Assembly: GCF_029581275.1 (NCBI RefSeq)
Contig: NZ_CP120742.1
Span: forward strand, 1,028,501-1,092,500
From: Micromonospora sp. WMMD1155
Lineage (GTDB): Bacteria; Actinomycetota; Actinomycetes; Mycobacteriales; Micromonosporaceae
DNA: 64,000 nucleotides
Direction: 5' to 3'
The notes beneath the pieces were generated by a model, which was given only the letters and a program-made list of their open reading frames with translations, was not told where the DNA came from and ran no database searches. Below are positions 1 through 64,000 of this stretch, one piece after another. Position numbers and translations under genes: made by a program. The stretch's first letter is position 1. Each line of letters begins with the position of its first letter.

Positions 1-182
1 GTCGTCGCGGCGAGCGCCGCGCCGGAGGCGGGCGGCGACTCGGCCGGGGCGGTGGACGTGCCGGTCAGGGCGGCGGGGCCGGCGAGGATGCCGACAGGTG
101 TGCGGTAGTTCACCAGTTCGTCGGGGCCGGCGGCGGCCTCCGGGTGCGGCGCGGGCAGGGCCCGGGACTCGGCAGGCGTCAC
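1..182 (-). CDS. Unknown protein, N-terminal fragment cut by the window edge
   Basis: A GTG start at 180-182 opens a minus-strand frame of about 60 codons without a stop, running off the left edge. The visible residues are rich in Pro, Ala and Gly with a short hydrophobic patch (YRTPVGILAGPAAL). I recognise no family. It would be transcribed divergently from the lipoprotein at 338. Support is an open frame with actinobacterial codon use, so the call is tentative. Confidence 0.4.
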   Translation of the reverse strand, partial: MTPAESRALPAPHPEAAAGPDELVNYRTPVGILAGPAALTGTSTAPAESPPASGAALAAT

Positions 183-287
183 AGTCGGCGGAGTCTACCG
201 GAGCAACGAAAAAGCACTAAAGCCCCGGTGTGGTCCAATGTGGCGAGTTCGGCGGCGGGCAACTGAGGGTTCGCGTCGGACATCTCG

Positions 288-293
288 TACTAT
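288..293 (+). promoter_or_regulatory. Possible -10 box (TACTAT) for the lipoprotein gene
   Basis: TACTAT matches the TANNNT form of actinobacterial -10 elements and lies about 45 bases before the chosen GTG start. No convincing -35 is visible. The site sits in the divergent spacer between the two first genes. Confidence 0.3.
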
Positions 294-337
294 GGCGCTT
301 TCCGACAGCGACGGTGAAGCGATCGGGGGCGGGCCAG

Positions 338-1534
338 GTGACTCCAGGCCGTCGGTACGGCAGGGCGCTTCCCGTCCTGCTCAGCGCGCTGCTGGTCAGC
401 ACGGCCTGCGGCCCGGTGGCCGAGCGGAAGTCGCAGGACCTGCGGGTCGGGTACGACACCCTGGACGGGGCGTTGGCCGTCTGGCCGCCCCGGGGTGACC
501 TGTCGGCCGACGCCACGGCGACGACAGCCGTCACCCGGGCCGTCCGCGACTGGCGCTCACCGGACGACGACCGGGCGCACCTCCCCTCGTCCGGCATCCT
601 CTTCTCCGGTCGGGTGGACAGCGCCCCGTTGGCTCTGGTGGCCGCCGACGTGCCCGGTGAGAGCGCCTCCTGGCTGCTGCAACTCACCCGCGACGGCGAC
701 CGGTACGCGGTGACCCGCGCCACCGAGTACACCGACCCGGGTTACCTCGTCTACTCCGACGTGCTGCCGGTGCAGACCGCGGCCGGCCGGCGCTACCTGG
801 TCTCCGCTCGGGTGCAGACGCTGGTCGGGCCGCAGGATCGAACGTTGGCCGTGGCGGACGGTCTCAGCGCGCCGGTGGAGGTGCCGTCCTGCACGGCCGT
901 CGGGGTGACCGCGACCCTGCGCAGCACCGAGTCGCTGCCCCGGGGCCGGGCCGCCGACCGGCTACTCGACCTGGGCACCGGCACCGTCGATCCGCGTTAT
1001 CCGCTGGTCCGCGACGAGTCGGGCACGGGGCGGCGGGCACTGACCGGCCTGGACACCTGCGTGTTGGCCGGGGACCGTGGCCCGTTCGGCAGCATCCCGC
1101 GCCGGATCGGCGACCGGGACGCGCCGCGTTCGGTGCCGACGTCCTGGCCGATGGCGAAGCTCACCGTCCGCTCGCTCGGCGAGGTCGCCCTCGGAGGTGG
1201 CGAGGCAGCCGAGTTGCAGCAGCTCAGCTGGGACACCGACGCCGGGGCGATGACCGCGGTGGTCTACCGACCGGCCGACGGGAGCGCGCCGGTCGTCTCC
1301 CCCGCCGACCGGGCCACCCCGTTGCAGGCGTACCAACTGCCGGTCCCCGGTCAACCGCTCGTGGTGCTCAGCTGGCGGCCCACCCGGGACAGCTCCCTGT
1401 CGGTGCCGCCGGGCACTCCGCTGCTCGTCGAGCGGCCCGGCCTGGCGGTCATCCCCAGCCCGTCCCGTTCCCAGACCTACAGCCTCGCCAACACCGACAA
1501 GACCCACTACCGCTCGGTGAAACCAGCCGACTAA
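338..1534 (+). CDS. Putative secreted lipoprotein, unknown function
   Basis: The protein is 398 aa from the GTG at 338, chosen because a G-rich ribosome binding site (GGGGGCGGG) lies just upstream and the next residues form a signal peptide: basic start, hydrophobic stretch to residue 23, then Cys24 in the context STAC. The lipobox is imperfect because it lacks Leu at -3, but lipid anchoring outside the membrane is likely. The rest is a soluble mixed domain with no motif I recognise. A longer frame open to 230 gives an N-terminus unlike a signal peptide. It converges on dxs with a shared terminator between. Confidence 0.7.
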   Translation: MTPGRRYGRALPVLLSALLVSTACGPVAERKSQDLRVGYDTLDGALAVWPPRGDLSADATATTAVTRAVRDWRSPDDDRAHLPSSGILFSGRVDSAPLALVAADVPGESASWLLQLTRDGDRYAVTRATEYTDPGYLVYSDVLPVQTAAGRRYLVSARVQTLVGPQDRTLAVADGLSAPVEVPSCTAVGVTATLRSTESLPRGRAADRLLDLGTGTVDPRYPLVRDESGTGRRALTGLDTCVLAGDRGPFGSIPRRIGDRDAPRSVPTSWPMAKLTVRSLGEVALGGGEAAELQQLSWDTDAGAMTAVVYRPADGSAPVVSPADRATPLQAYQLPVPGQPLVVLSWRPTRDSSLSVPPGTPLLVERPGLAVIPSPSRSQTYSLANTDKTHYRSVKPAD

Positions 1535-1558
1535 CCCCACCCCGACCCGTACGACGCG

Positions 1559-1592
1559 ACGGCGGGCGTCCCCGGGAGGGAGCGCCCGCCGT
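1559..1592. terminator. Bidirectional hairpin terminator between the lipoprotein gene and dxs
   Basis: A perfect 10-bp inverted repeat (ACGGCGGGCG at 1559-1568, CGCCCGCCGT at 1583-1592) with a 14-base loop lies between two convergent stop codons. There is no T run, as is usual in high-GC actinobacteria. Confidence 0.7.
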
Positions 1593-1604
1593 GCGTTGAT
1601 CGGG

Positions 1605-3551
1605 TCAGTTCTGCGCGGCCGCGTCGCTCGGGGTCAGGCGGTCCGGCGTGGCGTCCAGGCCGGAGATCCAGCCGGTGACGTCGCGCGCCACGTCCTGAGC
1701 GGTCAGGCCCAGGTCAGCGAGGATCTGCGCCCGCGTGCCGTGCGGGTGCCAGTCGGCCGGCACACCCAGGTCCTTCAGCGGCACCCGGACGTCGGCGTCA
1801 CGCATCGCCTGGGCGAGCGCGTCGCCCACCCCGCCGACCCGTACGCCGTCCTCGACGCTGACCACGAGCCGGTGCCGGGCGGCCAGGTCGACCAGCTCCG
1901 CCGGGACCGGACGCACCCAGCGCGGGTCGACCACAGTGACTCCGTAGCCCTGCTCGGCGACCCGGGCGGCCACCTCCATGCCCAACTGGCCGAACGAGCC
2001 GACGGCCACCAGCAGCACGTCGGTACGCGCCGACTCGGCCAGCACGTCGACGGTGCCGACCCGACGCAGCGCCGGAAGGTCCGCAGCGACCGAGCCGGTC
2101 GGGAAACGCAGCACGGTGGGGCCGTCGTCGACGGCCATCGCCTCGCGCAGCTCCTCCCGCAGCGTGGCGGCGTCGCGGGGGGCGGCGATCCGCAGCCCGG
2201 GCACCACCCCGAAGACCGACATGTCCCAGATGCCGTAGTGGCTGGGGCCGTCCGGGCCGGTGATGCCCGCCCGGTCCAGCACGAAGGTCACCGGCAGCTT
2301 GTGCATCGCCACGTCCAGCAGGACCTGGTCGAACGCGCGGTTGAGGAAGGTGGCGTAGACCGCGACGACGGGGTGCAGGCCGCCGAGCGCCAGCCCGGCC
2401 GCCGAGGTGGCGGCGTGCTGCTCGGCGATGCCCACGTCGTACACCCGCTCGGGGTACTTGCGGGCGAGCTTCGCGATGCCGGTCGGCTCGGCCATGGCGG
2501 CGGTGATGCCCACCACGTCCGGGCGCTCGTCGGCGATGGCGAGCAGCTCGTCGGCGAAGACGTGCGTCCACTTCACCGACGGGGCGGCCAGCAGGGCGCC
2601 GGTCTCGACGTCGAAGGCGCTGCTCGGGCCGTGCAGGCAGTCCGCGTCGTCCTCCTCGGCCGGACGGTAGCCGTAGCCCTTGCGGGTGACCGCGTGCACG
2701 ATCACCGGGCCGCCGAAGTTCTTCGCCGCGCGCAGCGCCGCCTCGACCGCCGCCACGTCGTGCCCGTCCACCGGGCCGACGTACTTGATGCCGAGGTCCT
2801 CGAACATGGCCTGCGGGGCGACGGCGTCCTTGATGCCCTTCTTGACCGCGTGCAGCACCTCGTACATCGGCTTGCCGACCAGCGGGGTGGAGCCGAGGGC
2901 GTCCTTGACCGTGTCGAGGACCTTCTCGTAGCCCGGGTTGAGCCGCAGCGAGGAGAGGTGGTCGGCCAGGCCGCCGATGGTGGGCGAGTAGGACCGACCG
3001 TTGTCGTTGACAACGATCACCAGCGAGTTGCCGGCGGTGGCGATGTTGTTCAGCGCCTCCCAGCACATGCCGCCGGTGAGCGCGCCGTCGCCGACCACGG
3101 CCACGACGCTGCGCTGCTCACCCCGCAGGGCGTACGCCTTGGCCAGGCCGTCGGCGTAGGAGAGCGCGGTGGAGGCGTGCGAGTTCTCGATGAGGTCGTG
3201 CTCACTCTCCGCCTGGCTGGGGTAGCCGGAGAGGCCACCGCGCTGGCGGAGCTTGTCGAAGCCGGCCTGGCGCCCGGTGAGGATCTTGTGCACGTACGCC
3301 TGGTGGCCGGTGTCGAACAGGAGCCGGTCGCGGGGCGAGTCGAAGACGCGGTGCATGGCCAGGGTCAGCTCGACCACACCGAGGTTGGGCCCGACGTGCC
3401 CACCGGTGCGGGAGACCTTGGCGATCAGGAAGTCCCGGATCTCGGCGGCGAGGACGTCCAGCTCCTCGCCGGACATCCGCTTGACGTCCTGCGGACCGCG
3501 CACCGTCCCGAGCAGCCGGCCGTGGTTGGCCGTGTCCTCTTCAACACTCAT
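1605..3551 (-). CDS. dxs: 1-deoxy-D-xylulose-5-phosphate synthase
   Basis: This TPP-dependent enzyme condenses pyruvate and glyceraldehyde 3-phosphate, the first step of the MEP isoprenoid pathway (the product also feeds thiamine and pyridoxal synthesis). The 648 aa length is normal. Visible are the TPP/Mg motif GDGALTG (about 154-160), the transketolase pyrimidine-binding region ([18 protein letters not shown]) and the C-terminal transketolase domain. It is the last gene of a minus-strand run permease-methyltransferase-anmK-dxs, 82 bases after anmK, so it may also have its own promoter. It matches the position of dxs1 in mycobacteria. Confidence 0.97.
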
Positions 3552-3633
3552 GACCGGAGAGTCTATCGGCCCGGTGGTACTCCGCAGCCCGGGCCGAGCC
3601 CGGCGTACCCACGCCCACGGGATGACTGCCTGA

Positions 3634-4794
3634 TCAGGGCCGGATCCGCAGCCGCCGGGGTGGTTCGGCGGGACGGCCCGCGTACGTCGGCCCGGCGGGT
3701 GTCCAGGACCCCAGCACCGCGCCTCGGGCGGCGCCGGTCACCGACGGGATCGACCCGGGCAGCCCGTGCCAGGACAGCCAGCCGAGCAGCGCGAAGGCGT
3801 ACGCCTCCTTGGCCTGCGCGGGGACGCCCAACTCGTCGGTGCCGCGCAGCCGCCACCGGCCGTCGCCCAGGGCGGCGAGCCGCCGCAGCAGGGTGGGGTT
3901 GCGCACCCCACCACCGGCGGCGATCACCTCGGTCACGCCGTGCCTGTCGCACTCGGCGGCCACCACCCGCGCGGTCAGCTCGGTCAGCGTGGCCAGCAGG
4001 TCGTCCACCGGCACCGGCGTGTCCAGCGCGGCGAGGTGCCGGTCCAGGTAGCCGGCGTGGAACAGCTCCTTGCCGGTGGACTTGGGCGGGACCGCCGCGT
4101 AGTACGGCTCGGCCAGCAGCGCGGCGAGCAGCCCGGGATGCACCCGACCGCCGGCCGCCCGCGCGCCGTCGATGTCGCACGGCTGGTCCAGGAAGCGGCG
4201 GGCGGCGGCGTCCAGCAGCGCGTTGGCCGGGCCCACGTCGTACCCGAGGACCGGTGCCCCCGGGGCGACCACGGTGAGGTTGGCGATGCCGCCGAGGTTC
4301 AGTGCCGCGCGCGGTCCGGCGGCGGCGTCGAGCAGCAGGGCGTCGAAGGCCGGCACCAGCGGCGCGCCCTGCCCGCCGACGGCGATGTCCGCCGAGCGCA
4401 GGTCACCGAGCACCGGTACGCCGACCCGGGCGGCCACCCGCGCCACCGCGCCCAGTTGCAGGGTGCCCAGGGCCCGGCCCTCGTCGACCCAGTGGAAGAC
4501 CGTCTGGCCGGGCGAGACCACCGCGTCGGCCCGCCCACCGGCCAGTTCCAGGCCGATCGCCGCCGCGTCGGCGAAGACCTCGCCGAGACGGTTGTCGAGC
4601 CGGCAGACGGCCTCGACGGTGGTGGTCGCCGGGGGCAGCAGCGCCGCGATCTCGGCGCGCAACTCCTCGTCGTAGTCCAGCCCACGGTGGCCCAACGGCC
4701 GCAGCCAGAGGGTGTCCCCCTCGACGTCGAACTCCGCCGCGACGACGTCCACCCCGTCGTACGACGTCCCGGACATCAACCCGACGATCTTCAT
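3634..4794 (-). CDS. anmK: Anhydro-N-acetylmuramic acid kinase
   Basis: AnmK phosphorylates and opens 1,6-anhydro-MurNAc released by peptidoglycan turnover, giving MurNAc-6-phosphate for recycling. The 386 aa protein has the ATP-binding signature [10 protein letters not shown] at 7-16 (family MSGTSxDGxD), the sugar-site segment [11 protein letters not shown] and the C-terminal [12 protein letters not shown] loop. It starts 13 bases after the methyltransferase stop, so the two are probably co-transcribed. No etherase gene (murQ) lies nearby. Confidence 0.95.
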
Positions 4795-4807
4795 CGGGTC
4801 AGGGTAG

Positions 4808-6073
4808 TCAGGCCGTCGGCGGGAGCAGCAGCCCCACCTGCTCGACGTGCTGCGTCATCGGGAACAGGTCGAAGCCCCGCACCGCGGCCAGCCGCCACCC
4901 GAGATCGGCGAAGGTGCGGACGTCCCGGGCGAAGGCCGCCGGGTCGCAGGCCACGTACGCGACCGCCCGCGGGCCGGCGGCGGCCAGTGCGCGCACCACC
5001 GGGGCGCCCGCGCCGGAGCGCGGCGGGTCGAGCACCACCACGTCGACCGGGCCGGTGATCCGTCGACGGGCCAGCGCGGTCTCCACCCGGGCCGACACGA
5101 CCTCCACGGTGGGCAGGTCGGCGAGGTTCTCCCGGGCCGCTGCGACGCCCTGCCCGGCCGTCTCGACCAGGGTCACCCGGCCGGTCGCACCGACCCGCTC
5201 GGCCAGCCCGGCGGCGAACAGCCCCGCGCCGCCGTACAGGTCCCACGCGATCTCGCCCGGCTGCGGGTCCAACAGCTCCAGCACCGCAGCGGAGAGGGTG
5301 CTCGCCGCGGCCGGGTGCACCTGCCAGAACGCGGACGCGGGCAGCGTCCAGTCCCGCCCGGCGGCCACCTCGCGGACCTCGGCCGGCCCGCTCACCGGGG
5401 CGGGCACTCCCTCGCGGATCTCCGTGACCGTGACGTCCCCGCCGGTGCTGGCGACGGTCTCCACCGCCTCGGCGGCCGACCAGCGCGCGCCGGTCGGGCT
5501 GAGCACCGGCAGCTTCTGGATGGCCGGGTGGGCGATCCGGCAGCGGTCGATGGGCACCACCTCGTGCGACCGGTGTTTGAGCAGGCCGGCCCGATCCGCG
5601 GCGTCCACCGCGTAGCGGACCCGGGAGCGCCAGCCGAGCAGCCCGCCGGGCGACGCCCGGACCCGGACGTCGAGCCGGTCCAGCTCGGCGTCGGTCAGCC
5701 CGCCGAGGCGGACCAACTGCTCGCGCACCACGGCGGTCTTCCAGGCCAGTTGCGCCTCCGGGGCCACGTGTTGCAGGTCGCAGCCACCGCAGGCACCCGG
5801 TTTCGCGTACGGGCAGGGCGGCTCGACCCGATCCGGTGAGGCGTCCAGCACCGTCACCGCGTCGGCCCGCACGAACCCGCGGTGCACCTCGGTCACCTCG
5901 GCGATCACCCGTTCACCGGGCAGCGCGTGCCGGACGAAGACGACCTGTCCGTCCACCCGGGCCACGCAGTGCCCTCCGGGGGCGACCGCGTCGACGGTCA
6001 GCTCGACCCGCTCCGCCTCGGCCAGTCCGCGCTCGTCCGGCTCAGCCACGGCCACCGTCTCCCGTCCCGTCAC
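4808..6073 (-). CDS. TRAM-domain class I RNA methyltransferase (TrmA/RlmD type)
   Basis: Probably an S-adenosylmethionine-dependent RNA uridine C5 methyltransferase. The 421 aa protein has an N-terminal TRAM RNA-binding domain (about 20-80), an iron-sulfur-type cysteine cluster (CPYAKPGACGGCDLQH, with a later CRIAHP Cys), a SAM-binding core (WDLYGGAGLFA), motif IV DPPRSGAG and the catalytic nucleophile in YVACDPAAFARDV near the end. The GTG at 6071-6073 has a GGGGAGGG site 8 bases upstream and lies 32 bases inside the permease gene, implying translational coupling. The mycobacterial counterpart is Rv2689c. Whether tRNA or rRNA is the substrate cannot be told from sequence. Confidence 0.92.
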   Translation of the reverse strand: MTGRETVAVAEPDERGLAEAERVELTVDAVAPGGHCVARVDGQVVFVRHALPGERVIAEVTEVHRGFVRADAVTVLDASPDRVEPPCPYAKPGACGGCDLQHVAPEAQLAWKTAVVREQLVRLGGLTDAELDRLDVRVRASPGGLLGWRSRVRYAVDAADRAGLLKHRSHEVVPIDRCRIAHPAIQKLPVLSPTGARWSAAEAVETVASTGGDVTVTEIREGVPAPVSGPAEVREVAAGRDWTLPASAFWQVHPAAASTLSAAVLELLDPQPGEIAWDLYGGAGLFAAGLAERVGATGRVTLVETAGQGVAAARENLADLPTVEVVSARVETALARRRITGPVDVVVLDPPRSGAGAPVVRALAAAGPRAVAYVACDPAAFARDVRTFADLGWRLAAVRGFDLFPMTQHVEQVGLLLPPTA

Positions 6074-8219
6074 CGGCCGGGCCCTCCCCGGGCGGGGCGG
6101 AGACCGGCGCCGTCGGGACCACCGGCGAGTCGGAGGCCGGCGGGGCGGAGGCCACCGGCGGGGCGGAGACCGGCGGCACCGTGCCGCGTGGCCCGCGCGC
6201 CGGTGTCCGGGACAGCGTGGCGTCGAGCCGGTCCAGGTTCTTGCTGGCCGTCGACGCGAGCTGCCACGGCACGCTGACCACCATCACCCCCGGCTCGAAG
6301 AGCAGCCGGCCCTTGAGTCGCAGGGCGCTCTGGTTGTGCAACAGGTTCTCCCACCAGCGGCCGACCACGTACTCCGGGATGAAGACGGTGACCACGTCGC
6401 GGGGTGACTTACGGCGGGTGGAGGCCACGAAGTCCAGGATCGGCCGGGTGATCTCCCGGTACGGCGAGTCGATCACGGTGAGCGGGATGGCCATCTCCCG
6501 CCGCTCCCAGTCGGCCTGCAGGTCCCGGGTGTCGTTCTCGTCCACGTTCACGGTCACCGCGGTCAGCGTGTCCGGGCGGGTGGCCCGGGCGTAGGCGATG
6601 GCCCGCAGCGTCGGCTGGTGCAGCTTGCTGACCAGCACGATCGCGTGGTTGCGGGCGGGTAGCACGGCCCGGCCCTCGTCCGGCGGGGTCAGCTCGACGG
6701 CGATCCGGTCGTAGTGCCGGCGGATGGCGAGCATCAACACGTAGATCACCGCCATCGCGGCGATCGCGATCCACGCGCCGAGCAGGAACTTCGTGACCAA
6801 CACGATCACCAGCACGGTGCCGGTCAGGCCCGCGCCGAAGGTGTTGATCGCCCGGGAGCGGTGCATCCGGCGGCGCGCCTCCGGGTCCCGCTCGGTACGC
6901 AGACGCCGGTTCCAGTGCCGGATCATGCCGGCCTGGGAGACGGTGAACGAGACGAAGACCCCGACGATGTAGAGCTGGATCAGCTTCGTCACCTCGGCCT
7001 GGAAGCCGACGATCAACACGATCGCGAAGAGGGCGAGGAAGCTGATGCCGTTGGAGAAGGCCAGCCGGTCGCCCCGGGTGTGGAACTGGCGGGGCAGGTA
7101 GCGGTCCTGGGCGAGGATCGAGCCGAGCACCGGGAAACCGTTGAACGCGGTGTTCGCCGCCAGGAACAGGATCAGCGCGGTCATTCCGGCCACCACGTAG
7201 AGCAGGATCGAGCCGGAGCCGAACACCGTCTCGCCGAGCTGGGTGGTGACCGTCTTCTGCACGTACCCGTCGGGGCCGGAGACGATCTGGAGACCCGGAT
7301 CCTCGACGAACTGCAGGTGGGTCAGTCGGGCCAGCCAGATGATCCCGACCAGCATGCTCACCGAGATGGTGCCGAGCAGCAGCAGGGTGGTGGCGGCGTT
7401 GCGACTCTTCGGCGCCTTGAACGCCGGCACCCCGTTGGAGATCGCCTCCACGCCGGTGAGCGCGGCGGCACCCGAGCTGAACGTCCGCAGCAGCAGGAAG
7501 ACGAGCGCGAAACCGGTCACGCTGTGCTCGGCCTGGATCACCAGGTCGGCGCTCGGCGCGCGGAGGTCGTCGCCCAGCACGAACACCCGGAACAGCCCGG
7601 TGAGCAGCATCCCACCCATCACGATCACGAAGCCGTAGGTGGGGATGGCGAACGCGGTGCCCGACTCGCGCAGCCCGCGCAGGTTGACGGCGGTGAGCAG
7701 GACCACCGCCAGCACCGCGATCATGACCTTGTGGGTGGCCACGAACGGCACCACCGAGCCGAGGTTGGCCACCCCGGAGGAGACCGACACCGCCACCGTG
7801 AGCACGTAGTCGACGAGGAGCGCGCTGGCCACCCCGACGCCGAACTTCGGGCCCAGGTTGACGTTGGCCACCTCGTAGTCGCCGCCGCCGGAGGGGTAGG
7901 CGTAGACGTTCTGCCGGTAGCTCGCCACCACGGTGAGCATCACCACGACCACCGCGAGGGCGATCCACGGGGAGAACACGTACGCGGAGGCCCCCGCGAT
8001 GGAGAGGGTCAGCAGGATCTCGTCGGGCGCGTACGCGACGCTGGACAGCGCGTCGGAGGCGAACACGGGCAGCGCGATGCGCTTCGGCAGGAGGGTGTGC
8101 TGCAGCCGGTCGGACCGGAACGGTCGACCGAGGAGAAGTCGCTTCACCAGCGAGGTGGGACTGGCCACGAACGCCAAGAGTACGACCACCACGGCGGGAA
8201 CGCGGGGGTGGGCGATCAC
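6042..8219 (-). CDS. APC-superfamily permease, KimA-like (potassium importer candidate)
   Basis: A membrane protein of up to 725 aa with about 12 hydrophobic segments in the first 480 residues, a soluble tail that starts with a USP-like region (ARNHAIVLVSKLHQPTLRAIAYA) and a Pro/Ala-rich end. FASDALSSVAYAPDE near the N-terminus is typical of APC proteins related to Bacillus KimA, a K+/H+ symporter controlled by c-di-AMP. The next genes, read divergently, encode two TrkA/KTN regulators, which supports a role in potassium uptake; this is inference. The reading frame starts at GTG 8219, but GTG 8168 (giving ASPTSLVKRLLLGRPFRSD) fits homologues better. Confidence 0.85.
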   Translation of the reverse strand: MIAHPRVPAVVVVLLAFVASPTSLVKRLLLGRPFRSDRLQHTLLPKRIALPVFASDALSSVAYAPDEILLTLSIAGASAYVFSPWIALAVVVVMLTVVASYRQNVYAYPSGGGDYEVANVNLGPKFGVGVASALLVDYVLTVAVSVSSGVANLGSVVPFVATHKVMIAVLAVVLLTAVNLRGLRESGTAFAIPTYGFVIVMGGMLLTGLFRVFVLGDDLRAPSADLVIQAEHSVTGFALVFLLLRTFSSGAAALTGVEAISNGVPAFKAPKSRNAATTLLLLGTISVSMLVGIIWLARLTHLQFVEDPGLQIVSGPDGYVQKTVTTQLGETVFGSGSILLYVVAGMTALILFLAANTAFNGFPVLGSILAQDRYLPRQFHTRGDRLAFSNGISFLALFAIVLIVGFQAEVTKLIQLYIVGVFVSFTVSQAGMIRHWNRRLRTERDPEARRRMHRSRAINTFGAGLTGTVLVIVLVTKFLLGAWIAIAAMAVIYVLMLAIRRHYDRIAVELTPPDEGRAVLPARNHAIVLVSKLHQPTLRAIAYARATRPDTLTAVTVNVDENDTRDLQADWERREMAIPLTVIDSPYREITRPILDFVASTRRKSPRDVVTVFIPEYVVGRWWENLLHNQSALRLKGRLLFEPGVMVVSVPWQLASTASKNLDRLDATLSRTPARGPRGTVPPVSAPPVASAPPASDSPVVPTAPVSAPPGEGPAGDGTGDGGRG

Positions 8220-8332
8220 CTCCGCTCACGACGACGGGGTACCGTCGGTCCCCGCTCCGCACCCGGACGTGGCAGGCTCGCACTCGGAAGGCCACCGGCA
8301 GCCGGGGGCGGTCGCACCTTGGGAGGGACAGC

Positions 8333-8998
8333 GTGCACGTCGTGATCATGGGGTGTGGCCGGGTCGGGTCGACCCTCGCCCACAGCCTGGAGTCCCGAGG
8401 GCACTCGGTGGCGGTGATCGACCAGGACGCCGACGCCTTCCGCCGGCTCGGCCCCGACTTCGCCGGGATCACGGTGACCGGCGCGGGCTTCGACGGCGAG
8501 GTGCTCCGACAGGCCGGCATCGAGCGCGCGGACGCCTTCGCGGCGGTCTCCAGCGGCGACAACTCCAACATCATCTCGGCCCGACTGGCGCGCGAGACGT
8601 TCGGCGTGTCCCGGGTCGCCGCCCGCATCTACGACCAGCGCCGCGCGCAGGTCTACGAACGGCTGGGCATCCCCACCGTCGCGACGGTGCGCTGGACGGC
8701 CGACCGGATGCTGCGGCACCTGGTGCCGGAGGGCAACGTGGAGATCTTCCGCGACCCCACGAGCACGGTGTCGATCGTCGAGGTTCCCGTGCACAAGGAC
8801 TGGATCGGCCGGTCGGTGCGCAACCTGGAGGACGCGACCGGCGCCCGGGTGGCCTACCTGATCCGCTTCGGCATCGGCACGCTACCCACCGGCTCGACCG
8901 TCATGCAGGAGGGTGACCAGGTGTTCATGCTGGTCAGCGATGACATCGTGGCGACTGTCACGTCGGTGGCGGCGGCGCCGCCGGAAGGGGGGCACTGA
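8333..8998 (+). CDS. TrkA-family potassium regulatory protein, first of two (CeoB-like)
   Basis: 221 aa with an N-terminal Rossmann NAD-binding RCK_N domain (GCGRVGSTLA at 7-16, acidic VIDQD after strand 2) and a C-terminal RCK_C domain (about 140-212). Such proteins gate K+ transporters in response to NAD(H) or nucleotides at the inner face of the membrane. GTG at 8333 is preceded by GGGAGGGACAGC. The second trkA-like gene follows after 3 bases. This pair corresponds to ceoB-ceoC (Rv2691-Rv2692). Confidence 0.92.
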   Translation: MHVVIMGCGRVGSTLAHSLESRGHSVAVIDQDADAFRRLGPDFAGITVTGAGFDGEVLRQAGIERADAFAAVSSGDNSNIISARLARETFGVSRVAARIYDQRRAQVYERLGIPTVATVRWTADRMLRHLVPEGNVEIFRDPTSTVSIVEVPVHKDWIGRSVRNLEDATGARVAYLIRFGIGTLPTGSTVMQEGDQVFMLVSDDIVATVTSVAAAPPEGGH

Positions 8999-9001
8999 GC
9001 C

Positions 9002-9691
9002 ATGCGGGTCGCCATCGCGGGCGCGGGCAACGTGGGCCGCTCGATCGCCCAGGAGTTGATCGACAACGGCCACCAGGTGATGCTCATCGAACGCCAACCC
9101 AAGATGCTGCGCCCGGACCGGGTGCCGGCCGCCGAGTGGGTGCTCGCCGACGCGTGCGAGGTGGCGAGCCTGGAGGAGGCGAACGTCGCCGGCTGCGACG
9201 TGGTGGTCGCGGCGACCGGCGACGACAAAGCCAACCTGGTGCTGTCGCTGTTGGCCAAGACCGAGTTCGCGGTGCCCCGCGTGGTGGCCCGGGTCAACCG
9301 GGCCGAGAACGAGTGGCTGTTCACCGAGCAGTGGGGGGTCGACGTCGCGGTGAGCAAGCCGCGGGTGATGGCCGCGCTGGTCGAGGAGGCGGTCACCGTC
9401 GGCGACCTGGTCCGGCTGATGACGTTTCGCCAGGGTGAGGCGAACCTTGTCGAGATCACCCTGCCGCCGACCGCGCCCTACGTCGGTCAGCCCCTGCACG
9501 CCGTGCCGCTGCCCCGCGACGCCGCGCTGGTGGCGATCCTGCGCGGCAAGCGGGTCCTGGTGCCCAGCCCGGACGACCCGATCGAGGCCGGCGACGAGCT
9601 GATCTTCGTCTGCACAGCCGAGGTGGAGGACCAGGTCCGCGTGGTGGTCCTCGGACCGGACAGCGTCGAGCGGACCCGCAGCTCACGCTGA
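9002..9691 (+). CDS. TrkA-family potassium regulatory protein, second of two (CeoC-like)
   Basis: 229 aa with the same architecture: Rossmann motif GAGNVGRS at 7-14, an acidic residue in LIERQ, then an RCK_C domain ending in DELIFVCTAEVEDQVRVV. ATG 9002 lies 3 bases after the first gene's stop, so they are an operon and the proteins could form heteromeric rings. The partner membrane protein is most likely the divergent KimA-like permease, as no TrkH is in the window. Confidence 0.92.
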   Translation: MRVAIAGAGNVGRSIAQELIDNGHQVMLIERQPKMLRPDRVPAAEWVLADACEVASLEEANVAGCDVVVAATGDDKANLVLSLLAKTEFAVPRVVARVNRAENEWLFTEQWGVDVAVSKPRVMAALVEEAVTVGDLVRLMTFRQGEANLVEITLPPTAPYVGQPLHAVPLPRDAALVAILRGKRVLVPSPDDPIEAGDELIFVCTAEVEDQVRVVVLGPDSVERTRSSR

Positions 9692-9717
9692 CCGACGGCC
9701 GACCGGCCCCGCCTCGC

Positions 9718-10401
9718 TCAGGCGCCGGGCACGGGGGTCGGCGGAGCGTCCCGGGTGACCCGGCGCACCGTCCAGACCGTGATCAGCAGCAGCAGCGCGT
9801 ACGGCGGGTAGCCCAGCACCAACCGGGCCACGCCCAGCGCGGTGTCCTGGTGGGCCAGGTAGAGCCCGGCCTGCACGCCCACCTTGGCCAGCCAGACCAC
9901 GCCCCAGAGCACGGTGAGCTGGGTGAAGGTCCGCACCAGCTTCGGATCGGCCCGCCACTCCGAGCGACCCTTCGCGACCAGCACCGACCAGATCCAGCCG
10001 ACCAGGGGCTGCCGGATCGCCGCCGAGATCAGCAGGGCGACGCCGTACCCGATGCCGTAGAGGATACCGGGAAGGTAGAAGTCGCGCTCGTCGCCGGTGC
10101 GCCAGGCGATGGCCGCGCCGACGCCGACGCCGAACAGGCCGTTGACGGCGTGCCGGATCGGCCGACGCTGGGCCAGTCGCACCCCGGCGATCAGCAACGC
10201 GACGGCGACCGAGGCGATCACCGCGGGCCGCAACTCGCCGATGATGTTGGCGACCACGAAGACCACGACCGGAATGCTCGACTCGACCAGGCCCCGCCAA
10301 CCGCCGAGTTGGTCGGCCATCTGCTCGGCGATGGTCGGCAGCGGCTCGTCGCCCTGAGGGTCGATCTCCGGCTGTGCCGCCCGGTCCTGTCCCGTCGTCA
10401 T
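9718..10401 (-). CDS. DUF3159 integral membrane protein
   Basis: 227 aa from the ATG at 10399-10401 (MTTGQDRAAQ); a longer frame to 10500 adds an unconvincing N-terminus. After about 25 polar residues there are around five hydrophobic segments. The family is actinobacterial and its function is unknown; the mycobacterial counterpart is Rv2693c. It begins 25 bases after the OB-fold gene and is probably the last gene of the dut-DUF3710-OB-DUF3159 run. Confidence 0.88.
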   Translation of the reverse strand: MTTGQDRAAQPEIDPQGDEPLPTIAEQMADQLGGWRGLVESSIPVVVFVVANIIGELRPAVIASVAVALLIAGVRLAQRRPIRHAVNGLFGVGVGAAIAWRTGDERDFYLPGILYGIGYGVALLISAAIRQPLVGWIWSVLVAKGRSEWRADPKLVRTFTQLTVLWGVVWLAKVGVQAGLYLAHQDTALGVARLVLGYPPYALLLLITVWTVRRVTRDAPPTPVPGA

Positions 10402-10426
10402 CGCCGGCCTTCCGTCCGCGGTGCCG

Positions 10427-10804
10427 TCACTTCGGCGAGTCCAACTCGTAGTACGGGTTGTAGATGACCTTGCGGTCGTCACGGACGGCCACCCGACCAC
10501 GCGCGGTCAGGTGCCGGCCCGGCTCGATGCCCGCGATGTGCCGTCGACCCAACCAGACCAGGGTGACCACGTCGCTGCCGTCGTAGAGGTCGGCTTCGAG
10601 GGTGGGCAGGTTGGTGCGTGGCGTGTAGACCACGGTGCGCAGCCGACCGGCGATCGAGACCAGCTGACCCCGGGAGCACTGCTGGGCCGGGATCCCGCCG
10701 CACTCGGCGCTCTCCCGACGCAGCTCCTGCGCGTCGATCTCGGCCTCGCTGGCGGTGAACCGTTGCAGAAGCCGCCGCAGCGACGCCCTGCCCTCGTCGG
10801 TCAT
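10427..10804 (-). CDS. OB-fold nucleic acid-binding protein
   Basis: About 125 aa. The second of two adjacent ATGs (10804) is preferred because GGAGG lies 5 bases upstream; the first (10807) would be only 2 bases from it. The central part (GQLVSIAGRLRTVVYTP through TLVWLGRRHIAGIEPG to GRVAVRDD) is an OB-fold seen in small actinobacterial proteins next to DUF3710 (Rv2694c). It may bind single-stranded nucleic acid. No enzyme motif is visible. Confidence 0.85.
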   Translation of the reverse strand: MTDEGRASLRRLLQRFTASEAEIDAQELRRESAECGGIPAQQCSRGQLVSIAGRLRTVVYTPRTNLPTLEADLYDGSDVVTLVWLGRRHIAGIEPGRHLTARGRVAVRDDRKVIYNPYYELDSPK

Positions 10805-10911
10805 CATGACCTCCGCGTCACCCTCTCCACGCTCGCCGGCACCGGCGGCGCCGGAACCGTGCCGCCAGCGTACGCCGACGGAGCCGATTCCGGCGGGCCG
10901 GTGGGCTCGGG

Positions 10912-11574
10912 TCAGACCTGGCGCGGCTCGGCGGCGGCGTCGCCCGACTGGGCGGCGGCCTGGTCGGCGACCTCCCGAGGCAGCCGCAGCGGCAGCGGCT
11001 CGCGGACCGGCTTCGCCTCCTGGCCACGGTCGACCACCAGGCCGTCGAGGCACTCCACCAGCGGTCCGGCCAGGGCCGGGTCGGTGGCCACCGGGCCCTG
11101 GAACACGCCGCGGACCATCCAGCGCGGCCCGTCGACACCGACGAACCGCAGGTTCGTCGGGCCGTCCGGGGTACGCACCTGAGCGTGCAGCTCCGGCCCG
11201 TACTCGCCCTCGACCTCCTGGGCGCTCGCCCCGTCGCGCAGCAGCGACTGGCGGATCTCCTCGCGCACCTCGTCCCAGATCCCCTCGGACCGGGGGGCGG
11301 CGAAGACGCCCAGCTGGAGCGCGTTGTCGCCGTGCACCAGCACGACCTGCTGGATCACGCCCTGCGGGTCGGCCTGCACCCGCACCTCGACGTCGGCGAT
11401 CGCCGGGATGTGCAGGCTGCCCAGGTCGAGCCGCTGCACGTCGGGGTAGCTCTCGGAGATGTCGTACGGCCCGCGCTCCAACGTCGGCGCCGCATCGCCC
11501 TGGTCCGGGACCTGGGTGGCCCGCTCGTCACGGGTCTGCCGCTCGGCACCGGCCCGCTTTCGGGAGAAGATCAC
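10912..11574 (-). CDS. DUF3710 family protein
   Basis: 220 aa from GTG 11574 (VIFSRKRAGAERQ), supported by GGAGGG 8 bases upstream; the open frame runs on to 11841 but overlaps dut. The start is charged and polar, followed by an alpha/beta domain with no catalytic signature I know, and an Ala/Gln-rich end. The family is conserved in actinobacteria beside dut (Rv2696c). The start is 25 bases after the dut stop, so an operon is likely. Function unknown. Confidence 0.87.
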   Translation of the reverse strand: MIFSRKRAGAERQTRDERATQVPDQGDAAPTLERGPYDISESYPDVQRLDLGSLHIPAIADVEVRVQADPQGVIQQVVLVHGDNALQLGVFAAPRSEGIWDEVREEIRQSLLRDGASAQEVEGEYGPELHAQVRTPDGPTNLRFVGVDGPRWMVRGVFQGPVATDPALAGPLVECLDGLVVDRGQEAKPVREPLPLRLPREVADQAAAQSGDAAAEPRQV

Positions 11575-11599
11575 TGCGCCCACCCTCCGCTGTTCACAC

Positions 11600-12136
11600 T
11601 CACCCTGCCATTTCTTCCGTCTGCCCGCGGCCCGGCTCGTCCGTCCGACGCTCGACGCGCTCCTGACCCGCCGGCGACGGCACCAGCCCCGCGTGCCCGC
11701 CGGTGGAACCATGCCCGCCGGTCCCGCGCCGGGAGGCCGGCAGCTCGGCGACCGGCTCGAACCGCGCCCGCGCGACCTGCTGGACCACGAGCTGAGCGAT
11801 CCGGTCACCACGGGAGATCTTCGCCGGCACATCCCGATCATGGTTGATCAGGTTGACCAGGATCTCACCCCGGTAGCCGGCGTCGACCGTACCGGGCGCG
11901 TTGAGCACCGTCACGCCGAGCCTGGCCGCCAGACCGGAACGGGGATGGACCAGGCCCACGTACCCCTCCGGCAGCGCGATGGCCACGCCGGTGGGCACCA
12001 GGGCGCGGCCACCGGGTGGCAGCTCCACGTCCGCGGCCGCCACCAGGTCGGCCCCGGCGTCGCCGGGATGGGCGTACGTGGGCAGCGGCAGCTCGGAGTC
12101 GAGCAGCTGCACGAGCACGGGTACGACGTCGGTCAC
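11600..12136 (-). CDS. dut: Deoxyuridine 5'-triphosphate nucleotidohydrolase
   Basis: dUTPase hydrolyses dUTP to dUMP and PPi, keeping uracil out of DNA and supplying dUMP for thymidylate synthesis. All five trimeric dUTPase motifs are present: [39 protein letters not shown] and [13 protein letters not shown] 12136 is preceded by GAGGGGACCC. The 178 aa length exceeds the usual ~150 because of a polar, Arg/Glu-rich tail of about 28 residues after motif 5. It heads a four-gene minus-strand run. Confidence 0.96.
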
Positions 12137-12226
12137 GGGTCCCCTCTTCCGTCCGTTTCTCGGGGTGACCCTGCCATCCTGCCGGTTCACCCGGCCGCCG
12201 TGCGCCGTACCCTCGCAGGAGTGAGC

Positions 12227-12751
12227 ATGTCGCCCTCTCCGTCCGCCGATCAGCCGCCGGTCGACGCCCGCACGGCGTACGCCGAACGGCTGGACCTGCC
12301 CTGGTGGCTGTGGCTGGCCGGGCTGGTCGCCGCCGCGCTGTTGGCCGTCGAGATCTGGATGGGTGCCCCCGGCCTCCGCTCCTGGCTGCCGTTCGCCGTG
12401 CTGCTGCCACTCACCGCGGCCGGCCTGTGGTGGCTGGGCCGGATCCGGGTCGGTGTCGTCGGCTCCGAGCTGCGGGTCGACGACGCGCGCCTGCCGGTCC
12501 GCTTCGTGGCCGACGTGGTGCCGCTGGACGCGGCCGGCCGCCGTGAGGTGCTCGGCGTCGGCGCGGACCCGCTCGCGTTCGTGGTGCAGCGACCGTGGAT
12601 CGGCGGTGCCGTGCAGGTGGTGCTCGACGACCCGGCCGACCCGACCCCGTTCTGGGTGGTGAGCACCCGGCACCCGGTCGAGCTGGCCGAGGCCGTGCTG
12701 GCCGCGCGGGACGCGCTGGCGGTCAGCGGACCGACCACCGAACAGGGCTGA
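12227..12751 (+). CDS. DUF3093 membrane protein
   Basis: 174 aa; ATG 12227 with AGGAG 5 bases upstream is preferred over GTG 12221. Two hydrophobic helices (about 27-75, starting [20 protein letters not shown]) precede a soluble domain rich in Val and Asp with the motif [14 protein letters not shown] near the end. Function unknown. Its place between divergent dut and DUF4193 matches Rv2698. Confidence 0.88.
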
Positions 12752-12762
12752 CGCCGTCCCGC

Positions 12763-13668
12763 TCAGGTTCCCGTCGGCGGGCCCGGCAGCGCCGCCGGTG
12801 GCGCTGGTCGGGCGATGCCCCGCCGGCGTAGGTCCACCTGAAGCTGCTCGGCCATCTGCTGGGTGGCCCGCCGGTTGAGGAAGCTGGCCACCGCCGCGCC
12901 GGTCAGGAACGGCCCGAGGGTGGTGAGGTTGCGACCGAACCGCCGCAGCAGCATCTCCCGCAGTTCCTTGCGGGCGGCGGTGCCGAGCACCGCGCCCACT
13001 CCCACGCCGGGCACCATCGGGTTGACGCCCCGCTGGGTGGCCCAGGAGTGCACCAGGGCGACCGCCCGTTGGCTGCCGCCCTCGGGCAGCGCCACGCCGT
13101 GGATCTCGTGCAGCTCGCCGACCAGCTTCAGTTCCACCGCCACCACGGCGACGGTCTCGGCGGCGAGCAGCACCGGCGCGGAGAGCAGGGTCGGAGCGAC
13201 GGTCCACTCGACGGCGGCGACGCCGCCCCCGGCCGCGCCGATCGCGGCGGTGGTCCGGGAGGCGTTGCGAACGAGTCGGTCGGCCAGGGCGGCATCGTCC
13301 AGGCCGGGAAAGTGCCGACGCAGGGTGTCCAGGTCCCGGACCGGGACGTGCGGGGCGATCTCGGCGACGGTGTCGACCATCCAGCGCACGGCGGCACGGG
13401 GTTTGAACAGGTCGGAGATGCCCCGTGCGCGGGCCTGCCCGACCATCCGGGTCAGCAGTTGACGGCGGCGGGCCGGCGCGATGTCGTCCGCCGTCAGCGC
13501 GGCGACGGTGGCGCCGAGGTCGTCCGCGCCACCGGTGGCGCCGGGGTCTGCTGTGCCACCGATGGCACCCAGGTCGCCGGTGCCGCTGGGCGCGCCGGGA
13601 TCACCCACACCGCCGGTGGCGTCGAGGTCGCCGGTGCCGCCGTCGGTGGTGCCGCGTCGATCGCTCAT
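12763..13668 (-). CDS. Conserved hypothetical protein with low-complexity Gly/Asp N-terminus
   Basis: 301 aa. Residues 8-55 are an imperfect repeat of G-D-L-G-A-T-G-type units, so the DNA there is repetitive. The rest is mostly alpha-helical with two hydrophobic stretches (about 140-185 and 255-270), including [19 protein letters not shown], suggesting membrane association. The arrangement recalls EcsC-like or helical bundle proteins, but I cannot assign a family. It converges on DUF3093 with only 11 bases between stops and is absent from the mycobacterial version of this locus. Confidence 0.75.
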
Positions 13669-13783
13669 CGGACCTCCCGGTGTGTGGCTACCCGTTACGA
13701 GTCAAGCAGGTACCCACCGGTGGCGCATGCCTACACCGGCGACGGCGGCCCCGTTCCGGAGGCCGCCGCCGGTGTCGTTGATG

Positions 13784-14080
13784 TCAGACGCACTCGCGGC
13801 AGATCAACTCGCCGTTACGCTCGACTGCCAGCTGGCTACGGTGGTGGACCAGGAAGCAGCGGGCGCATCGGAACTCGTCCTGCTGCATCGGAAGCACCTT
13901 GACCGTGAGCTCCTCGTCGGCCAGGTCGGCGCCGGGCAGCTCGAAGCTCTCGGCCACCTCGGCCTCGTCGACGTCCACCGCGCCCGACTGTGAGTCGACG
14001 CGCCGTGCCTTGAGCTCTTCCAGGCTGTCCTCGCCGAGGTCGACCTCGTCGCGACGCGGGGCGTCGTAGTCGGTGGCCAT
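13784..14080 (-). CDS. DUF4193 zinc-ribbon protein
   Basis: 98 aa from the ATG at 14078-14080, with GGGAGAG 8 bases upstream. The first 70 residues are very acidic; the end carries a likely zinc site, CARC about 20 residues before CREC. The family is highly conserved in actinobacteria (Rv2699c next to cei) but has no assigned role. A disulfide-stress type promoter may lie upstream. Confidence 0.9.
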   Translation of the reverse strand: MATDYDAPRRDEVDLGEDSLEELKARRVDSQSGAVDVDEAEVAESFELPGADLADEELTVKVLPMQQDEFRCARCFLVHHRSQLAVERNGELICRECV

Positions 14081-14116
14081 CGGTTTCACTCTCCCATATC
14101 GATGTTGTCGCTTCCG

Positions 14117-14148
14117 GTTGTAACGCCGGACGACGCTGTTTCGGTTCC
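14117..14148 (-). promoter_or_regulatory. Candidate SigR/SigH-type promoter for the DUF4193 gene
   Basis: Read on the minus strand, GGAACC (14143-14148) and CGTT (14122-14125) are 17 bases apart, matching the SigH/SigR pattern GGAAY..N16-17..CGTT. A housekeeping-like TACAAC (14117-14122) overlaps it, so dual use is possible. The distance to the ATG is about 40 bases. This is motif matching only. Confidence 0.4.
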
Positions 14149-14498
14149 GCTGGCCGGCCACCACTTGTGTCGGGCACCCGACCCGAGGACCGAACGGGTC
14201 GAGCTCGCCGGGGCGACTCCCCCGCGAGCGCGGAACCTTACCCCCCCTTGGGCGAGGCATGTATACCGCCCTTGCGGCTGAGATGTACGCCCCTGCACGC
14301 GAAGTTGTTCCCAATGTGATTCAGGCGACACGAAGATAGGGGTAGTAGTACCCGGTTCGCGGTCGGCGCGCCGGGATGTCGGGCTGTTTCCACGCCACAG
14401 CCGGACAACCGTTAACCTCAGCGGCGTATTCGACGGCCGGCGGCCTGTCCGATCGTTTCCGGCCGCCGCCACCCACCTGAGGTCCCGGGAGTGCTCAG
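14149..14498. other. Long intergenic region between DUF4193 and cei
   Basis: About 350 bases without a plausible gene. It is less GC-rich than its neighbours, as expected of a divergent promoter region serving the cei-like gene on the plus strand. No riboswitch or hairpin is convincing. Confidence 0.4.
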
Positions 14499-15029
14499 AT
14501 GAGTTTTGCGCGGGTGCGAGCACTCGTCGTCGTCGGCCTGCTGGGGGTGCTGGCCCTGGCATTCGTGGTGACCGCGATCGTCCGGGACACCCAGGGGAAG
14601 GCGGGAACGGCCGAGGGCTGCCCGGAGGGTTGGCCGCTGGCCGACGTGACCCTGCACGAGCCCAAGGACGTCAAGATCAACGTGTTCAACGCGACCGACG
14701 AGCCCGGCCGGGCCGGCAGCGTCGCGGACGACTTCCGCAACCGCAAGTTCCAGGTCAAGAAGATCGGCAACGAATCCAAGGGGTTCGACGACGTGGCGTT
14801 GCTGCGGTACGGCCCGAAGGGTGTCGGCTCCGCGCACCTGCTCCAGGCGTACTTCCTGAACAACGCCGTGCCGGGCTACGACGAAAAGCGTACCGACGAC
14901 ACCGTGGACGTGGTGCTCGGCAACGGCTTCCAGCAGCTCGCCACCACCACCGAGGTCAACCAGTCCCTCGGTGACATCGGCGCGCCCCGCGCGCCCAAGG
15001 GCTCCTGCCCCTCGCCGGTCGCCAAGTGA
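14499..15029 (+). CDS. cei: LytR C-terminal domain protein (Cei-like, cell envelope)
   Basis: 176 aa with one N-terminal transmembrane helix (about 6-28) followed by an extracytoplasmic LytR_C domain: VKINVFNATDEPGRAGSVAD is the typical VxVLNGTxxxGLA-like start. Two cysteines (CPEGW after the helix and one near the C-terminus) could form a disulfide. The mycobacterial homologue Rv2700 (Cei) supports envelope integrity. Its place between DUF4193 and suhB is identical. Confidence 0.88.
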   Translation: MSFARVRALVVVGLLGVLALAFVVTAIVRDTQGKAGTAEGCPEGWPLADVTLHEPKDVKINVFNATDEPGRAGSVADDFRNRKFQVKKIGNESKGFDDVALLRYGPKGVGSAHLLQAYFLNNAVPGYDEKRTDDTVDVVLGNGFQQLATTTEVNQSLGDIGAPRAPKGSCPSPVAK

Positions 15030-15033
15030 CCGC

Positions 15034-15054
15034 CGGGCCGGTCTGACCGGCCCG
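15034..15054. terminator. Hairpin between convergent cei and suhB
   Basis: CGGGCCGGTC at 15034-15043 and its exact reverse complement at 15045-15054 form a tight hairpin directly before the suhB stop codon. There is no T tract. Confidence 0.6.
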
Positions 15055-15876
15055 TCAGGGGCCACCTGCGGCGTCCAGCTCCGCGAGCCGGTCGTGCAAC
15101 GGCCCGAACAGCGCCGGCGGGGCCGCGATCACCAGATCCGGCCCCGGCGGCGCACCGGCCAGACCGGCGACCCGGACCCCCGCCTCCGCCGCGACCAGCC
15201 CACCCGCCGCCAGATCCCAGGCCGCGAGACCCTTCTCGAAGTACGCGTCGAGTCGGCCCTCCGCGACCAGACACAGGTCCAGCGCGGCCGCGCCCAGCCG
15301 GCGGATGTCCCGTACGTGCGCGATCAACCCGGCCACCACCCGGGCCTGGTGCGCGCGACGACCAGCGTCGTATCCGAAGCCGGTGCCGACCAGCGCCTGC
15401 CCCGGATCGACCTCGCCGGAGCAGCGCAGGCGGACACCGTCGCGCCAGGCCCCGCCCCCGACCGTGGCCGTCCACTCCTCGCCGGTGTGCACGTTGCGCA
15501 CCACGCCGGCGACCACCACCCCGTCCACCTCGGCAGCCAGCGACACGGCGCTGTGCGGCAGCCCGTAGAGGTAGTTCACGGTCCCGTCGATCGGGTCGAC
15601 GATCCACCGTACGCCGCCCGGGGCGACCGGCCCGGTGTCGCGCGTACCGTATTCCTCGCCCAGCACCGCGTCGTCCGGTCGCAACTGTTTGAGCGCGTCC
15701 AACACCTGCCGCTCGACCGCCCGGTCGGCGGCGGTGACCACGTCGGTGACCGTGCTCTTGGTCGCCGCCACGGAAACACCCTCGACCCGCATCCGGTACG
15801 CGGTGGCCGCCGCATCCCTCGCGACGCCCAGCGCGACAGCCAGAAGTTCCCGAGGTGACGGCGCCGAATGCTCCAT
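15055..15876 (-). CDS. suhB: Inositol monophosphatase family protein
   Basis: Mg-dependent phosphatase; inositol-1-phosphate is the usual substrate, feeding phosphatidylinositol and mycothiol in actinobacteria. The 273 aa protein has the family motifs GEEYGTRD (metal Glu), [15 protein letters not shown] (DPxDGT) and [15 protein letters not shown] (WDxAAG). Start ATG 15876 has GAAGGGGA upstream. In mycobacteria ppgK lies between suhB and sigA; here the two are direct neighbours. Confidence 0.93.
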
Positions 15877-16015
15877 CCCGACGTCCCCTTCCCGCACGAC
15901 CGGGGCGTTCCGGGCCCCGCGCGAGTATCATCCTTACAAAGTCCACATCAGCGCCGAATCGGCGGTCCCGCTGCGGTTACGCAGTGCGGCGCAGGATGAT
16001 CGCCGCAGACGGCGT

Positions 16016-16021
16016 TACAAT
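16016..16021 (+). promoter_or_regulatory. -10 box (TACAAT) upstream of sigA
   Basis: TACAAT is a near-perfect actinobacterial housekeeping -10 element. It would start transcription near 16028 and leave a leader of about 140 bases. A palindrome CTGCG-GTTA-CGCAG lies about 45 bases upstream. A SigR-like element (GGATG...CGTT) is present but its spacing is too short. Confidence 0.5.
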
Positions 16022-16165
16022 TCACCCCTGCCCACGCGCCACGGACCGCCGACCACCGGCCGGTCCGGGACACGAGGGTCCCTCAACCACATCGCCCGGC
16101 CCGGTTGCCCCTCGCTGTGCCGGACAACCCGGCCGTGCCCGCTCTTCGCCTCCGGAAGGTCATTC

Positions 16166-17761
<1,596 letters not shown>

Positions 17762-18006
17762 CCGGGTTTCGTCAACCGAACGTGTCGTTTTGACCACCTG
17801 GCGTGCAACACCAGATGGTGATCGTCCGGATGCACGAATGTGATCGTTGACGTGGCACCCTTGGTGCACGGCACACTGTCCCTGCCAGGTGTGACCTCGG
17901 TCCCCCGCGGGCACACAGGGAAGGCAGTGCCTAGTAAGGGTGTTGCACCATAGGTGAGCAACGACCGAAGAGATTGTTCATCGGTGACGACCAGAGGAGG
18001 AAGGCG

Positions 18007-18240
18007 ATGACCCCGACCCTCACGCCGCCGCCCGAGACGGTGGCGCCCCCAGCCGCCGATGAACGGTGCGACCGCTGCAATGCTGCCGGGAAGCTCCGGA
18101 TCACTCTGGCGGGTGGGAGCGAGCTGGTGTTCTGCGGGCACCATGCGAACAAGTACGCGGAGGATCTCGTGAAGATCACCGAGCGGTTCGCGACGGAGCC
18201 CGATTTCAGCTGGCGTGGCGCCGATCTGATGGCGAACTGA
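18007..18240 (+). CDS. DUF7455-type small zinc-finger-like protein
   Basis: 77 aa from ATG 18007 with a strong site (AGAGGAGGAAGG). A Pro-rich start is followed by CDRC at about 23-26 and FCGHH about 20 residues later, which could bind zinc, then an amphipathic helix. The protein is common next to sigA in actinobacteria, function unknown. The preceding 245-base gap holds its promoter region (AT-richer around 17930-17960); a dedicated terminator follows. Confidence 0.85.
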   Translation: MTPTLTPPPETVAPPAADERCDRCNAAGKLRITLAGGSELVFCGHHANKYAEDLVKITERFATEPDFSWRGADLMAN

Positions 18241-18257
18241 ATCCGCAAACCGACATA

Positions 18258-18299
18258 GCCGACCGGAGGCACCCCGAGGGTGTCTCCGGTCGGCTTTTA
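18258..18299 (+). terminator. Rho-independent terminator after the DUF7455 gene
   Basis: GCCGACCGGAG at 18258-18268 pairs with CTCCGGTCGGC at 18284-18294, followed by TTTTA. It is the clearest intrinsic terminator in the window. Confidence 0.85.
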
Positions 18300-18372
18300 C
18301 CTGCCCGAACCCCCGCCCTCCGGGCGCGGCCCCGTGCGACGGCTTCGTACACCCGTCACGCCGGACTATTCC

Positions 18373-18454
18373 CCAAGATCCGCGCACTTTCCGGGATGTT
18401 GCTGCCTCCCGCACGTCCGAGGCAGCAACATCCCCGAACTTGTGCGGATCTTGG
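18373..18454. repeat. Long imperfect palindrome, family A (copy 1)
   Basis: Arms of 36 bases (18373-18408 and 18419-18454) match at about 32 positions around a 10-base loop. The arms begin CCAAGATCCGCGCA and contain GGGATGTTGCTGC. A second copy of the same sequence lies at 62141-62222. It sits in a gene-free stretch between DUF7455 and the helicase; transcripts would fold into a long hairpin. Confidence 0.8.
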
Positions 18455-18562
18455 CGCGGACACGGACACGGACACGGGCGCGGGCACGGACACGGGCGCG
18501 GGCGCGGCGCGGGCGCGGCGCGGGCGCGGGCGCGGCGCGGACACGGGCGCGGACGCGGACGG
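18451..18562. repeat. Low-complexity hexamer array (GGACAC / GGGCGC)
   Basis: Directly after the palindrome come about 18 hexamers that alternate between GGACAC- and GGGCGC-like units. No reading frame here is convincing. With the palindrome it explains the 421-base gap at 18241-18661; the remainder up to 18661 shows nothing recognisable. Confidence 0.75.
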
Positions 18563-18661
18563 CATCCCGGCGGCAGACGCGGGACGCGGACACGACGCCG
18601 GGCGGCGAACGCAGGGCCGGGCGGCGGGCGCATGCGGATGGTGTCGGTGGTGTGGGTGGCC

Positions 18662-20395
18662 CTAGAGGGTCTGGACGGTGGCGATGCGTTCCTCGAGTTG
18701 CTCGATGGTGGCCTGGGCGCTCGGGGGACCACCGCAGAGGCGGCGTAACTCGGCATGGATCTTGCCGTGCGGTTGGCCGGTGCGGTGGTGGCGTGCCGCC
18801 ACCAGAGCGTTCAGTTGGCGCCGGAGCGCCACACGGCGCTGGGCGGCGCTCATGGGTGCCGGCGGCGCCGCGGTGGGCGCAGCGGCCGGCTGAGCGGGCC
18901 CGTCGGCGGTACGGCGGCGCTGGGCGGCGAGTTGTGCGGCCTGCCGCTTGGTCAGCAGCAGCGACACCTGATCGGCGGTGAGCAGACCGGGCAGGCCGAG
19001 GTATTCCTCCTCCTCGGGGGTGCCGGCCTGCGCCGTGGTGCCGAACGACGCGCCGTCGAAGATCACCTGGTCCAGCTCGGCGGTGGCCGAGAGCGCGGCG
19101 AAACGCTTCTCCAACTCCCCACTGGCCTGGTCGTCGCGCTGCGCCCGTTCCAGCAGGTCGTCGTCGAAGCCGTCGGACTCCTTGGGTTTGCCGAGTACGT
19201 GGTCGCGCTCGGTCTCCATCTCGCTGGCCAGCCCGAGTAGGTGCGGCACGCTGGGCAGGAAGACCGACGCGGTCTCCCCGGGACGGCGAGCCCGGACGAA
19301 CCGGCCGATCGCCTGGGCGAAGTAGAGCGGAGTGCTGGCACTGGTGGCGTAGACCCCGACCGCGAGGCGGGGGATGTCGACACCCTCGGACACCATCCGT
19401 ACCGCGACCAACCACCGCTGGTCGGACGCCGCGAACGTCGCGATCCGGGCGGAGGCACCCTGGTCGTCGGAGAGCACCACAGCGGCCTTCTCGCCGGTCA
19501 CCTGCTCGATCAGCTTGGCGTACGAACGGGCGGTCTGCTGGTCGGTGGCGATGATCAGCCCGCCGGCGTCGGCCATGCCGGCGTTGCGCAGCACTGTGAG
19601 TCGGGCGTCGGCGGCCCGCAGCACCTGCGGCATCCAGTCCCCGGCGGGGTCCAGGGCGGTACGCCAGGCCTGTGCCACCAGATCCTGCGTCATCGGTTCA
19701 CCGAGGCGGGCGGCGAGCTCCTCCCCCGCGTTGGTCCGCCAGCGGGTCTCCCCGGAGTACGCCAGGAAGAGCACCGGCCGGACGACGCCGTCGCGAAGCG
19801 CGTCGGAGTAGCCGTAGACCGAGTCGGCGCGGGAGCGGAGCAGCCCGTCTCCGCCGCGTTCGTAGCTGACGAACGGGATCGGGTTGTCGTCGGAGCGGAA
19901 CGGGGTGCCGGTGAGCATCAGCCGGCGTACGGCGGGCTCGAAGGCCGCCTTCACCCCGTCGCCCCAGGATCGGGAGTCACCCGCGTGGTGGATCTCGTCG
20001 AGGATGACGAGGGTGCGTCGGGTCATGGTGCGCCGCCGGTGCACCTGTGGGGCCATTCCCACCTGGGCGTAGGTGATCACCGCGCCGTGGAAGTCGGCCG
20101 CGGAGTGCACGTCGGCGTTGCGGAACGCCGCGTCGAGTTGGATGCCGACCCGGGCAGCGGCTTCGGCCCACTGGTTCTTCAGGTGTTCGGTCGGTGCGAC
20201 GACGGTGACCGCCTCGACGGTGCCGTCGGCGAGCAGCTCGGCCGCGATCCGCAGGGCGAAGGTGGTCTTACCGGCGCCGGGGGTGGCGACCGCGGTGAAG
20301 TCCTCCGTACGCCGTCGCAGGTATTCGACCAGGGCCTTACGCTGCCAGGCGCGTAGTGCCGGGAACGTCTCGAGTACCGGCGTCCGGGCTGCCAC
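18662..20395 (-). CDS. DEAD/DEAH-box superfamily 2 helicase
   Basis: 577 aa ATP-dependent nucleic acid translocase. Walker A is TPGAGKTT at 38-45, motif II DEIHH at 133-137, motif III LTGTPFRSD, motif V SEGVDIPRL and motif VI AQAIGRFVRA. The two RecA-like domains take up about 420 residues; the C-terminal part is helical with a Pro/Ala linker and a possible coiled coil at the end (TIEQLEERIATVQTL). No nuclease domain is visible. It resembles a widespread actinobacterial UvrB/RecQ-like helicase family of unclear role in repair. Confidence 0.92.
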   Translation of the reverse strand: MAARTPVLETFPALRAWQRKALVEYLRRRTEDFTAVATPGAGKTTFALRIAAELLADGTVEAVTVVAPTEHLKNQWAEAAARVGIQLDAAFRNADVHSAADFHGAVITYAQVGMAPQVHRRRTMTRRTLVILDEIHHAGDSRSWGDGVKAAFEPAVRRLMLTGTPFRSDDNPIPFVSYERGGDGLLRSRADSVYGYSDALRDGVVRPVLFLAYSGETRWRTNAGEELAARLGEPMTQDLVAQAWRTALDPAGDWMPQVLRAADARLTVLRNAGMADAGGLIIATDQQTARSYAKLIEQVTGEKAAVVLSDDQGASARIATFAASDQRWLVAVRMVSEGVDIPRLAVGVYATSASTPLYFAQAIGRFVRARRPGETASVFLPSVPHLLGLASEMETERDHVLGKPKESDGFDDDLLERAQRDDQASGELEKRFAALSATAELDQVIFDGASFGTTAQAGTPEEEEYLGLPGLLTADQVSLLLTKRQAAQLAAQRRRTADGPAQPAAAPTAAPPAPMSAAQRRVALRRQLNALVAARHHRTGQPHGKIHAELRRLCGGPPSAQATIEQLEERIATVQTL

Positions 20396-20575
20396 GCGAA
20401 GCTCCTCTCCGACCGCACGACGGCGGATCCGGGGCGAGGGCCACGGTGACCGCCGCCCATGAAAACGCCTCCGCGCAGAAGCTGCCGCGAAGGCCGACTC
20501 AGCATAACCAGCGTCGGCCCCACGTCCCAGGCGACGCCACGCTGGTCACATCTGTCACCCCCGACGGGAGCGGTC

Positions 20576-21220
20576 TCACCACTCCGGGTCACCGGTGCGC
20601 GGCGGGCGCAGCGTCGCCACCGGGGCGGACCACCGGCGTCGTAGGGCGATCAGGCGTAGCCCGAACACCAGGACGGCGGCGGCGGTGAGCGGCACCGGCC
20701 CGGTCTGGTCGGTGGCGTACAGGAGCACCACGAGGATCGAGCCGGCCAGCGCGGCCAGCGCGTAGATCTCCCGGCGCAGCACGACGGGGATCTCGGCGGT
20801 GAGCAGGTCGCGGCCGAGCCCGCCGCCGATCGCGGTCAGCATGCCGATCAGGCATGCGCCGACCGCCGGCACCTGGGCGTCGAGCGCCTTCAGCGTGCCG
20901 GTTACGGTGAACAGTGCCAGACCGGCCGCGTCCAGCACCAGGACCGTGGTGCGCAGTCGGGCCAGTTGCGGGTGCAGCCAGAAGACGGCGAGTGCGGTGA
21001 TCGCGGCGGTGGCCGCGTACCGCCAGTCGGCGAAGGCCAGTGGTGGGACCTCGTCGATGACCAGGTCCCGGAGGATCCCGCCGCCGAGGGCGGCGACGAA
21101 GCCGACGAAGGCGACGCCGAAGAGGTCGAGTCGCTTGGCCACCGCCGCCGAGGCGCCGGACGCGGCGAACACCGCCACCCCGGTCAGGTCGGCGAGGAGC
21201 AGGGCGGTGGAGGTGGTCAC
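20576..21220 (-). CDS. Trimeric intracellular cation channel family (TRIC/UPF0126) protein
   Basis: 214 aa integral membrane protein with about seven helices in two repeats. Each repeat carries the glycine-rich signature: ALGGGILRDLVID and AIGGGLGRDLLTAEIPVV. Family members are bacterial relatives of TRIC K+ channels; YicG of E. coli belongs here and has been linked to glycine uptake. The substrate is not evident from sequence. Confidence 0.92.
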   Translation of the reverse strand: MTTSTALLLADLTGVAVFAASGASAAVAKRLDLFGVAFVGFVAALGGGILRDLVIDEVPPLAFADWRYAATAAITALAVFWLHPQLARLRTTVLVLDAAGLALFTVTGTLKALDAQVPAVGACLIGMLTAIGGGLGRDLLTAEIPVVLRREIYALAALAGSILVVLLYATDQTGPVPLTAAAVLVFGLRLIALRRRWSAPVATLRPPRTGDPEW

Positions 21221-21260
21221 CGCCGCAGGCTACGTCGCCGGCCGGGAGGCCGGCCCGCGT

Positions 21261-21479
21261 TCACTCGCGGTACGAGTCGTAGATCTCCTTGCACTTGGGG
21301 CAGACCGGCGAACCCGGCTTGGCCGCCTTGGTGACCGGGAACGTCTCGCCGCAGAGCGCGACGACGAATGTGCCCATGACGGCACTCTCGGCGATCTTCT
21401 CCTTGCGGACGTAGTGGAACATCTCGGGACCGGTGTCGGCGTCCTTCAGCTCCGGACGCTCGAGAACCTCTGTGCTCAC
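21261..21479 (-). CDS. DUF3039 protein
   Basis: 72 aa from GTG 21479 with GGAGGT 6 bases upstream (the frame stays open to 21584 but has no better start). One Cys in VALCGETF and the pair CPKCKEIYD form a likely zinc knuckle. The family is conserved in actinobacteria without known function. Confidence 0.87.
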
Positions 21480-21567
21480 GTCTGCACCTCCAACCGCCAA
21501 GTTTGGCAGGTCATCACGGCCGGGTCCACTTGAGGCCGGCGGACACCCGACCCCGTACGGTGCCAAC

Positions 21568-22503
21568 GTGACTGACTTTCGCATCAGCTACGGCACCGAG
21601 GTCGCCGAAGCCCTGCGCGACGGCCGGCCCGTCGTCGCCCTGGAGAGCACCATCGTCTCGCACGGCCTCCCCCGGCCGGAGAACCTGCGGGTGGCCCGGG
21701 AGATCGAGCAGGCGGTTCGGGACGCCGGGGCCGTTCCGGCGACGATCGGAATGATCCGCGGCGAGTTGGTGGTCGGCCTCGACGATGCCCGACTGACCCG
21801 CCTCGCCACCGTCGACGGAGTGACCAAGCTCTCGGTCCGCGACCTCGCTGTGGCGGCGGCGACCGGGGCGGACGGCGCGACGACGGTGGCCGCGACCAGC
21901 GCGGTGGCCGCCGCGGCCGGCATCGGGGTGTTCGCCACCGGCGGGCTGGGTGGCGTGCACCGGGAGGCGGCACACACCTTCGACGAGTCGGCGGACCTGA
22001 CCACCCTCGCCCAGACCCCCATCGCGGTGGTCTGTGCCGGGGTCAAGTCGATTCTCGACGTGGGCGCGACGCTGGAACGCCTGGAGACCCTCGGCGTCGC
22101 CGTGGTCGGTTACCGCACGCGCCGGTTCCCCGGTTTCTACCTCACCGACGCCGGTTTCGACCTGGACTGGTCGGTGGACTCACCGGAGCAGGTCGCCGCC
22201 GTTCTCGCCGCCCGGGACGAGCACGCCGTGCACACCGGCGGGCTGCTCGTCGCCAACCCGCTGCCGGTCGACGAGCAGCTCGACCCGGAGCTGCACGACC
22301 GGACACTCACCGAGGGCCTGGCCCTGCTGGAGCGCGACGGCATCACCGGGAAGGCGGTCACGCCGTACCTGTTGGCGCACTTCCACTCGGCAACCGAGGG
22401 CGCGAGCCTGGCGGTGAACGTCCGGATCATCCTGCGCAACGCCGACCTGGCCGCGCGGATCGCGGTCGCCGCGGCGGCCCGCAGCACCACCGTCCCGGCG
22501 TGA
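21568..22503 (+). CDS. psuG: Pseudouridine-5'-phosphate glycosidase
   Basis: PsuG cleaves pseudouridine 5'-phosphate to uracil and ribose 5-phosphate (reversible in vitro). 311 aa from GTG 21568. Family motifs: [16 protein letters not shown] near the N-terminus, [19 protein letters not shown] and [16 protein letters not shown] at the end. No good ribosome site precedes the start, so leaderless translation is possible. psuK overlaps it by 4 bases, so the operon catabolises pseudouridine from RNA turnover. Confidence 0.95.
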
Positions 22504-23399
22504 CGCGACCGGCCCGGCTGGTCGTCGTCGGCGACGTGATCACCGACGTGGTGGCCGTGCTGTCCGGGCCCCTCGCGGCCGGCTCGGACACCGGGGCGGA
22601 GATCAGCCTCGGCGGCGGCGGCCAGGCGGCCAACACCGCAGCCTGGATCGCCGCCCAACGGGTGGACGTCACGCTCGTCGGCGCTGTCGGTGACGACGAC
22701 GCGGGGCGGGACCGGGTGGCCGAGCTGACCCGGGCGGGCGTCGACTGCGCGGTCGAGCGGATCGAGGGCGTACCCACCGGCACGGTCATCGTGTTGGCGG
22801 CCGACGACGAGCGGAGCATGGTCAGCCAGCGGGGCGCGAACCTGCGGCTGAGCGGCGCGCACGTCGAGCGGGCCATCGCCGCGGCGCCCGACGCCGGGCA
22901 TCTGCACCTGTCCGCGTACACCCTGCTGGACGCCGGGTCGCGCGGCGCGGGCCTGCGGGCGTTGGCCGCGGCGCGCGAGCGTGGGCTCACCATCAGCGTC
23001 GACGCGGCCTCCGCGGCGCCGCTGCGGCGGGTCGGTGCGGCGGTGTTCCTGAGTTGGGTACGCGACATCGACCTGTTGCTGGTCAACGCGGACGAGGCGA
23101 CGGCGCTCGCCGGTGGGCTGGACCCGGCGGCGCAGGGGCGGGTGTTGTCGGCGACGGCCCGGCGGGTGGTGGTCAAGCGGGGCGCGGCGGGCGCGGTCTG
23201 GGTCGACCGCAGCGCGGCGGTCCACGCGGTCGCCGCCCGCCGGACGGCGGTGGTGGACGTCACGGGTGCGGGCGACGCCTTCGCGGCCGGGCTGCTCACC
23301 GCGTGGCTGGCGGGAGCCGGCCCGGCGGCGGCGCTGAACCGCGCCACCGACCTGGGGGCGTTGGCCGTCTCCACCGCCGGCGCACGCCCACAGCCCTGA
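22500..23399 (+). CDS. psuK: PfkB-family carbohydrate kinase, probable pseudouridine kinase
   Basis: 299 aa ribokinase-like protein. It has the sugar-binding N-terminus [11 protein letters not shown], the [10 protein letters not shown] glycine motif and the PfkB signature [21 protein letters not shown] with catalytic Asp. The start GTG overlaps the psuG stop (GTGA), implying coupled translation. Context indicates it phosphorylates pseudouridine, the substrate step before PsuG; from sequence alone another nucleoside or sugar is possible. Confidence 0.88.
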
Positions 23400-23404
23400 C
23401 GGTA

Positions 23405-23436
23405 CGAGCCCTGGCCCGTTCGCGGGTCAGGGCTCG
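23405..23436. terminator. Hairpin between psuK and DUF3099
   Basis: CGAGCCCTG at 23405-23413 pairs with CAGGGCTCG at 23428-23436, with an inner CCCG-TTCG-CGGG extension. It overlaps the stop codon of the convergent DUF3099 gene. Confidence 0.65.
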
Positions 23437-23786
23437 GCGTCGATGATCTTGTGGGGGCGCTCCTCGGCCGTCAGGCTCATCGGCGGGGTGTCGTCCCGCC
23501 GACGGGGGTGGAACCGGTTGGCCAGCCGGTGCTCCTCCTTCGGCGGCCGGTCGTTGGCCAGCAGCACGGCCAGCCAGGGGATGAGCACCATGCCGAGGCC
23601 GCACAGCGGCAGCCAGAGCCAGAGCAGTGGGGCGTTCGCACCGACCAGGATCGCGCCGACGACGATGCACAGCACGCGGATGCCCATCATCAGGACATAG
23701 CGGCGCTGGCGACTGTTGAGCTGATCGTCCTGGCTGCGCGAGGCGTCGGTGATCAGAATCGGCTGGTACGCCTGCCGCTTCACCAT
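23427..23786 (-). CDS. DUF3099 small membrane protein
   Basis: 119 aa with a strong GGAGGAGG site before the ATG at 23786. The start contains the family signature ILITDASRSQDDQ; two transmembrane helices follow (about 32-75), then a charged cytoplasmic tail. Conserved in actinobacteria, function unknown. Confidence 0.85.
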   Translation of the reverse strand: MVKRQAYQPILITDASRSQDDQLNSRQRRYVLMMGIRVLCIVVGAILVGANAPLLWLWLPLCGLGMVLIPWLAVLLANDRPPKEEHRLANRFHPRRRDDTPPMSLTAEERPHKIIDAEP

Positions 23787-23889
23787 GGACCTCCTCCAAG
23801 GGATTACGCCTCATCCTGTCACCGTCAGGCCGCGAACAGCCACCTTCACGCCGTCCCGGTGCGTGTTACGTGCGTGGTACGCTCCGATC

Positions 23890-24177
23890 GTGGGCAGCAG
23901 GTTCAGCTTCACCGACGAGGCGTTGGCCAACCTGAGGGTCTACGACGTCACGCCCGGGGAAGTCTGGGAGGCGCTGCACAGCGCCCGACGGGTCATCCGC
24001 CATCTGGGCGACGACGTGATGGTGGTCTACGCCGCCGCCCGTCGGGGCCGCCGACTGGCGGTGCTGCTCGCCGAGGCCGATGGCACCGACAACGACTGGG
24101 ACATCCTCTCCGCCCGTGAGCTGAGCGACGCCGAGTCCAAGCGCTACGACGAGGCCGTACGGAGAGACCGCCGATGA
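23890..24177 (+). CDS. Small BrnT/RelE-like protein, putative toxin of a type II TA pair
   Basis: 95 aa from GTG 23890; TACGCT ends 6 bases before it, so the transcript may be leaderless. The layout (SRFSFTDEALANLR, then RRVIRHLGDDVMVVYAAARRGRRLAVLLAEA, then ISARELSDAESKRYDEAVRR) recalls BrnT-type RelE-fold proteins, where the final Ar-Lxx-E helix is typical. The next gene, a ribbon-helix-helix protein, overlaps by 4 bases. Toxin-first order also fits BrnTA. Function is inferred from architecture and context only. Confidence 0.65.
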   Translation: MGSRFSFTDEALANLRVYDVTPGEVWEALHSARRVIRHLGDDVMVVYAAARRGRRLAVLLAEADGTDNDWDILSARELSDAESKRYDEAVRRDRR

Positions 24178-24503
24178 GGGGGGCCGTGACGATGCACCGA
24201 AACGACGCGACCAAGCAGTTCCACAGCGGCGACGACCGGATCGCCGATCTGATCGACGAGAGCCCGGCGGTGGACCTCCCCACCCCCGACACGGACGTGC
24301 CGATGGTCAGCCGGTCGGTCCGGCTGCCGCTGGACACCTACGAGCGGGTGCGCGCCGCCGCCGACGCCCGGGGCATCGGCGTCACCACCCTGATGCGCCA
24401 GTGGATCGAGGCTGGCCTGGCCGACCTGGACGACTCGGCCACCGTCTCGCTCGCCGACGTCCGGCGCGCGCTGGCCTCGCTGGCGCACCCCACCGCCGCC
24501 TGA
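24174..24503 (+). CDS. Ribbon-helix-helix (CopG-like) protein, putative antitoxin
   Basis: 109 aa starting at the ATG that overlaps the upstream stop (ATGA). Residues about 43-90 (VSRSVRLPLDTYERVRAAADA, then TTLMRQWIEAGLADLD) form a CopG/Arc-type DNA-binding fold: a basic strand with alternating residues, then two helices. The acidic N-terminal 40 residues could contact the partner. It probably represses its own operon. It converges with the next gene at 3 bases. Confidence 0.75.
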   Translation: MRGAVTMHRNDATKQFHSGDDRIADLIDESPAVDLPTPDTDVPMVSRSVRLPLDTYERVRAAADARGIGVTTLMRQWIEAGLADLDDSATVSLADVRRALASLAHPTAA

Positions 24504-24506
24504 GCG

Positions 24507-25082
24507 TCAGCCCTTCTCCGCCTTCGCCGCCGCCTTCATCTGCTGCTTGTACTCCCGCACCCGGCGCAGCGAGTCGACGTCGGTGACGTCGGCCACCGAC
24601 CGGTACGCGCCCGGGTCGCCGTACCCGCCGGCGGCCTGCCGCCAGTCCTGCGGGGTCACCCCGAACCGCTTGCCGAGCAGGGCCACGAAGATCTGCGCCT
24701 TCTGCTTGCCGAAACCGGGCAGCCCGGCCACCCGGCGCAGCAACTCCGGACCGTCGGCCACCCCGTCCCAGAGCAACGCCGCGTCCCCGTCGTAGCGCTC
24801 CACCAGCACCCGGCAGACGTCCTGCACCCGGGCCGCCATCGCCTTCGGGAACCGGTGCAACGCGGGCGGCTGGGCGAAGATCGCGACGAGCGCCTCCGGG
24901 TCGTACCCGGCCAACTCCCCCGCGTCCAGGTCATGACCGAGCCGCTGCGTCAGCACGTACGGCGAGGAGAACGCCTTCTCCATCGGCACCTGCTGGTCGA
25001 GCACCATGCCGAGGAGCAGGGCCAGTGGGCTGCGCTCCAGCAGCCGGTTGGCCTCGGGGTCGATGGGCAGAACGAGCGTCAT
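24507..25082 (-). CDS. HhH-GPD-type base excision repair-like protein
   Basis: 191 aa from ATG 25082; an alternative ATG at 25091 has the poorer spacing. The helix-hairpin-helix segment is VAGLPGFGKQKAQIFVALLG (about 125-144), and the fold resembles the Ogg/EndoIII superfamily. The catalytic Lys/Asp pair of true glycosylases is not obvious, and this actinobacterial subgroup is shorter than AlkA or Nth. It may act in DNA base repair. Confidence 0.85.
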   Translation of the reverse strand: MTLVLPIDPEANRLLERSPLALLLGMVLDQQVPMEKAFSSPYVLTQRLGHDLDAGELAGYDPEALVAIFAQPPALHRFPKAMAARVQDVCRVLVERYDGDAALLWDGVADGPELLRRVAGLPGFGKQKAQIFVALLGKRFGVTPQDWRQAAGGYGDPGAYRSVADVTDVDSLRRVREYKQQMKAAAKAEKG

Positions 25083-25214
25083 GCGGACCATCCTGCCTGT
25101 TCGCTCGGATGGGGGTGAACAACAGCCCTGACGTCGGCGGGTTTCGTCGGCCGCGTAGCTGGGACTGGAGACATGTTGCCGATACTGTCGGTGAGTCCTT
25201 GGAAGGAGGTGGCC

Positions 25215-26804
25215 GTGCCTAGCTTGGAGAGGCCCCGGGTCGAGTACCGCACGCCGGAGGATCTGGTGCGTGACGTCACCGCCGGACTGGTGCGGATCCC
25301 GCCCTTCCAGCGATCCTTCAAGTGGGAAGCGGCGGACATCGTCCGACTGTTCGACAGTCTGCTACGCGGCTTCCCGATCGGAAATCTGCTGCTGTGGCGG
25401 CGTCCGGCGCCGGCGCAACGCCTCCAGGTCGGCCCGCTGGAAGTTGTGGCGCCCGAGACGGCCGCAGCTCTTTGGGTTGTCGATGGCCAGCAGCGCATCG
25501 TCTCTCTCGTTGGTGCTCTGACCCGGGCGGACCGCTCGGTCGACCCACGGTTCCGGGTCCATCTCGACCTGGATGCGGGCGAGTTTCACACCATCGGCAA
25601 CCGTCAACGGCCGCCGCGTTCCTGGGTACCGGTCAGCTCCCTGCTGGACACTGCGGTCCTGCTCCGGTGGATGCGGGACAACTCCGAGTGGCTTTCCGAG
25701 GATCAACTCGCCCTCGCTGATCAGGCAGCAAAGGCGATACGTGAGTACCAGATTCCGACATACATCGTTCATTCGGCGGATGAGGAGGCCCTGCTCGAAA
25801 TCTTCACCCGGATGAACACCACGGGGAAGCGGCTCACCAAGTCCGAAGTCTTTCAGGCGTTGCACACTGGTGCCGTCAGTGACGAGCTGAGCAGCTTGCA
25901 TGGCCTGGGCCAGGTTCCGGCCACGCTCGGATTCGGAACGCTCGACGACCGGCTGGCCTTGCGCTGCATCCTTGCGTATCGGGGCGGCGACATCTTCCGA
26001 GAGGACTTCCGGCAGGAGTTCGGCCCTCAGGACGACCCGGCGGAGACGCTGCGGGAGGTGGCCGCCCGACTGCGGGAGGCTGTCGAATTCCTGCGCGGCG
26101 AGTGCGGCATCCCGCACATTCGACTCTTGCCCTACTCACACGTACTGCCGATCCTGGTCCGGTTCATTCGATTGCACGGAACACCGGCCGGCCGACCAGC
26201 GACCTTGCTGCGACGCTGGGTCTGGCGCAGTGCTGTCGCGGGCACCCGAGCCCGTGGGATCAGCGTTGCCGACGTCCGTAATCAGGTGGACTCGGTTGAC
26301 GCACCCGACGCGCTAACGGCTGCGTCCAACGTGTTGCGGCAAGTGCAATCCTTCCCCGACTTCTCGGCGGAGTTGGACAAGGTCCACTTCAACCATGCGA
26401 TGACCAAACTCAACACTCTGGGACTACTCTCGGCCGAGCCACGCGATCTCAACAGCGGCGAGATCATCGACATCTCCCGCCTGTTGGAACAGGGCAGTCC
26501 GTTACGGCCGCTGCTGCCCGACGGCAGCGGCTCCGCCCTGGGTACGATCGCCAACCGTTTCGTGCTTCCGCCCGGGGAACGTGTCACCCGCGCAGCCCTC
26601 GTGGGCGCTTCCACGGCCGTCGCGGCCAGCCATCTGATCACCGAGGACGCCCGGCGTCTGGCACTGCGCGACGACTGGGCCGGCTTCCTGGATCTGCGGG
26701 CTCAGGAGTGCTCCAGGACCATCACCGGCCACGTCAACCGGATGGCCGAGTGGGGTGCACGGGACGGACGATCACTCACGGACATACTGCGGACGGCCGC
26801 GTGA
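25215..26804 (+). CDS. DUF262 (ParB/GmrS-like) domain protein
   Basis: 529 aa from GTG 25215 with an ideal AGGAGG site. DUF262 signatures are clear: PPFQRSFKWEAADIVRLFDS near residue 30, LPIGNLLLW-type FPIGNLLLWRR, WVVDGQQRIVSL (DGQQR, NTPase-like) and IFTRMNTTGKRLTKSEVFQA. The C-terminal ~200 residues lack an obvious HNH/DUF1524 nuclease, unlike GmrSD. DUF262 proteins act in modification-dependent restriction and several phage defence systems. The next gene, HipA-like, begins 1 base after the stop, so they form one operon. The DNA is somewhat less GC-rich than the core genes. Confidence 0.88.
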   Translation: MPSLERPRVEYRTPEDLVRDVTAGLVRIPPFQRSFKWEAADIVRLFDSLLRGFPIGNLLLWRRPAPAQRLQVGPLEVVAPETAAALWVVDGQQRIVSLVGALTRADRSVDPRFRVHLDLDAGEFHTIGNRQRPPRSWVPVSSLLDTAVLLRWMRDNSEWLSEDQLALADQAAKAIREYQIPTYIVHSADEEALLEIFTRMNTTGKRLTKSEVFQALHTGAVSDELSSLHGLGQVPATLGFGTLDDRLALRCILAYRGGDIFREDFRQEFGPQDDPAETLREVAARLREAVEFLRGECGIPHIRLLPYSHVLPILVRFIRLHGTPAGRPATLLRRWVWRSAVAGTRARGISVADVRNQVDSVDAPDALTAASNVLRQVQSFPDFSAELDKVHFNHAMTKLNTLGLLSAEPRDLNSGEIIDISRLLEQGSPLRPLLPDGSGSALGTIANRFVLPPGERVTRAALVGASTAVAASHLITEDARRLALRDDWAGFLDLRAQECSRTITGHVNRMAEWGARDGRSLTDILRTAA

Positions 26805-26805
26805 C

Positions 26806-28001
26806 ATGACCGGAACGACAGCCGAGGTGCGGCTACACGGCCGTCGGGTGGGCGAACTTCAGTTTCACCAGGGCGGATCCGAATTCATCTACGACGATGA
26901 CCTCTCCTCGCCCGACCACCGGGTTCTCGGCCAGATCTTCGAGGACGATCCCCGGTCGGTCAGACGCACCCGGGTTGGCCTGCCCCCCTGGTTCGCCAAC
27001 CTGCTGCCCGAGGGCGCTTTGCGTCGCCAGATCGTTCGTGAACTCGGGGGCGGCAGAGTGGGGGACTTCACCCTGCTGCTCAGAGTGGGCAGCAACCTGC
27101 CGGGTGCCGTCACCGTGCACGCCGACAGCGAGCCGAAGGACGACTTTCCTCCGGAGACGGGTCAGCTCGACCATCCGCTGCGCCACTCGTTGGCCGGTGT
27201 GCAGCTCAAATATTCGATCTCAACCGACCGGCTCGCCGTACCAGTGAGCGGACAGGGCGGTTGGTGGATCGTGAAGCTGCCCGACCAGGGTCTGCGTGAC
27301 CTGCCCGCCAACGAATACCTGACGATGAGTTGGTTGGCTGCAGCCGGATTCCCGGTGCCGGCGGTGCATCTCCTGCGGGCCGATGAGGTCAAGGGTCTGC
27401 CCGACGGCCTGGTCCGCCCGACCGATCTCGTCTACGTCATCCAACGGTTTGACCGCGCCCCTGGCGAACGCATCCACGTGGAGGACTTCGCCCAGGTCGT
27501 GGACGTCGAACCCATGTTCAAGTACAGCGAGTCGGGTGCCTCGTACGACAGTCTCGCCGCCGCATCCGGCAACTGACCGGGGACGAGGGCTACCACGACT
27601 TCATCGCTCGTCTCGCCGCCCTGCTGATCGTGGGCAATACGGATGGGCATCTGAAGAACTGGGCGATCAGGTACGCGGACGGACGGACCCCGCACCTCGC
27701 TCCTGTTTACGACTTCCACTCTTTATCGGTCTACTCCACCTACCGTTGGGCGCCACTGGCGCTCAGCCTGGATGGAGAGGTGGTACCGAGCGCTGTCACC
27801 GGCGATCACTTTCGGCGGCTGGCGGAGCGGGCTGGCGCGGACCCGGAGCGGACATTCGACACGGTGGCGCAGACCGTGGCACGGCTGCGTTCGACGTGGG
27901 ATGCGGTCATGGCAGGCGAGGCCCGGGTGCGATTCAACGCGTTGGCGGACCATTACACCGAGCGACTCGGCACCCTGGCGCTCTGCAACTCAGACGGCTG
28001 A
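26806..28001 (+). pseudogene. HipA-like serine/threonine kinase gene broken by a single frameshift
   Basis: The first frame (26806-27576, 256 aa) carries the HipA N-terminal part: FANLLPEGALRRQ, LLRVGSNLPGAVTV, HSLAGVQLKYS and the NEYLTMSWLAAAGF helix. It then stops, but the +2 frame continues the family without loss: RQLTGDEGYHDFIARLAALL, the catalytic GNTDGHLKNW and PVYDFHSLS (DFG-like), ending at 28001. One missing base around 27555-27565, in a run of GCC/CGC triplets, explains it; restored, the protein would be about 398 aa, a normal HipA length. HipA kinases phosphorylate tRNA synthetases or related targets as toxins. No HipB-like HTH gene is adjacent; the DUF262 gene is the only operon partner. 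The break may be real decay or a sequencing error. Confidence 0.85.
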
Positions 28002-28146
28002 TCCGCCCTACGACCCGACCGTTCAGGTACGACGATGCACACGCAGCACCTGGCTGCCACGTCGATCATTCTCGGTTGGCACCGCTGGCGGCACGGATCT
28101 GCCGGGTGGCGCTGACCCGGGGCGCGACGGGGGGCAGGATGTCGGG

Positions 28147-29631
28147 GTGGACGAACACGACATGCTGCTCTCCCCCGCCGGTGTCGACGCGCTGCGCACC
28201 GCGCTGACCCGGGCCGGTTTCACCGGCCACGGCATCGCCGAGAGGTTGGGCGCGCAGGCGACCGCCGCGGTCGCCCGCAACGACTACCGGGCCGCGCTGC
28301 GCGCCACCGAGGACGGCGACCCGCTGGGCACGCTGATCCGGGTGTTCATCTGCGACCAGACCGAGCCCGAGGCGGCGGTGGCCGCCGCGCTGACGCCGTT
28401 GAGCATCGAGGAGGCGTTGGCCGGCGGGCTGGTCGAGCGGTACGGCGACGGGCTGCGCGCCGGCGTCGACCTGGAGCCGTACGGGGACGAGTGGTGGGTG
28501 CTCGCCGACGTGCCGGCCAGCGCCCGCCCGGGTCGCCCGTTGCACGCCGAGCACGTGCTCGGCGTCGGCGGCGCGACCCACACCCTGATCGGCGCGACCA
28601 TGCGCCGGCCGGTCGGCACGGCACTGGACCTGGGCACCGGCTCCGGCGTCCAGGCCCTGCACCTGGCCACCCACGCCGACTCGGTGACCGCCACCGACCT
28701 CTCCGAGCGGGCGCTGCGCTTCGCCGCGACCACCGCCGCCCTCAACGGCCAGGACTGGGAACTGCTGCGCGGCGACCTGGTCGCCCCGGTGGCCGGCCGG
28801 CGCTTCGACCTGGTGGTGAGCAACCCGCCGTTCGTGGTCGGCCCGGGTACGACCACGCACGTCTACCGCGACTCCGGCCGGGTCGGTGACGCGATCGGCG
28901 CCGAACTGGCCGCCGCCGCCCCGGGTCTGCTCACCGAGGGCGGCACCATGCAGTACCTCGCGAACTGGGTGCACGTCGCCGGTGAGCAGTGGGACGAGCG
29001 GGTGGCCGGCTGGTTCGCCGGCACCGGCCTGGACGCCTGGGTCATCCAGCGTGAGGTGGCCGACCCGATGGCGTACGTCGACCTGTGGCTCACCGACGTC
29101 GGCGAGACCGCCGACCCGCAGCGGATGGCCGCCTGGCTGGACTGGTTCGACGCGCACAAGGTGGAGGGGATCGGCTTCGGCATCGTGTCGCTGCGCCGGG
29201 GCGGGCACGCCGACCCGGTGGTGCGGGTGGAGGACCTGCGCCAGCGGGTGCAGCCACCGCTGGGCGACCAGATCGCCGCCTGGTTCGACCGCCAGGACTT
29301 CCTCCGGGTACGCGACACCGAGGCGCTGCTCGCCGAGCGCTACCGGGCCGCCGAGGGCCTCCAACTGCGGCAGGAGGCCACCATGGGCGACGAGGGCTGG
29401 GCGGTTGACCGGCAGGTCCTCGCGATGCCGCACGGCCTGCGCTGGACCGAGGAGATCGACCCGCTGGTGTTGGCGCTCGTCGGTGGCGCCGACGGCCGGT
29501 TGCCGCTGCGTGACCAGCTCGCCCTGCTCGCCGCCGCGCACGATGTCGAGCCCGACGAGATGGCCGAGGCCGCCGGCCCGATCGTGGCGCACCTGGTGGA
29601 GCGCGGCTTCATCGAGCGGGTGACCGCGTGA
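28147..29631 (+). CDS. Class I SAM-dependent methyltransferase with NPPF motif
   Basis: 494 aa from GTG 28147 (AGGA 7 bases upstream); the frame is open further 5' but overlaps the HipA remnant. An N-terminal helical domain (about 1-140) precedes the SAM core: [17 protein letters not shown] (motif I), [13 protein letters not shown] (acidic loop) and [10 protein letters not shown] (NPPF motif IV, as in enzymes that methylate amide or ring nitrogens, e.g. HemK and RsmC). A C-terminal winged-helix-like region follows. The target, protein glutamine or RNA, is undetermined. The preceding 145 bases show no gene. Confidence 0.88.
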
Positions 29632-29689
29632 GGCGGACGACGGGCTCGACCGCGGCGGGCGTCGGGGCGGGCCCGGCGGTGATCGGCTG

Positions 29690-30112
29690 ATGCGGGCGGT
29701 GGTGCAGACCGTCGGACGGGCCGGCGTGACAGTGGACGGCGACGTTGTCGGCGCGATCGAGAACGGCCTGCTGGTGCTGCTGGGGGTGACCCACACCGAC
29801 ACCCTCCAGATCGCCCAGACGATGGCCCGCAAGGTGCACGAGCTGCGCATCCTGGACGGCGAGCGGTCCGCCGCCGACACCGGCGCGCCGATCCTGGTGG
29901 TCAGTCAGTTCACCCTCTACGGCGACGCGCGCAAGGGGCGCCGCCCGAGCTGGACGGCGGCGGCCCCCGCCGAGGTGGCCGAACCACTGGTGACCGCCGT
30001 GGTCGACGCGCTACGCGAGCGCGGCGCGACTGTCGAGACCGGCCGCTTCCGCGCCCACATGCTCGTGGAAAGCGTCAATATCGGTCCCCAAACCCTCCTC
30101 CTAGACCTCTAA
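29690..30112 (+). CDS. dtd: D-aminoacyl-tRNA deacylase
   Basis: Dtd hydrolyses D-aminoacyl-tRNA (and Gly-tRNA-Ala), a chirality check in translation. 140 aa, slightly short but complete. It starts [17 protein letters not shown] and has the two diagnostic motifs: [15 protein letters not shown] (SQxTLYG) and [12 protein letters not shown] (NxGPxT, here as N-I-G-P-Q-T). It follows the methyltransferase gene by 58 bases. Confidence 0.96.
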
Positions 30113-30135
30113 CCCCCTCCCCCACCCCTCCCCAG

Positions 30136-30204
30136 CCCGGTTGATCATGAGGTTGGCGGGCCCTTTGAAGATCGAATCGCCGGTCAACCTCATGATCAAC
30201 CGGG
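30136..30204. repeat. Long palindrome, family B, between dtd and spo0M
   Basis: Perfect 20-bp arms at 30136-30155 and 30185-30204 (core GTTGATCATGAGGTTG) flank a 29-base loop. It lies between convergent genes, where it could terminate transcription in both directions. Similar elements with different sequence occur at 57738 and 62281. Confidence 0.8.
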
Positions 30205-30252
30205 GACAGTCGGCGGGGCGGGTGGCGCGCGCGTGGGTGGGAGTAGGTCGGG

Positions 30253-31041
30253 TTAGGAGAAGAGGCCTCGGCGGGACAGGGACTGGCGGAGCCAGTTGTC
30301 GAGTTCGACGGTCCAGTCGGTACGGTCGGCGGTGGCGTAATCCACGGTGAACCGGCCGAACGCGTCCCGGCCCTCGGTGAAGACACCGCCGCGCTTGTCG
30401 ACCTCCAGGATCACCTGCATCTGCTGCGCATCCGCGACGAAGGTGACCTCCAACTGGTTGATCGAGCGGGCGTACTGCGGCGCCGGGTTGAACTCGATCT
30501 CCTGGTAGAACGGCAACGTCTGCCGTACCCCGTAGATGTGCCCCCGTTCCACGTCGGCGCGGGCGAACCGGAAGCCCAGTCGCAGCAACGCGTCGAGCAG
30601 TCGCTCCTGCGCCGGCAGAGGGCGCACCGACACGGCGTCCAGGTCACCCTTGTCGACCGCGCGGGCGACCTCCAACTCGGTACGCAGACCCATCGTCATG
30701 CCGTGCAGGTGCTGCCCGTACAGCTCGGTGACCGGTGTCTCCCACGGCACGGCGAAGCGGAACGGAATGTCGTGGCGTTGCCCCGGCTCCAGCCGGAACG
30801 CGCCGGTGATCTGCTGGCGGTGGAACTCCTGGGTGGTGTCGTAGTCGCTGTCGCCACTCTCCACCTCGACCCGGGTGACCAGGCCGAGGCTCACCTGGTC
30901 GATGTCGACCTGGTGGTCGCCGCCGACCACCTGGATCCGGCCCTCCAGTCGGCCGCCCGGGCGGCAGTTCGGGTCGGCCAGCACCGTCTCCACCGACGGG
31001 CCGCCGACGCCCATCGCCTTCATGAGCCGTTTGAAGACCAC
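30253..31041 (-). CDS. Spo0M/SpoOM-family arrestin-like protein
   Basis: 262 aa from GTG 31041 with GGAGG 5 bases upstream; ATG 31053 is an alternative. The protein has the family start [20 protein letters not shown], then a two-lobed beta-sandwich (arrestin-like) with [15 protein letters not shown] and [20 protein letters not shown]. In Bacillus Spo0M modulates sporulation entry; actinobacterial roles are little known. It is divergent from sigB, sharing a 232-base promoter region. Confidence 0.88.
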
Positions 31042-31273
31042 GCCGTCCTCCATCTGTCGTCCTCGCCGACCCGAGTCGGCCGACCGTCCGCAACGTAACC
31101 GTGGCGGGCAACCGCACACCCGGGCGACACACCGCACCAGCGACCCGACCCGATTCCTGTCGGGTGCCCGATCGCCTCACTCCCGTTTTACGCCCCGCCC
31201 GCCAAGCTGTGTCTCACACCGGCACCGCTGGGCCGGAGACACGGCACAGACGTGGAAACGGGGAGAGACAGAG

Positions 31274-32290
31274 ATGGTCCTGCAGATGACGGAACACCGG
31301 ACGCGCCCAGCCACCACGACCGACACCGACGGGACCTCGGAGGTCCTCGTCGACCTGGACGCCACCGACGAGCGTGGCATCTCCACCGACCTGGTCCGGG
31401 CGTACCTCAACGGGATCGGCCGGACGAAGCTGCTGACCGCCGCGCAGGAGGTCGACCTGGCCCGGCGGATCGAGGCGGGGTTGTTCGCCGACGAGAAGCT
31501 CGCCACCTGCACCCCGGTCTCCGCCGAGCTGCGGGCCGACCTGGAGCTGATCGTCGCGGAGGGCCGCGCCGCTAAGGACCACCTGTTGGAGGCGAACCTG
31601 CGGCTGGTGGTCAGCATCGCCAAGCGCTACACCGGTCGCGGCATGGCGTTCCTGGATCTGATCCAGGAGGGCAACCTGGGTCTGATCCGCGCGGTGGAGA
31701 AGTTCGACTACGCCAAGGGCTACAAGTTCTCCACGTACGCGACGTGGTGGATCCGGCAGGCGATCACCCGCGCGATGGCTGACCAGGCCCGCACGATCCG
31801 CATCCCGGTGCACATGGTGGAGCAGGTCAACCGGATGGTCCGTGCCCGCCGCGAGCTGTCGGTGACGCTGGGACGCGAGCCCACTGTCAGCGAGGTCGCC
31901 CGCGCCCTGGAGATCCCCGAGATCCAGGTCATCGAGTTGATCTCCTACGACCGGGAGCCGGTCAGCCTGGACCAGGCCGTCGGCGACGACGGCGAGAGCG
32001 CGCTCGGTGACTTCGTGGCCTCGGTGGATCCGCGTACCGAGCCGGGTGACGCCGCCGCCCAGGGTGAGCTGCGCAACGAGGTCAGCGTCGTGCTGGCCAC
32101 CCTGTCCCAGCGGGAGCAGGCGGTCATCCGACTCCGGTTCGGTCTCGACGACGGCCGGCAGCGCACGCTGGACGAGGTCGGACGGGAGTTCGGGCTGTCC
32201 CGGGAGCGGATCCGGCAGATCGAGAAGGTGACGCTGCTGAAGCTGCGCGCACCGGAGCGGGCCCAGCGCCTGGAGGCGTACGCCTGCTGA
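31274..32290 (+). CDS. sigB: SigB-type principal-like sigma factor
   Basis: 338 aa from ATG 31274 with GGGGAGAGA upstream; ATG 31286 (MTEHRT) is an alternative. It has regions 1.2 to 4 but not the long N-terminal extension of Sig[49 protein letters not shown] and [18 protein letters not shown]. In mycobacteria SigB serves stress and stationary phase and sits next to ideR; here a 5-kb segment separates them. The DNA of regions 2-3 is close to that of sigA, showing paralogy. Confidence 0.95.
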
Positions 32291-32303
32291 CGCGCCCGGT
32301 TCC

Positions 32304-32340
32304 CTCGGAAGACCCTGGCGGTTCGCCGGGGTCTTCCGAG
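32304..32340 (+). terminator. Hairpin terminator after sigB
   Basis: CTCGGAAGACCC at 32304-32315 pairs with GGGTCTTCCGAG at 32329-32340 across a short GC-rich loop. There is no T run. Confidence 0.7.
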
Positions 32341-32391
32341 CCGTCGGGGTGTTTGACTGGGGAGCTGTTGAGCGACGCGAGGAGGGCGACG

Positions 32392-32799
32392 ATGAACTGG
32401 ACGTTGGAAGTGGTGATCGTGCCGGTCTCCGATGTGGACCGGGCGAAGACGTTCTACGCCGACCAGCTCGGCTTCACCGTCGATCACGACACCGTGATCA
32501 GCGACGAGGCGCGCATCGTCCAGCTCACGCCGCCCGGCTCCGGCTGCTCGATCGTGATCGGCGAGGGCGTCGTCCCGGAGATGCCACCGGGCTCGCTCAA
32601 GGGCCTGCAACTGGTGGTGCCCGACATCGAGCGGGCCCACGCGGAGTTGGTCGACCGTGGCGTGCAGGTCAGCGACGTCCAGGTGGTGGGCCGTAATCCT
32701 CGGCCGGTGCCGGAGCCACTGGACAACGTGGGGTTCGTCTTCTTCAGCGACCCGGACGGCAACTCCTGGGCCGTCCAACAGATCTCCAGCCGCGCCTGA
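32392..32799 (+). CDS. VOC-superfamily (glyoxalase-like) protein
   Basis: 135 aa from ATG 32392 with GGAGGG. The two beta-alpha-beta-beta-beta modules of a VOC protein are visible: VVIVPVSDVDRAKTFYADQ with LGFTVDHD, then LVVPDIERAHAELVDRGVQV and GFVFFSDPDGNSWAVQQI. Family members bind a metal in dioxygenases, glyoxalases or resistance proteins; the substrate cannot be told. Confidence 0.9.
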   Translation: MNWTLEVVIVPVSDVDRAKTFYADQLGFTVDHDTVISDEARIVQLTPPGSGCSIVIGEGVVPEMPPGSLKGLQLVVPDIERAHAELVDRGVQVSDVQVVGRNPRPVPEPLDNVGFVFFSDPDGNSWAVQQISSRA

Positions 32800-32809
32800 C
32801 CGGCCGCGT

Positions 32810-35365
32810 TCAGAGTCTTCGGGGGCCGGTGTCCGGGCGGGCGGCGACGCCGCCCACCCGCACCTGGGCGTGCAGGACCGAGATGCCTCCCGGCCGCGCC
32901 AGCACCGGGTTGAGGGTCAACGAGCGCACCCGGGGCTGCTCGTCGGCGAGTCGACCCACCCGCAGCAGCAGGTCGGCCAGGGCCGCCCGGTCGACCGGTG
33001 CGGCACCCCGGTGCCCGCGCAGCAACGGCGCCGCCCGGGGCTCGTCGACCAGTTCGGTCGCGTCCGTGTCGGTCAGCGGAACCGCCCGCCAGGCCCGATC
33101 GCCCAGCAGTTCGGTGGCGACCCCACCGAGGCCGAAGCCGACCACCGGCCCGAACGCCGGATCCCCCACCACCTCCACCACGCAGGCCACCCCCGGCGGC
33201 ACCATCGGCTGGACCAGCGCCTCCGCGCCGAAGGCCGCCGCCAGCTCGGCGTACGCGCGACGCACCGTCGGCTCGTCGGGCAGGTCGAGCCGGACCGCAC
33301 CGAGGTCGAGCCGGTGCCGCAACCCGGGGGCGGCCGCCTTGAGGGCCACCGGGAAGCCCAGCCGGACCGCCGCGTCGACCGCCGCGTCGACCGAGTCGAC
33401 TGTCACCGAGGCCACCACATCGATGCCGTACGCGGCCAGCAGCGCACCCGGATCGGTGCCGTCGGCGCGGAGCGCGGCCTGCGCGGCGGCCCGGTCGACG
33501 CCGGGCAACTCGGGGGCGATCCCGGGCGGACGGCGTAACCACTCCGCGTAGCGGTGCACCCGGGCGAGGGCGCGTACCGCCTCCTCCACGCCCCCGTACG
33601 CGGGCACGCCCGGCGGCAGCCGCCCGACCAGGAACGTCGCCACTGTCGGCTTGCCCAGTGCCAGGGCGGCGGGCAGCGCGGCGGTCACGTCGGCGTCCAC
33701 ATCGGTCAGCTGCCCGGGCAGCGGCGGGGCGAAGACCACCACCAGGGCGTCCACCCGGTCGTCGTCGGCCGTCTCGGCGAGAGCGGCGGCGAACTCGGCG
33801 GCACCGGCGCTCGGCCCCACGTCGCGGGGGTAACCGTCGGCCACGGTGAGGCCCTGCCCGACGCAGGCGGTGGCGGCCAGGCCGGTCAGAGCCGAGGAGT
33901 TGCCGACCACGCCGACCCGCCCGCCCGCCGGCAACGGCTGGTTCGCCAGCAGCACGCCCACGTCGAGCAGCTCCGGCACGGTGTCCACCCGGATCACGCC
34001 GGACTGGGCGAAGAGCGCGGCCACCGCCACCTCGTCCGGCCCGGCGGCATCACCGACCCCGACCGGGCGGGCCGGTGAGGCGAGCGCGACGACAGGTTTG
34101 GCGCGGCCGATCCGCCGGGCCAACCGGGCGAACTTACGCGGGTTACCGAAGGTCTCCAGGTACAACATGATCACGTCGGTGCCGGGGTCGTCCTGCCAGT
34201 ACTGGAGGAGGTCGTTACCGGAGACGTCGGCCCGGTTTCCGGCCGAGACGAAACTGGACAGCCCGAGGCCACGCCGGTCCGCCTCGGCGAGCAACGCCAC
34301 CCCGAACGCGCCGGACTGGCTGAAGATGCCCACCCGTCCAGCCGGCGGCAGTGCCGGGGAGAGGGTGGCGTTGAGGCGTACCGTCGGGTCGGTGTTGGCC
34401 ACGCCCAGGCAGTTCGGGCCGATCACCCGCATGCCCGCCGCGTGTGCCGCGCGGACCAGCGCCCGTTGCGTGGCCGCGCCCTCGGCGCCGGCCTCCGCGA
34501 AGCCGGCGGAGATGACCACCAGGCCGTGCACCCCCGCCGCGGCGGCGTCGGCGACCACCGCGGTCGCCGCCTCCGGCGGGACCGCCACCACCGCCAGGTC
34601 CACCGGGGTCCCGGCCTCGACCGCCGAGGGGTACGCGGGCAGGCCGGCCACCGTCGACGCGCTCGGGTGCACCGGCACGACCGCCCCGGTGAACCCGCCG
34701 TCGCGCAGGTGCCCGAGGACCGCCGCGCCGACGCCCTGACCGGTGGCGCTGGCACCGTAGACGGCGATGCCCCGAGGGGCGAGCAGCCGGGCGATCGAGC
34801 GGGCCTCGGTGCGGTGCTCCCGGCCGCGCTGCACCTCCAGGGTCGCCTCGGTGGGCGCGATCGGGAAGCTCAGGTGCACCACGCCGTCGGCGTACTCGCG
34901 CTGGACCTGGTAGCCGAAGTCGGCGAAGACGCGCAGCATCGTCCCGTTGGCCGGTAACACCTCCGCGACGAAGCTCATGATGTCGTTGCGGCGGGCGGCG
35001 TCGGCCAGGTGCTCCATCAGCACCGAGCCGATGCCCCGCCCCTGGTAGGCGTCCTCCACCACGAAGGCCACCTCCGCCTCCGGGGCCTGCGGGCCCAGCC
35101 GCTCGTACCGGCCGACGGCCACGATCCGGCCGGCGGCCACCACCACGAACGCCTCCCGGTCGCGGTGGTCGACGGTGACGAAACGGATCAGATCCCGTTC
35201 CGGAATGCGCGGGTACGGCGAGAAGTAGCGCAGGTAGCGGGTGCGCTCGGAGAACCGGCTGTGCATCGCCACGATGCCCGGTGCGTCGGTCGGGTCGATC
35301 GGTCGCAACTGGACCGTGCTGCCGTCGCTGAGCAGCACGTCCACCGGTTGGTCCACGGTCGTCAC
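32810..35365 (-). CDS. Bifunctional GNAT acetyltransferase / ADP-forming acyl-CoA synthetase-like protein
   Basis: 851 aa. Residues about 15-175 are a GNAT domain (acetyl-CoA loop DAYQGRGIGSVLMEHL). Then come a CoA-binding Rossmann domain (RGIAVYGASATGQGVGAAVLG), a succinyl-CoA ligase-like flavodoxin domain (GIFSQSGAFGVALL) and a C-terminal ATP-grasp-like part (LGFPVALKAAAPGLRHR). Proteins of this type act as lysine acetyltransferases (Pat) that silence acyl-CoA synthetases; here GNAT is N-terminal. It starts 14 bases after acuC, a deacetylase gene, so modification and reversal are probably co-expressed. The target is unknown. Confidence 0.92.
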   Translation of the reverse strand: MTTVDQPVDVLLSDGSTVQLRPIDPTDAPGIVAMHSRFSERTRYLRYFSPYPRIPERDLIRFVTVDHRDREAFVVVAAGRIVAVGRYERLGPQAPEAEVAFVVEDAYQGRGIGSVLMEHLADAARRNDIMSFVAEVLPANGTMLRVFADFGYQVQREYADGVVHLSFPIAPTEATLEVQRGREHRTEARSIARLLAPRGIAVYGASATGQGVGAAVLGHLRDGGFTGAVVPVHPSASTVAGLPAYPSAVEAGTPVDLAVVAVPPEAATAVVADAAAAGVHGLVVISAGFAEAGAEGAATQRALVRAAHAAGMRVIGPNCLGVANTDPTVRLNATLSPALPPAGRVGIFSQSGAFGVALLAEADRRGLGLSSFVSAGNRADVSGNDLLQYWQDDPGTDVIMLYLETFGNPRKFARLARRIGRAKPVVALASPARPVGVGDAAGPDEVAVAALFAQSGVIRVDTVPELLDVGVLLANQPLPAGGRVGVVGNSSALTGLAATACVGQGLTVADGYPRDVGPSAGAAEFAAALAETADDDRVDALVVVFAPPLPGQLTDVDADVTAALPAALALGKPTVATFLVGRLPPGVPAYGGVEEAVRALARVHRYAEWLRRPPGIAPELPGVDRAAAQAALRADGTDPGALLAAYGIDVVASVTVDSVDAAVDAAVRLGFPVALKAAAPGLRHRLDLGAVRLDLPDEPTVRRAYAELAAAFGAEALVQPMVPPGVACVVEVVGDPAFGPVVGFGLGGVATELLGDRAWRAVPLTDTDATELVDEPRAAPLLRGHRGAAPVDRAALADLLLRVGRLADEQPRVRSLTLNPVLARPGGISVLHAQVRVGGVAARPDTGPRRL

Positions 35366-35379
35366 CGGAACGGCCCGGC

Positions 35380-36561
35380 TCAGTCCCGTGGGTCGTGCGG
35401 GTCGAGCCCGAGCAGCGGGAAGACCGTCTTGCGGGTGGCCGCGATCGCCCGGTCCACCGCGTTGGGCTCACCGGTCGGCTGCCACGGCTCGTACGACGGG
35501 TCCGCGTCGTCGGTCATCCGCAGCGGCACCTCGCGGCCCAGACGACGGGAGGCGACCAGGCTCCGCCACCCGGGTGGGGTGAGCGTGGCCGGGTCGATCG
35601 GCGCGCCGGTGGCCACCGCCAGCAGGTGACTCCAGGCCCGGGGCACCACCTCGACCAGCGCGTACCCGCCGCCGCCGGTGGCGACCCAGCGACCGTCGCA
35701 GAGCTCGTCGGCGAGTGCGCGCATCGCCAGGTAGGTGGCCCGCTGCCCGTCCACGGTCAGGTTCAGGTCGGCGAGTGGATCCAACCGGTGCCCGTCCGCG
35801 CCGCACTGGGTGACCAGCACCTGCGGCCGGAACGCGCGCAGCACCGACGGCACGATCGCGTGGAAGGCACGCTGCCAGGCGCTGTCGTCGACACCCGGGG
35901 GCAACGGCATGTTGACGGCGGTGCCCTGCGCGCCCGGCCCACCCGTCTCGTCCGCGAAACCGGTGCCCGGGAAGAGCGCCAGCGGGGTCTCGTGCAGGCT
36001 GACCGTCAGCACCCTGGGGTCGTCCCAGAAGACCTGCTGCACCCCGTCGCCGTGGTGCACGTCGACGTCCACGTACGCGATCCGCTCGGCACCGAGGGCG
36101 AGCAGGTGGGCGATGGCCACCGCGGGGTCGTTGTAGACACAGAAGCCGGAGGCCCGCGCGGGCATCGCGTGGTGCAGCCCACCTGCCACGTTGACCGCCC
36201 GCCGCGCCTCCCCGCGCCAAACCGCCTCGGCGGCGGCCACCGTCGCTCCGGCGATCAACGCGCTCGACTCGTGCATCCCCTCGAACACCGGGTTGTCCGA
36301 GCTGCCCAGCCCGTATCCGGCGAACAGCGGGTCGCGCGGCGCGGCGCGCACCGCGGCCAGGTAGGCGGGGTCGTGCACGCGGGTGAGCACCGCGTCGTCG
36401 GCCATCTCCGGTTTGACCACGCGCACCCCGGGACGATCCAGGACGCCCAGCTCACGGGCGAGCGCGACGGTCAACTCCACCCGGACCGGATCGAGTGGAT
36501 GGTCGCCCATGTCGTAGGCGAGCAGCGACTCGTCCCACACCACCACCGTGTCGTCGGACAT
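35380..36561 (-). CDS. acuC: AcuC-like class I/II histone deacetylase-family protein
   Basis: 393 aa from the ATG at 36559-36561. Zinc-dependent deacetylase motifs: GGLHHAMPARASGFCVYND, YVDVDVHHGDGVQQVFW (metal Asp and His), HLFPGTG-like ALFPGTGF and GADGHRLDPLADLNLT (second metal Asp), plus GGGGYAL near the end with the usual Tyr. AcuC in Bacillus deacetylates acetyl-CoA synthetase. Upstream of the GNAT/synthetase-like gene, it forms an acetylation on/off pair. Confidence 0.94.
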   Translation of the reverse strand: MSDDTVVVWDESLLAYDMGDHPLDPVRVELTVALARELGVLDRPGVRVVKPEMADDAVLTRVHDPAYLAAVRAAPRDPLFAGYGLGSSDNPVFEGMHESSALIAGATVAAAEAVWRGEARRAVNVAGGLHHAMPARASGFCVYNDPAVAIAHLLALGAERIAYVDVDVHHGDGVQQVFWDDPRVLTVSLHETPLALFPGTGFADETGGPGAQGTAVNMPLPPGVDDSAWQRAFHAIVPSVLRAFRPQVLVTQCGADGHRLDPLADLNLTVDGQRATYLAMRALADELCDGRWVATGGGGYALVEVVPRAWSHLLAVATGAPIDPATLTPPGWRSLVASRRLGREVPLRMTDDADPSYEPWQPTGEPNAVDRAIAATRKTVFPLLGLDPHDPRD

Positions 36562-36609
36562 GAGCCCATCGTCGCACGGGGACCGCGGCCGGCCCACCGC
36601 ACGCGCTGG

Positions 36610-37470
36610 TCAACGGCCAGGTGTCTGCCCGACGGCGACCGGGCGAGCCGGATCGGCCACCCAGTTGCTCCACGATCCGACGTAGAGCGCCGCATCAGTG
36701 CGGCCCCCCAGGTGCAGCGCGAGCACCGCCTGCGCGGCGGTCACCCCGGAGCCGCAGTACGCCCCGACGGTCCGCGCCCCGGTCACCCCGGCGGCGGCGA
36801 ACCGCTCGCTCAACACGTCGGCGGCCGGGAAGCGCCCGTCCGGGCCGACGTACTCACCGGCGGGCAGGTTGACCGCGCCCGGCACGTGCCCGGCGACCGG
36901 ATCGATCGGCTCCACCTCACCCCGGTAGCGGGGAGCCGCCCGTACGTCGAGCAGCACGGCGTCGTCCGTGTCGGCCAACGCGGCGGCCTGCTCCGCGTCG
37001 AGGACCGGAAGCCCACCGGGACGCACCACGACGTCGCCGGGAGTCGGACTCGGCGTCTCGGTGGAGACGGGCAGACCGGCGGCGACCCAGGCCGGGTAGC
37101 CACCGTGCAGCACGCTCACCGGACGGTGTCCCGCCCAGCGCAACGTCCACCAGGCCCGCGCGGCGGCCATGCCGTCGCCGCCGTCGTACACCACGACGGG
37201 GTGACCGGCCCGGACGCCGGCAGCCCGGAGCCCGGCCTGCAAGGCCGCCGGGTCGGGAAGAGGGTGTCGACCGCCGACGCCCGGCGCACCGCAGAGCACG
37301 GTGTCCAGGTCGACGAAGACCGCGCCGGGCAGGTGGCCGGCGAGGTGGTCGTCGCGGCCGGGCGGGCCGACGAGCCGCCAGCGGACGTCGAGCACGGTGG
37401 GCGGGTCGACGTCGTCGAGAGCGGCGGCGAGCCGGTCGACCTCGACCAACGGCTCCTGGGGACCGGACAT
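36610..37470 (-). CDS. Thiosulfate/3-mercaptopyruvate sulfurtransferase (two rhodanese domains)
   Basis: 286 aa from ATG 37470 (MSGPQEPLVEV); ATG 37479 is also possible. It has two rhodanese domains: an inactive N-terminal one (TVLDVRWRLVG, HLPGAVFVDLD) and a catalytic one with CGSGVTA in YCGSGVTAAQAVLALHL; the loop type resembles 3-mercaptopyruvate sulfurtransferases. It moves sulfane sulfur to cyanide or thiols. It ends 48 bases before acuC and may be in the same transcript. Confidence 0.93.
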   Translation of the reverse strand: MSGPQEPLVEVDRLAAALDDVDPPTVLDVRWRLVGPPGRDDHLAGHLPGAVFVDLDTVLCGAPGVGGRHPLPDPAALQAGLRAAGVRAGHPVVVYDGGDGMAAARAWWTLRWAGHRPVSVLHGGYPAWVAAGLPVSTETPSPTPGDVVVRPGGLPVLDAEQAAALADTDDAVLLDVRAAPRYRGEVEPIDPVAGHVPGAVNLPAGEYVGPDGRFPAADVLSERFAAAGVTGARTVGAYCGSGVTAAQAVLALHLGGRTDAALYVGSWSNWVADPARPVAVGQTPGR

Positions 37471-37539
37471 GGCGACCATCAAACACCATCCGTGTCGACG
37501 GCACGCGGTTCGGCGGCGGTCGTCAGTCGTTCACCGAGG

Positions 37540-37545
37540 TAATAT
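37540..37545 (+). promoter_or_regulatory. -10 box (TAATAT) for ideR
   Basis: TAATAT lies 26 bases before the ideR ATG in an AT-richer patch, giving a start site near 37552. No clear iron box is seen around it. Confidence 0.45.
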
Positions 37546-37570
37546 CGTGCACCGGAGGGCCGCTGACGTT

Positions 37571-38260
37571 ATGAAGTCTCACGACCTGGTCGACACGACC
37601 GAAATGTACCTGCGCACCATCCTCGAACTGGAAGAGGAGGGGGTGCCGCCGCTGCGTGCCCGCATCGCCGAGCGGCTACGACAGAGCGGCCCCACCGTGA
37701 GCCAGACCGTCGCCCGGATGGAGCGCGACGGCCTGCTCACCGTCGAGGGTGACCGACACCTCACCCTCACCGCGCTGGGTCGCGGCACGGCCGTGTCCGT
37801 GATGCGCAAGCACCGCCTCGCCGAGCTGCTGCTGGTCAACGTCATCGGGATGCCCTACGAGGAGGCCCACGAGGAGGCCTGCCGCTGGGAGCACGTGATG
37901 AGCGACGCCGTGGAGAAGCGGGTCTACGACCTGCTCAACCGGCCGACCCGCTCCCCGTACGGCAACCCGATCCCGGGTCTGGAAGAGCTGGGCTCACCGG
38001 AGGCGGAGACCACCGCGGCCGTCGAGGGTGAGCGCAACCTGGCCTTCCCGGGCCTCTCCGGGCCGGTCGTGGTCCGCCGGATCTGCGAGAGCGTGCAGAC
38101 CGACGGTGACGTGCTGCGTCAACTGCACGCCGCCGGTGTCGACCCGGGCGCGACGGTGACCGTGGCGCAGGAGCGCGACGGGGTCTCCATCGACCGATCC
38201 GGCGACCGGGTGCGACTGCCCCGCGAGGTCGCCTCCCGGGTCTTCGTCGCCGCCAACTGA
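37571..38260 (+). CDS. ideR: Iron-dependent repressor, DtxR family
   Basis: 229 aa. The N-terminus DLVDTTEMYLRTILELEEEG and the winged helix (RIAERLRQSGPTVSQTVARM) match mycobacterial IdeR closely. The metal-site residues are kept in HRLAELLLVNVIGMPYEEAHEEACRWEHVMS (Glu, Cys, His), and the C-terminal SH3-like domain is present. With Fe2+ it represses siderophore and uptake genes and limits oxidative damage. ATG 37571 has GGAGG 12 bases upstream. Confidence 0.95.
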   Translation: MKSHDLVDTTEMYLRTILELEEEGVPPLRARIAERLRQSGPTVSQTVARMERDGLLTVEGDRHLTLTALGRGTAVSVMRKHRLAELLLVNVIGMPYEEAHEEACRWEHVMSDAVEKRVYDLLNRPTRSPYGNPIPGLEELGSPEAETTAAVEGERNLAFPGLSGPVVVRRICESVQTDGDVLRQLHAAGVDPGATVTVAQERDGVSIDRSGDRVRLPREVASRVFVAAN

Positions 38261-38269
38261 CCAACCAGC

Positions 38270-38295
38270 CACCCGGGCGTCACAGCGCCCGGGTG
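38270..38295. terminator. Hairpin between ideR and the lipoprotein gene
   Basis: CACCCGGGCG at 38270-38279 pairs with CGCCCGGGTG at 38286-38295 over a 6-base loop. It overlaps the stop codon of the convergent gene. Confidence 0.7.
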
Positions 38296-38828
38296 TTCAC
38301 CTTCTTCGCCAGCGCGGTCAGGTCACCGGTCAGCTTCTCCACCGTCGAGCGTTCGCTGCCCCGGGCCGACGTCCAGCTCACCGTGGCCAACCGCCCGTCG
38401 GTGGCCAGCCAACCCACCTCGGCGACCGGCCCACGCCCGCTCGCGGCGGCGAGGGTACGCCGGTACGCCTGCTGGCCCAGCCCGGTGACCTTCGCCGCCT
38501 TGTCGGGCACCACGTCCGCGCCGAAGGTCGTCTTGTCGACCGTGGTCTCCGACACAGTCAACGTCAGCTCCGGCAGCGTCGCTCCCGTGGCCCGGACCAC
38601 GCAGGTGTGCGTGTCGCCCTGTTCGCTGGCCGCCGCCACGTCGAAGCGCACCTTGACCGTCTCTTCGATCACCGTGAAGTCCAGCAGTCGGCAGGCCCCG
38701 CCCGAGGAGGCAGCCGCCACGTCCACCGCGATCGGCACCGGCGGCGGCACCGCCACCGGCTCGGCCTCGGCGGCGCACCCGCTCACCAGCAGCCCCGTCA
38801 CCCCGGCGACCACGATCCGCCCGCGCAC
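38280..38828 (-). CDS. Putative lipoprotein, DUF3558-like
   Basis: 182 aa from GTG 38828. A signal peptide with a proper lipobox (LLVSGC, Cys18) is followed by a Pro/Val-rich linker and a small domain with two cysteines (GGACRLLD and HTCVVR) and a final basic segment. The pattern resembles DUF3558-type actinobacterial lipoproteins. Function unknown; exported and lipid-anchored. Confidence 0.8.
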   Translation of the reverse strand: MRGRIVVAGVTGLLVSGCAAEAEPVAVPPPVPIAVDVAAASSGGACRLLDFTVIEETVKVRFDVAAASEQGDTHTCVVRATGATLPELTLTVSETTVDKTTFGADVVPDKAAKVTGLGQQAYRRTLAAASGRGPVAEVGWLATDGRLATVSWTSARGSERSTVEKLTGDLTALAKKVNTRAL

Positions 38829-38927
38829 GTCCCACCCTCTCGCCGACCGACGGCGGAAACGCGCCCGCCGGATGTCCGTCGGAAACCGTACGGGGTGTCC
38901 GGGTCGGGCGGAAGCCCTCGTTTACGC

Positions 38928-39182
38928 CTATCCGGACGGTGGATCGTCCACGTACGGGCAGTGTCGGCAGCCTCGCCCGCAGCAGGTGCCGCGACGGGCC
39001 AGGAAACCGGCGCTGAGGACGAACAGCCCACTCGCCGGGTCGAGGTAACCGGCCTCGTCGGCGGCGAGCGCCGCGTCGTGCGCGGCGAGGATCCGGGCCC
39101 GGTCGGGGTGCTCCGGCGACAGGCGGGACGGGTGCGGCTCGGTGAGCGGCCGGCCGGCCAGGGGTTTCCGCTCTCCGGTCAC
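38928..39182 (-). CDS. DUF5522 small protein with C-terminal Cys cluster
   Basis: 84 aa. A basic, Pro-rich start, the segment LDPASGLFVLSAGFLARRG and a cysteine cluster CCGRGCRHCPY resemble DUF5522 proteins. The four Cys may bind a metal or an iron-sulfur cluster. Function unknown. Confidence 0.8.
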   Translation of the reverse strand: MTGERKPLAGRPLTEPHPSRLSPEHPDRARILAAHDAALAADEAGYLDPASGLFVLSAGFLARRGTCCGRGCRHCPYVDDPPSG

Positions 39183-39301
39183 CGCCGCAGTCTAGGGACA
39201 GGCCCTCCTCGGTGACGGGACAGGACCGAGATGTGGTTGGTCGAACGCAGGGCGGTCCGGATCGGTTCTCACGGACCGCGGTGTTCTGGAATGGTGCGCT
39301 C

Positions 39302-40165
39302 ATGACCACGTTCGTCGCGCCTGACGGCACCACGCTCGCCTACCGGACCGTCGGAGTCGGAGACCCGCTGGTCTGCCTGCCCGGCGGACCGATGCGCGAC
39401 TCGGCGTACCTCGATGACCTTGGCGGTCTGGGAGCGCACCGGACGCTGGTCATCCTCGATCCGCGAGGCACCGGCCGTTCGGCCGTCCCGGCGGACGTGT
39501 CCACGTACCGCTGCGACCGCATGGTCGACGATGTGGAGGCGCTGCGCGTACACCTGGGTCTGGACCGGCTCGATGTGCTCGGGCACTCCGCGGGCGCCAA
39601 CCTGGCAATGCAGTACGTGACCCGACACCCCGAGCGGGTGGATCGGCTCGCGTTGGTCAATCCCAGCACCCGGGCGGTGGGGCTGACGGCGACGGCCGCG
39701 CTACGCGAGGAGGTCACCCGGGCGCGGGCGGCCGAGCCGTGGTTCCCGGTGGCCGCAGCGGCACTGGACTCGATGGTGGCCGGCCGATCCAGCCCGGACG
39801 CCTGGCAGGCGATAGGTCCGTTCTTCTACGGCCGCTGGGGCCCGTCGGCGCAAGCGCACCAGGCCGCCGAGGCTGGCCAGCGCAACGACGAGGCGGCGCA
39901 GATCTTCGCCGCCGACGGCGCCTTCGACCCGCCGGCCACCCGTGCTGCGCTCGCCGCGCATCGAGGCCCCGTGCTGCTACTGACCGGTGAGGTCGACCTG
40001 GGCGCGCCGCCGGGTCTGATCGCCCAGCTGGCAGAGCTGATCCCACACGCCGAGTTGGTCGTGCAGGCGGGCGCGGGGCACTACCCATGGGTGGACGACG
40101 CCGAGGCGTTCACCGTGCCGGTGGCGGCGTTCTTGAGTCTCCACCGGGGGGAGACGCGAAGGTGA
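39302..40165 (+). CDS. Alpha/beta hydrolase, proline iminopeptidase-like
   Basis: 287 aa. Nucleophile elbow GHSAGANLAMQY, oxyanion segment LPGGPMRDSAYL, acid in LTGEVDLGAP and catalytic His in AGHYPWVDD. The GGPMRDS stretch and the cap fit actinobacterial proline iminopeptidase-like hydrolases, but the substrate is unknown. The MerR-type gene follows 4 bases after the stop, so they are co-transcribed. Confidence 0.9.
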   Translation: MTTFVAPDGTTLAYRTVGVGDPLVCLPGGPMRDSAYLDDLGGLGAHRTLVILDPRGTGRSAVPADVSTYRCDRMVDDVEALRVHLGLDRLDVLGHSAGANLAMQYVTRHPERVDRLALVNPSTRAVGLTATAALREEVTRARAAEPWFPVAAAALDSMVAGRSSPDAWQAIGPFFYGRWGPSAQAHQAAEAGQRNDEAAQIFAADGAFDPPATRAALAAHRGPVLLLTGEVDLGAPPGLIAQLAELIPHAELVVQAGAGHYPWVDDAEAFTVPVAAFLSLHRGETRR

Positions 40166-40169
40166 TGAC

Positions 40170-41038
40170 ATGAGCGGGGAGACGCGGCACACGATCGGCG
40201 ACCTGGCCCGGCGGACCGGCTTGAGCGTCAAGACCATCAGGTACTACGCCGACAGCGGGATCGTCCCGCCGACCGGCCGGAGCCCGGCGGGCTACCGGCT
40301 GTTCGACGCCGAGGCGGTTGCCCGGCTGGAACTGGTCCGCACACTGCGTGACCTGGGGGTGGATCTGGCCGCCATCCGCCGCGTGGTGAACCACGAGGTG
40401 CCGCTGCACGACGTGACCGCCGCGCACGCCGAAGCGCTGGCGGTACAGATCCGGGTGCTACGGCTGCGCCAGGCGGTGCTCACCGTCGCGGCAAGGCGCG
40501 GATCGGGCCCGGCCGAGGTGGATGAGCTGGTCTGGACGGCGTGCCCGCGTACCCGGGTGTGATCGTCTCGATGACGCCGGAGCTGCCCGACGAGCCCACC
40601 ATCGAGCAGGTCGAGGCGTGGCTGGAGTTGGCCGAACTGTGCCAGGACGACACGTTCCGGGCGAGCATGCGGCGAACGGCTCAGCAGTACGCCGCCGACC
40701 ACGACGTCCCGGGGCTGCCCCGCCCGGACGCCGTCGCGGTGGTCCGGGACGCGGTGGCACCCGCCCTCGCTGCGGGTCTCGACCCGACCAGCCCGGATGC
40801 CGATCCGGTGGTCGCGGCCGTCTCCAACCGGTACATGAGCCTGCACGGTCACTGCGATGAGGCCGACCTGCGTCGGCGGTTGCTCGACCGGCTGATTCCG
40901 GCCAACGACCCCCGCCGGGACCGCTACCTCGACCTGTTGGCGGTGCTCAACGGCTGGTCGACCGGCGATGCGACGGCACCGGCGGTGGACTGGTTCATCC
41001 GGGCCCTGCGCCACCGGATGCCCGAGCCGGTCGGGTGA
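40170..41038 (+). pseudogene. MerR-family regulator gene split by a frameshift
   Basis: The first frame (40170-40562, 130 aa) is a normal MerR N-terminus: TIGDLARRTGLSVKTIRYYADSG, GYRLFDAEAVARLELVRTL and a dimerisation helix. It stops at 40562, and the +2 frame from about 40532 carries the standard C-terminal half, LDGVPAYPGVIVSMTPELP then DEPTIEQVEAWLELAELCQD, up to 41038. One missing base near 40532 explains the break; the whole would be about 289 aa. A separate start at GTG 40541 has no ribosome site. As part of the hydrolase operon it would act as its regulator. Confidence 0.8.
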
Positions 41039-41043
41039 GCCGC

Positions 41044-41979
41044 TCAGCCGAACCAGGTCATCGCCTGGCCGTGGCCTCTGGTCCAGGCCAACGGCCGCCC
41101 GTCCAGGGCGAGGACGTTGTGCAGCGCGTCGGTCGGCGGGTCGGGCAACCCGTCGTGCCCCAGCACCTCCGGCGCCTCGTTCGCGATCCAGTGGCCGGGC
41201 AGCTCACCGACCAGCCGGACGAACGCGTCCCGCCGCGGTGGGGGCACCTGGTACAGCACCGACGTGTGGAAGACCACGAGCGTCGCGTCGGCCGGCGCGC
41301 GGGCCGCCAGCGCCGGCAGGTCGTCCACCAGATCACCACGGACCAGCAGCGGCGGATCGGCCGCGGCGACCGCCGCCGCGGCGCGCAGCCGGGCCCGCCG
41401 GTGCGCGTGCTCCGGCCAGATCAACGCGTCAAGCCAGGACACGTCGCCAGGGTCGGTCACGTCGAGCGGGTTCAGGTCGAGACCGGCCCGCCACACCACC
41501 CGGGGTACGCCTGCCGGCGGCACCAACCCTTCGGCCGCGCACTCCAGGACCGGCTCACCGGTGCCGACCTGGTGCTCCCCGTAGCGGTATGCGTACCGGT
41601 CGGGGTAGAGGCAGAGCCCGGCTGACGCGCCGACCTCCAGCAGGGCGAGGGGCTGTGGCAGCGCGGCGAGCACCGGCAGCAGCACCGCGCACCGGCCGGC
41701 CTCGTTCGTCTGAGTCGCCCGGGTGAGCAGCTCCGCCTTGACGGCGGGCCAGTGCGTCAGCACGTAGTCGTGGAACGCGGCCGGGTCGCCGACCGGCCCG
41801 CCCAGCCAGCGGACGACGCTGAACAACAGGTTCGGCTGCCGCTTGGCCGGCGGGACCTCGTCCAGCAGATCGAGCAGGGACTCATCGTGGGCGACGGCAG
41901 CCGACAGGCGCTCGTAGGTGGGCGACACCCCGCGCGCCTCACGGCTGCCGAACTCGACGTACGCCTCGGCGGTCGTCAT
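41044..41979 (-). CDS. DUF2332 family protein
   Basis: 311 aa from ATG 41979. Family features: LLFSVVRWLGG near residue 65, NEAGRCAVLLPVLAALPQPL with a SAM-like loop LLEVGASAGLCLYPDRYAY and VVFHTSVLYQVPP. The fold looks like a Rossmann methyltransferase relative, without assigned chemistry. It converges with the MerR gene by 5 bases. Confidence 0.88.
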   Translation of the reverse strand: MTTAEAYVEFGSREARGVSPTYERLSAAVAHDESLLDLLDEVPPAKRQPNLLFSVVRWLGGPVGDPAAFHDYVLTHWPAVKAELLTRATQTNEAGRCAVLLPVLAALPQPLALLEVGASAGLCLYPDRYAYRYGEHQVGTGEPVLECAAEGLVPPAGVPRVVWRAGLDLNPLDVTDPGDVSWLDALIWPEHAHRRARLRAAAAVAAADPPLLVRGDLVDDLPALAARAPADATLVVFHTSVLYQVPPPRRDAFVRLVGELPGHWIANEAPEVLGHDGLPDPPTDALHNVLALDGRPLAWTRGHGQAMTWFG

Positions 41980-42117
41980 GCGGTCATCGTCGCAGCCCAC
42001 TCCTCGGTATTTCAGCCCCCGTACCCGTGGGTTGGCTCACCCGCCTTCTAGAGTGCTGCGGCGGTCGGACCCTTGAGCAGCAGCTCAGCCGGCCTGGGCA
42101 ACGGGGAGGGACGTGTC

Positions 42118-43230
42118 GTGCGGGGTAACAATGTCCGCGTACTCATCGCCGGCGGGGGCATCGCCGGGCTGGCGACTGTCGCCGCGTTGCGCGAGTGGAG
42201 CGCCACTGTCGACGTGGTCGAACGGTCGCCTGGGCCGACCGACTCCGGCACCGGCATCTACCTCACCGGCAACGCCACTCGCGCGCTCGACGTCCTCGGG
42301 CTGCGGGAACCGGTCGCCGACGTCGCCGTGGAGATCACCCGGCAGCGCAGCGCGAACCAGCGCGGGCGTCGCCTCTTCGACATCGACGTGGCCGCGCTGT
42401 GGCAGGGCGTCGGGCCGTGCATGTCGCTGCCCAGGGCACAGCTGAACCGGGCCCTGTTGGCCGGCGTCGGAGGCGCCCCGATCCGCTGGGGGCACCACCC
42501 GACCGCACTCTCCCAGGAGGGCGACCGGGTCGCCGTGGAGTTCGACGACGGCAGCACCGAGCGGTACGACCTGGTGATCGGCGCGGACGGGGTGAACTCG
42601 ACCGTGCGCCGGCTCGCCTTCGACGGCCAGGCGGCCCGCGATCTCGGCCAGTACGCGTACCGCTGGGTTGCTCCCCGGATCGACGACGAGCCGTTCTGGT
42701 CGGTGCAGTTCGGGCGCGGGAGGCAGTTCCTGACGATCCCGATCAGCACCGAGCAGACGTACTGCTACTACAACGACGGCCCGGTGGCCGATCGGCCGGG
42801 CTGGCGCGACGACGTGGCCAAGTCGTTCACCGAGCCGGCGGCCATCATGCTCAAGGCCCTGGACCACGACGACAGCACCCTGCACGCCGGGCCGAACCAG
42901 GAGATCGCGCTCGACTCCTGGTCCCGGGGGCCGGTGCTGCTGATCGGCGACGCCGCCCACGCCACCTCACCGAACATGGCCCAGGGCGCGGCCATGGCCC
43001 TGGAGGACGCGGTCGTGCTCGCGTCGTCGTTGACCGCCGCCGACTCCGTCGCCGAGGCATTGCGGGGTTACGAGGCGCGGCGACGCCCGCGCACGAACTG
43101 GGTGCTCAGCCAGACGCACCGCCGGGACAAGGCCACCGGGCTTCCGCCCGCGCTGCGCGACCTGGTGATGCGCCGCCTCGGCGAGCAGCTGTTCCGGTCG
43201 AACTACGGGCCGCTGTTCACCCAGCCCTGA
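42118..43230 (+). CDS. FAD-dependent monooxygenase (PHBH fold)
   Basis: 370 aa from GTG 42118 with GGGAGGG 7 bases upstream. FAD motifs: VLIAGGGIAGLATVAAL (GxGxxG), DLVIGADGVNS (DG) and LLIGDAAHATSPNMAQGA (GD). A single-component aromatic hydroxylase type acting with NAD(P)H; it could modify a drug-like aromatic or a polyketide. No biosynthetic cluster is visible, and the following NIPSNAP-like gene may be functionally linked. Confidence 0.93.
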   Translation: MRGNNVRVLIAGGGIAGLATVAALREWSATVDVVERSPGPTDSGTGIYLTGNATRALDVLGLREPVADVAVEITRQRSANQRGRRLFDIDVAALWQGVGPCMSLPRAQLNRALLAGVGGAPIRWGHHPTALSQEGDRVAVEFDDGSTERYDLVIGADGVNSTVRRLAFDGQAARDLGQYAYRWVAPRIDDEPFWSVQFGRGRQFLTIPISTEQTYCYYNDGPVADRPGWRDDVAKSFTEPAAIMLKALDHDDSTLHAGPNQEIALDSWSRGPVLLIGDAAHATSPNMAQGAAMALEDAVVLASSLTAADSVAEALRGYEARRRPRTNWVLSQTHRRDKATGLPPALRDLVMRRLGEQLFRSNYGPLFTQP

Positions 43231-43278
43231 CCGGGTTGCTTTCCGCCAGGAGCCCGGCACCGGTCGTAGGGTGGGGTC

Positions 43279-43590
43279 ATGATCACGTGCGTCGTGCACT
43301 ACACGATCGATCCCGCGCAGATCGCGGCGTTCGAGGACTTCGCCCGCGCATGGATGGGGCTCGTGGCCAGCCACGGCGGGGTGCACCACGGCTACTTCCT
43401 GCCCGCCGAGGGTGCCAGCGACAAGGCCGAGGCGCTGTTCAGCTTCGAGAGCCTGGCAGCGTACGAGCGTTACCGCGCTCGGTTCGGCCACGACCCGGAG
43501 TTCGTCGCGGCCGACCGCATCCGCGACGACTCGGGTTGTGTCGTGCGATACGAGCGGACGTTCATGCGCCCGCTCCTGCCGACTGACTGA
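43279..43590 (+). CDS. NIPSNAP-family ferredoxin-like barrel protein
   Basis: 103 aa: CVVHYTIDPAQIAAFEDFARA and the helix-strand repeats match NIPSNAP/dimeric alpha-beta barrel proteins. The enzymatic role is unclear. It follows the monooxygenase gene by 48 bases in the same direction. Confidence 0.85.
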   Translation: MITCVVHYTIDPAQIAAFEDFARAWMGLVASHGGVHHGYFLPAEGASDKAEALFSFESLAAYERYRARFGHDPEFVAADRIRDDSGCVVRYERTFMRPLLPTD

Positions 43591-43659
43591 GCCCTCGTGG
43601 TGTCGGCCGGCATGGCGCGCCTACCCGCCCGCCCTGTCGAGGGCACCAATCCCGAAAAG

Positions 43660-43701
43660 CGATACACCTCAGAGTCATAACTATGACCCTGAGGTATACG
43701 G
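43660..43701. repeat. Imperfect palindrome, operator-like
   Basis: Arms of 20 bases (43660-43679 and 43682-43701) match at 16 positions and centre on TCATA-AC-TATGA. It is much more AT-rich than its surroundings and lies between a NIPSNAP gene and a folD remnant. It may be an operator, a terminator or a dispersed repeat. Confidence 0.55.
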
Positions 43702-43713
43702 ACTAACAGCAGC

Positions 43714-43937
43714 ATGCCCCCAGCCCGGGTCTGCCCGGCACTGACGGCGCAACTGGGCAGCCGCGCCGACATCCTCGTCGCCGCCGCCGGACGTGGACGA
43801 AACGTGCGCCGAGGCCGCCGGTGCCACCACGCCCCGGGTGGGCGGTGTCGGCCCGACCACCGTCGCGATGCTGTTCCGCAATGCCGTACGCGCCGCCGAG
43901 CGCGCGAGCAAGCAGCCCGATCGCCGAGATCACGTGA
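43714..43937 (+). pseudogene. Remnant of folD (methylenetetrahydrofolate dehydrogenase/cyclohydrolase) C-terminus
   Basis: The frame at 43714 reads LTAQLGSRADILVAAAGRG, the NAD(P)-domain strand of FolD. The next frame then reads EAAGATTPRVGGVGPTTVA and MLFRNAVRAAERASKQ, matching the FolD end ([20 protein letters not shown]). About 25-30 residues between the two pieces are missing, and the N-terminal two-thirds is absent, so it cannot encode an active enzyme. The rest of the 357-base gap at 43591-43947 holds only the palindrome. Confidence 0.7.
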
Positions 43938-43947
43938 TGCTGAGCAG

Positions 43948-44451
43948 TCAGAGCGGAGGGCGCCACTCCTTGAGCCGGCGCACGGGCATGTAGCCGGCAT
44001 ACGGCCAGAGCTGCACCCGCCACCTGTCGCCAGGGGTGATCGAGCCGGGCCAGCCGCGGTTGACGAACCCTCGACCCGATATCCGTGCGCCATATCGACC
44101 GCTCGGCACCTCGAAGTCGGCAACGGCGTCAGTGGGGCTCAAGTAGCGAAGCACATCATCGACCACCCGGAGGCCGGCCTCGAACGCCTCTTCCCAATCC
44201 TCGGAATCATCGAGCGGCCGGGCTTCCCAGAGCTCCAGACGGAACGGCATCTCGACGTTGTTCTGGTGAGGGGAGATAACGATGACCCCGTGGTCGTCTG
44301 CCGCGATGCCTGAACCGTTGATCGCTTGTTCGAGGAGGGTCATGTAGTCGGCATCAGGCGATGGATTACCGCAGAGGCAGAACTGCCCATAGTCGAGCCG
44401 AACGGCTCTCTCCTCGGCCCGACGTGGTGCTGGCCGACTCACGTAGGGCAT
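43948..44451 (-). CDS. Hypothetical protein
   Basis: 167 aa from ATG 44451 (MPYVSRPAPRRAEERAV). The body is acidic and polar (LDYGQFCLCGNPSPDADYMT, WEARPLDDSEDWEEAFEAGL) and ends in a basic strand-rich part. I recognise no family. The frame stays open to 44715; the extra N-terminus (SPDGDLIAVGGSLGRLQW) resembles one WD40 blade, so it could be a fused fragment of something else. Start uncertain. Confidence 0.6.
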   Translation of the reverse strand: MPYVSRPAPRRAEERAVRLDYGQFCLCGNPSPDADYMTLLEQAINGSGIAADDHGVIVISPHQNNVEMPFRLELWEARPLDDSEDWEEAFEAGLRVVDDVLRYLSPTDAVADFEVPSGRYGARISGRGFVNRGWPGSITPGDRWRVQLWPYAGYMPVRRLKEWRPPL

Positions 44452-44788
44452 TGTGCCCGTCGTGTTCGCGTCGTCGCCAGCCCTGACCCCGCTCGTTGCC
44501 GCACGGCCTCTCACGCCATCCGAGGTCGTCGGTCCGGTATACCGCCACCCGATTCGACCCGGAACCGCAGAGACGGCACAGCCGTGCCACTGCAATCGGC
44601 CCAGAGAACCACCGACCGCGATCAGATCGCCGTCGGGAGATTCAGCAGTGACGCAGGGCTGGCCGATCTCGCGGAACGGCCCGGCACCCAGCACGCTCGC
44701 CTCCGGATGCTTCACCGGATGGTGGCGGGTTCGATTCTCCCGGTCATGTCGACATCCTGCATGGCCTGCGGCTCAAGGACAACGCAGT
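44452..44788. other. Gene-poor gap with possible protein extension
   Basis: About 340 bases between two minus-strand genes. The first 264 bases are open in frame with the gene at 43948 but have no convincing start. A tRNA T-arm-like string lies at 44727-44741, without the rest of a tRNA. Confidence 0.35.
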
Positions 44789-44956
44789 TCATTGGCGCGG
44801 CTTCTTGCGCAGGGAGATCTCCTCCAGGTGCTGGAGCTGGTGCTGCCGGACCATTTCGTCCCAGACCTCCTGGTCGTAGTCCGGATCCGGCGGGATCCAC
44901 TTGTGCGAGTTGTCGCTGTAGTGGAACCGCTCGTCGCCCGGCCGGATCAGGCTCAC
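44789..44956 (-). CDS. Small protein, fourth gene of the overlapping micro-operon
   Basis: 55 aa from GTG 44956, overlapping the previous stop by 4 bases (GTGA). Very polar: FHYSDNSHKWIPPDPDYDQE then EVWDEMVRQHQLQHLEEISL with a basic end. The second half looks like an amphipathic helix. No Cys, unlike the three preceding proteins. No family recognised. Confidence 0.55.
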   Translation of the reverse strand: MSLIRPGDERFHYSDNSHKWIPPDPDYDQEVWDEMVRQHQLQHLEEISLRKKPRQ

Positions 44957-45171
44957 CGGACCCAGCCCAGGAAGCGTCGGTGCAGCAGCCCGGCGGGCAC
45001 CCAGGTCAGGTCCTCGGCAGCCCAGACCAGGTAGGACCCCATGTAGAGGGCCAACGACACAGGTGTGCCCTCGAACTCGGCGCGCAGTTCGGTGCGCCGG
45101 GTCGGGCAGGGCCAGGGCGCGTCGCAGCCGCCGCAGGTCCACACCGGTAGGACCGGGCCGTGGGTGGTCAC
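44953..45171 (-). CDS. Small Cys-containing protein, third gene of the micro-operon
   Basis: 72 aa from GTG 45171, sharing GTGA with the previous stop. It starts VTTHGPVLPVWTCGGCDAPW with CGGC plus PCP, a possible zinc knuckle, followed by ALYMGSYLVWAAEDLTWVP and a basic end. No family recognised. Confidence 0.6.
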   Translation of the reverse strand: MTTHGPVLPVWTCGGCDAPWPCPTRRTELRAEFEGTPVSLALYMGSYLVWAAEDLTWVPAGLLHRRFLGWVR

Positions 45172-45347
45172 GGCAGACCATCCAGGAAACGCCGGGTGGT
45201 GGCCCGGGCATGCCAGCGGGTGGCCCATTCGGCCTGATAGCAGGGGTACGGGGACAGTCGCGCCCACCACCAGCGACAGCCAGCGCAGAGCCCGTCGACG
45301 CCGGGCAGGTGCACGGACAAGATTCGTCCGATCTGATCCTCGGTCAC
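45168..45347 (-). CDS. Small Cys-containing protein, second gene of the micro-operon
   Basis: 59 aa from GTG 45347 (GGAGCAGGA just upstream), overlapping the first gene's stop by GTGA. It contains LCAGCRWWWARLSPYPCYQA, so three Cys, aromatic residues and a basic C-terminus (RATTRRFLDGLP). No family recognised. Confidence 0.6.
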   Translation of the reverse strand: MTEDQIGRILSVHLPGVDGLCAGCRWWWARLSPYPCYQAEWATRWHARATTRRFLDGLP

Positions 45348-45532
45348 TCCTGCTCCTCCCCCGGCCAGTGGCCTCGCCGGATCGGGATGCGGTGCCTGGC
45401 CTGGCACGGCAGGTCGGCCCCACATCGGCAGACCCACCGCCACCGCTGCCACGACCAGACCGGCCGATGGCGCCGAGCCAGAGTCAGCGCCACCGCCAGC
45501 AGGTAGTCGTCGTACGGCACATGCGATCCCAT
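45344..45532 (-). CDS. Small Cys-containing protein, first gene of the micro-operon
   Basis: 62 aa from ATG 45532. Tryptophan-rich middle (VWSWQRWRWVCRCGADLPCQ) with three Cys, then basic residues and an acidic end. The short distance to the plus-strand start at 45653 makes the 120 bases between a shared divergent promoter. No family recognised. Confidence 0.6.
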   Translation of the reverse strand: MGSHVPYDDYLLAVALTLARRHRPVWSWQRWRWVCRCGADLPCQARHRIPIRRGHWPGEEQE

Positions 45533-45544
45533 GAGACCCCAAAC

Positions 45545-45597
45545 TTGGACTCCTATTTTGGAAGTACAACCACATTTAAGTTGGACTCCTATTTTGG
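45545..45597. promoter_or_regulatory. Duplicated 17-bp element in the divergent promoter
   Basis: TTGGACTCCTATTTTGG occurs twice, at 45545-45561 and 45581-45597, 36 bases apart start to start, with different flanks. The repeat is far AT-richer than its surroundings and contains -35-like TTGGAC and -10-like TATTTT. It lies directly in front of the micro-operon and could be the binding site of the neighbouring HTH protein. Confidence 0.65.
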
Positions 45598-45652
45598 GAA
45601 CCTCTACGCGGCGTGTCGTGGGATCCAGCTAGAGCCACGCCATAATCAGCCG

Positions 45653-46513
45653 GTGGTGAACCCGACGATCCAGCGACGACGCCTCGGCCTTGCCCTCAAA
45701 CGCGCCCGTGAAGGTGCAGGCAAGACGCAGGACGAGGCGGCCGCCGTCATCGACGCGGCAGCAAGCAAGATCAGCAGAGTCGAGCTTGGACAGTCGGGCA
45801 TCAAGCTCACCGACCTGAACCTGCTACTCGACCTCTATGGGGTCCGGGGCGATGACGCCGAGCCGCTACGCGACCTTGCACGAGCAGGGCGACAACGCGG
45901 GCGCTGGAGCACATACCGAAACGCCGTGCCGGACTGGTTCCGCCAGTACCTGGACCTCGAAGGTGACGCGTCAGAGATCCGCTGGTACCAGCCAGAGGTC
46001 ATCCCAGGAGTCCTTCAGGTCGAGCCCTACATCCGCGCCATGAACGCGATCGCCCACCCACGCCCGCCCACCGATGAGGTCGACCGGCAGGTTGCCGTGC
46101 GCTTGGAACGGCAGTCGATTCTGCGGCAGGACGACGGGCCTGACCTGAGCTTCATCCTCAGCGAGTCGGCGCTGCGCCGAAGCATCGGTGACGCGACGAC
46201 GATGCGCAATCAGCTCCTGCACCTGGCAGAGGTGAGCGAGCAGCCCAACGTCACCCTTCAAGTGTTTCCGTTCAACGCACAGACCTATGAGACGGCATCG
46301 TTCAGCTTCATCATCCTGCGCTTCGGGGACGACGCGGCATCGGACGTGATCTACGTCGAGACGTTCACCGACGCCGACTACCTTGACCGGCCAGACGCCG
46401 TACGGGCCTACACTCGACTGTGGGACCGACTCCGGGCAGCCGCTCTCGGGCCGGTAGAGTCGCGCAAGCTCATCCTGAGGATGGCGGACGACGTGGAGCG
46501 GCAACAGACCTGA
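45653..46513 (+). CDS. XRE-family HTH regulator with DUF5753 domain
   Basis: 286 aa from GTG 45653; CATAAT at 45641-45646 ends 6 bases before it, a typical leaderless layout. HTH_31/XRE domain at about 8-62 (LGLALKRAREGAGKTQDEAA), then DUF5753 (WYQPEVIPGVLQVEPYIRAM through VFPFNAQTYETASFSFIILR). These proteins, related to Streptomyces WhiJ, pair with a DUF397 partner and control development or islands. The DUF397 gene follows after 10 bases. A fragment of a second copy lies at 47100. Confidence 0.92.
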   Translation: MVNPTIQRRRLGLALKRAREGAGKTQDEAAAVIDAAASKISRVELGQSGIKLTDLNLLLDLYGVRGDDAEPLRDLARAGRQRGRWSTYRNAVPDWFRQYLDLEGDASEIRWYQPEVIPGVLQVEPYIRAMNAIAHPRPPTDEVDRQVAVRLERQSILRQDDGPDLSFILSESALRRSIGDATTMRNQLLHLAEVSEQPNVTLQVFPFNAQTYETASFSFIILRFGDDAASDVIYVETFTDADYLDRPDAVRAYTRLWDRLRAAALGPVESRKLILRMADDVERQQT

Positions 46514-46523
46514 GAGAGTGATC

Positions 46524-46706
46524 ATGGAGACTTCGGATCGCCTGGTCTGGCGCAAGTCGAGCTACAGCGACAACAACGGCGGCGCTTGTGTCGAGGTTGC
46601 CGAGCTGGACACGAGCATCGTGGTGCGCGACAGCAAGGACCCCAATGGGTCGACCCTTCGCTTCACGAAAGGCGCATGGACGGGGTTCGTCCGGAACATC
46701 CGGTAG
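46524..46706 (+). CDS. DUF397 small protein
   Basis: 60 aa: LVWRKSSYSDNNGGACVEVA, then VVRDSKDPNGSTLRF and WTGFVRNIR, the DUF397 pattern (W-x-KSSYS-x-G-xx-CVEVA). ATG 46524 or GTG 46518. DUF397 proteins pair with and probably modulate the DUF5753-type regulator encoded just upstream. Confidence 0.93.
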   Translation: METSDRLVWRKSSYSDNNGGACVEVAELDTSIVVRDSKDPNGSTLRFTKGAWTGFVRNIR

Positions 46707-46857
46707 CTCCCGGTCGCAATACCCACGGCAGCAGGCGTGCCATGCCCTTGGGTGGCGCTAGAGCTTCCGGCGGCGGCAAGCGGCACCCACGTCGAGGTAA
46801 GGTGCGTCCTGGTAGACCGGCCCCGGGCACAACCCAACGCTCACCTACGGTAAGGCT

Positions 46858-47067
46858 GTGAAGCGACCGCGCTTGTACGGGCCTGGCGAGTTGGCCGCCC
46901 TGTTCAACGTGTCGCGGCAGAGGGTACTCCAGATCACCCGCCGGCCCGGCTTTCCCGAGCCGATGGCCCGCCTGATCGGGACGACTATCTGGGACGCCGA
47001 CGAGGTAGACGAGTGGGCCAGGCACAACCGCCCACCACGCCCAACTGAAGGCGACAAAGACCACTGA
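46858..47067 (+). CDS. Small AlpA-like helix-turn-helix protein
   Basis: 69 aa from GTG 46858. YGPGELAALFNVSRQRVLQI is a winged-helix MerR/AlpA-type HTH, followed by GFPEPMARLIGTTIWDADEV, as in excisionase-like proteins. Such proteins guide integrases, but there is no integrase nearby. The preceding 150 bases (46707-46857) show nothing else. Confidence 0.75.
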   Translation: MKRPRLYGPGELAALFNVSRQRVLQITRRPGFPEPMARLIGTTIWDADEVDEWARHNRPPRPTEGDKDH

Positions 47068-47099
47068 TTCGGCTGCAACTAGCAGAAGGTCGTTTCGGA

Positions 47100-47243
47100 C
47101 CGGTCCGTCAGTACCTGGACCTCGAAGGTGACGCGTCGAAGATCCGCTGGTATCAGCCAGAGGCCGTAAGTCGAGCTACAGCGACAACAGCTGTGGCGCA
47201 TGCGTCGAGGCAGCCAAAACTGGTACGAGCATTGCGGTGCACG
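47100..47243 (+). pseudogene. Chimeric scar of a second DUF5753-DUF397 gene pair
   Basis: 47105-47163 is nearly identical to 45942-46000 inside the DUF5753 gene (QYLDLEGDAS, RWYQPE). At about 47164 it jumps to sequence matching 46552-46630 in the DUF397 gene (KSSYSDN..C..CVEAA). It is therefore a decayed, internally deleted copy of the pair with about 480 bases lost at the join. Confidence 0.8.
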
Positions 47244-47281
47244 GCGGTATGCGCGCTGTTGTCGATGTTAGGTTCGCCGGC

Positions 47282-47908
47282 ATGACAGTGCAGATCCCCG
47301 CTGAACGCTTCCACGCGGCTGACGGTGTCGAGGACTGGCGTTGTCTCTACCACCTGGTCTCGGCCTACTTCCCGACCGGCTCGCTGTCCGTGGGCATCGC
47401 GCTCGTCGATGAGATGGGTCGGCTCGCTGTCGGCGACGAACGCGAGCATCTCAACGTGGACCTGCGCCATGCCGGCGTGACCGTGTCGCTGTCCCGACGC
47501 GACATATCACTGGCCCGACGGATCTCGGCCGCTGCCCGGGCGCTGGGCATCCCCGCCGACCCCACGGCCGTACAGCTCATCAACATCACCCTGGACGCCC
47601 TGAGCACCGACGTGCTGCCTTTCTGGCAGGCGCTGCTTGGCTATCGACCGATCGGTGACGACTATCTGGCCGACCCGGCGCGACGCGGCCCCGGGTTCGG
47701 GTTGCAACCTATGGAGGCGGTGCGACCACATCGCAATCGTATGCACCTGGACATCGCCGTTGCGCACGATCAGGCCGAGGGCCGCATTGCAGCCGCCCTG
47801 GCCGCTGGGGGACGTGTCGTTTCCGACGCGCACGCGCCGATGTGGTGGGTTCTGGCCGATCCCGAGGGCAACGAGGCATGCATCGCCACCTGGCTCGGCC
47901 GCGAGTAG
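47282..47908 (+). CDS. Pterin-dehydratase-like domain fused to a VOC (glyoxalase-like) domain
   Basis: 208 aa from ATG 47282. The first ~90 residues (WRCLYHLVSAYFPTGSLSVG, REHLNVDLRHAGVTVSLSRR, RISAAARALGIPADP) look like 4a-hydroxytetrahydrobiopterin dehydratase (PhhB). The second half (LPFWQALLGYRPIGDDYLAD, HLDIAV, WVLADPEGNEACIATW) is a VOC domain. The catalytic HHP pair of true PCD is weakened to REHLN, so activity is doubtful. Function unknown; the fusion is found in actinobacteria. Confidence 0.75.
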   Translation: MTVQIPAERFHAADGVEDWRCLYHLVSAYFPTGSLSVGIALVDEMGRLAVGDEREHLNVDLRHAGVTVSLSRRDISLARRISAAARALGIPADPTAVQLINITLDALSTDVLPFWQALLGYRPIGDDYLADPARRGPGFGLQPMEAVRPHRNRMHLDIAVAHDQAEGRIAAALAAGGRVVSDAHAPMWWVLADPEGNEACIATWLGRE

Positions 47909-47962
47909 CGGCCCTGCGCACACGACGCTTTCCTCATAAGTTCGGGAGAACCGGGTAACGGG

Positions 47963-47998
47963 GCTGCCCCGACCTCCCACGAGGGAAGTCGGGGCAGC
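47963..47998. terminator. Hairpin terminator downstream of nrdJ and the VOC gene
   Basis: GCTGCCCCGAC at 47963-47973 pairs with GTCGGGGCAGC at 47988-47998, with an inner TCCC/GGGA. It sits between convergent stops. Confidence 0.75.
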
Positions 47999-48015
47999 GC
48001 CGCGTTTCGCGTACG

Positions 48016-50886
<2,871 letters not shown>

Positions 50887-50952
50887 GCCGTCGCCCCCCT
50901 CGTCTGCGCGGTCACCCACCGCGCGTCCCAATCGCTTGAAAACAGTGAAGAT

Positions 50953-51441
50953 TCAGCTGGTACGGCCGGCGGCCTCGACCGCGTCGGCCCGGGCCCGCGC
51001 CGCGGCCCGCAACGTCTCGATCTCGCGCTCGAAGTCGGCAAGCGAGTCGAAGGAGCGGTAGACGCTGGCGAACCGCAGGTAGGCGATCTCGTCCAGGTCG
51101 CGCAACGGGCCCAGGATCGCCAGGCCCACCTCGTGGCTGGGGATCTCGGCGGCCCCCTTGGCCCGGACGGTCTCCTCTACCCGCTGCGCCAGCAGCGCGA
51201 GCGAGTCGTCGTCGACCGGCCGACCCTGGCACGCCTTGCGCACCCCGCCGATGATCTTCGTACGGCTGAACGGCTCGGTCACCCCGCTGCGCTTGACGAC
51301 CGCGAGGACCGCCTCCTCGACGGTGGTGAACCGCTTGCCGCACTCCGGGCAGGACCGCCGCCGTCGGATGAGTTGGCCGTCGTCGGCCTCCCGCGAGTCG
51401 ACCACTCGGGAGTCAGCGTGTCGGCAGTACGGACACCGCAT
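50953..51441 (-). CDS. nrdR: Transcriptional repressor NrdR
   Basis: 162 aa from ATG 51441 with a strong GGAGGTGG site. Zinc ribbon CPYC at 3-6 and CPEC at 31-34, then an ATP-cone domain ([20 protein letters not shown]). NrdR senses dATP/ATP and represses ribonucleotide reductase genes, including nrdJ directly downstream. Confidence 0.97.
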
Positions 51442-51599
51442 CGCCCACCTCCTAAAAATGATCAACTGCGCCCACACCGGGCACCCCCGGACACGGCTCA
51501 CCGCGACGGTGCCATCCTCGGACGACGCCCGCCGTGCTCGACCTTACGGGAGTGCGGTCGGTAGTCGGACCCAACCTGTGGGCAACTTACGCCCGTGTC

Positions 51600-51616
51600 A
51601 CTACTACATCTAGGGG
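51600..51616 (-). promoter_or_regulatory. Candidate NrdR box
   Basis: The element around CTACATCTAG (51604-51613) resembles NrdR boxes (ACAC..ATATCTAG) and lies about 160 bases before nrdR. Only one such box is convincing here, while NrdR sites usually come in pairs. Confidence 0.35.
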
Positions 51617-51780
51617 TCGACCGTATGCCGCCGGGAAGGCCGGGTCAAGTTGAACCGCGTGTCCGGCGCGTCACGGACCATCCGGTCATCAGCGACCGTC
51701 AGCGCCCGAAGACCCAACCGCCGAGCCCCCGCCCGGGTTACCGGCCAGCAGGCCGGACCGACCCAGAAAACGGCCGAGGA

Positions 51781-51796
51781 TCGAACACCAGTGCTA
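51781..51796. promoter_or_regulatory. Possible second SOS (LexA) box, weak
   Basis: TCGAACACCAGTGCTA matches the actinobacterial SOS consensus TCGAAC-N4-GTTCGA at 10 of 12 defined positions. It lies about 200 bases before lexA, away from the promoter-like site at 51867. Confidence 0.35.
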
Positions 51797-51866
51797 CCTG
51801 ACGTACCATTTATCAGAACATCCGTACGACCGGAGCGCTTTTTCACCCCGACACGCCGGTGAGAGG

Positions 51867-51882
51867 TCGTACAGATGTTTGA
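51867..51882 (+). promoter_or_regulatory. SOS (LexA) box at the lexA promoter
   Basis: TCGTACAGATGTTTGA matches TCGAAC-N4-GTTCGA at 10 of 12 positions. It overlaps a -35-like TTGAAA (51879-51884), with TATACG at 51900-51905 as -10, so bound LexA would block RNA polymerase. Autoregulation of lexA is expected. The rest of the 537-base nrdR-lexA spacer holds the two other boxes and no gene. Confidence 0.75.
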
Positions 51883-51978
51883 AAATGACTGATCTCACCT
51901 ATACGGTCATGAACAACGTGGCACCCCGCACGCACCACGAGCCGACGAGGCACCCAGCGCCGACCAGGGAGGACGGAC

Positions 51979-52764
51979 GTGACCGAGGACCGGGCCAGCC
52001 GGCCGAAGAGCCCGCAGCAGATCACCGAGGCGGGCCCGCCGGCCACCCGACGCCGAGGCGCCGCGCGCAGCCGGACGGGTCAGCCCGCCGTGCGCCCGGT
52101 CACACCGGTGGTCAGCGCCTTCCCCGACCCGGCGACGATCGACCTGACCGCCCGTCAGCGTCGCATCCTGGAGTTCATCCGCACCTGGGTGGAGCGCCAC
52201 GGCTACCCGCCGAGCGTCCGCGAGATCGGCGAGGCCGTCGGCCTGGTGTCGCCGTCCAGCGTCGCCTACCAGCTCAAGGAGCTGGAGAAGAAGGGCTTCC
52301 TGCGCCGCGACCCCAACCGGCCGCGCGCCGTCGACGTCCGCGCTCCGAGCGACGCGATCGACGACGAGCTGTCCCGGGCACAGCGGCCCACCCCGGCGTA
52401 CGTGCCGATGCTCGGCCGGATCGCCGCCGGTGGTCCCATCCTCGCCGAGCAGGCCGTGGAGGACATCTTCCCGCTCCCACGCGAGTTGGTGGGCGAGGGC
52501 GAGGTCTTCATGCTCCAGGTCAAGGGTGACTCGATGCTCGACGCGGCGATCTGCGACGGCGACTGGGTCGTCGTCCGGCAACAGCCGACCGCCGACTCCG
52601 GCGAGATCGTGGCCGCCATGCTCGACGGCGAGGCGACGGTGAAGACCTACCGTCGCCGTGACGGGCATGTCTGGCTGATGCCGCAGAACCCGGCCTTCGA
52701 CCCCATCCCCGGTGACGACGCCACCATCATGGGCCGGGTCGTGGCGGTGCTGCGCCGGATCTGA
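51979..52764 (+). CDS. lexA: SOS-response repressor LexA
   Basis: 261 aa from GTG 51979 with GGGAGGAC upstream. About 60 polar residues precede the winged HTH ([40 protein letters not shown]). The S24 peptidase domain follows with the cleavage pair in GRIAAGGP, catalytic Ser in [11 protein letters not shown] and Lys in [13 protein letters not shown] damage and RecA trigger self-cleavage and SOS induction. The N-terminus is longer than in E. coli. Confidence 0.96.
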
Positions 52765-52771
52765 CCGACCG

Positions 52772-52800
52772 GCGGGTGGGCGCACGTGGTGCCCACCCGC
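52772..52800. terminator. Hairpin after lexA
   Basis: GCGGGTGGGC at 52772-52781 pairs with GCCCACCCGC at 52791-52800 across a 9-base loop, between convergent genes. Confidence 0.75.
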
Positions 52801-52835
52801 GCCCGTCCATCAGGGGCGGGTGGCCGGCAGAGCCT

Positions 52836-54572
52836 TCAGTAGCGGTCGCCCCGATAGCCGCGACCGCCGCCGGGATACTGCCCGTACGGATCGACGGGCG
52901 CGTCGTCGTCCCGTCGGCGGCCGGGCCGCTGACCCCGCTGGTCGGGCTCCTGGCCGCCGCGCCGGGGTGGTTCGGCACGGCCGGTGCCGGGCTGGCCGCC
53001 ACCGCCGCCGTAGACCCCGCCACCGGGCCGACCGCCACCGCCCTGCTGGCGACCACCGGCACCCTGGGGACGACCACCACCCTGCGGGCGACCGCCACCG
53101 CCACCGCCCTGCGGGCGGCCCCCGGTGCCCTGCGGGCGACCACCGCCACCGGCCGGAGGCCGTCCGCCGCCGTAGACGCCGTTGCCGCCATCCGATCGGC
53201 CCCCGCCGTAGCCACCGTCGGACGTCGCCGGGCGAGCACCTCCGTAAACGGCACCACCTGCCGGGGCCGCGCCTCCGCGACCCTGGGGACCCCCACGACC
53301 AGGCGCACCGCCGTAGACCGCGCCGCCCGCCGCCGCGCCGCCACCGTAGACACCGCCCGGACGGTCGGCAGACCCTCGGGGAGCATCGGCGGAACGGCCC
53401 GCGCGGGGGTCGAGCGGATCACCGTCCGGGCCCGCCGAGTCGGAATCATCATCAGCCATCGGCCGGCGACGGGCCCGGATGATGCCGAAGATGCCCGCGC
53501 CGACCAGCAGCAGACCGATCAACCCGACCGCGCCGACCAGGTACGTGATGTCGTCGAAGCTCAACCCGTCCGTCCACGACCGCGAGGAGGCCGGCTTGGC
53601 GACCGCTCCACCTCCCGGTGCCGGTGGCACGGCGGTCGAGGTGGACGGGGTGTAGCTGAGGATGTCGAGGACCTCGTCCTCGGCGAACCGGGTGGCGTCG
53701 GAGACGGTGAGGAACGACTTGCCGTCCGGGGTGTAGCTGATGGCCTCGCCGAACGGATCCGTCAACGGTGTCACCCGAGGCTTGCCGGTGGTGAGCGCGC
53801 CGACGATGTCACCGCCGCTCACGTCGAACTCGAAAGCGTCCGCGTAGGTGCGCAGCACCACCCGGGAGCCGTCCGGTGACCGGGCCGCGCCGGTGATGGC
53901 GATCCGGCCGAACGTGTTGAGCGGATTTTCCGTCTGCGTCTTCGGCAGGGTGATCTCGCCGGCCTTACGCATCGGCACCGGCTCGGTGTCGCCGCTCTTC
54001 AGAGCCGCCGTCGGTGTGTAGATCTCGGCCTTGCCGCTGGTCACCTTCGTGATGATCAGCGGCTTGCCGTCGTCGCCGATGAGCAACGCCTCGGCGTCGT
54101 GCGGTTTCGCCTCGGGATAGGCCAGACGGTGCAGCGTCGGCTGCTTGGTGCCGCTGACCGGCATCGACCAGAGCGCGACCCGCGTACGGCGGGTCTTCGA
54201 GTCGGCGTTGTCACCGATGTCGGCGATCCAGAGAGTGTTGCCGTCCTTGGAGAGCGCCAGGTCCTCGGTGTCGGCCGGGCCCTGCCCCGAGTAGCGGACC
54301 GGCTCCTTCGAGATCTTGCACTTGGTGTCGAGGAAGAAGATCCGCTTACGTGCCGCGTTCTCGGTGCCGTCGTTGATGACGATGTAGCCGCTCTTGGTCG
54401 CGACCAGCCCGGACAACTCCCGCAGCCGCTCGTCGACGATCGTGCACCGCTTCTGGCCGGGAGTGACGGCGGACAACCCGGGAGCGGGAGCCGCCACAGC
54501 GACTCCGGTGAGCGCCACGGTTGCCCCGAGCAGGCCGAGGGCAACCGTGACCGAGGAAACAACGCGGCGCAT
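52836..54572 (-). CDS. Secreted/membrane beta-propeller-like protein with Gly/Arg-rich cytoplasmic tail
   Basis: 578 aa. Signal peptide (about 1-28), then an extracellular region that looks like a beta-propeller (LSGLVATKSGYIVINDGTEN, LALSKDGNTLWIADIGDNAD, SPDGSRVVLRTY, SYTPDGKSFLTVSD). A transmembrane helix follows (about 350-372, VGAVGLIGLLLVGAGIFGII), then an RARRR stop-transfer and about 200 residues of Gly-rich repeats such as GGRPQG and VYGGG, ending in charged PDQRGQRPGRRRDDD. The tail faces the cytoplasm and looks disordered. Function unknown. The repetitive DNA here makes assembly errors possible. Confidence 0.8.
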   Translation of the reverse strand: MRRVVSSVTVALGLLGATVALTGVAVAAPAPGLSAVTPGQKRCTIVDERLRELSGLVATKSGYIVINDGTENAARKRIFFLDTKCKISKEPVRYSGQGPADTEDLALSKDGNTLWIADIGDNADSKTRRTRVALWSMPVSGTKQPTLHRLAYPEAKPHDAEALLIGDDGKPLIITKVTSGKAEIYTPTAALKSGDTEPVPMRKAGEITLPKTQTENPLNTFGRIAITGAARSPDGSRVVLRTYADAFEFDVSGGDIVGALTTGKPRVTPLTDPFGEAISYTPDGKSFLTVSDATRFAEDEVLDILSYTPSTSTAVPPAPGGGAVAKPASSRSWTDGLSFDDITYLVGAVGLIGLLLVGAGIFGIIRARRRPMADDDSDSAGPDGDPLDPRAGRSADAPRGSADRPGGVYGGGAAAGGAVYGGAPGRGGPQGRGGAAPAGGAVYGGARPATSDGGYGGGRSDGGNGVYGGGRPPAGGGGRPQGTGGRPQGGGGGGRPQGGGRPQGAGGRQQGGGGRPGGGVYGGGGGQPGTGRAEPPRRGGQEPDQRGQRPGRRRDDDAPVDPYGQYPGGGRGYRGDRY

Positions 54573-54622
54573 CCGTGCAGTGTCGCATGCCGCGCGTTTC
54601 CGGTGGATGACGCCGTGGCCGC

Positions 54623-56077
54623 TCAGGACCGGACGCCGGCCACCTGACTCTCCCGCTGGACCTCGTAGGGCGCCAACTCCGCAGCCAGCTCCGGGCCGAC
54701 CCGGACGTGCAGCAGCGTGCCCTCCGGCAGGTGCGACGTGCTGAGCACGTCACCCGTGCGGTGCACCCGTGCCACCAGGTCACCCCGGTCGTACGGAAGC
54801 ACGGCCCGAACCTCCACGGCGGGGCGCGGCAGCCGCTCCTCGATCGCCGCGCGCAACCCGTCGATGCCTCGACCGGAGTGCGCGGACACGAAGATCGCAT
54901 CCGGCCAGAGCCTCTTGAGTCGCAGCAGCGTGTCCTCGTCGGCGGCGTCGGTCTTGTTGACCACCAACAGCTCGGGGAGCCGGTCGGCGCTGACCTCGGC
55001 GAGCACCGCGTGGACCGCCCGGACCTGCTCCTCCGGATCCGGGTGGGTGCCGTCGACGACGTGCACCACCAGATCCGCCTCCGCCACCTCCTCCAGCGTC
55101 GAGCGGAACGCCTCGACGATCTGGTGCGGGAGGTGCCGGACGAAGCCGACCGTGTCGGAGAGGGTGTAGAGCCGCCCGTCCGAGGCGGTGGCCTTACGGG
55201 TGGTCGGATCCAACGTCGCGAACAACGCGTTCTCCACCAGCACACCCGCGCCGGTCAGCCGGTTGAGCAGGCTGGACTTGCCGGCGTTCGTGTAACCGGC
55301 GATGGCCACGGCCGGGACGGAGTTGCGGGTGCGTCGGGCGCGCTTGGTGACGCGTACCGTCCGCATGCTCTTGATCTCGCGACGCAGGCGGGAGATGCGG
55401 TGCCGGATGCGCCGCCGGTCGGTCTCCAGCTTGGTCTCACCGGGACCACGCACACCCACACCGCCGCCGGCGCCACCACCCCGGCCGGAACCACCGGTCT
55501 GCCGGGAGAGGGTCTCACCCCAACCGCGCAGCCGGGGCAGCAGGTATTCGAGCTGAGCCAGCTCGACCTGCGCCTTACCTTCCTTGCTCTTGGCGTGCTG
55601 GGCGAAGATGTCGAGGATCAGCGCCGTCCGGTCGACGACCTTGACCTTGGTGCGCTGCTCCAGGTTGCGCAGCTGGGACGGGGACAACTCACCGTCGCAG
55701 ATGACCGTGTCGGCGCCGGTCGAGAGGACCACCGCGCCGAGGTCGTCGACCTTGCCCCGACCGATGTAGGTGGCCGGGTCGGGCCGGGTGCGGCGCTGGA
55801 TGAGCCCTTCGAGCACCTGCGAGCCGGCGGTCTCGGCCAGCGCGGCGAGCTCGGTCAGGGAGTTTTCGGCGTCGGTCACCGTGCCCTCGGTCCAGACACC
55901 CACCAGGACCACCCGCTCCAGCCGCAGCTGGCGGTATTCCACCTCGGTGACGTCGCTGAGCTCGGTAGAAAGGCCCGGGACGCGCCGGAGAGACTGCCGC
56001 TCCGACAGGTCCAGCTCGCCGGTGGTGACGTCGTCGAACTCGTCCTCGACGGGGACGAAGTTCTCCTGGTCTCGCAA
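54623..56077 (-). CDS. hflX: GTPase HflX
   Basis: 484 aa. HflX binds the 50S subunit and splits or rescues stalled ribosomes under stress. G1 GYTNAGKSSLLNRL, G2/G3 LDPTTRKATASDG and DTVGFVRHLPHQ, G4 NKTDAADE; the N-terminal HflX domain carries RRTRPDPATYIGRGK and a glycine-rich loop GRGGGAGGGVGVRGPGE. The start is TTG 56077, because AGGAG lies exactly 6 bases upstream, it gives the expected LRDQENFV start, and the long frame beyond it shows no coding character. Confidence 0.94.
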   Translation of the reverse strand: MRDQENFVPVEDEFDDVTTGELDLSERQSLRRVPGLSTELSDVTEVEYRQLRLERVVLVGVWTEGTVTDAENSLTELAALAETAGSQVLEGLIQRRTRPDPATYIGRGKVDDLGAVVLSTGADTVICDGELSPSQLRNLEQRTKVKVVDRTALILDIFAQHAKSKEGKAQVELAQLEYLLPRLRGWGETLSRQTGGSGRGGGAGGGVGVRGPGETKLETDRRRIRHRISRLRREIKSMRTVRVTKRARRTRNSVPAVAIAGYTNAGKSSLLNRLTGAGVLVENALFATLDPTTRKATASDGRLYTLSDTVGFVRHLPHQIVEAFRSTLEEVAEADLVVHVVDGTHPDPEEQVRAVHAVLAEVSADRLPELLVVNKTDAADEDTLLRLKRLWPDAIFVSAHSGRGIDGLRAAIEERLPRPAVEVRAVLPYDRGDLVARVHRTGDVLSTSHLPEGTLLHVRVGPELAAELAPYEVQRESQVAGVRS

Positions 56078-56260
56078 GCGGTTCTCCTGTCCGTTTTGAT
56101 AAGTAGAACGTAATCCTGACATGACACAACGCCGAACGCACCTGCTATATGCCCATGGTGAAGGTCGCCAAAAGTGGGGCCGAATGCTGGTCGGGCTCGA
56201 CAACCGAGTAGAAATGCGGGCGGCGGCCGACCGGCCGCACAGCCGTGACGGAGGGATCCC

Positions 56261-57727
56261 GTGGCCATCACCCGACTGCCCAGCGCCGGATTTTCGATCA
56301 CCATCCGGATCGCCGTGACCGCGGACGCCTCCTCGATCGGCCGGCTCACCACCTCCGTCGGCGAGGCCGGGGCGATCGTCACGGCGCTGGACGTGGTGGA
56401 CTCCGACCCGACCCACGTGATCGTCGACCTGACCTGCGACACCGCCGACGCCGGGCACGCCGACCAGGTGGTCGAGGCGCTGACCGCGCTGGACGGCGTG
56501 GACGTGCGCAAGGTGTCGGACCGCACGTTCCTCCTGCACCTCGGCGGCAAGATCGAGGTGACCTCGAAGGTCGCGCTGCGCAACCGCGACGAGCTGTCCC
56601 GCGCGTACACCCCGGGGGTGGCCCGGGTCTGCATGGCGATCGCGGAGAACCCGGCGGACGCCCGGAGACTGACCATCAAGCGCAACACCGTCGCGGTCGT
56701 CAGTGACGGTTCCGCGGTGCTGGGCCTGGGCAACCTGGGCCCGGCCGCGTCGCTGCCGGTGATGGAGGGCAAGGCGGCGCTGTTCAAGCGCTTCGGTGGG
56801 GTGGACGCCTGGCCGGTGGTGCTGGACACCCAGGACACCGACGAGATCGTGCAGATCGTCAAGGCGATCGCGCCCGCGTACGGCGGGATCAACCTGGAGG
56901 ACATCGCCGCGCCGCGCTGCTTCGAGATCGAGGCCCGGCTGCGTGAGGCGCTGGACATCCCGGTCTTCCACGACGACCAGCACGGCACCGCGATCTGCGT
57001 GCTGGCGGCGCTGACCAACGCGCTGCGCGTGGTGGGCAAGCAGCTCTCGGACGTCCGGGTCGTCGTCTCCGGCGCCGGCGCGGCCGGGACCGCGATCATG
57101 AAGCTGCTGCTGCGGCAGGGCGTCGGGGACATCATCGCGTACGACCGGCAGGGTGCCCTGCACCGTGGGCTGACCGGGCTCAACTCGGCGTGGCAGTGGT
57201 TGGCGGACAACACCAACCAGGAGAACTACTCGGGTGACCTTCCGGGTGCGATCCGGGGTGCCGACGTGTTCATCGGTGTGAGCGCGCCGAACCTGCTCAC
57301 CGGCGACGACATCGCCCAGATGGCGAAGGACGCAATCGTCTTCGCCCTCGCCAACCCGGACCCGGAGGTCGACCCCCGGGAGGCCCGCAAGCACGCCGCC
57401 GTGGTCGCCACCGGCCGGTCGGACCAGCCGAACCAGATCAACAACGTGCTCGCCTTCCCCGGGGTGTTCCGCGGCATGCTCGACGCGCACGCCGAGGAGT
57501 TCACCGAGGAGATGGCGATCGCTGCCGCCCAGGCCATCGCCGACGTGGTGGGCGAAGACAAGATCAACCCGACGGTGATCGTGCCGAGCGTCTTCGACTC
57601 CCGGGTCGCCCCGGCCGTCGCCGCCGCCGTCCGCGCCGCCGCGAACAACCCCAGCCGTCGGCCGGCCGCCGACCCGGGCCCGGCGGACCTCCCCGAGATC
57701 GCGGCGACCGCCAGCGCAACCCCGTAA
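56261..57727 (+). CDS. NAD(P)-dependent malic enzyme with N-terminal ACT domain
   Basis: 488 aa from GTG 56261 with GGAGGG upstream. An ACT regulatory domain (about 12-90: TIRIAVTADASSIGRLTTSV) precedes the malic N-terminal domain (SRAYTPGVARVCMAIAENPA with the catalytic Tyr region, GLGNLGPAASLPVMEGKAAL) and the NAD-binding domain (VVVSGAGAAGTAIMKLLL). It converts malate to pyruvate with reduced cofactor. The intergenic region 56078-56260 shared with hflX contains an AT-rich TATATG at about 56144. Confidence 0.95.
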   Translation: MAITRLPSAGFSITIRIAVTADASSIGRLTTSVGEAGAIVTALDVVDSDPTHVIVDLTCDTADAGHADQVVEALTALDGVDVRKVSDRTFLLHLGGKIEVTSKVALRNRDELSRAYTPGVARVCMAIAENPADARRLTIKRNTVAVVSDGSAVLGLGNLGPAASLPVMEGKAALFKRFGGVDAWPVVLDTQDTDEIVQIVKAIAPAYGGINLEDIAAPRCFEIEARLREALDIPVFHDDQHGTAICVLAALTNALRVVGKQLSDVRVVVSGAGAAGTAIMKLLLRQGVGDIIAYDRQGALHRGLTGLNSAWQWLADNTNQENYSGDLPGAIRGADVFIGVSAPNLLTGDDIAQMAKDAIVFALANPDPEVDPREARKHAAVVATGRSDQPNQINNVLAFPGVFRGMLDAHAEEFTEEMAIAAAQAIADVVGEDKINPTVIVPSVFDSRVAPAVAAAVRAAANNPSRRPAADPGPADLPEIAATASATP

Positions 57728-57737
57728 GGGACCGGCT

Positions 57738-57799
57738 TGTCGATCAAGAGGTTTGCGTCAGGAAGACCGTGGAATCTGACGCAAACCTCTTGATCAACA
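57738..57799. repeat. Long palindrome, family C, between malic enzyme and dapF
   Basis: Perfect 20-base arms at 57742-57761 and 57776-57795 (core GATCAAGAGGTTTGCGTCAG) with a 14-base loop, extended on both sides by partial pairing. It sits between convergent genes and could terminate both. Confidence 0.8.
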
Positions 57800-57804
57800 C
57801 GGAT

Positions 57805-57866
57805 GGGGCGGCGGGCCCCGCGTCAGGGACGGAGTGGGGCGGCGGGCCCCGCGTCAGGGACGGAGT
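57805..57866. repeat. 31-bp tandem duplication at the dapF 3' end
   Basis: The 31-base unit at 57805-57835 is repeated at 57836-57866 without change (start GGGGCGGCGGGCCCCGCGTC). The second copy contains the dapF stop codon and last codons. Confidence 0.85.
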
Positions 57867-58702
57867 AGGGCGGCCGGGTCGATCTCGCCGGTCGCCACCA
57901 GGACGGCGGGGCCGGACAGCCAGCAGGAATCCGCTGTCACGGTGACCGTCAGGCGGCCACCGGGGACGTCCACCGCGACCACACCCGTGTCCCGGCCCGC
58001 GTCGCGCAGGGCCACCGCGCCCACCGCGCAGGCACCGGTGCCGCAGGACAGCGTCTCCGCGCTGCCACGCTCGTACACCCGCATGAGGGTGTGCCCGTCC
58101 GTGCCGTCGACCGGGACGCCCGCCACGATGAACTCCACGTTCACCCCGCTCGGGAAGACCATCGGGTCGTACCCGGGAGCCCTGGTCAGATCCAACGCGG
58201 ACAGCTCCACACCGGCGGGCAGGACGCAGACCAGGTGCGGGTTGCCGACGTCCACGGCGGCGCCGGTCAGGGTCAGCTCGCCGAGGGTGGCGGTCGACTC
58301 GTCGTACACCCGGGGTCGGCGCATCTCAACGGACACGGCGTCGCCCTCGACCAGCGCGCGCACGACGCCGGCCCGGGTCGCCACCGGCAACGCCGCACCC
58401 GCGGGCGTCGCCAACCCCGTGTCGAGCAGGTAGCGCACGAAGACCCGGGCGCCGTTGCCGCACATCTCGGCGAACGAACCGTCGGCGTTCCAGTAGTCCA
58501 TGAACCACTCGGCCTCGCCGGCCAACCCGGCGCCGTCCGGGTGCTTGGCCGCGCGGACCACCCGCAGCACGCCGTCCGCGCCGACGCCCCGCCGCCGGTC
58601 GCAGAGCGCCGCGACCAGCTCCGGGGTCAGGTCGAGCTGACCGTCCGGGTCGGGAAGGAGGACGAAGTCGTTGCCGGTGCCGTGGCCCTTGGTGAACTCC
58701 AC
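57854..58702 (-). CDS. dapF: Diaminopimelate epimerase
   Basis: Converts LL- to meso-diaminopimelate for lysine and peptidoglycan. 282 aa from GTG 58702. The two catalytic cysteines are visible: Cys in EMCGNGARVF and in SCGTGACAVGA. The substrate region DVGNPHLV and the N-terminal KGHGTGNDFV fit the family. The stop lies in a tandem duplication. miaA, 7 bases upstream, is in the same run. Confidence 0.96.
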   Translation of the reverse strand: MEFTKGHGTGNDFVLLPDPDGQLDLTPELVAALCDRRRGVGADGVLRVVRAAKHPDGAGLAGEAEWFMDYWNADGSFAEMCGNGARVFVRYLLDTGLATPAGAALPVATRAGVVRALVEGDAVSVEMRRPRVYDESTATLGELTLTGAAVDVGNPHLVCVLPAGVELSALDLTRAPGYDPMVFPSGVNVEFIVAGVPVDGTDGHTLMRVYERGSAETLSCGTGACAVGAVALRDAGRDTGVVAVDVPGGRLTVTVTADSCWLSGPAVLVATGEIDPAALLRP

Positions 58703-58709
58703 GCCCCCA

Positions 58710-59624
58710 TCATCGCGCAGCTGCCGGCACCAGGCGCAGGGCGGCCCCGATCAGGTCCGGTTCCGCCGAGTCCAACCAGTGGATCCGCGGATCCCGCCGG
58801 AACCAGGATCGCTGCCGGCGGACGAAACGGCGGGTCGCCCGGACCGTCTCATCGTGCGCCTGCGCCTCGGTCAGCTCGCCGGCGAGCATCCGCAACACCT
58901 GCTGGTAGCCGAGCGCCCGACTCGCCGTCCGCCCCTCGGGCAGCCCCCGCCCGACCAACTCGCGGGTCTCGGCGACCAGGCCGTCGGCCCACATCCGGTC
59001 GACCCGCACCGCGATCCGCTCGTCCAGCAGACCGGTGTCCAGGTCGACGCCGAGCTGCACCGACGGGTAATACGGTGTGGGCTGCGGCAGCGACGCGGTG
59101 AACGGCGCCCCGGTCAGCTCGATCACCTCCAGGGCCCGGACGATCCGCCGGCCGTTGGCCGGCAGGATGCTCTCGGCGGCGACCGGGTCGGCGGCACGCA
59201 GCCGCGCGTACAGCGGCGCCGGGCCGACCTCCGCCAACTCGCGTTCCAGCCGCTCCCGCAGCACCGCGTCGGTGCCCGGGAACTCGAACCGTTCCAGCAC
59301 CGCCCGCACGTACAGCCCTGAACCGCCGACCAGCAGCGGCACCCGCCCCCGGGCCAGGATGTCGTCGACCGCCGCGCGGGCCAGCCGCTGGTACTCCGCG
59401 ACGCTCGCCGGCTCGGTGACCTCCCAGATGTCCAGGAGATGGTGCGGCACCCCGTCCCGCTCGGCGACTGTCAGTTTGGCGGTGCCGATGTCCATGCCCC
59501 GGTAGAGCTGCATCGAGTCGGCGTTCACCACCTCCCCGCCCAGGGCGTGCGCCAACGCGATGCTCAACGCCGACTTACCTGCCGCGGTCGGGCCGACCAC
59601 CGCGACGACCGTACCGCTGGTCAC
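58710..59624 (-). CDS. miaA: tRNA dimethylallyltransferase
   Basis: Adds dimethylallyl to A37 of tRNAs that read U-starting codons. 304 aa from GTG 59624 with GGGAGCGG upstream. P-loop GPTAAGKSAL at about 11-20, conserved DSMQLYRGMDIGTAK, catalytic GGSGLYVRAVLE and the C-terminal zinc-less RRFVRRQRSWFRRD stretch. The start overlaps the upstream stop by GTGA. Confidence 0.96.
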   Translation of the reverse strand: MTSGTVVAVVGPTAAGKSALSIALAHALGGEVVNADSMQLYRGMDIGTAKLTVAERDGVPHHLLDIWEVTEPASVAEYQRLARAAVDDILARGRVPLLVGGSGLYVRAVLERFEFPGTDAVLRERLERELAEVGPAPLYARLRAADPVAAESILPANGRRIVRALEVIELTGAPFTASLPQPTPYYPSVQLGVDLDTGLLDERIAVRVDRMWADGLVAETRELVGRGLPEGRTASRALGYQQVLRMLAGELTEAQAHDETVRATRRFVRRQRSWFRRDPRIHWLDSAEPDLIGAALRLVPAAAR

Positions 59625-60544
59625 AGCCGCTCCCAGGACGCCACGAAGTAGGCGACACCATAGGGAGCCGCATGGTGCAACAACTCCCCGCGCCACCCGC
59701 CGCCAGCCGCCCGGGCCGCGCCGGCCAGCACCTGCCAGGGCGCACGACCGGCGGCCTTCAGCTCCGCCGACACCACCGGGTCCAGGTCGAGCAGGACGCC
59801 CAGGTCCGCGTCGGCCAGCGCCGCCGCAACCCTCTGGTCGTACGCGAGGGCGCGTGGGTCGTAGTACCCGGGTGACTTCTCCCCCCGGCAGGCCGACCCG
59901 TCCCCGAGCGCCAGCAACGCCACCCGGTCACCCGCCGCGGCGATCTCGTCGGCGAGAGCCGCCAGCTCGGCCGGGCCCGCGTCAGCGGCCACCTGCACCG
60001 CGGTGATCGTCAGCGCGCTGGGCGGCGCCGCCTCGGACGGTGCCGCGTCGGACGGCGCTGCCGCGTCGGACGGCGCTGCGTCGGACGGCGCTGCCTCGGA
60101 CGGCGCCGCGTCGGACGGCGCCGCGTCGGACGGCGCTGCCGCGTCGGACGGCGCTGCGTCGGACGGCGCTGCCGCGTCGGACGGCGCTGCGTCGGACGGC
60201 GCTGCCTCGGACGGCGGTGGTGCCTCGTAGTGGCGGGCCAGCAGCCACGCGCCGATGGTCAGGCTCAGCGGCAGCACCGCACCCCGGTCGGGCTGACCGG
60301 GACCCAGCGGCACGTCCAGGTCGACACCCCAGGGCTGGAGGGAGCCAGTCGCCGGAGTGCGGATCGGGCCGGTCACCGGGCCGGTCCCGAGCAGCACCAC
60401 GGTGTCCGGGCCCACGGCCAGCAACCGGCGTACGGCGGTGTCGCAGGCCGCCCGGAGATCGTCCAACTCCGGGGCCGCGGAGCCGGCCACCTCGGGAACG
60501 AGCAGGGGTGGATGCGGGCAGACGGCGGCGGCGACCAGTGGCAC
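59621..60544 (-). CDS. LigB-like class III extradiol dioxygenase-fold protein with Ala-Pro-Ser-Asp repeats
   Basis: 307 aa. The start (VPLVAAAVCPHPPLLVPEVA) and DRVALLALGDGSACRGEKSP are typical of the LigB/Rv2728c-type family found beside miaA. In the middle, about 65 residues of 5-aa APSDA units interrupt the domain. GTG 60544 has no ribosome site, but TACGGT ends 6 bases before it, suggesting a leaderless mRNA. Activity is unknown. Confidence 0.8.
   Translation of the reverse strand: MPLVAAAVCPHPPLLVPEVAGSAAPELDDLRAACDTAVRRLLAVGPDTVVLLGTGPVTGPIRTPATGSLQPWGVDLDVPLGPGQPDRGAVLPLSLTIGAWLLARHYEAPPPSEAAPSDAAPSDAAAPSDAAPSDAAAPSDAAPSDAAPSEAAPSDAAPSDAAAPSDAAPSEAAPPSALTITAVQVAADAGPAELAALADEIAAAGDRVALLALGDGSACRGEKSPGYYDPRALAYDQRVAAALADADLGVLLDLDPVVSAELKAAGRAPWQVLAGAARAAGGGWRGELLHHAAPYGVAYFVASWERL
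60024..60230. repeat. In-frame minisatellite (15/18-base units)
   Basis: About 13 units of GCGTCGGACGGCGCT, some with 3 extra bases, all in frame for an APSDA-type peptide in the LigB-like protein on the minus strand. Unit sequences are nearly identical, so the array is young and length-variable. Confidence 0.85.
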
Positions 60545-60745
60545 CCGTTCACCGTAGCGGGAATCCCCGGTGCGTCTCCGCGCCGATCCGGTCATTCGGC
60601 CCCTAGGACACCGTATGGTCACGGTCGGCGATAGGCGCTCGACGCGGACCGGGTGAGACCTGTGACAATGCCGGAAGCAACTTGGCTGCGCCGTGGCGGC
60701 GACGGGGGTTCGTTCCCTCGACGCCGGGAGAACGAGGATGGGCAC

Positions 60746-61954
60746 ATGAGCGACTGGACTGCCTTCGGACGGGTGGACGCGGACGGCACCGTGTACGTCA
60801 AGACCACCGAGGGCGAGCGGGTGGTCGGATCCTGGCAGGCGGGTGCGCCGGAGGAAGGTCTGGCACACTTCGCGCGCCGCTTCGCCGATCTGGTCACCGA
60901 GGTGGACCTGACGGAAGCACGGCTCAAGTCGGGTGCGGCGGATGCCGGGCACTCGTTGAGCACGATCCGGCGGATCCGCACCACGCTGCCCGAGGCCAAC
61001 GTGGTCGGCGACATCGACGCCCTGACCGCGCGTCTGGACAAGCTGGCGACCTTCGCCGAGGAGAAGGCCGGCGAGGCGCGCGCCGCCCGGGACGCCGCAC
61101 GCGGCGAGGCCCTGGCCCGCAAGACGGCATTGGTCGAGGAGGCCGAGAAGCTGGCCGCCGAGTCCACCGGTTGGAAGACCGCCGGGGACCGGCTCAAGGA
61201 GATCCTCGACGAGTGGAAGACCATCCGTGGGGTCGACAAGAAGGCCGACGGTGAGCTGTGGAAGCGGTTCGCCGCCGCCCGGGACGGCTTCACCCGACGC
61301 CGCGGCGCCCACTTCGCCTCCCTGGACTCGCAGCGCAAGCAGGCGCAGACCGCCAAGGAGGAGCTGGTCGCCCAGGCGGAGAAGCTTCAGGACTCCACCG
61401 ACTGGGCCGCCACCGCCAACCAGCTCAAGGACCTGATGACCCAGTGGAAGGCCGCGCCGCGCGCCTCCAAGGAGGCCGAGCAGAAGCTCTGGGAACGGTT
61501 CCGGGGTGCGCAGGACGCCTTCTTCAGCCGCCGCAGTGAGGTCTTCTCCGCCCGGGACAACGAGCAGCGCGGCAACCTGGAGCGCAAGCAGGCCCTCCTC
61601 GCCGAGGCCGAGGCGTTGGACGTCGACGCCGACCCGAAGGGCGCCCAGGCCAAGCTGCGGGAGATCCAGGCACAGTGGCACGAGGCCGGCCGGGTCCCGC
61701 GCGAGGCGGCAGCCGGGCTGGAGCGCCGACTGCGCGCCATCGACGACAAGGTCCGTGACGTGATGGACTCGGCGTGGCGTCGCACCACCAAGGAAGACAA
61801 CCCGCTGCTCGCCCAGATGCGGGCACAGGTGGCGGAAGCCGAGGACCGGCTGGCCCGGGCGCAGAGCGCCGGGGACGCCCGCCGGATCAAGGAAGCCGAG
61901 CAGGCGCTCGCCTCCAAGCGGCAGTTCCTCCAGCTCGCCGAGCAGGCCGGGTGA
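60746..61954 (+). CDS. DUF349 coiled-coil protein
   Basis: 402 aa from ATG 60746 (GAGGATGG upstream). An N-terminal domain (VYVKTTEGERVVGSWQAGAP) is followed by helical DUF349 repeats (STGWKTAGDRLKEILDEWKT, STDWAATANQLKDLMTQWKA, ending in LWxRFRxA) that probably form long coiled coils. The mycobacterial counterpart is Rv2731. Function not established; DUF349 proteins have been linked to ribosome or cell-envelope processes. Confidence 0.9.
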   Translation: MSDWTAFGRVDADGTVYVKTTEGERVVGSWQAGAPEEGLAHFARRFADLVTEVDLTEARLKSGAADAGHSLSTIRRIRTTLPEANVVGDIDALTARLDKLATFAEEKAGEARAARDAARGEALARKTALVEEAEKLAAESTGWKTAGDRLKEILDEWKTIRGVDKKADGELWKRFAAARDGFTRRRGAHFASLDSQRKQAQTAKEELVAQAEKLQDSTDWAATANQLKDLMTQWKAAPRASKEAEQKLWERFRGAQDAFFSRRSEVFSARDNEQRGNLERKQALLAEAEALDVDADPKGAQAKLREIQAQWHEAGRVPREAAAGLERRLRAIDDKVRDVMDSAWRRTTKEDNPLLAQMRAQVAEAEDRLARAQSAGDARRIKEAEQALASKRQFLQLAEQAG

Positions 61955-61967
61955 GCTGACCTCCTCC

Positions 61968-62005
61968 GGAGCCCCCGGCCCCCCGTTCCGGGGACCGGGG
62001 GCTCC
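61968..62005 (+). terminator. Hairpin terminator after the DUF349 gene
   Basis: GGAGCCCCCGG at 61968-61978 pairs with CCGGGGGCTCC at 61995-62005, with extra CCCC/GGGG pairing inside. Confidence 0.8.
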
Positions 62006-62140
62006 CGCGTACCCAGGCGCCTGCGCCCCGTTTCACATCGCCCAACGCCGCCCCGAGCAATCCCGTGCCACGCCGCGCCGCCGCCACGCCGCGCCGCCGC
62101 CCCGCCGCTCCAACGCCACGCCGCGCCGCGCCGCACCGCT

Positions 62141-62222
62141 CCAAGATCCGCGCAACTTCCCGGATGTTGCTGCATCCGACGCGCGGGAAGCAGCAACATC
62201 CCTGATGTTGCGCGGATCTCGG
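62141..62222. repeat. Long imperfect palindrome, family A (copy 2)
   Basis: Arms at 62141-62173 and 62190-62222 match at about 29 of 33 positions. The arm sequence (CCAAGATCCGCGCAAC, then GGATGTTGCTGC) is the same element as at 18373-18454. A low-complexity CCACGCCGCGCCG stretch precedes it at 62050-62140. Both copies lie next to low-complexity DNA. Confidence 0.8.
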
Positions 62223-62280
62223 CGGCGACGAGCGCGCTGGAACGGTCGGGAAGGGGTTCAGGCGTCGGCGTCAGTCAAGG

Positions 62281-62348
62281 TCGCGCTCGATCCTTGATGT
62301 AGTGGTCTCCGTCGCACGCCAGGCCACTACATCCAGGATCGAGCGCGA
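62281..62348. repeat. Long palindrome, family D
   Basis: Arms of 25 bases (62281-62305 and 62324-62348) match at 24 positions; core CTCGATCC then GATGTAGTGG, loop of 18 bases. It lies 59 bases after copy 2 of family A, in the 695-base gap before the pectate lyase. Confidence 0.8.
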
Positions 62349-62489
62349 TCATGGGGTGGGGCGCTGAGTGACGAGCCGGTGCGCCCGGGCACGGTGAAAC
62401 TCAGCAGCGCGAGCTACTGAGTGGCGAGGCGGTGCGCGAGGCATCGGCCGCCCTGACCATTTACATGCATGCTCTTCTATGCTTTCATC

Positions 62490-62505
62490 AGGAAAGCGCT
62501 TGCCT
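62490..62505 (+). promoter_or_regulatory. LacI-family type operator upstream of the pectate lyase
   Basis: AGGAAAGCGCTTGCCT is palindromic at 14 of 16 positions around AGCGCT, the type of site bound by LacI-family sugar repressors. It is 145 bases before the lyase start and a few bases after AT-rich promoter-like DNA (62460-62490). Confidence 0.5.
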
Positions 62506-62649
62506 CACTGTCGGCGGGCGTAAGCGCGGGAGCCGCTTTCCTTCACGAACCTGCACCGGCGGGCCCGAGGACCACTGGTCCCGGCCGACCTCGCCGCCCA
62601 CGGGCATGGGCGACGCGACGGTCCGTCCGCCTCATCGAAAGGGAGCAGC

Positions 62650-64000
62650 ATGCGCACAGGACGGCGTCGAACGACGCTGATCGCCACCACCGCGGCAGCC
62701 ACCGCAACCCTGGTCACCGCAGGTCTGCTGACCTCGGTCTCCGCCCAGGCGGCCGCCGGCTGCCAGGTGGCCTACTCGGTCGCCAGCCAGTGGCCGGGCG
62801 GCTTCACCGGCAACGTCACGGTCACCAACCTGGGCGACCCGGTCTCCGGGTGGACGCTGCGGTGGTCGTACGGGGCCGGCCAGCAGACCAGCCAGGCGTG
62901 GGGCGCGACAATCTCGCAGAGCGGCAGCCAGGTCTCCGCGACGAACGTCGACTACAACGGCAACCTGGCCACCAACGGCACCGCCTCGTTCGGCTTCAAC
63001 GCGAGCTGGAACAACTCCAGCAACCCCGCCCCGACCAGCTTCACCCTGAACAACGTCGCCTGCACCGGCGGCACCACCCCGACGACGCCGCCCAGCACCC
63101 CACCGCCGACCACCCCGCCGCCGTCGAGCACCCCACCGCCGACCACCCCGCAGCCGTCGAACCTGGTCGGCTGGGCCACCCAGAACGGCGGTACCACCGG
63201 CGGTGGCAACGCCGGCACCACCACCGTCAGCAACGCCTCCGGCCTGACCAGCGCACTGAACGCGACAGGGGCGGCGGTGATCCGGGTGACCGGGACCATC
63301 ACCTGCTCGGGCATGCTGCGGGTCCGATCCAACAAGACCATCATCGGCAACTACGGTGCGACGATCGTCGGCTGCGGTCTCAACATCAACGGTGACCGCA
63401 ACGTGATCATCCGCAACCTGACCTTCCGCAACTGGAACGACGACGCGATCAACGTCCAGGAGTCGGCCACCAACATCTGGATCGACCACAACACCTTCAG
63501 CAACGGGTACGACGGCGCGGTCGACATCAAGCGCGGCTCGGACTTCGTCACCGTCTCGTGGAACCGGGTCTTCAGCCACGACAAGACCATGCTGCTCGGC
63601 CACAGCGACGACAACGCCGGCCAGGACGTCGGTCACCTGCGGGTGAGCTACCACCACAACTACTTCGACGGCAGCAACCAACGCAACCCCCGGGTGCGCT
63701 TCGGCAACCCGGTACACGTCTACAACAACTACTACCGGGCCAACGGTGGCTACGGCGTCGCGTCCACCGAGAACGCCGGTGTGCTCGTCGAGGGCAACTA
63801 CTTCGAGAACGTCGACGACCCGTACCACCGTGGTGAGGGTGACTCCGGGCCCGGCGGCCTGGTCGCCCGCAACAACCACTTCGTCGACTCGCCCACCGGC
63901 CAGGCCGGTGGCAGCGTGGCGAGCATCCCCTACTCCTACCAGCTGGACACCGCGAGCAACGTCAAGTCCATCGTGACGGCGGGCGCGGGCGCCGGCAAGA
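62650..64000 (+). CDS. Secreted pectate lyase (PL1) with N-terminal CBM2, C-terminus cut off
   Basis: At least 450 aa from ATG 62650 (GGGAGCAG upstream), open to the window end. Signal peptide about 1-36 (RRR then a hydrophobic core, Ala-rich cut site). CBM2 cellulose-binding domain about 37-140, with two Cys (GCQVAY and NNVACTG) and exposed Trp (SGWTLRWSYG). A Thr/Pro-rich linker is next, then the PL1 beta-helix: VIRVTGTI, SNKTIIGNYGATIVGCGLNI, WIDHNTFSNGYDGAVDIKRG, VSYHHNYFDGSNQRNPRVRF (His/Asn/Arg catalytic region) and VHVYNNYYRANGGYG. It cleaves polygalacturonate by beta-elimination in plant material. Likely sugar-regulated from the upstream operator. Confidence 0.93.
   Translation, partial: MRTGRRRTTLIATTAAATATLVTAGLLTSVSAQAAAGCQVAYSVASQWPGGFTGNVTVTNLGDPVSGWTLRWSYGAGQQTSQAWGATISQSGSQVSATNVDYNGNLATNGTASFGFNASWNNSSNPAPTSFTLNNVACTGGTTPTTPPSTPPPTTPPPSSTPPPTTPQPSNLVGWATQNGGTTGGGNAGTTTVSNASGLTSALNATGAAVIRVTGTITCSGMLRVRSNKTIIGNYGATIVGCGLNINGDRNVIIRNLTFRNWNDDAINVQESATNIWIDHNTFSNGYDGAVDIKRGSDFVTVSWNRVFSHDKTMLLGHSDDNAGQDVGHLRVSYHHNYFDGSNQRNPRVRFGNPVHVYNNYYRANGGYGVASTENAGVLVEGNYFENVDDPYHRGEGDSGPGGLVARNNHFVDSPTGQAGGSVASIPYSYQLDTASNVKSIVTAGAGAGK

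Follow-up and report, generated by a model that had tools for sequence, protein, structure and literature searches.

The window, a stretch of 64,000 nucleotides from the genome of Micromonospora sp. WMMD1155, carries four very small genes on its minus strand, namely: P1 (45344-45532, 62 aa), which begins with ATG, and P2 (45168-45347, 59 aa), P3 (44953-45171, 72 aa) and P4 (44789-44956, 55 aa), which all begin with GTG. At each of the three junctions, the start of one gene overlaps the stop of the preceding one in the letters GTGA. The four overlapping frames had been listed in a preliminary description of this DNA, and all are present where they were placed. A reading frame of 255 aa follows directly behind P4 (43948-44715, minus strand). 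It has no Pfam or NCBIfam match and is probably not a member of the module, since a tblastn comparison with 17 other loci, from 15 other genomes, gave no relative of this frame.

Divergent to P1 lies a gene for a WhiJ-like regulator (XRE-A; 45653-46513, plus strand; 286 aa when counted from the first of two GTG codons), which combines an XRE helix-turn-helix domain (PF13560, 43 bits) with DUF5753 (PF19054, 195.5 bits). Directly downstream of it is a gene for a BldB-like DUF397 protein (46518-46706, plus strand; 62 aa; PF04149, 81.9 bits), so that the regulator and partner recognized earlier are both borne out by family models. Further along the plus strand, a gene for a 69-aa HTH_17-like protein (46858-47067) falls below the Pfam cut-off; its orthologues directly adjoin P1 in the type C loci described below. 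Behind it are pieces of a second XRE and DUF397 copy (47106-47239, plus strand; tblastn identities of 86% over 21 aa and 72% over 25 aa, with a DUF397 match below cut-off), pointing to local duplication and decay of an XRE-DUF5753/DUF397 copy.

The promoter region shared by P1 and the regulator is 120 bp long, measured from the P1 start codon (45532) to the first possible start of the regulator (45653). It contains two operator-like direct repeats of 20 bp (45542-45561 and 45578-45597) that are identical at 19 of 20 positions and lie 36 bp apart from start to start. Both are on the P1-proximal side, some 10-65 bp ahead of the P1 start codon, with about 10 bp between P1 and the end of the nearer repeat. 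The duplicated 17-bp element reported previously is the core of this longer repeat; in the whole genome it matches exactly at these two places only and at one more place with 3 mismatches, and the same pattern read backwards, used as a control, gave 3 places at up to 3 mismatches. A promoter and terminator scan and a search of Rfam gave 0 matches each.

The conserved residues of the small proteins follow a common plan. H22, C35, C37 and C43 of P1 (C35-x-C37-x5-C43) are kept in every row of a 49-row alignment, as are H4, C13, C16 and C22 of P3 (C13-x2-C16-x5-C22, followed by three predicted helices) in 39 rows. In P2 (C21-x2-C24-x11-C36; 23 rows), C21 and C36 are invariant, and H13 and C24 occur in 90% of the rows or more. 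Each of the three proteins thus has one conserved histidine and three conserved cysteines, which form a putative metal site, and each probably binds metal. The earlier statement that three of the proteins have CxxC-type cysteines holds for P2 and P3 and has to be amended for P1, which has CxC. P4 is devoid of cysteine and has the invariant residues F11-H12-Y13, H18 and W20 (H18-x-W20). A further coupled family found in related modules, P5, has mostly 84-135 aa and is unrelated to P4. P1, P2 and P3 are not demonstrable paralogues (hhalign probability 0.6-15%), and without profile kinship their shared His/Cys plan is a resemblance only, which may be convergent.

None of P1-P4 has a match reaching the cut-off in Pfam or NCBIfam, and the same is true of P5, so that five small protein families are added without such a match. 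P1-P4 have no match in PADLOC and match PHROGs only at E 0.1 or above; no known toxin or antitoxin family is found among them by Pfam and NCBIfam at cut-off or by PADLOC. In Pfam, P3 meets the zinc finger of DNA polymerase epsilon at E 0.086 with 13.5 bits, the cut-off being 27; we do not take this as kinship. Searches of PDB sequences with the profiles A3, A4 and A5 gave a best E of 0.28 (DNA polymerase epsilon subunit), 2.2 and no match, respectively. The best of five structural models of P3 reaches a pLDDT of 85.8 (the other four 64-72; pTM 0.73; residues 1-8 under 50) and shows a cysteine-bearing loop followed by three helices; it matches no PDB structure at E up to 10 and has viral matches only at E above 5. 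The model of P1 is poor (pLDDT 58.6). WhiB-like proteins are small actinobacterial proteins with four conserved cysteines that hold an iron-sulfur cluster, and the cysteines of P3, spaced CxxC-x5-C, are reminiscent of their motif. However, P1, P2 and P3 have three cysteines and one histidine where WhiB-like proteins have four cysteines, and they have no Pfam match at cut-off; WhiB kinship is therefore unsupported.

In order to see how widely the four genes occur, we searched 61 genomes, of which 37 are from the same genus (the window's genome included) and 24 from other families of the order. P1 is found in 38 of them, namely in all 37 of the genus and, by a weak match (E 7e-4), in G053. P3 is found in 37/61, all 37 being of the genus and having 6 to 21 matches each. 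P2 and P4, which were searched in this sample only, are found in 25 genomes (24/37 of the genus plus a weak match in G046 with E 3e-4 and two internal stops) and in 23 genomes (23/37 of the genus and none outside it), respectively. Both weak matches lie outside the family. Among 200 genomes of the family, P1 occurs in 54, covering 11 of 44 genera and 35 of the 38 genomes listed for the genus itself, and in a profile search of 296 genomes of the class P3 and P5 each occur in 3, all of the same genus. The best 80 of 184 confirmed loci belong to Micromonospora, Salinispora, Verrucosispora and 'Micromonosporaceae bacterium'. In these searches, clear matches appeared in the Micromonosporaceae only.

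The four genes are under purifying selection. Relative to the window's genes, dN/dS is 0.07-0.59 and mostly 0.1-0.4 for all four, with maxima of 0.59 (P1), 0.49 (P2), 0.39 (P3) and 0.54 (P4), as calculated from 22 comparisons each for P1 and P3, 19 for P2 and 16 for P4, in which two genomes are counted twice. Short frames opposite a regulator in high-GC DNA could be spurious or decaying, and the length of P1-P4, the absence of family matches at cut-off and of PADLOC matches, and PHROGs values of E 0.1 or above would fit such an origin. It is nonetheless rejected, its likelihood being practically nil: conservation throughout the genus, the fixed order and overlaps described below and the dN/dS values show that P1-P4 are real genes, and neither an absence outside this strain nor a high Ka/Ks ratio, either of which would have marked them as spurious, is observed. 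Among the literature matches listed, there was no Ribo-seq study of Micromonospora.

The related modules were taken from 80 regions around P1 matches and from the best 80 of the 184 confirmed loci, two genome sets that overlap; with identical sequences removed, 147 multi-gene modules remain. The most frequent forms are P1-P2-P3 (44), P1-P2-P3-P4 (27), P1-P3-P4 (24), P1-P5 (14), P1-P3-P5 (13) and P1-P3 (9), along with rarer ones. Gene order is P1-(P2)-P3-(P4 or P5), with P1 first wherever it is found except in two loci with an extra P3 ahead of it (L223 and L226); the only other break in order is the P1-P3-P2b arrangement of L241. P4 and P5 never occur in one module among those compared, P5 taking the position of P4. 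The start codon lies at -4 in 274 of 296 junctions (GTGA or ATGA, and two TTGA), where the in-frame start nearest to -4 was scored and a start at exactly -4, which requires the matching frame and a TGA stop preceded by A, G or T, is estimated to arise by chance about once in 5. Homologues in the same order and with 4-nt overlaps are found in all of these 147 different modules, which goes beyond chance. Such conserved coupling suggests that the products are made in set proportions, and together with co-conservation it leads us to infer that they act together. P2 and P4 are missing from many modules, including some at the chromosomal site discussed below, so the four genes are not an obligate set.

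Some arrangements depart from this scheme. In L284 and L288, a P5 and P3 pair without P1 is divergent to an XRE-DUF5753/DUF397 pair, and in L296 P3 forms the end of a 154-aa reading frame whose preceding part is different. The P3 matches near position 4300 in L282, L285, L287, L290 and L292 are examples of its many more distant paralogues, of about 80 aa. Several of these stand alone between what seem to be the same neighbours, and P3 may therefore also work outside the operon.

The gene nearest to P1 on its upstream side falls into one of six clusters in 138 of 164 modules with identical sequences kept, and in 120 of 144 with identical upstream DNA removed. The clusters are GntR (49), XRE-TPR of about 400 aa on the same strand (28), XRE-DUF5753 (26), HTH_17-like of about 70 aa (15), another XRE of 362 aa (12) and XRE-TPR of 441 aa (8). 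These are single-linkage BLAST clusters of which one representative each was checked in Pfam, the HTH_17-like and 362-aa XRE representatives falling below the cut-offs. Four of the six are XRE kinds, with one HTH type in common. In the other 26 modules, a different upstream gene was called in 20 and none in 6, and as the gene finder (codon log-odds) misses short genes, regulators may be undercounted. Of 512 called genes lying farther than 2.5 kb from a module, used as a control, 1 matches these clusters, a figure that counts homologues of the six clusters rather than every HTH gene. Regulator and P1 are separated by a narrow range of distances in the 362-aa XRE class (255-260 bp) and in the HTH_17-like class (80-138 bp), and by a wide one in the other classes. 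Many GntR-class promoters have their own repeated elements, spaced by about 111, 86 or 118 bp. CCCAGCTTGGCGGC, CCCTCGGTTGGC and similar repeats recur at fixed spacing in the gap between GntR and P1 (for example 111-112 in L124, L156 and L183; 86 in L172 and L191; 118 in L136) and are possibly GntR operators that differ by subtype.

This constant adjacency to regulators could mean that the small proteins are themselves co-regulators which bind the neighbouring regulator, as DUF397 proteins are thought to do, forming a closed switch without a separate output. A direct contact between the small DUF397 partner and WhiJ has indeed been proposed, as stated in passages of a review (PMC4255298). Against this, the same families occur with GntR, several XRE kinds and HTH_17-like regulators, and one shared binding interface for so many kinds is unlikely. 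On the P1+P3 tree, regulator class has to change 14 times and module composition 11 times, a weak comparison because the tree is poorly resolved (no resolution at 38 of its 67 inner branches; 70 of the 78 rows kept after removal of duplicates, 59 of them labelled). We consider the co-regulator role quite improbable.

The exchange of regulators can be followed at one chromosomal site. The window's module lies between what we take, by recognition of the sequence and not by family search, to be genes for ribonucleotide reductase (48016-50931) and a DUF2332-like protein (41044-42000). A tblastn comparison covered 18 loci, which represent 16 different genomes with the window's own included. The flanking genes are present on both sides in 14 of the 16 genomes and on one side in L161 (a contig end) and L201; in L205, an FAD-dependent gene stands in on the DUF2332 side. 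Three regulator types occupy the site, namely: type A, XRE-A with DUF397, in the window, L146 and L201 (the XRE proteins of the latter two being 86% and 94% identical to that of the window); type B, with XRE-B, 40-42% identical to XRE-A, in L143, L161, L203, L205, L207, L208 and L209; and type C, with the HTH_17-like protein, in L157, L160, L162, L206, L214 and L216 (L216 matching over 26 aa only).

A separate motif precedes P1 in each type: CCAAAAYAGGAGTCCAA in 3/3 of type A, AAAATGCGCRCGCAAAAT in 7/7 of type B and TTGTCACTTRCAGATTGACAA in 5/6 of type C, being absent in L216. Because the motifs were defined from the sequences that were later scored, weight is to be placed on the clean partition and not on the match itself. 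In the other 128 P1 upstream regions, the three motifs do not occur at up to 3, 3 and 4 mismatches, respectively. P1 and P3 are present in all 16 genomes, P2 in 13 (missing in L157, L160 and L206) and P4 in 15 (missing in L206); the three modules without P2 are all of type C, whether by chance or through a possible link between regulator type and gene content. Regulator and operator-like motif thus form three matched types that replace one another at a single site where P1 and P3 are kept.

The types are interleaved on the trees. The P1-P4 tree of the 16 genomes has 7 changes of type. The reductase-gene tree, which includes 12 of the 16 (the other 4 having less than 1.5 kb of the gene), has 5, and a count by hand on its starred branches gives at least 4; some forks are unresolved. 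In the latter tree, the clade of L143, L146 and L207 holds types A and B, and all three types occur together in another clade that is well supported. The window keeps an HTH_17-like gene behind its XRE-DUF397 pair, followed by the relics at 47106-47239, and in L162 a DUF397 gene persists beside the HTH_17-like gene with no XRE match. Both arrangements look like intermediates of an exchange.

The preliminary description had named no known system of this form. As it stands this is not supported, since the layout matches the iosA-whiJ9-bldB9 locus of Streptomyces venezuelae (PMC10294661, in the passages available). The window's locus shares with it and with the abaA-whiJ-bldB clusters an XRE-DUF5753 regulator, a DUF397 partner and an adjoining output gene, as well as intergenic direct repeats and several paralogous loci per genome. 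According to the same passages, WhiJ9 binds direct repeats and is required for activation of iosA, its site preceding the iosA start by 113 bp; iosA rises about 750-fold when BldB is lost; colonies that overexpress iosA are white and sporulation-deficient; and BldB and BldB9 hetero-oligomerise. whiJ clusters are discussed as possible developmental brakes in the portions of the review at hand (PMC4255298). In contrast, the output of the iosA type is one protein of 15 kDa (IosA) or an AbaA paralogue, whereas here there are as many as four coupled proteins, which measure 55-72 aa and have His/Cys sites. As P1-P4 have no Pfam or NCBIfam match at cut-off, family models reveal no kinship with AbaA. 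Exchange for GntR, XRE-TPR or HTH_17-like regulators, a feature of the modules described here, is not mentioned for iosA-whiJ9-bldB9 in the available passages of PMC10294661. We found no description of the small-protein module in the open-licence literature on DUF397/DUF5753, whiJ/bldB/abaA/iosA and Micromonospora small proteins, as represented mainly by titles, abstract openings and passages. The locus is thus a variant of the WhiJ-BldB-type locus, and its apparently new features are the families of small proteins and the swapping of the regulators that precede them.

The same pattern recurs within the window's genome, which has 29 DUF397 matches, one of them below cut-off. Not counting one tandem copy and the 47.2-kb relic, there are 27 loci. 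P1, P3 or P5 lies within 2.5 kb of 12 of these 27 (the window's own included), in all 12 cases divergently; random placement gives 0.4 on expectation and a maximum of 6 in 20,000 trials. One P5 match among the 12 contains a stop. In this genome, P1-P5 are thus often found where a WhiJ-BldB-type locus has its output gene. Most mycelial actinomycetes have two or three WhiJ paralogues by the account given in parts of the review (PMC4255298). The available parts of other reports give 20 copies of the XRE-DUF397 operon in Salinispora tropica, which like Micromonospora belongs to the Micromonosporaceae (PMC2701414), and a median of 19 bldB paralogues in genomes containing bldB (PMC10294661), and in view of these two figures 27 DUF397 loci are unexceptional.

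XRE-DUF397 pairs have also been proposed to be type II toxin-antitoxin systems with DUF397 as the toxin (Makarova et al. 2009, PMC2701414). The regulator and DUF397 pair is the same here, but P1-P5 are not mentioned in the accessible sections of that proposal. The operon could be a toxin-antitoxin-like or abortive unit, in which the regulator, with or without DUF397, restrains harmful small proteins P1-P4 or P5. That small genes stand beside many kinds of HTH regulator, in multiple copies and within a restricted lineage, would agree with such a role, and two P3 relatives match a YgiT-type finger model, albeit weakly and below cut-off (E 0.02 and 0.07). On the other hand, overexpression of 14 DUF397 proteins in S. 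coelicolor had no clear negative effect on viability, as stated in the available text of PMC10364602. Searches of 72,556 plasmid and 50,697 phage records gave no match to P1 or P3, and P1 has no confirmed relative in viral contigs, on which grounds an operon of mobile elements is rejected. A module kept at one chromosomal site in 16 genomes, with up to four coupled genes that are all under purifying selection and without a PADLOC match for P1-P4, also argues against a toxin-antitoxin function, which we regard as unlikely.

Taken together, the best explanation is that P1-P4 form one coupled operon that is the output of interchangeable adjacent regulators, to which we assign a probability of about 0.68. 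P1-P4 would be coupled in translation, with termination-reinitiation setting the proportions of the products. As the window's locus has the layout of a whiJ-type locus in which P1-P4 replace iosA or abaA, XRE-A is proposed to act on the repeats and, in this way, on P1-P4: by binding both repeats ahead of P1 it would set transcription, probably together with the BldB-like DUF397 protein as partner or modulator. The repeats are about 10-65 bp from the P1 start, compared to 113 bp for the WhiJ9 site, so that the sign of regulation may be repression. The operon is largely kept where the DNA-binding switch is swapped, which suggests a reusable output module for several signals, and elsewhere the same families would serve GntR, XRE-TPR, other XRE and HTH_17-like proteins. 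The products of P1-P4 probably form one assembly in set proportion. By analogy with AbaA and IosA of Streptomyces, this assembly, once switched on, would most likely hold back development or alter transcription. An effect as a brake on development or secondary metabolism is the weakest step, and on its own we consider the developmental brake doubtful.

A more far-reaching and tentative proposal, against which we judge the odds to lie, is that P1-P5 constitute a family-specific kit of tiny metal-binding subunits, which would be used in variable sets with a fixed order of translation to make a common effector complex and would be plugged into many sensors by in-place exchange of whole regulator-plus-operator units. 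If true, this kit would be a signalling module with conserved output and swapped input, the reverse of the usual case of a kept regulator with changing targets. P1-P5 also provide a concrete candidate output for 12 of 27 WhiJ/BldB-type loci in one genome outside Streptomyces, and the three regulator-motif types in front of one conserved operon in 16 genomes amount to a natural experiment on the rule by which regulator and operator are matched.

Two minor observations concern the surroundings of other modules. Frames downstream of the modules in L157 and L275 and upstream of that in L216 resemble genes for a Phd-type antitoxin and a PIN-type toxin. In L240, the divergent neighbour upstream of P1 resembles, by eye, a gene for an ECF-type sigma factor.
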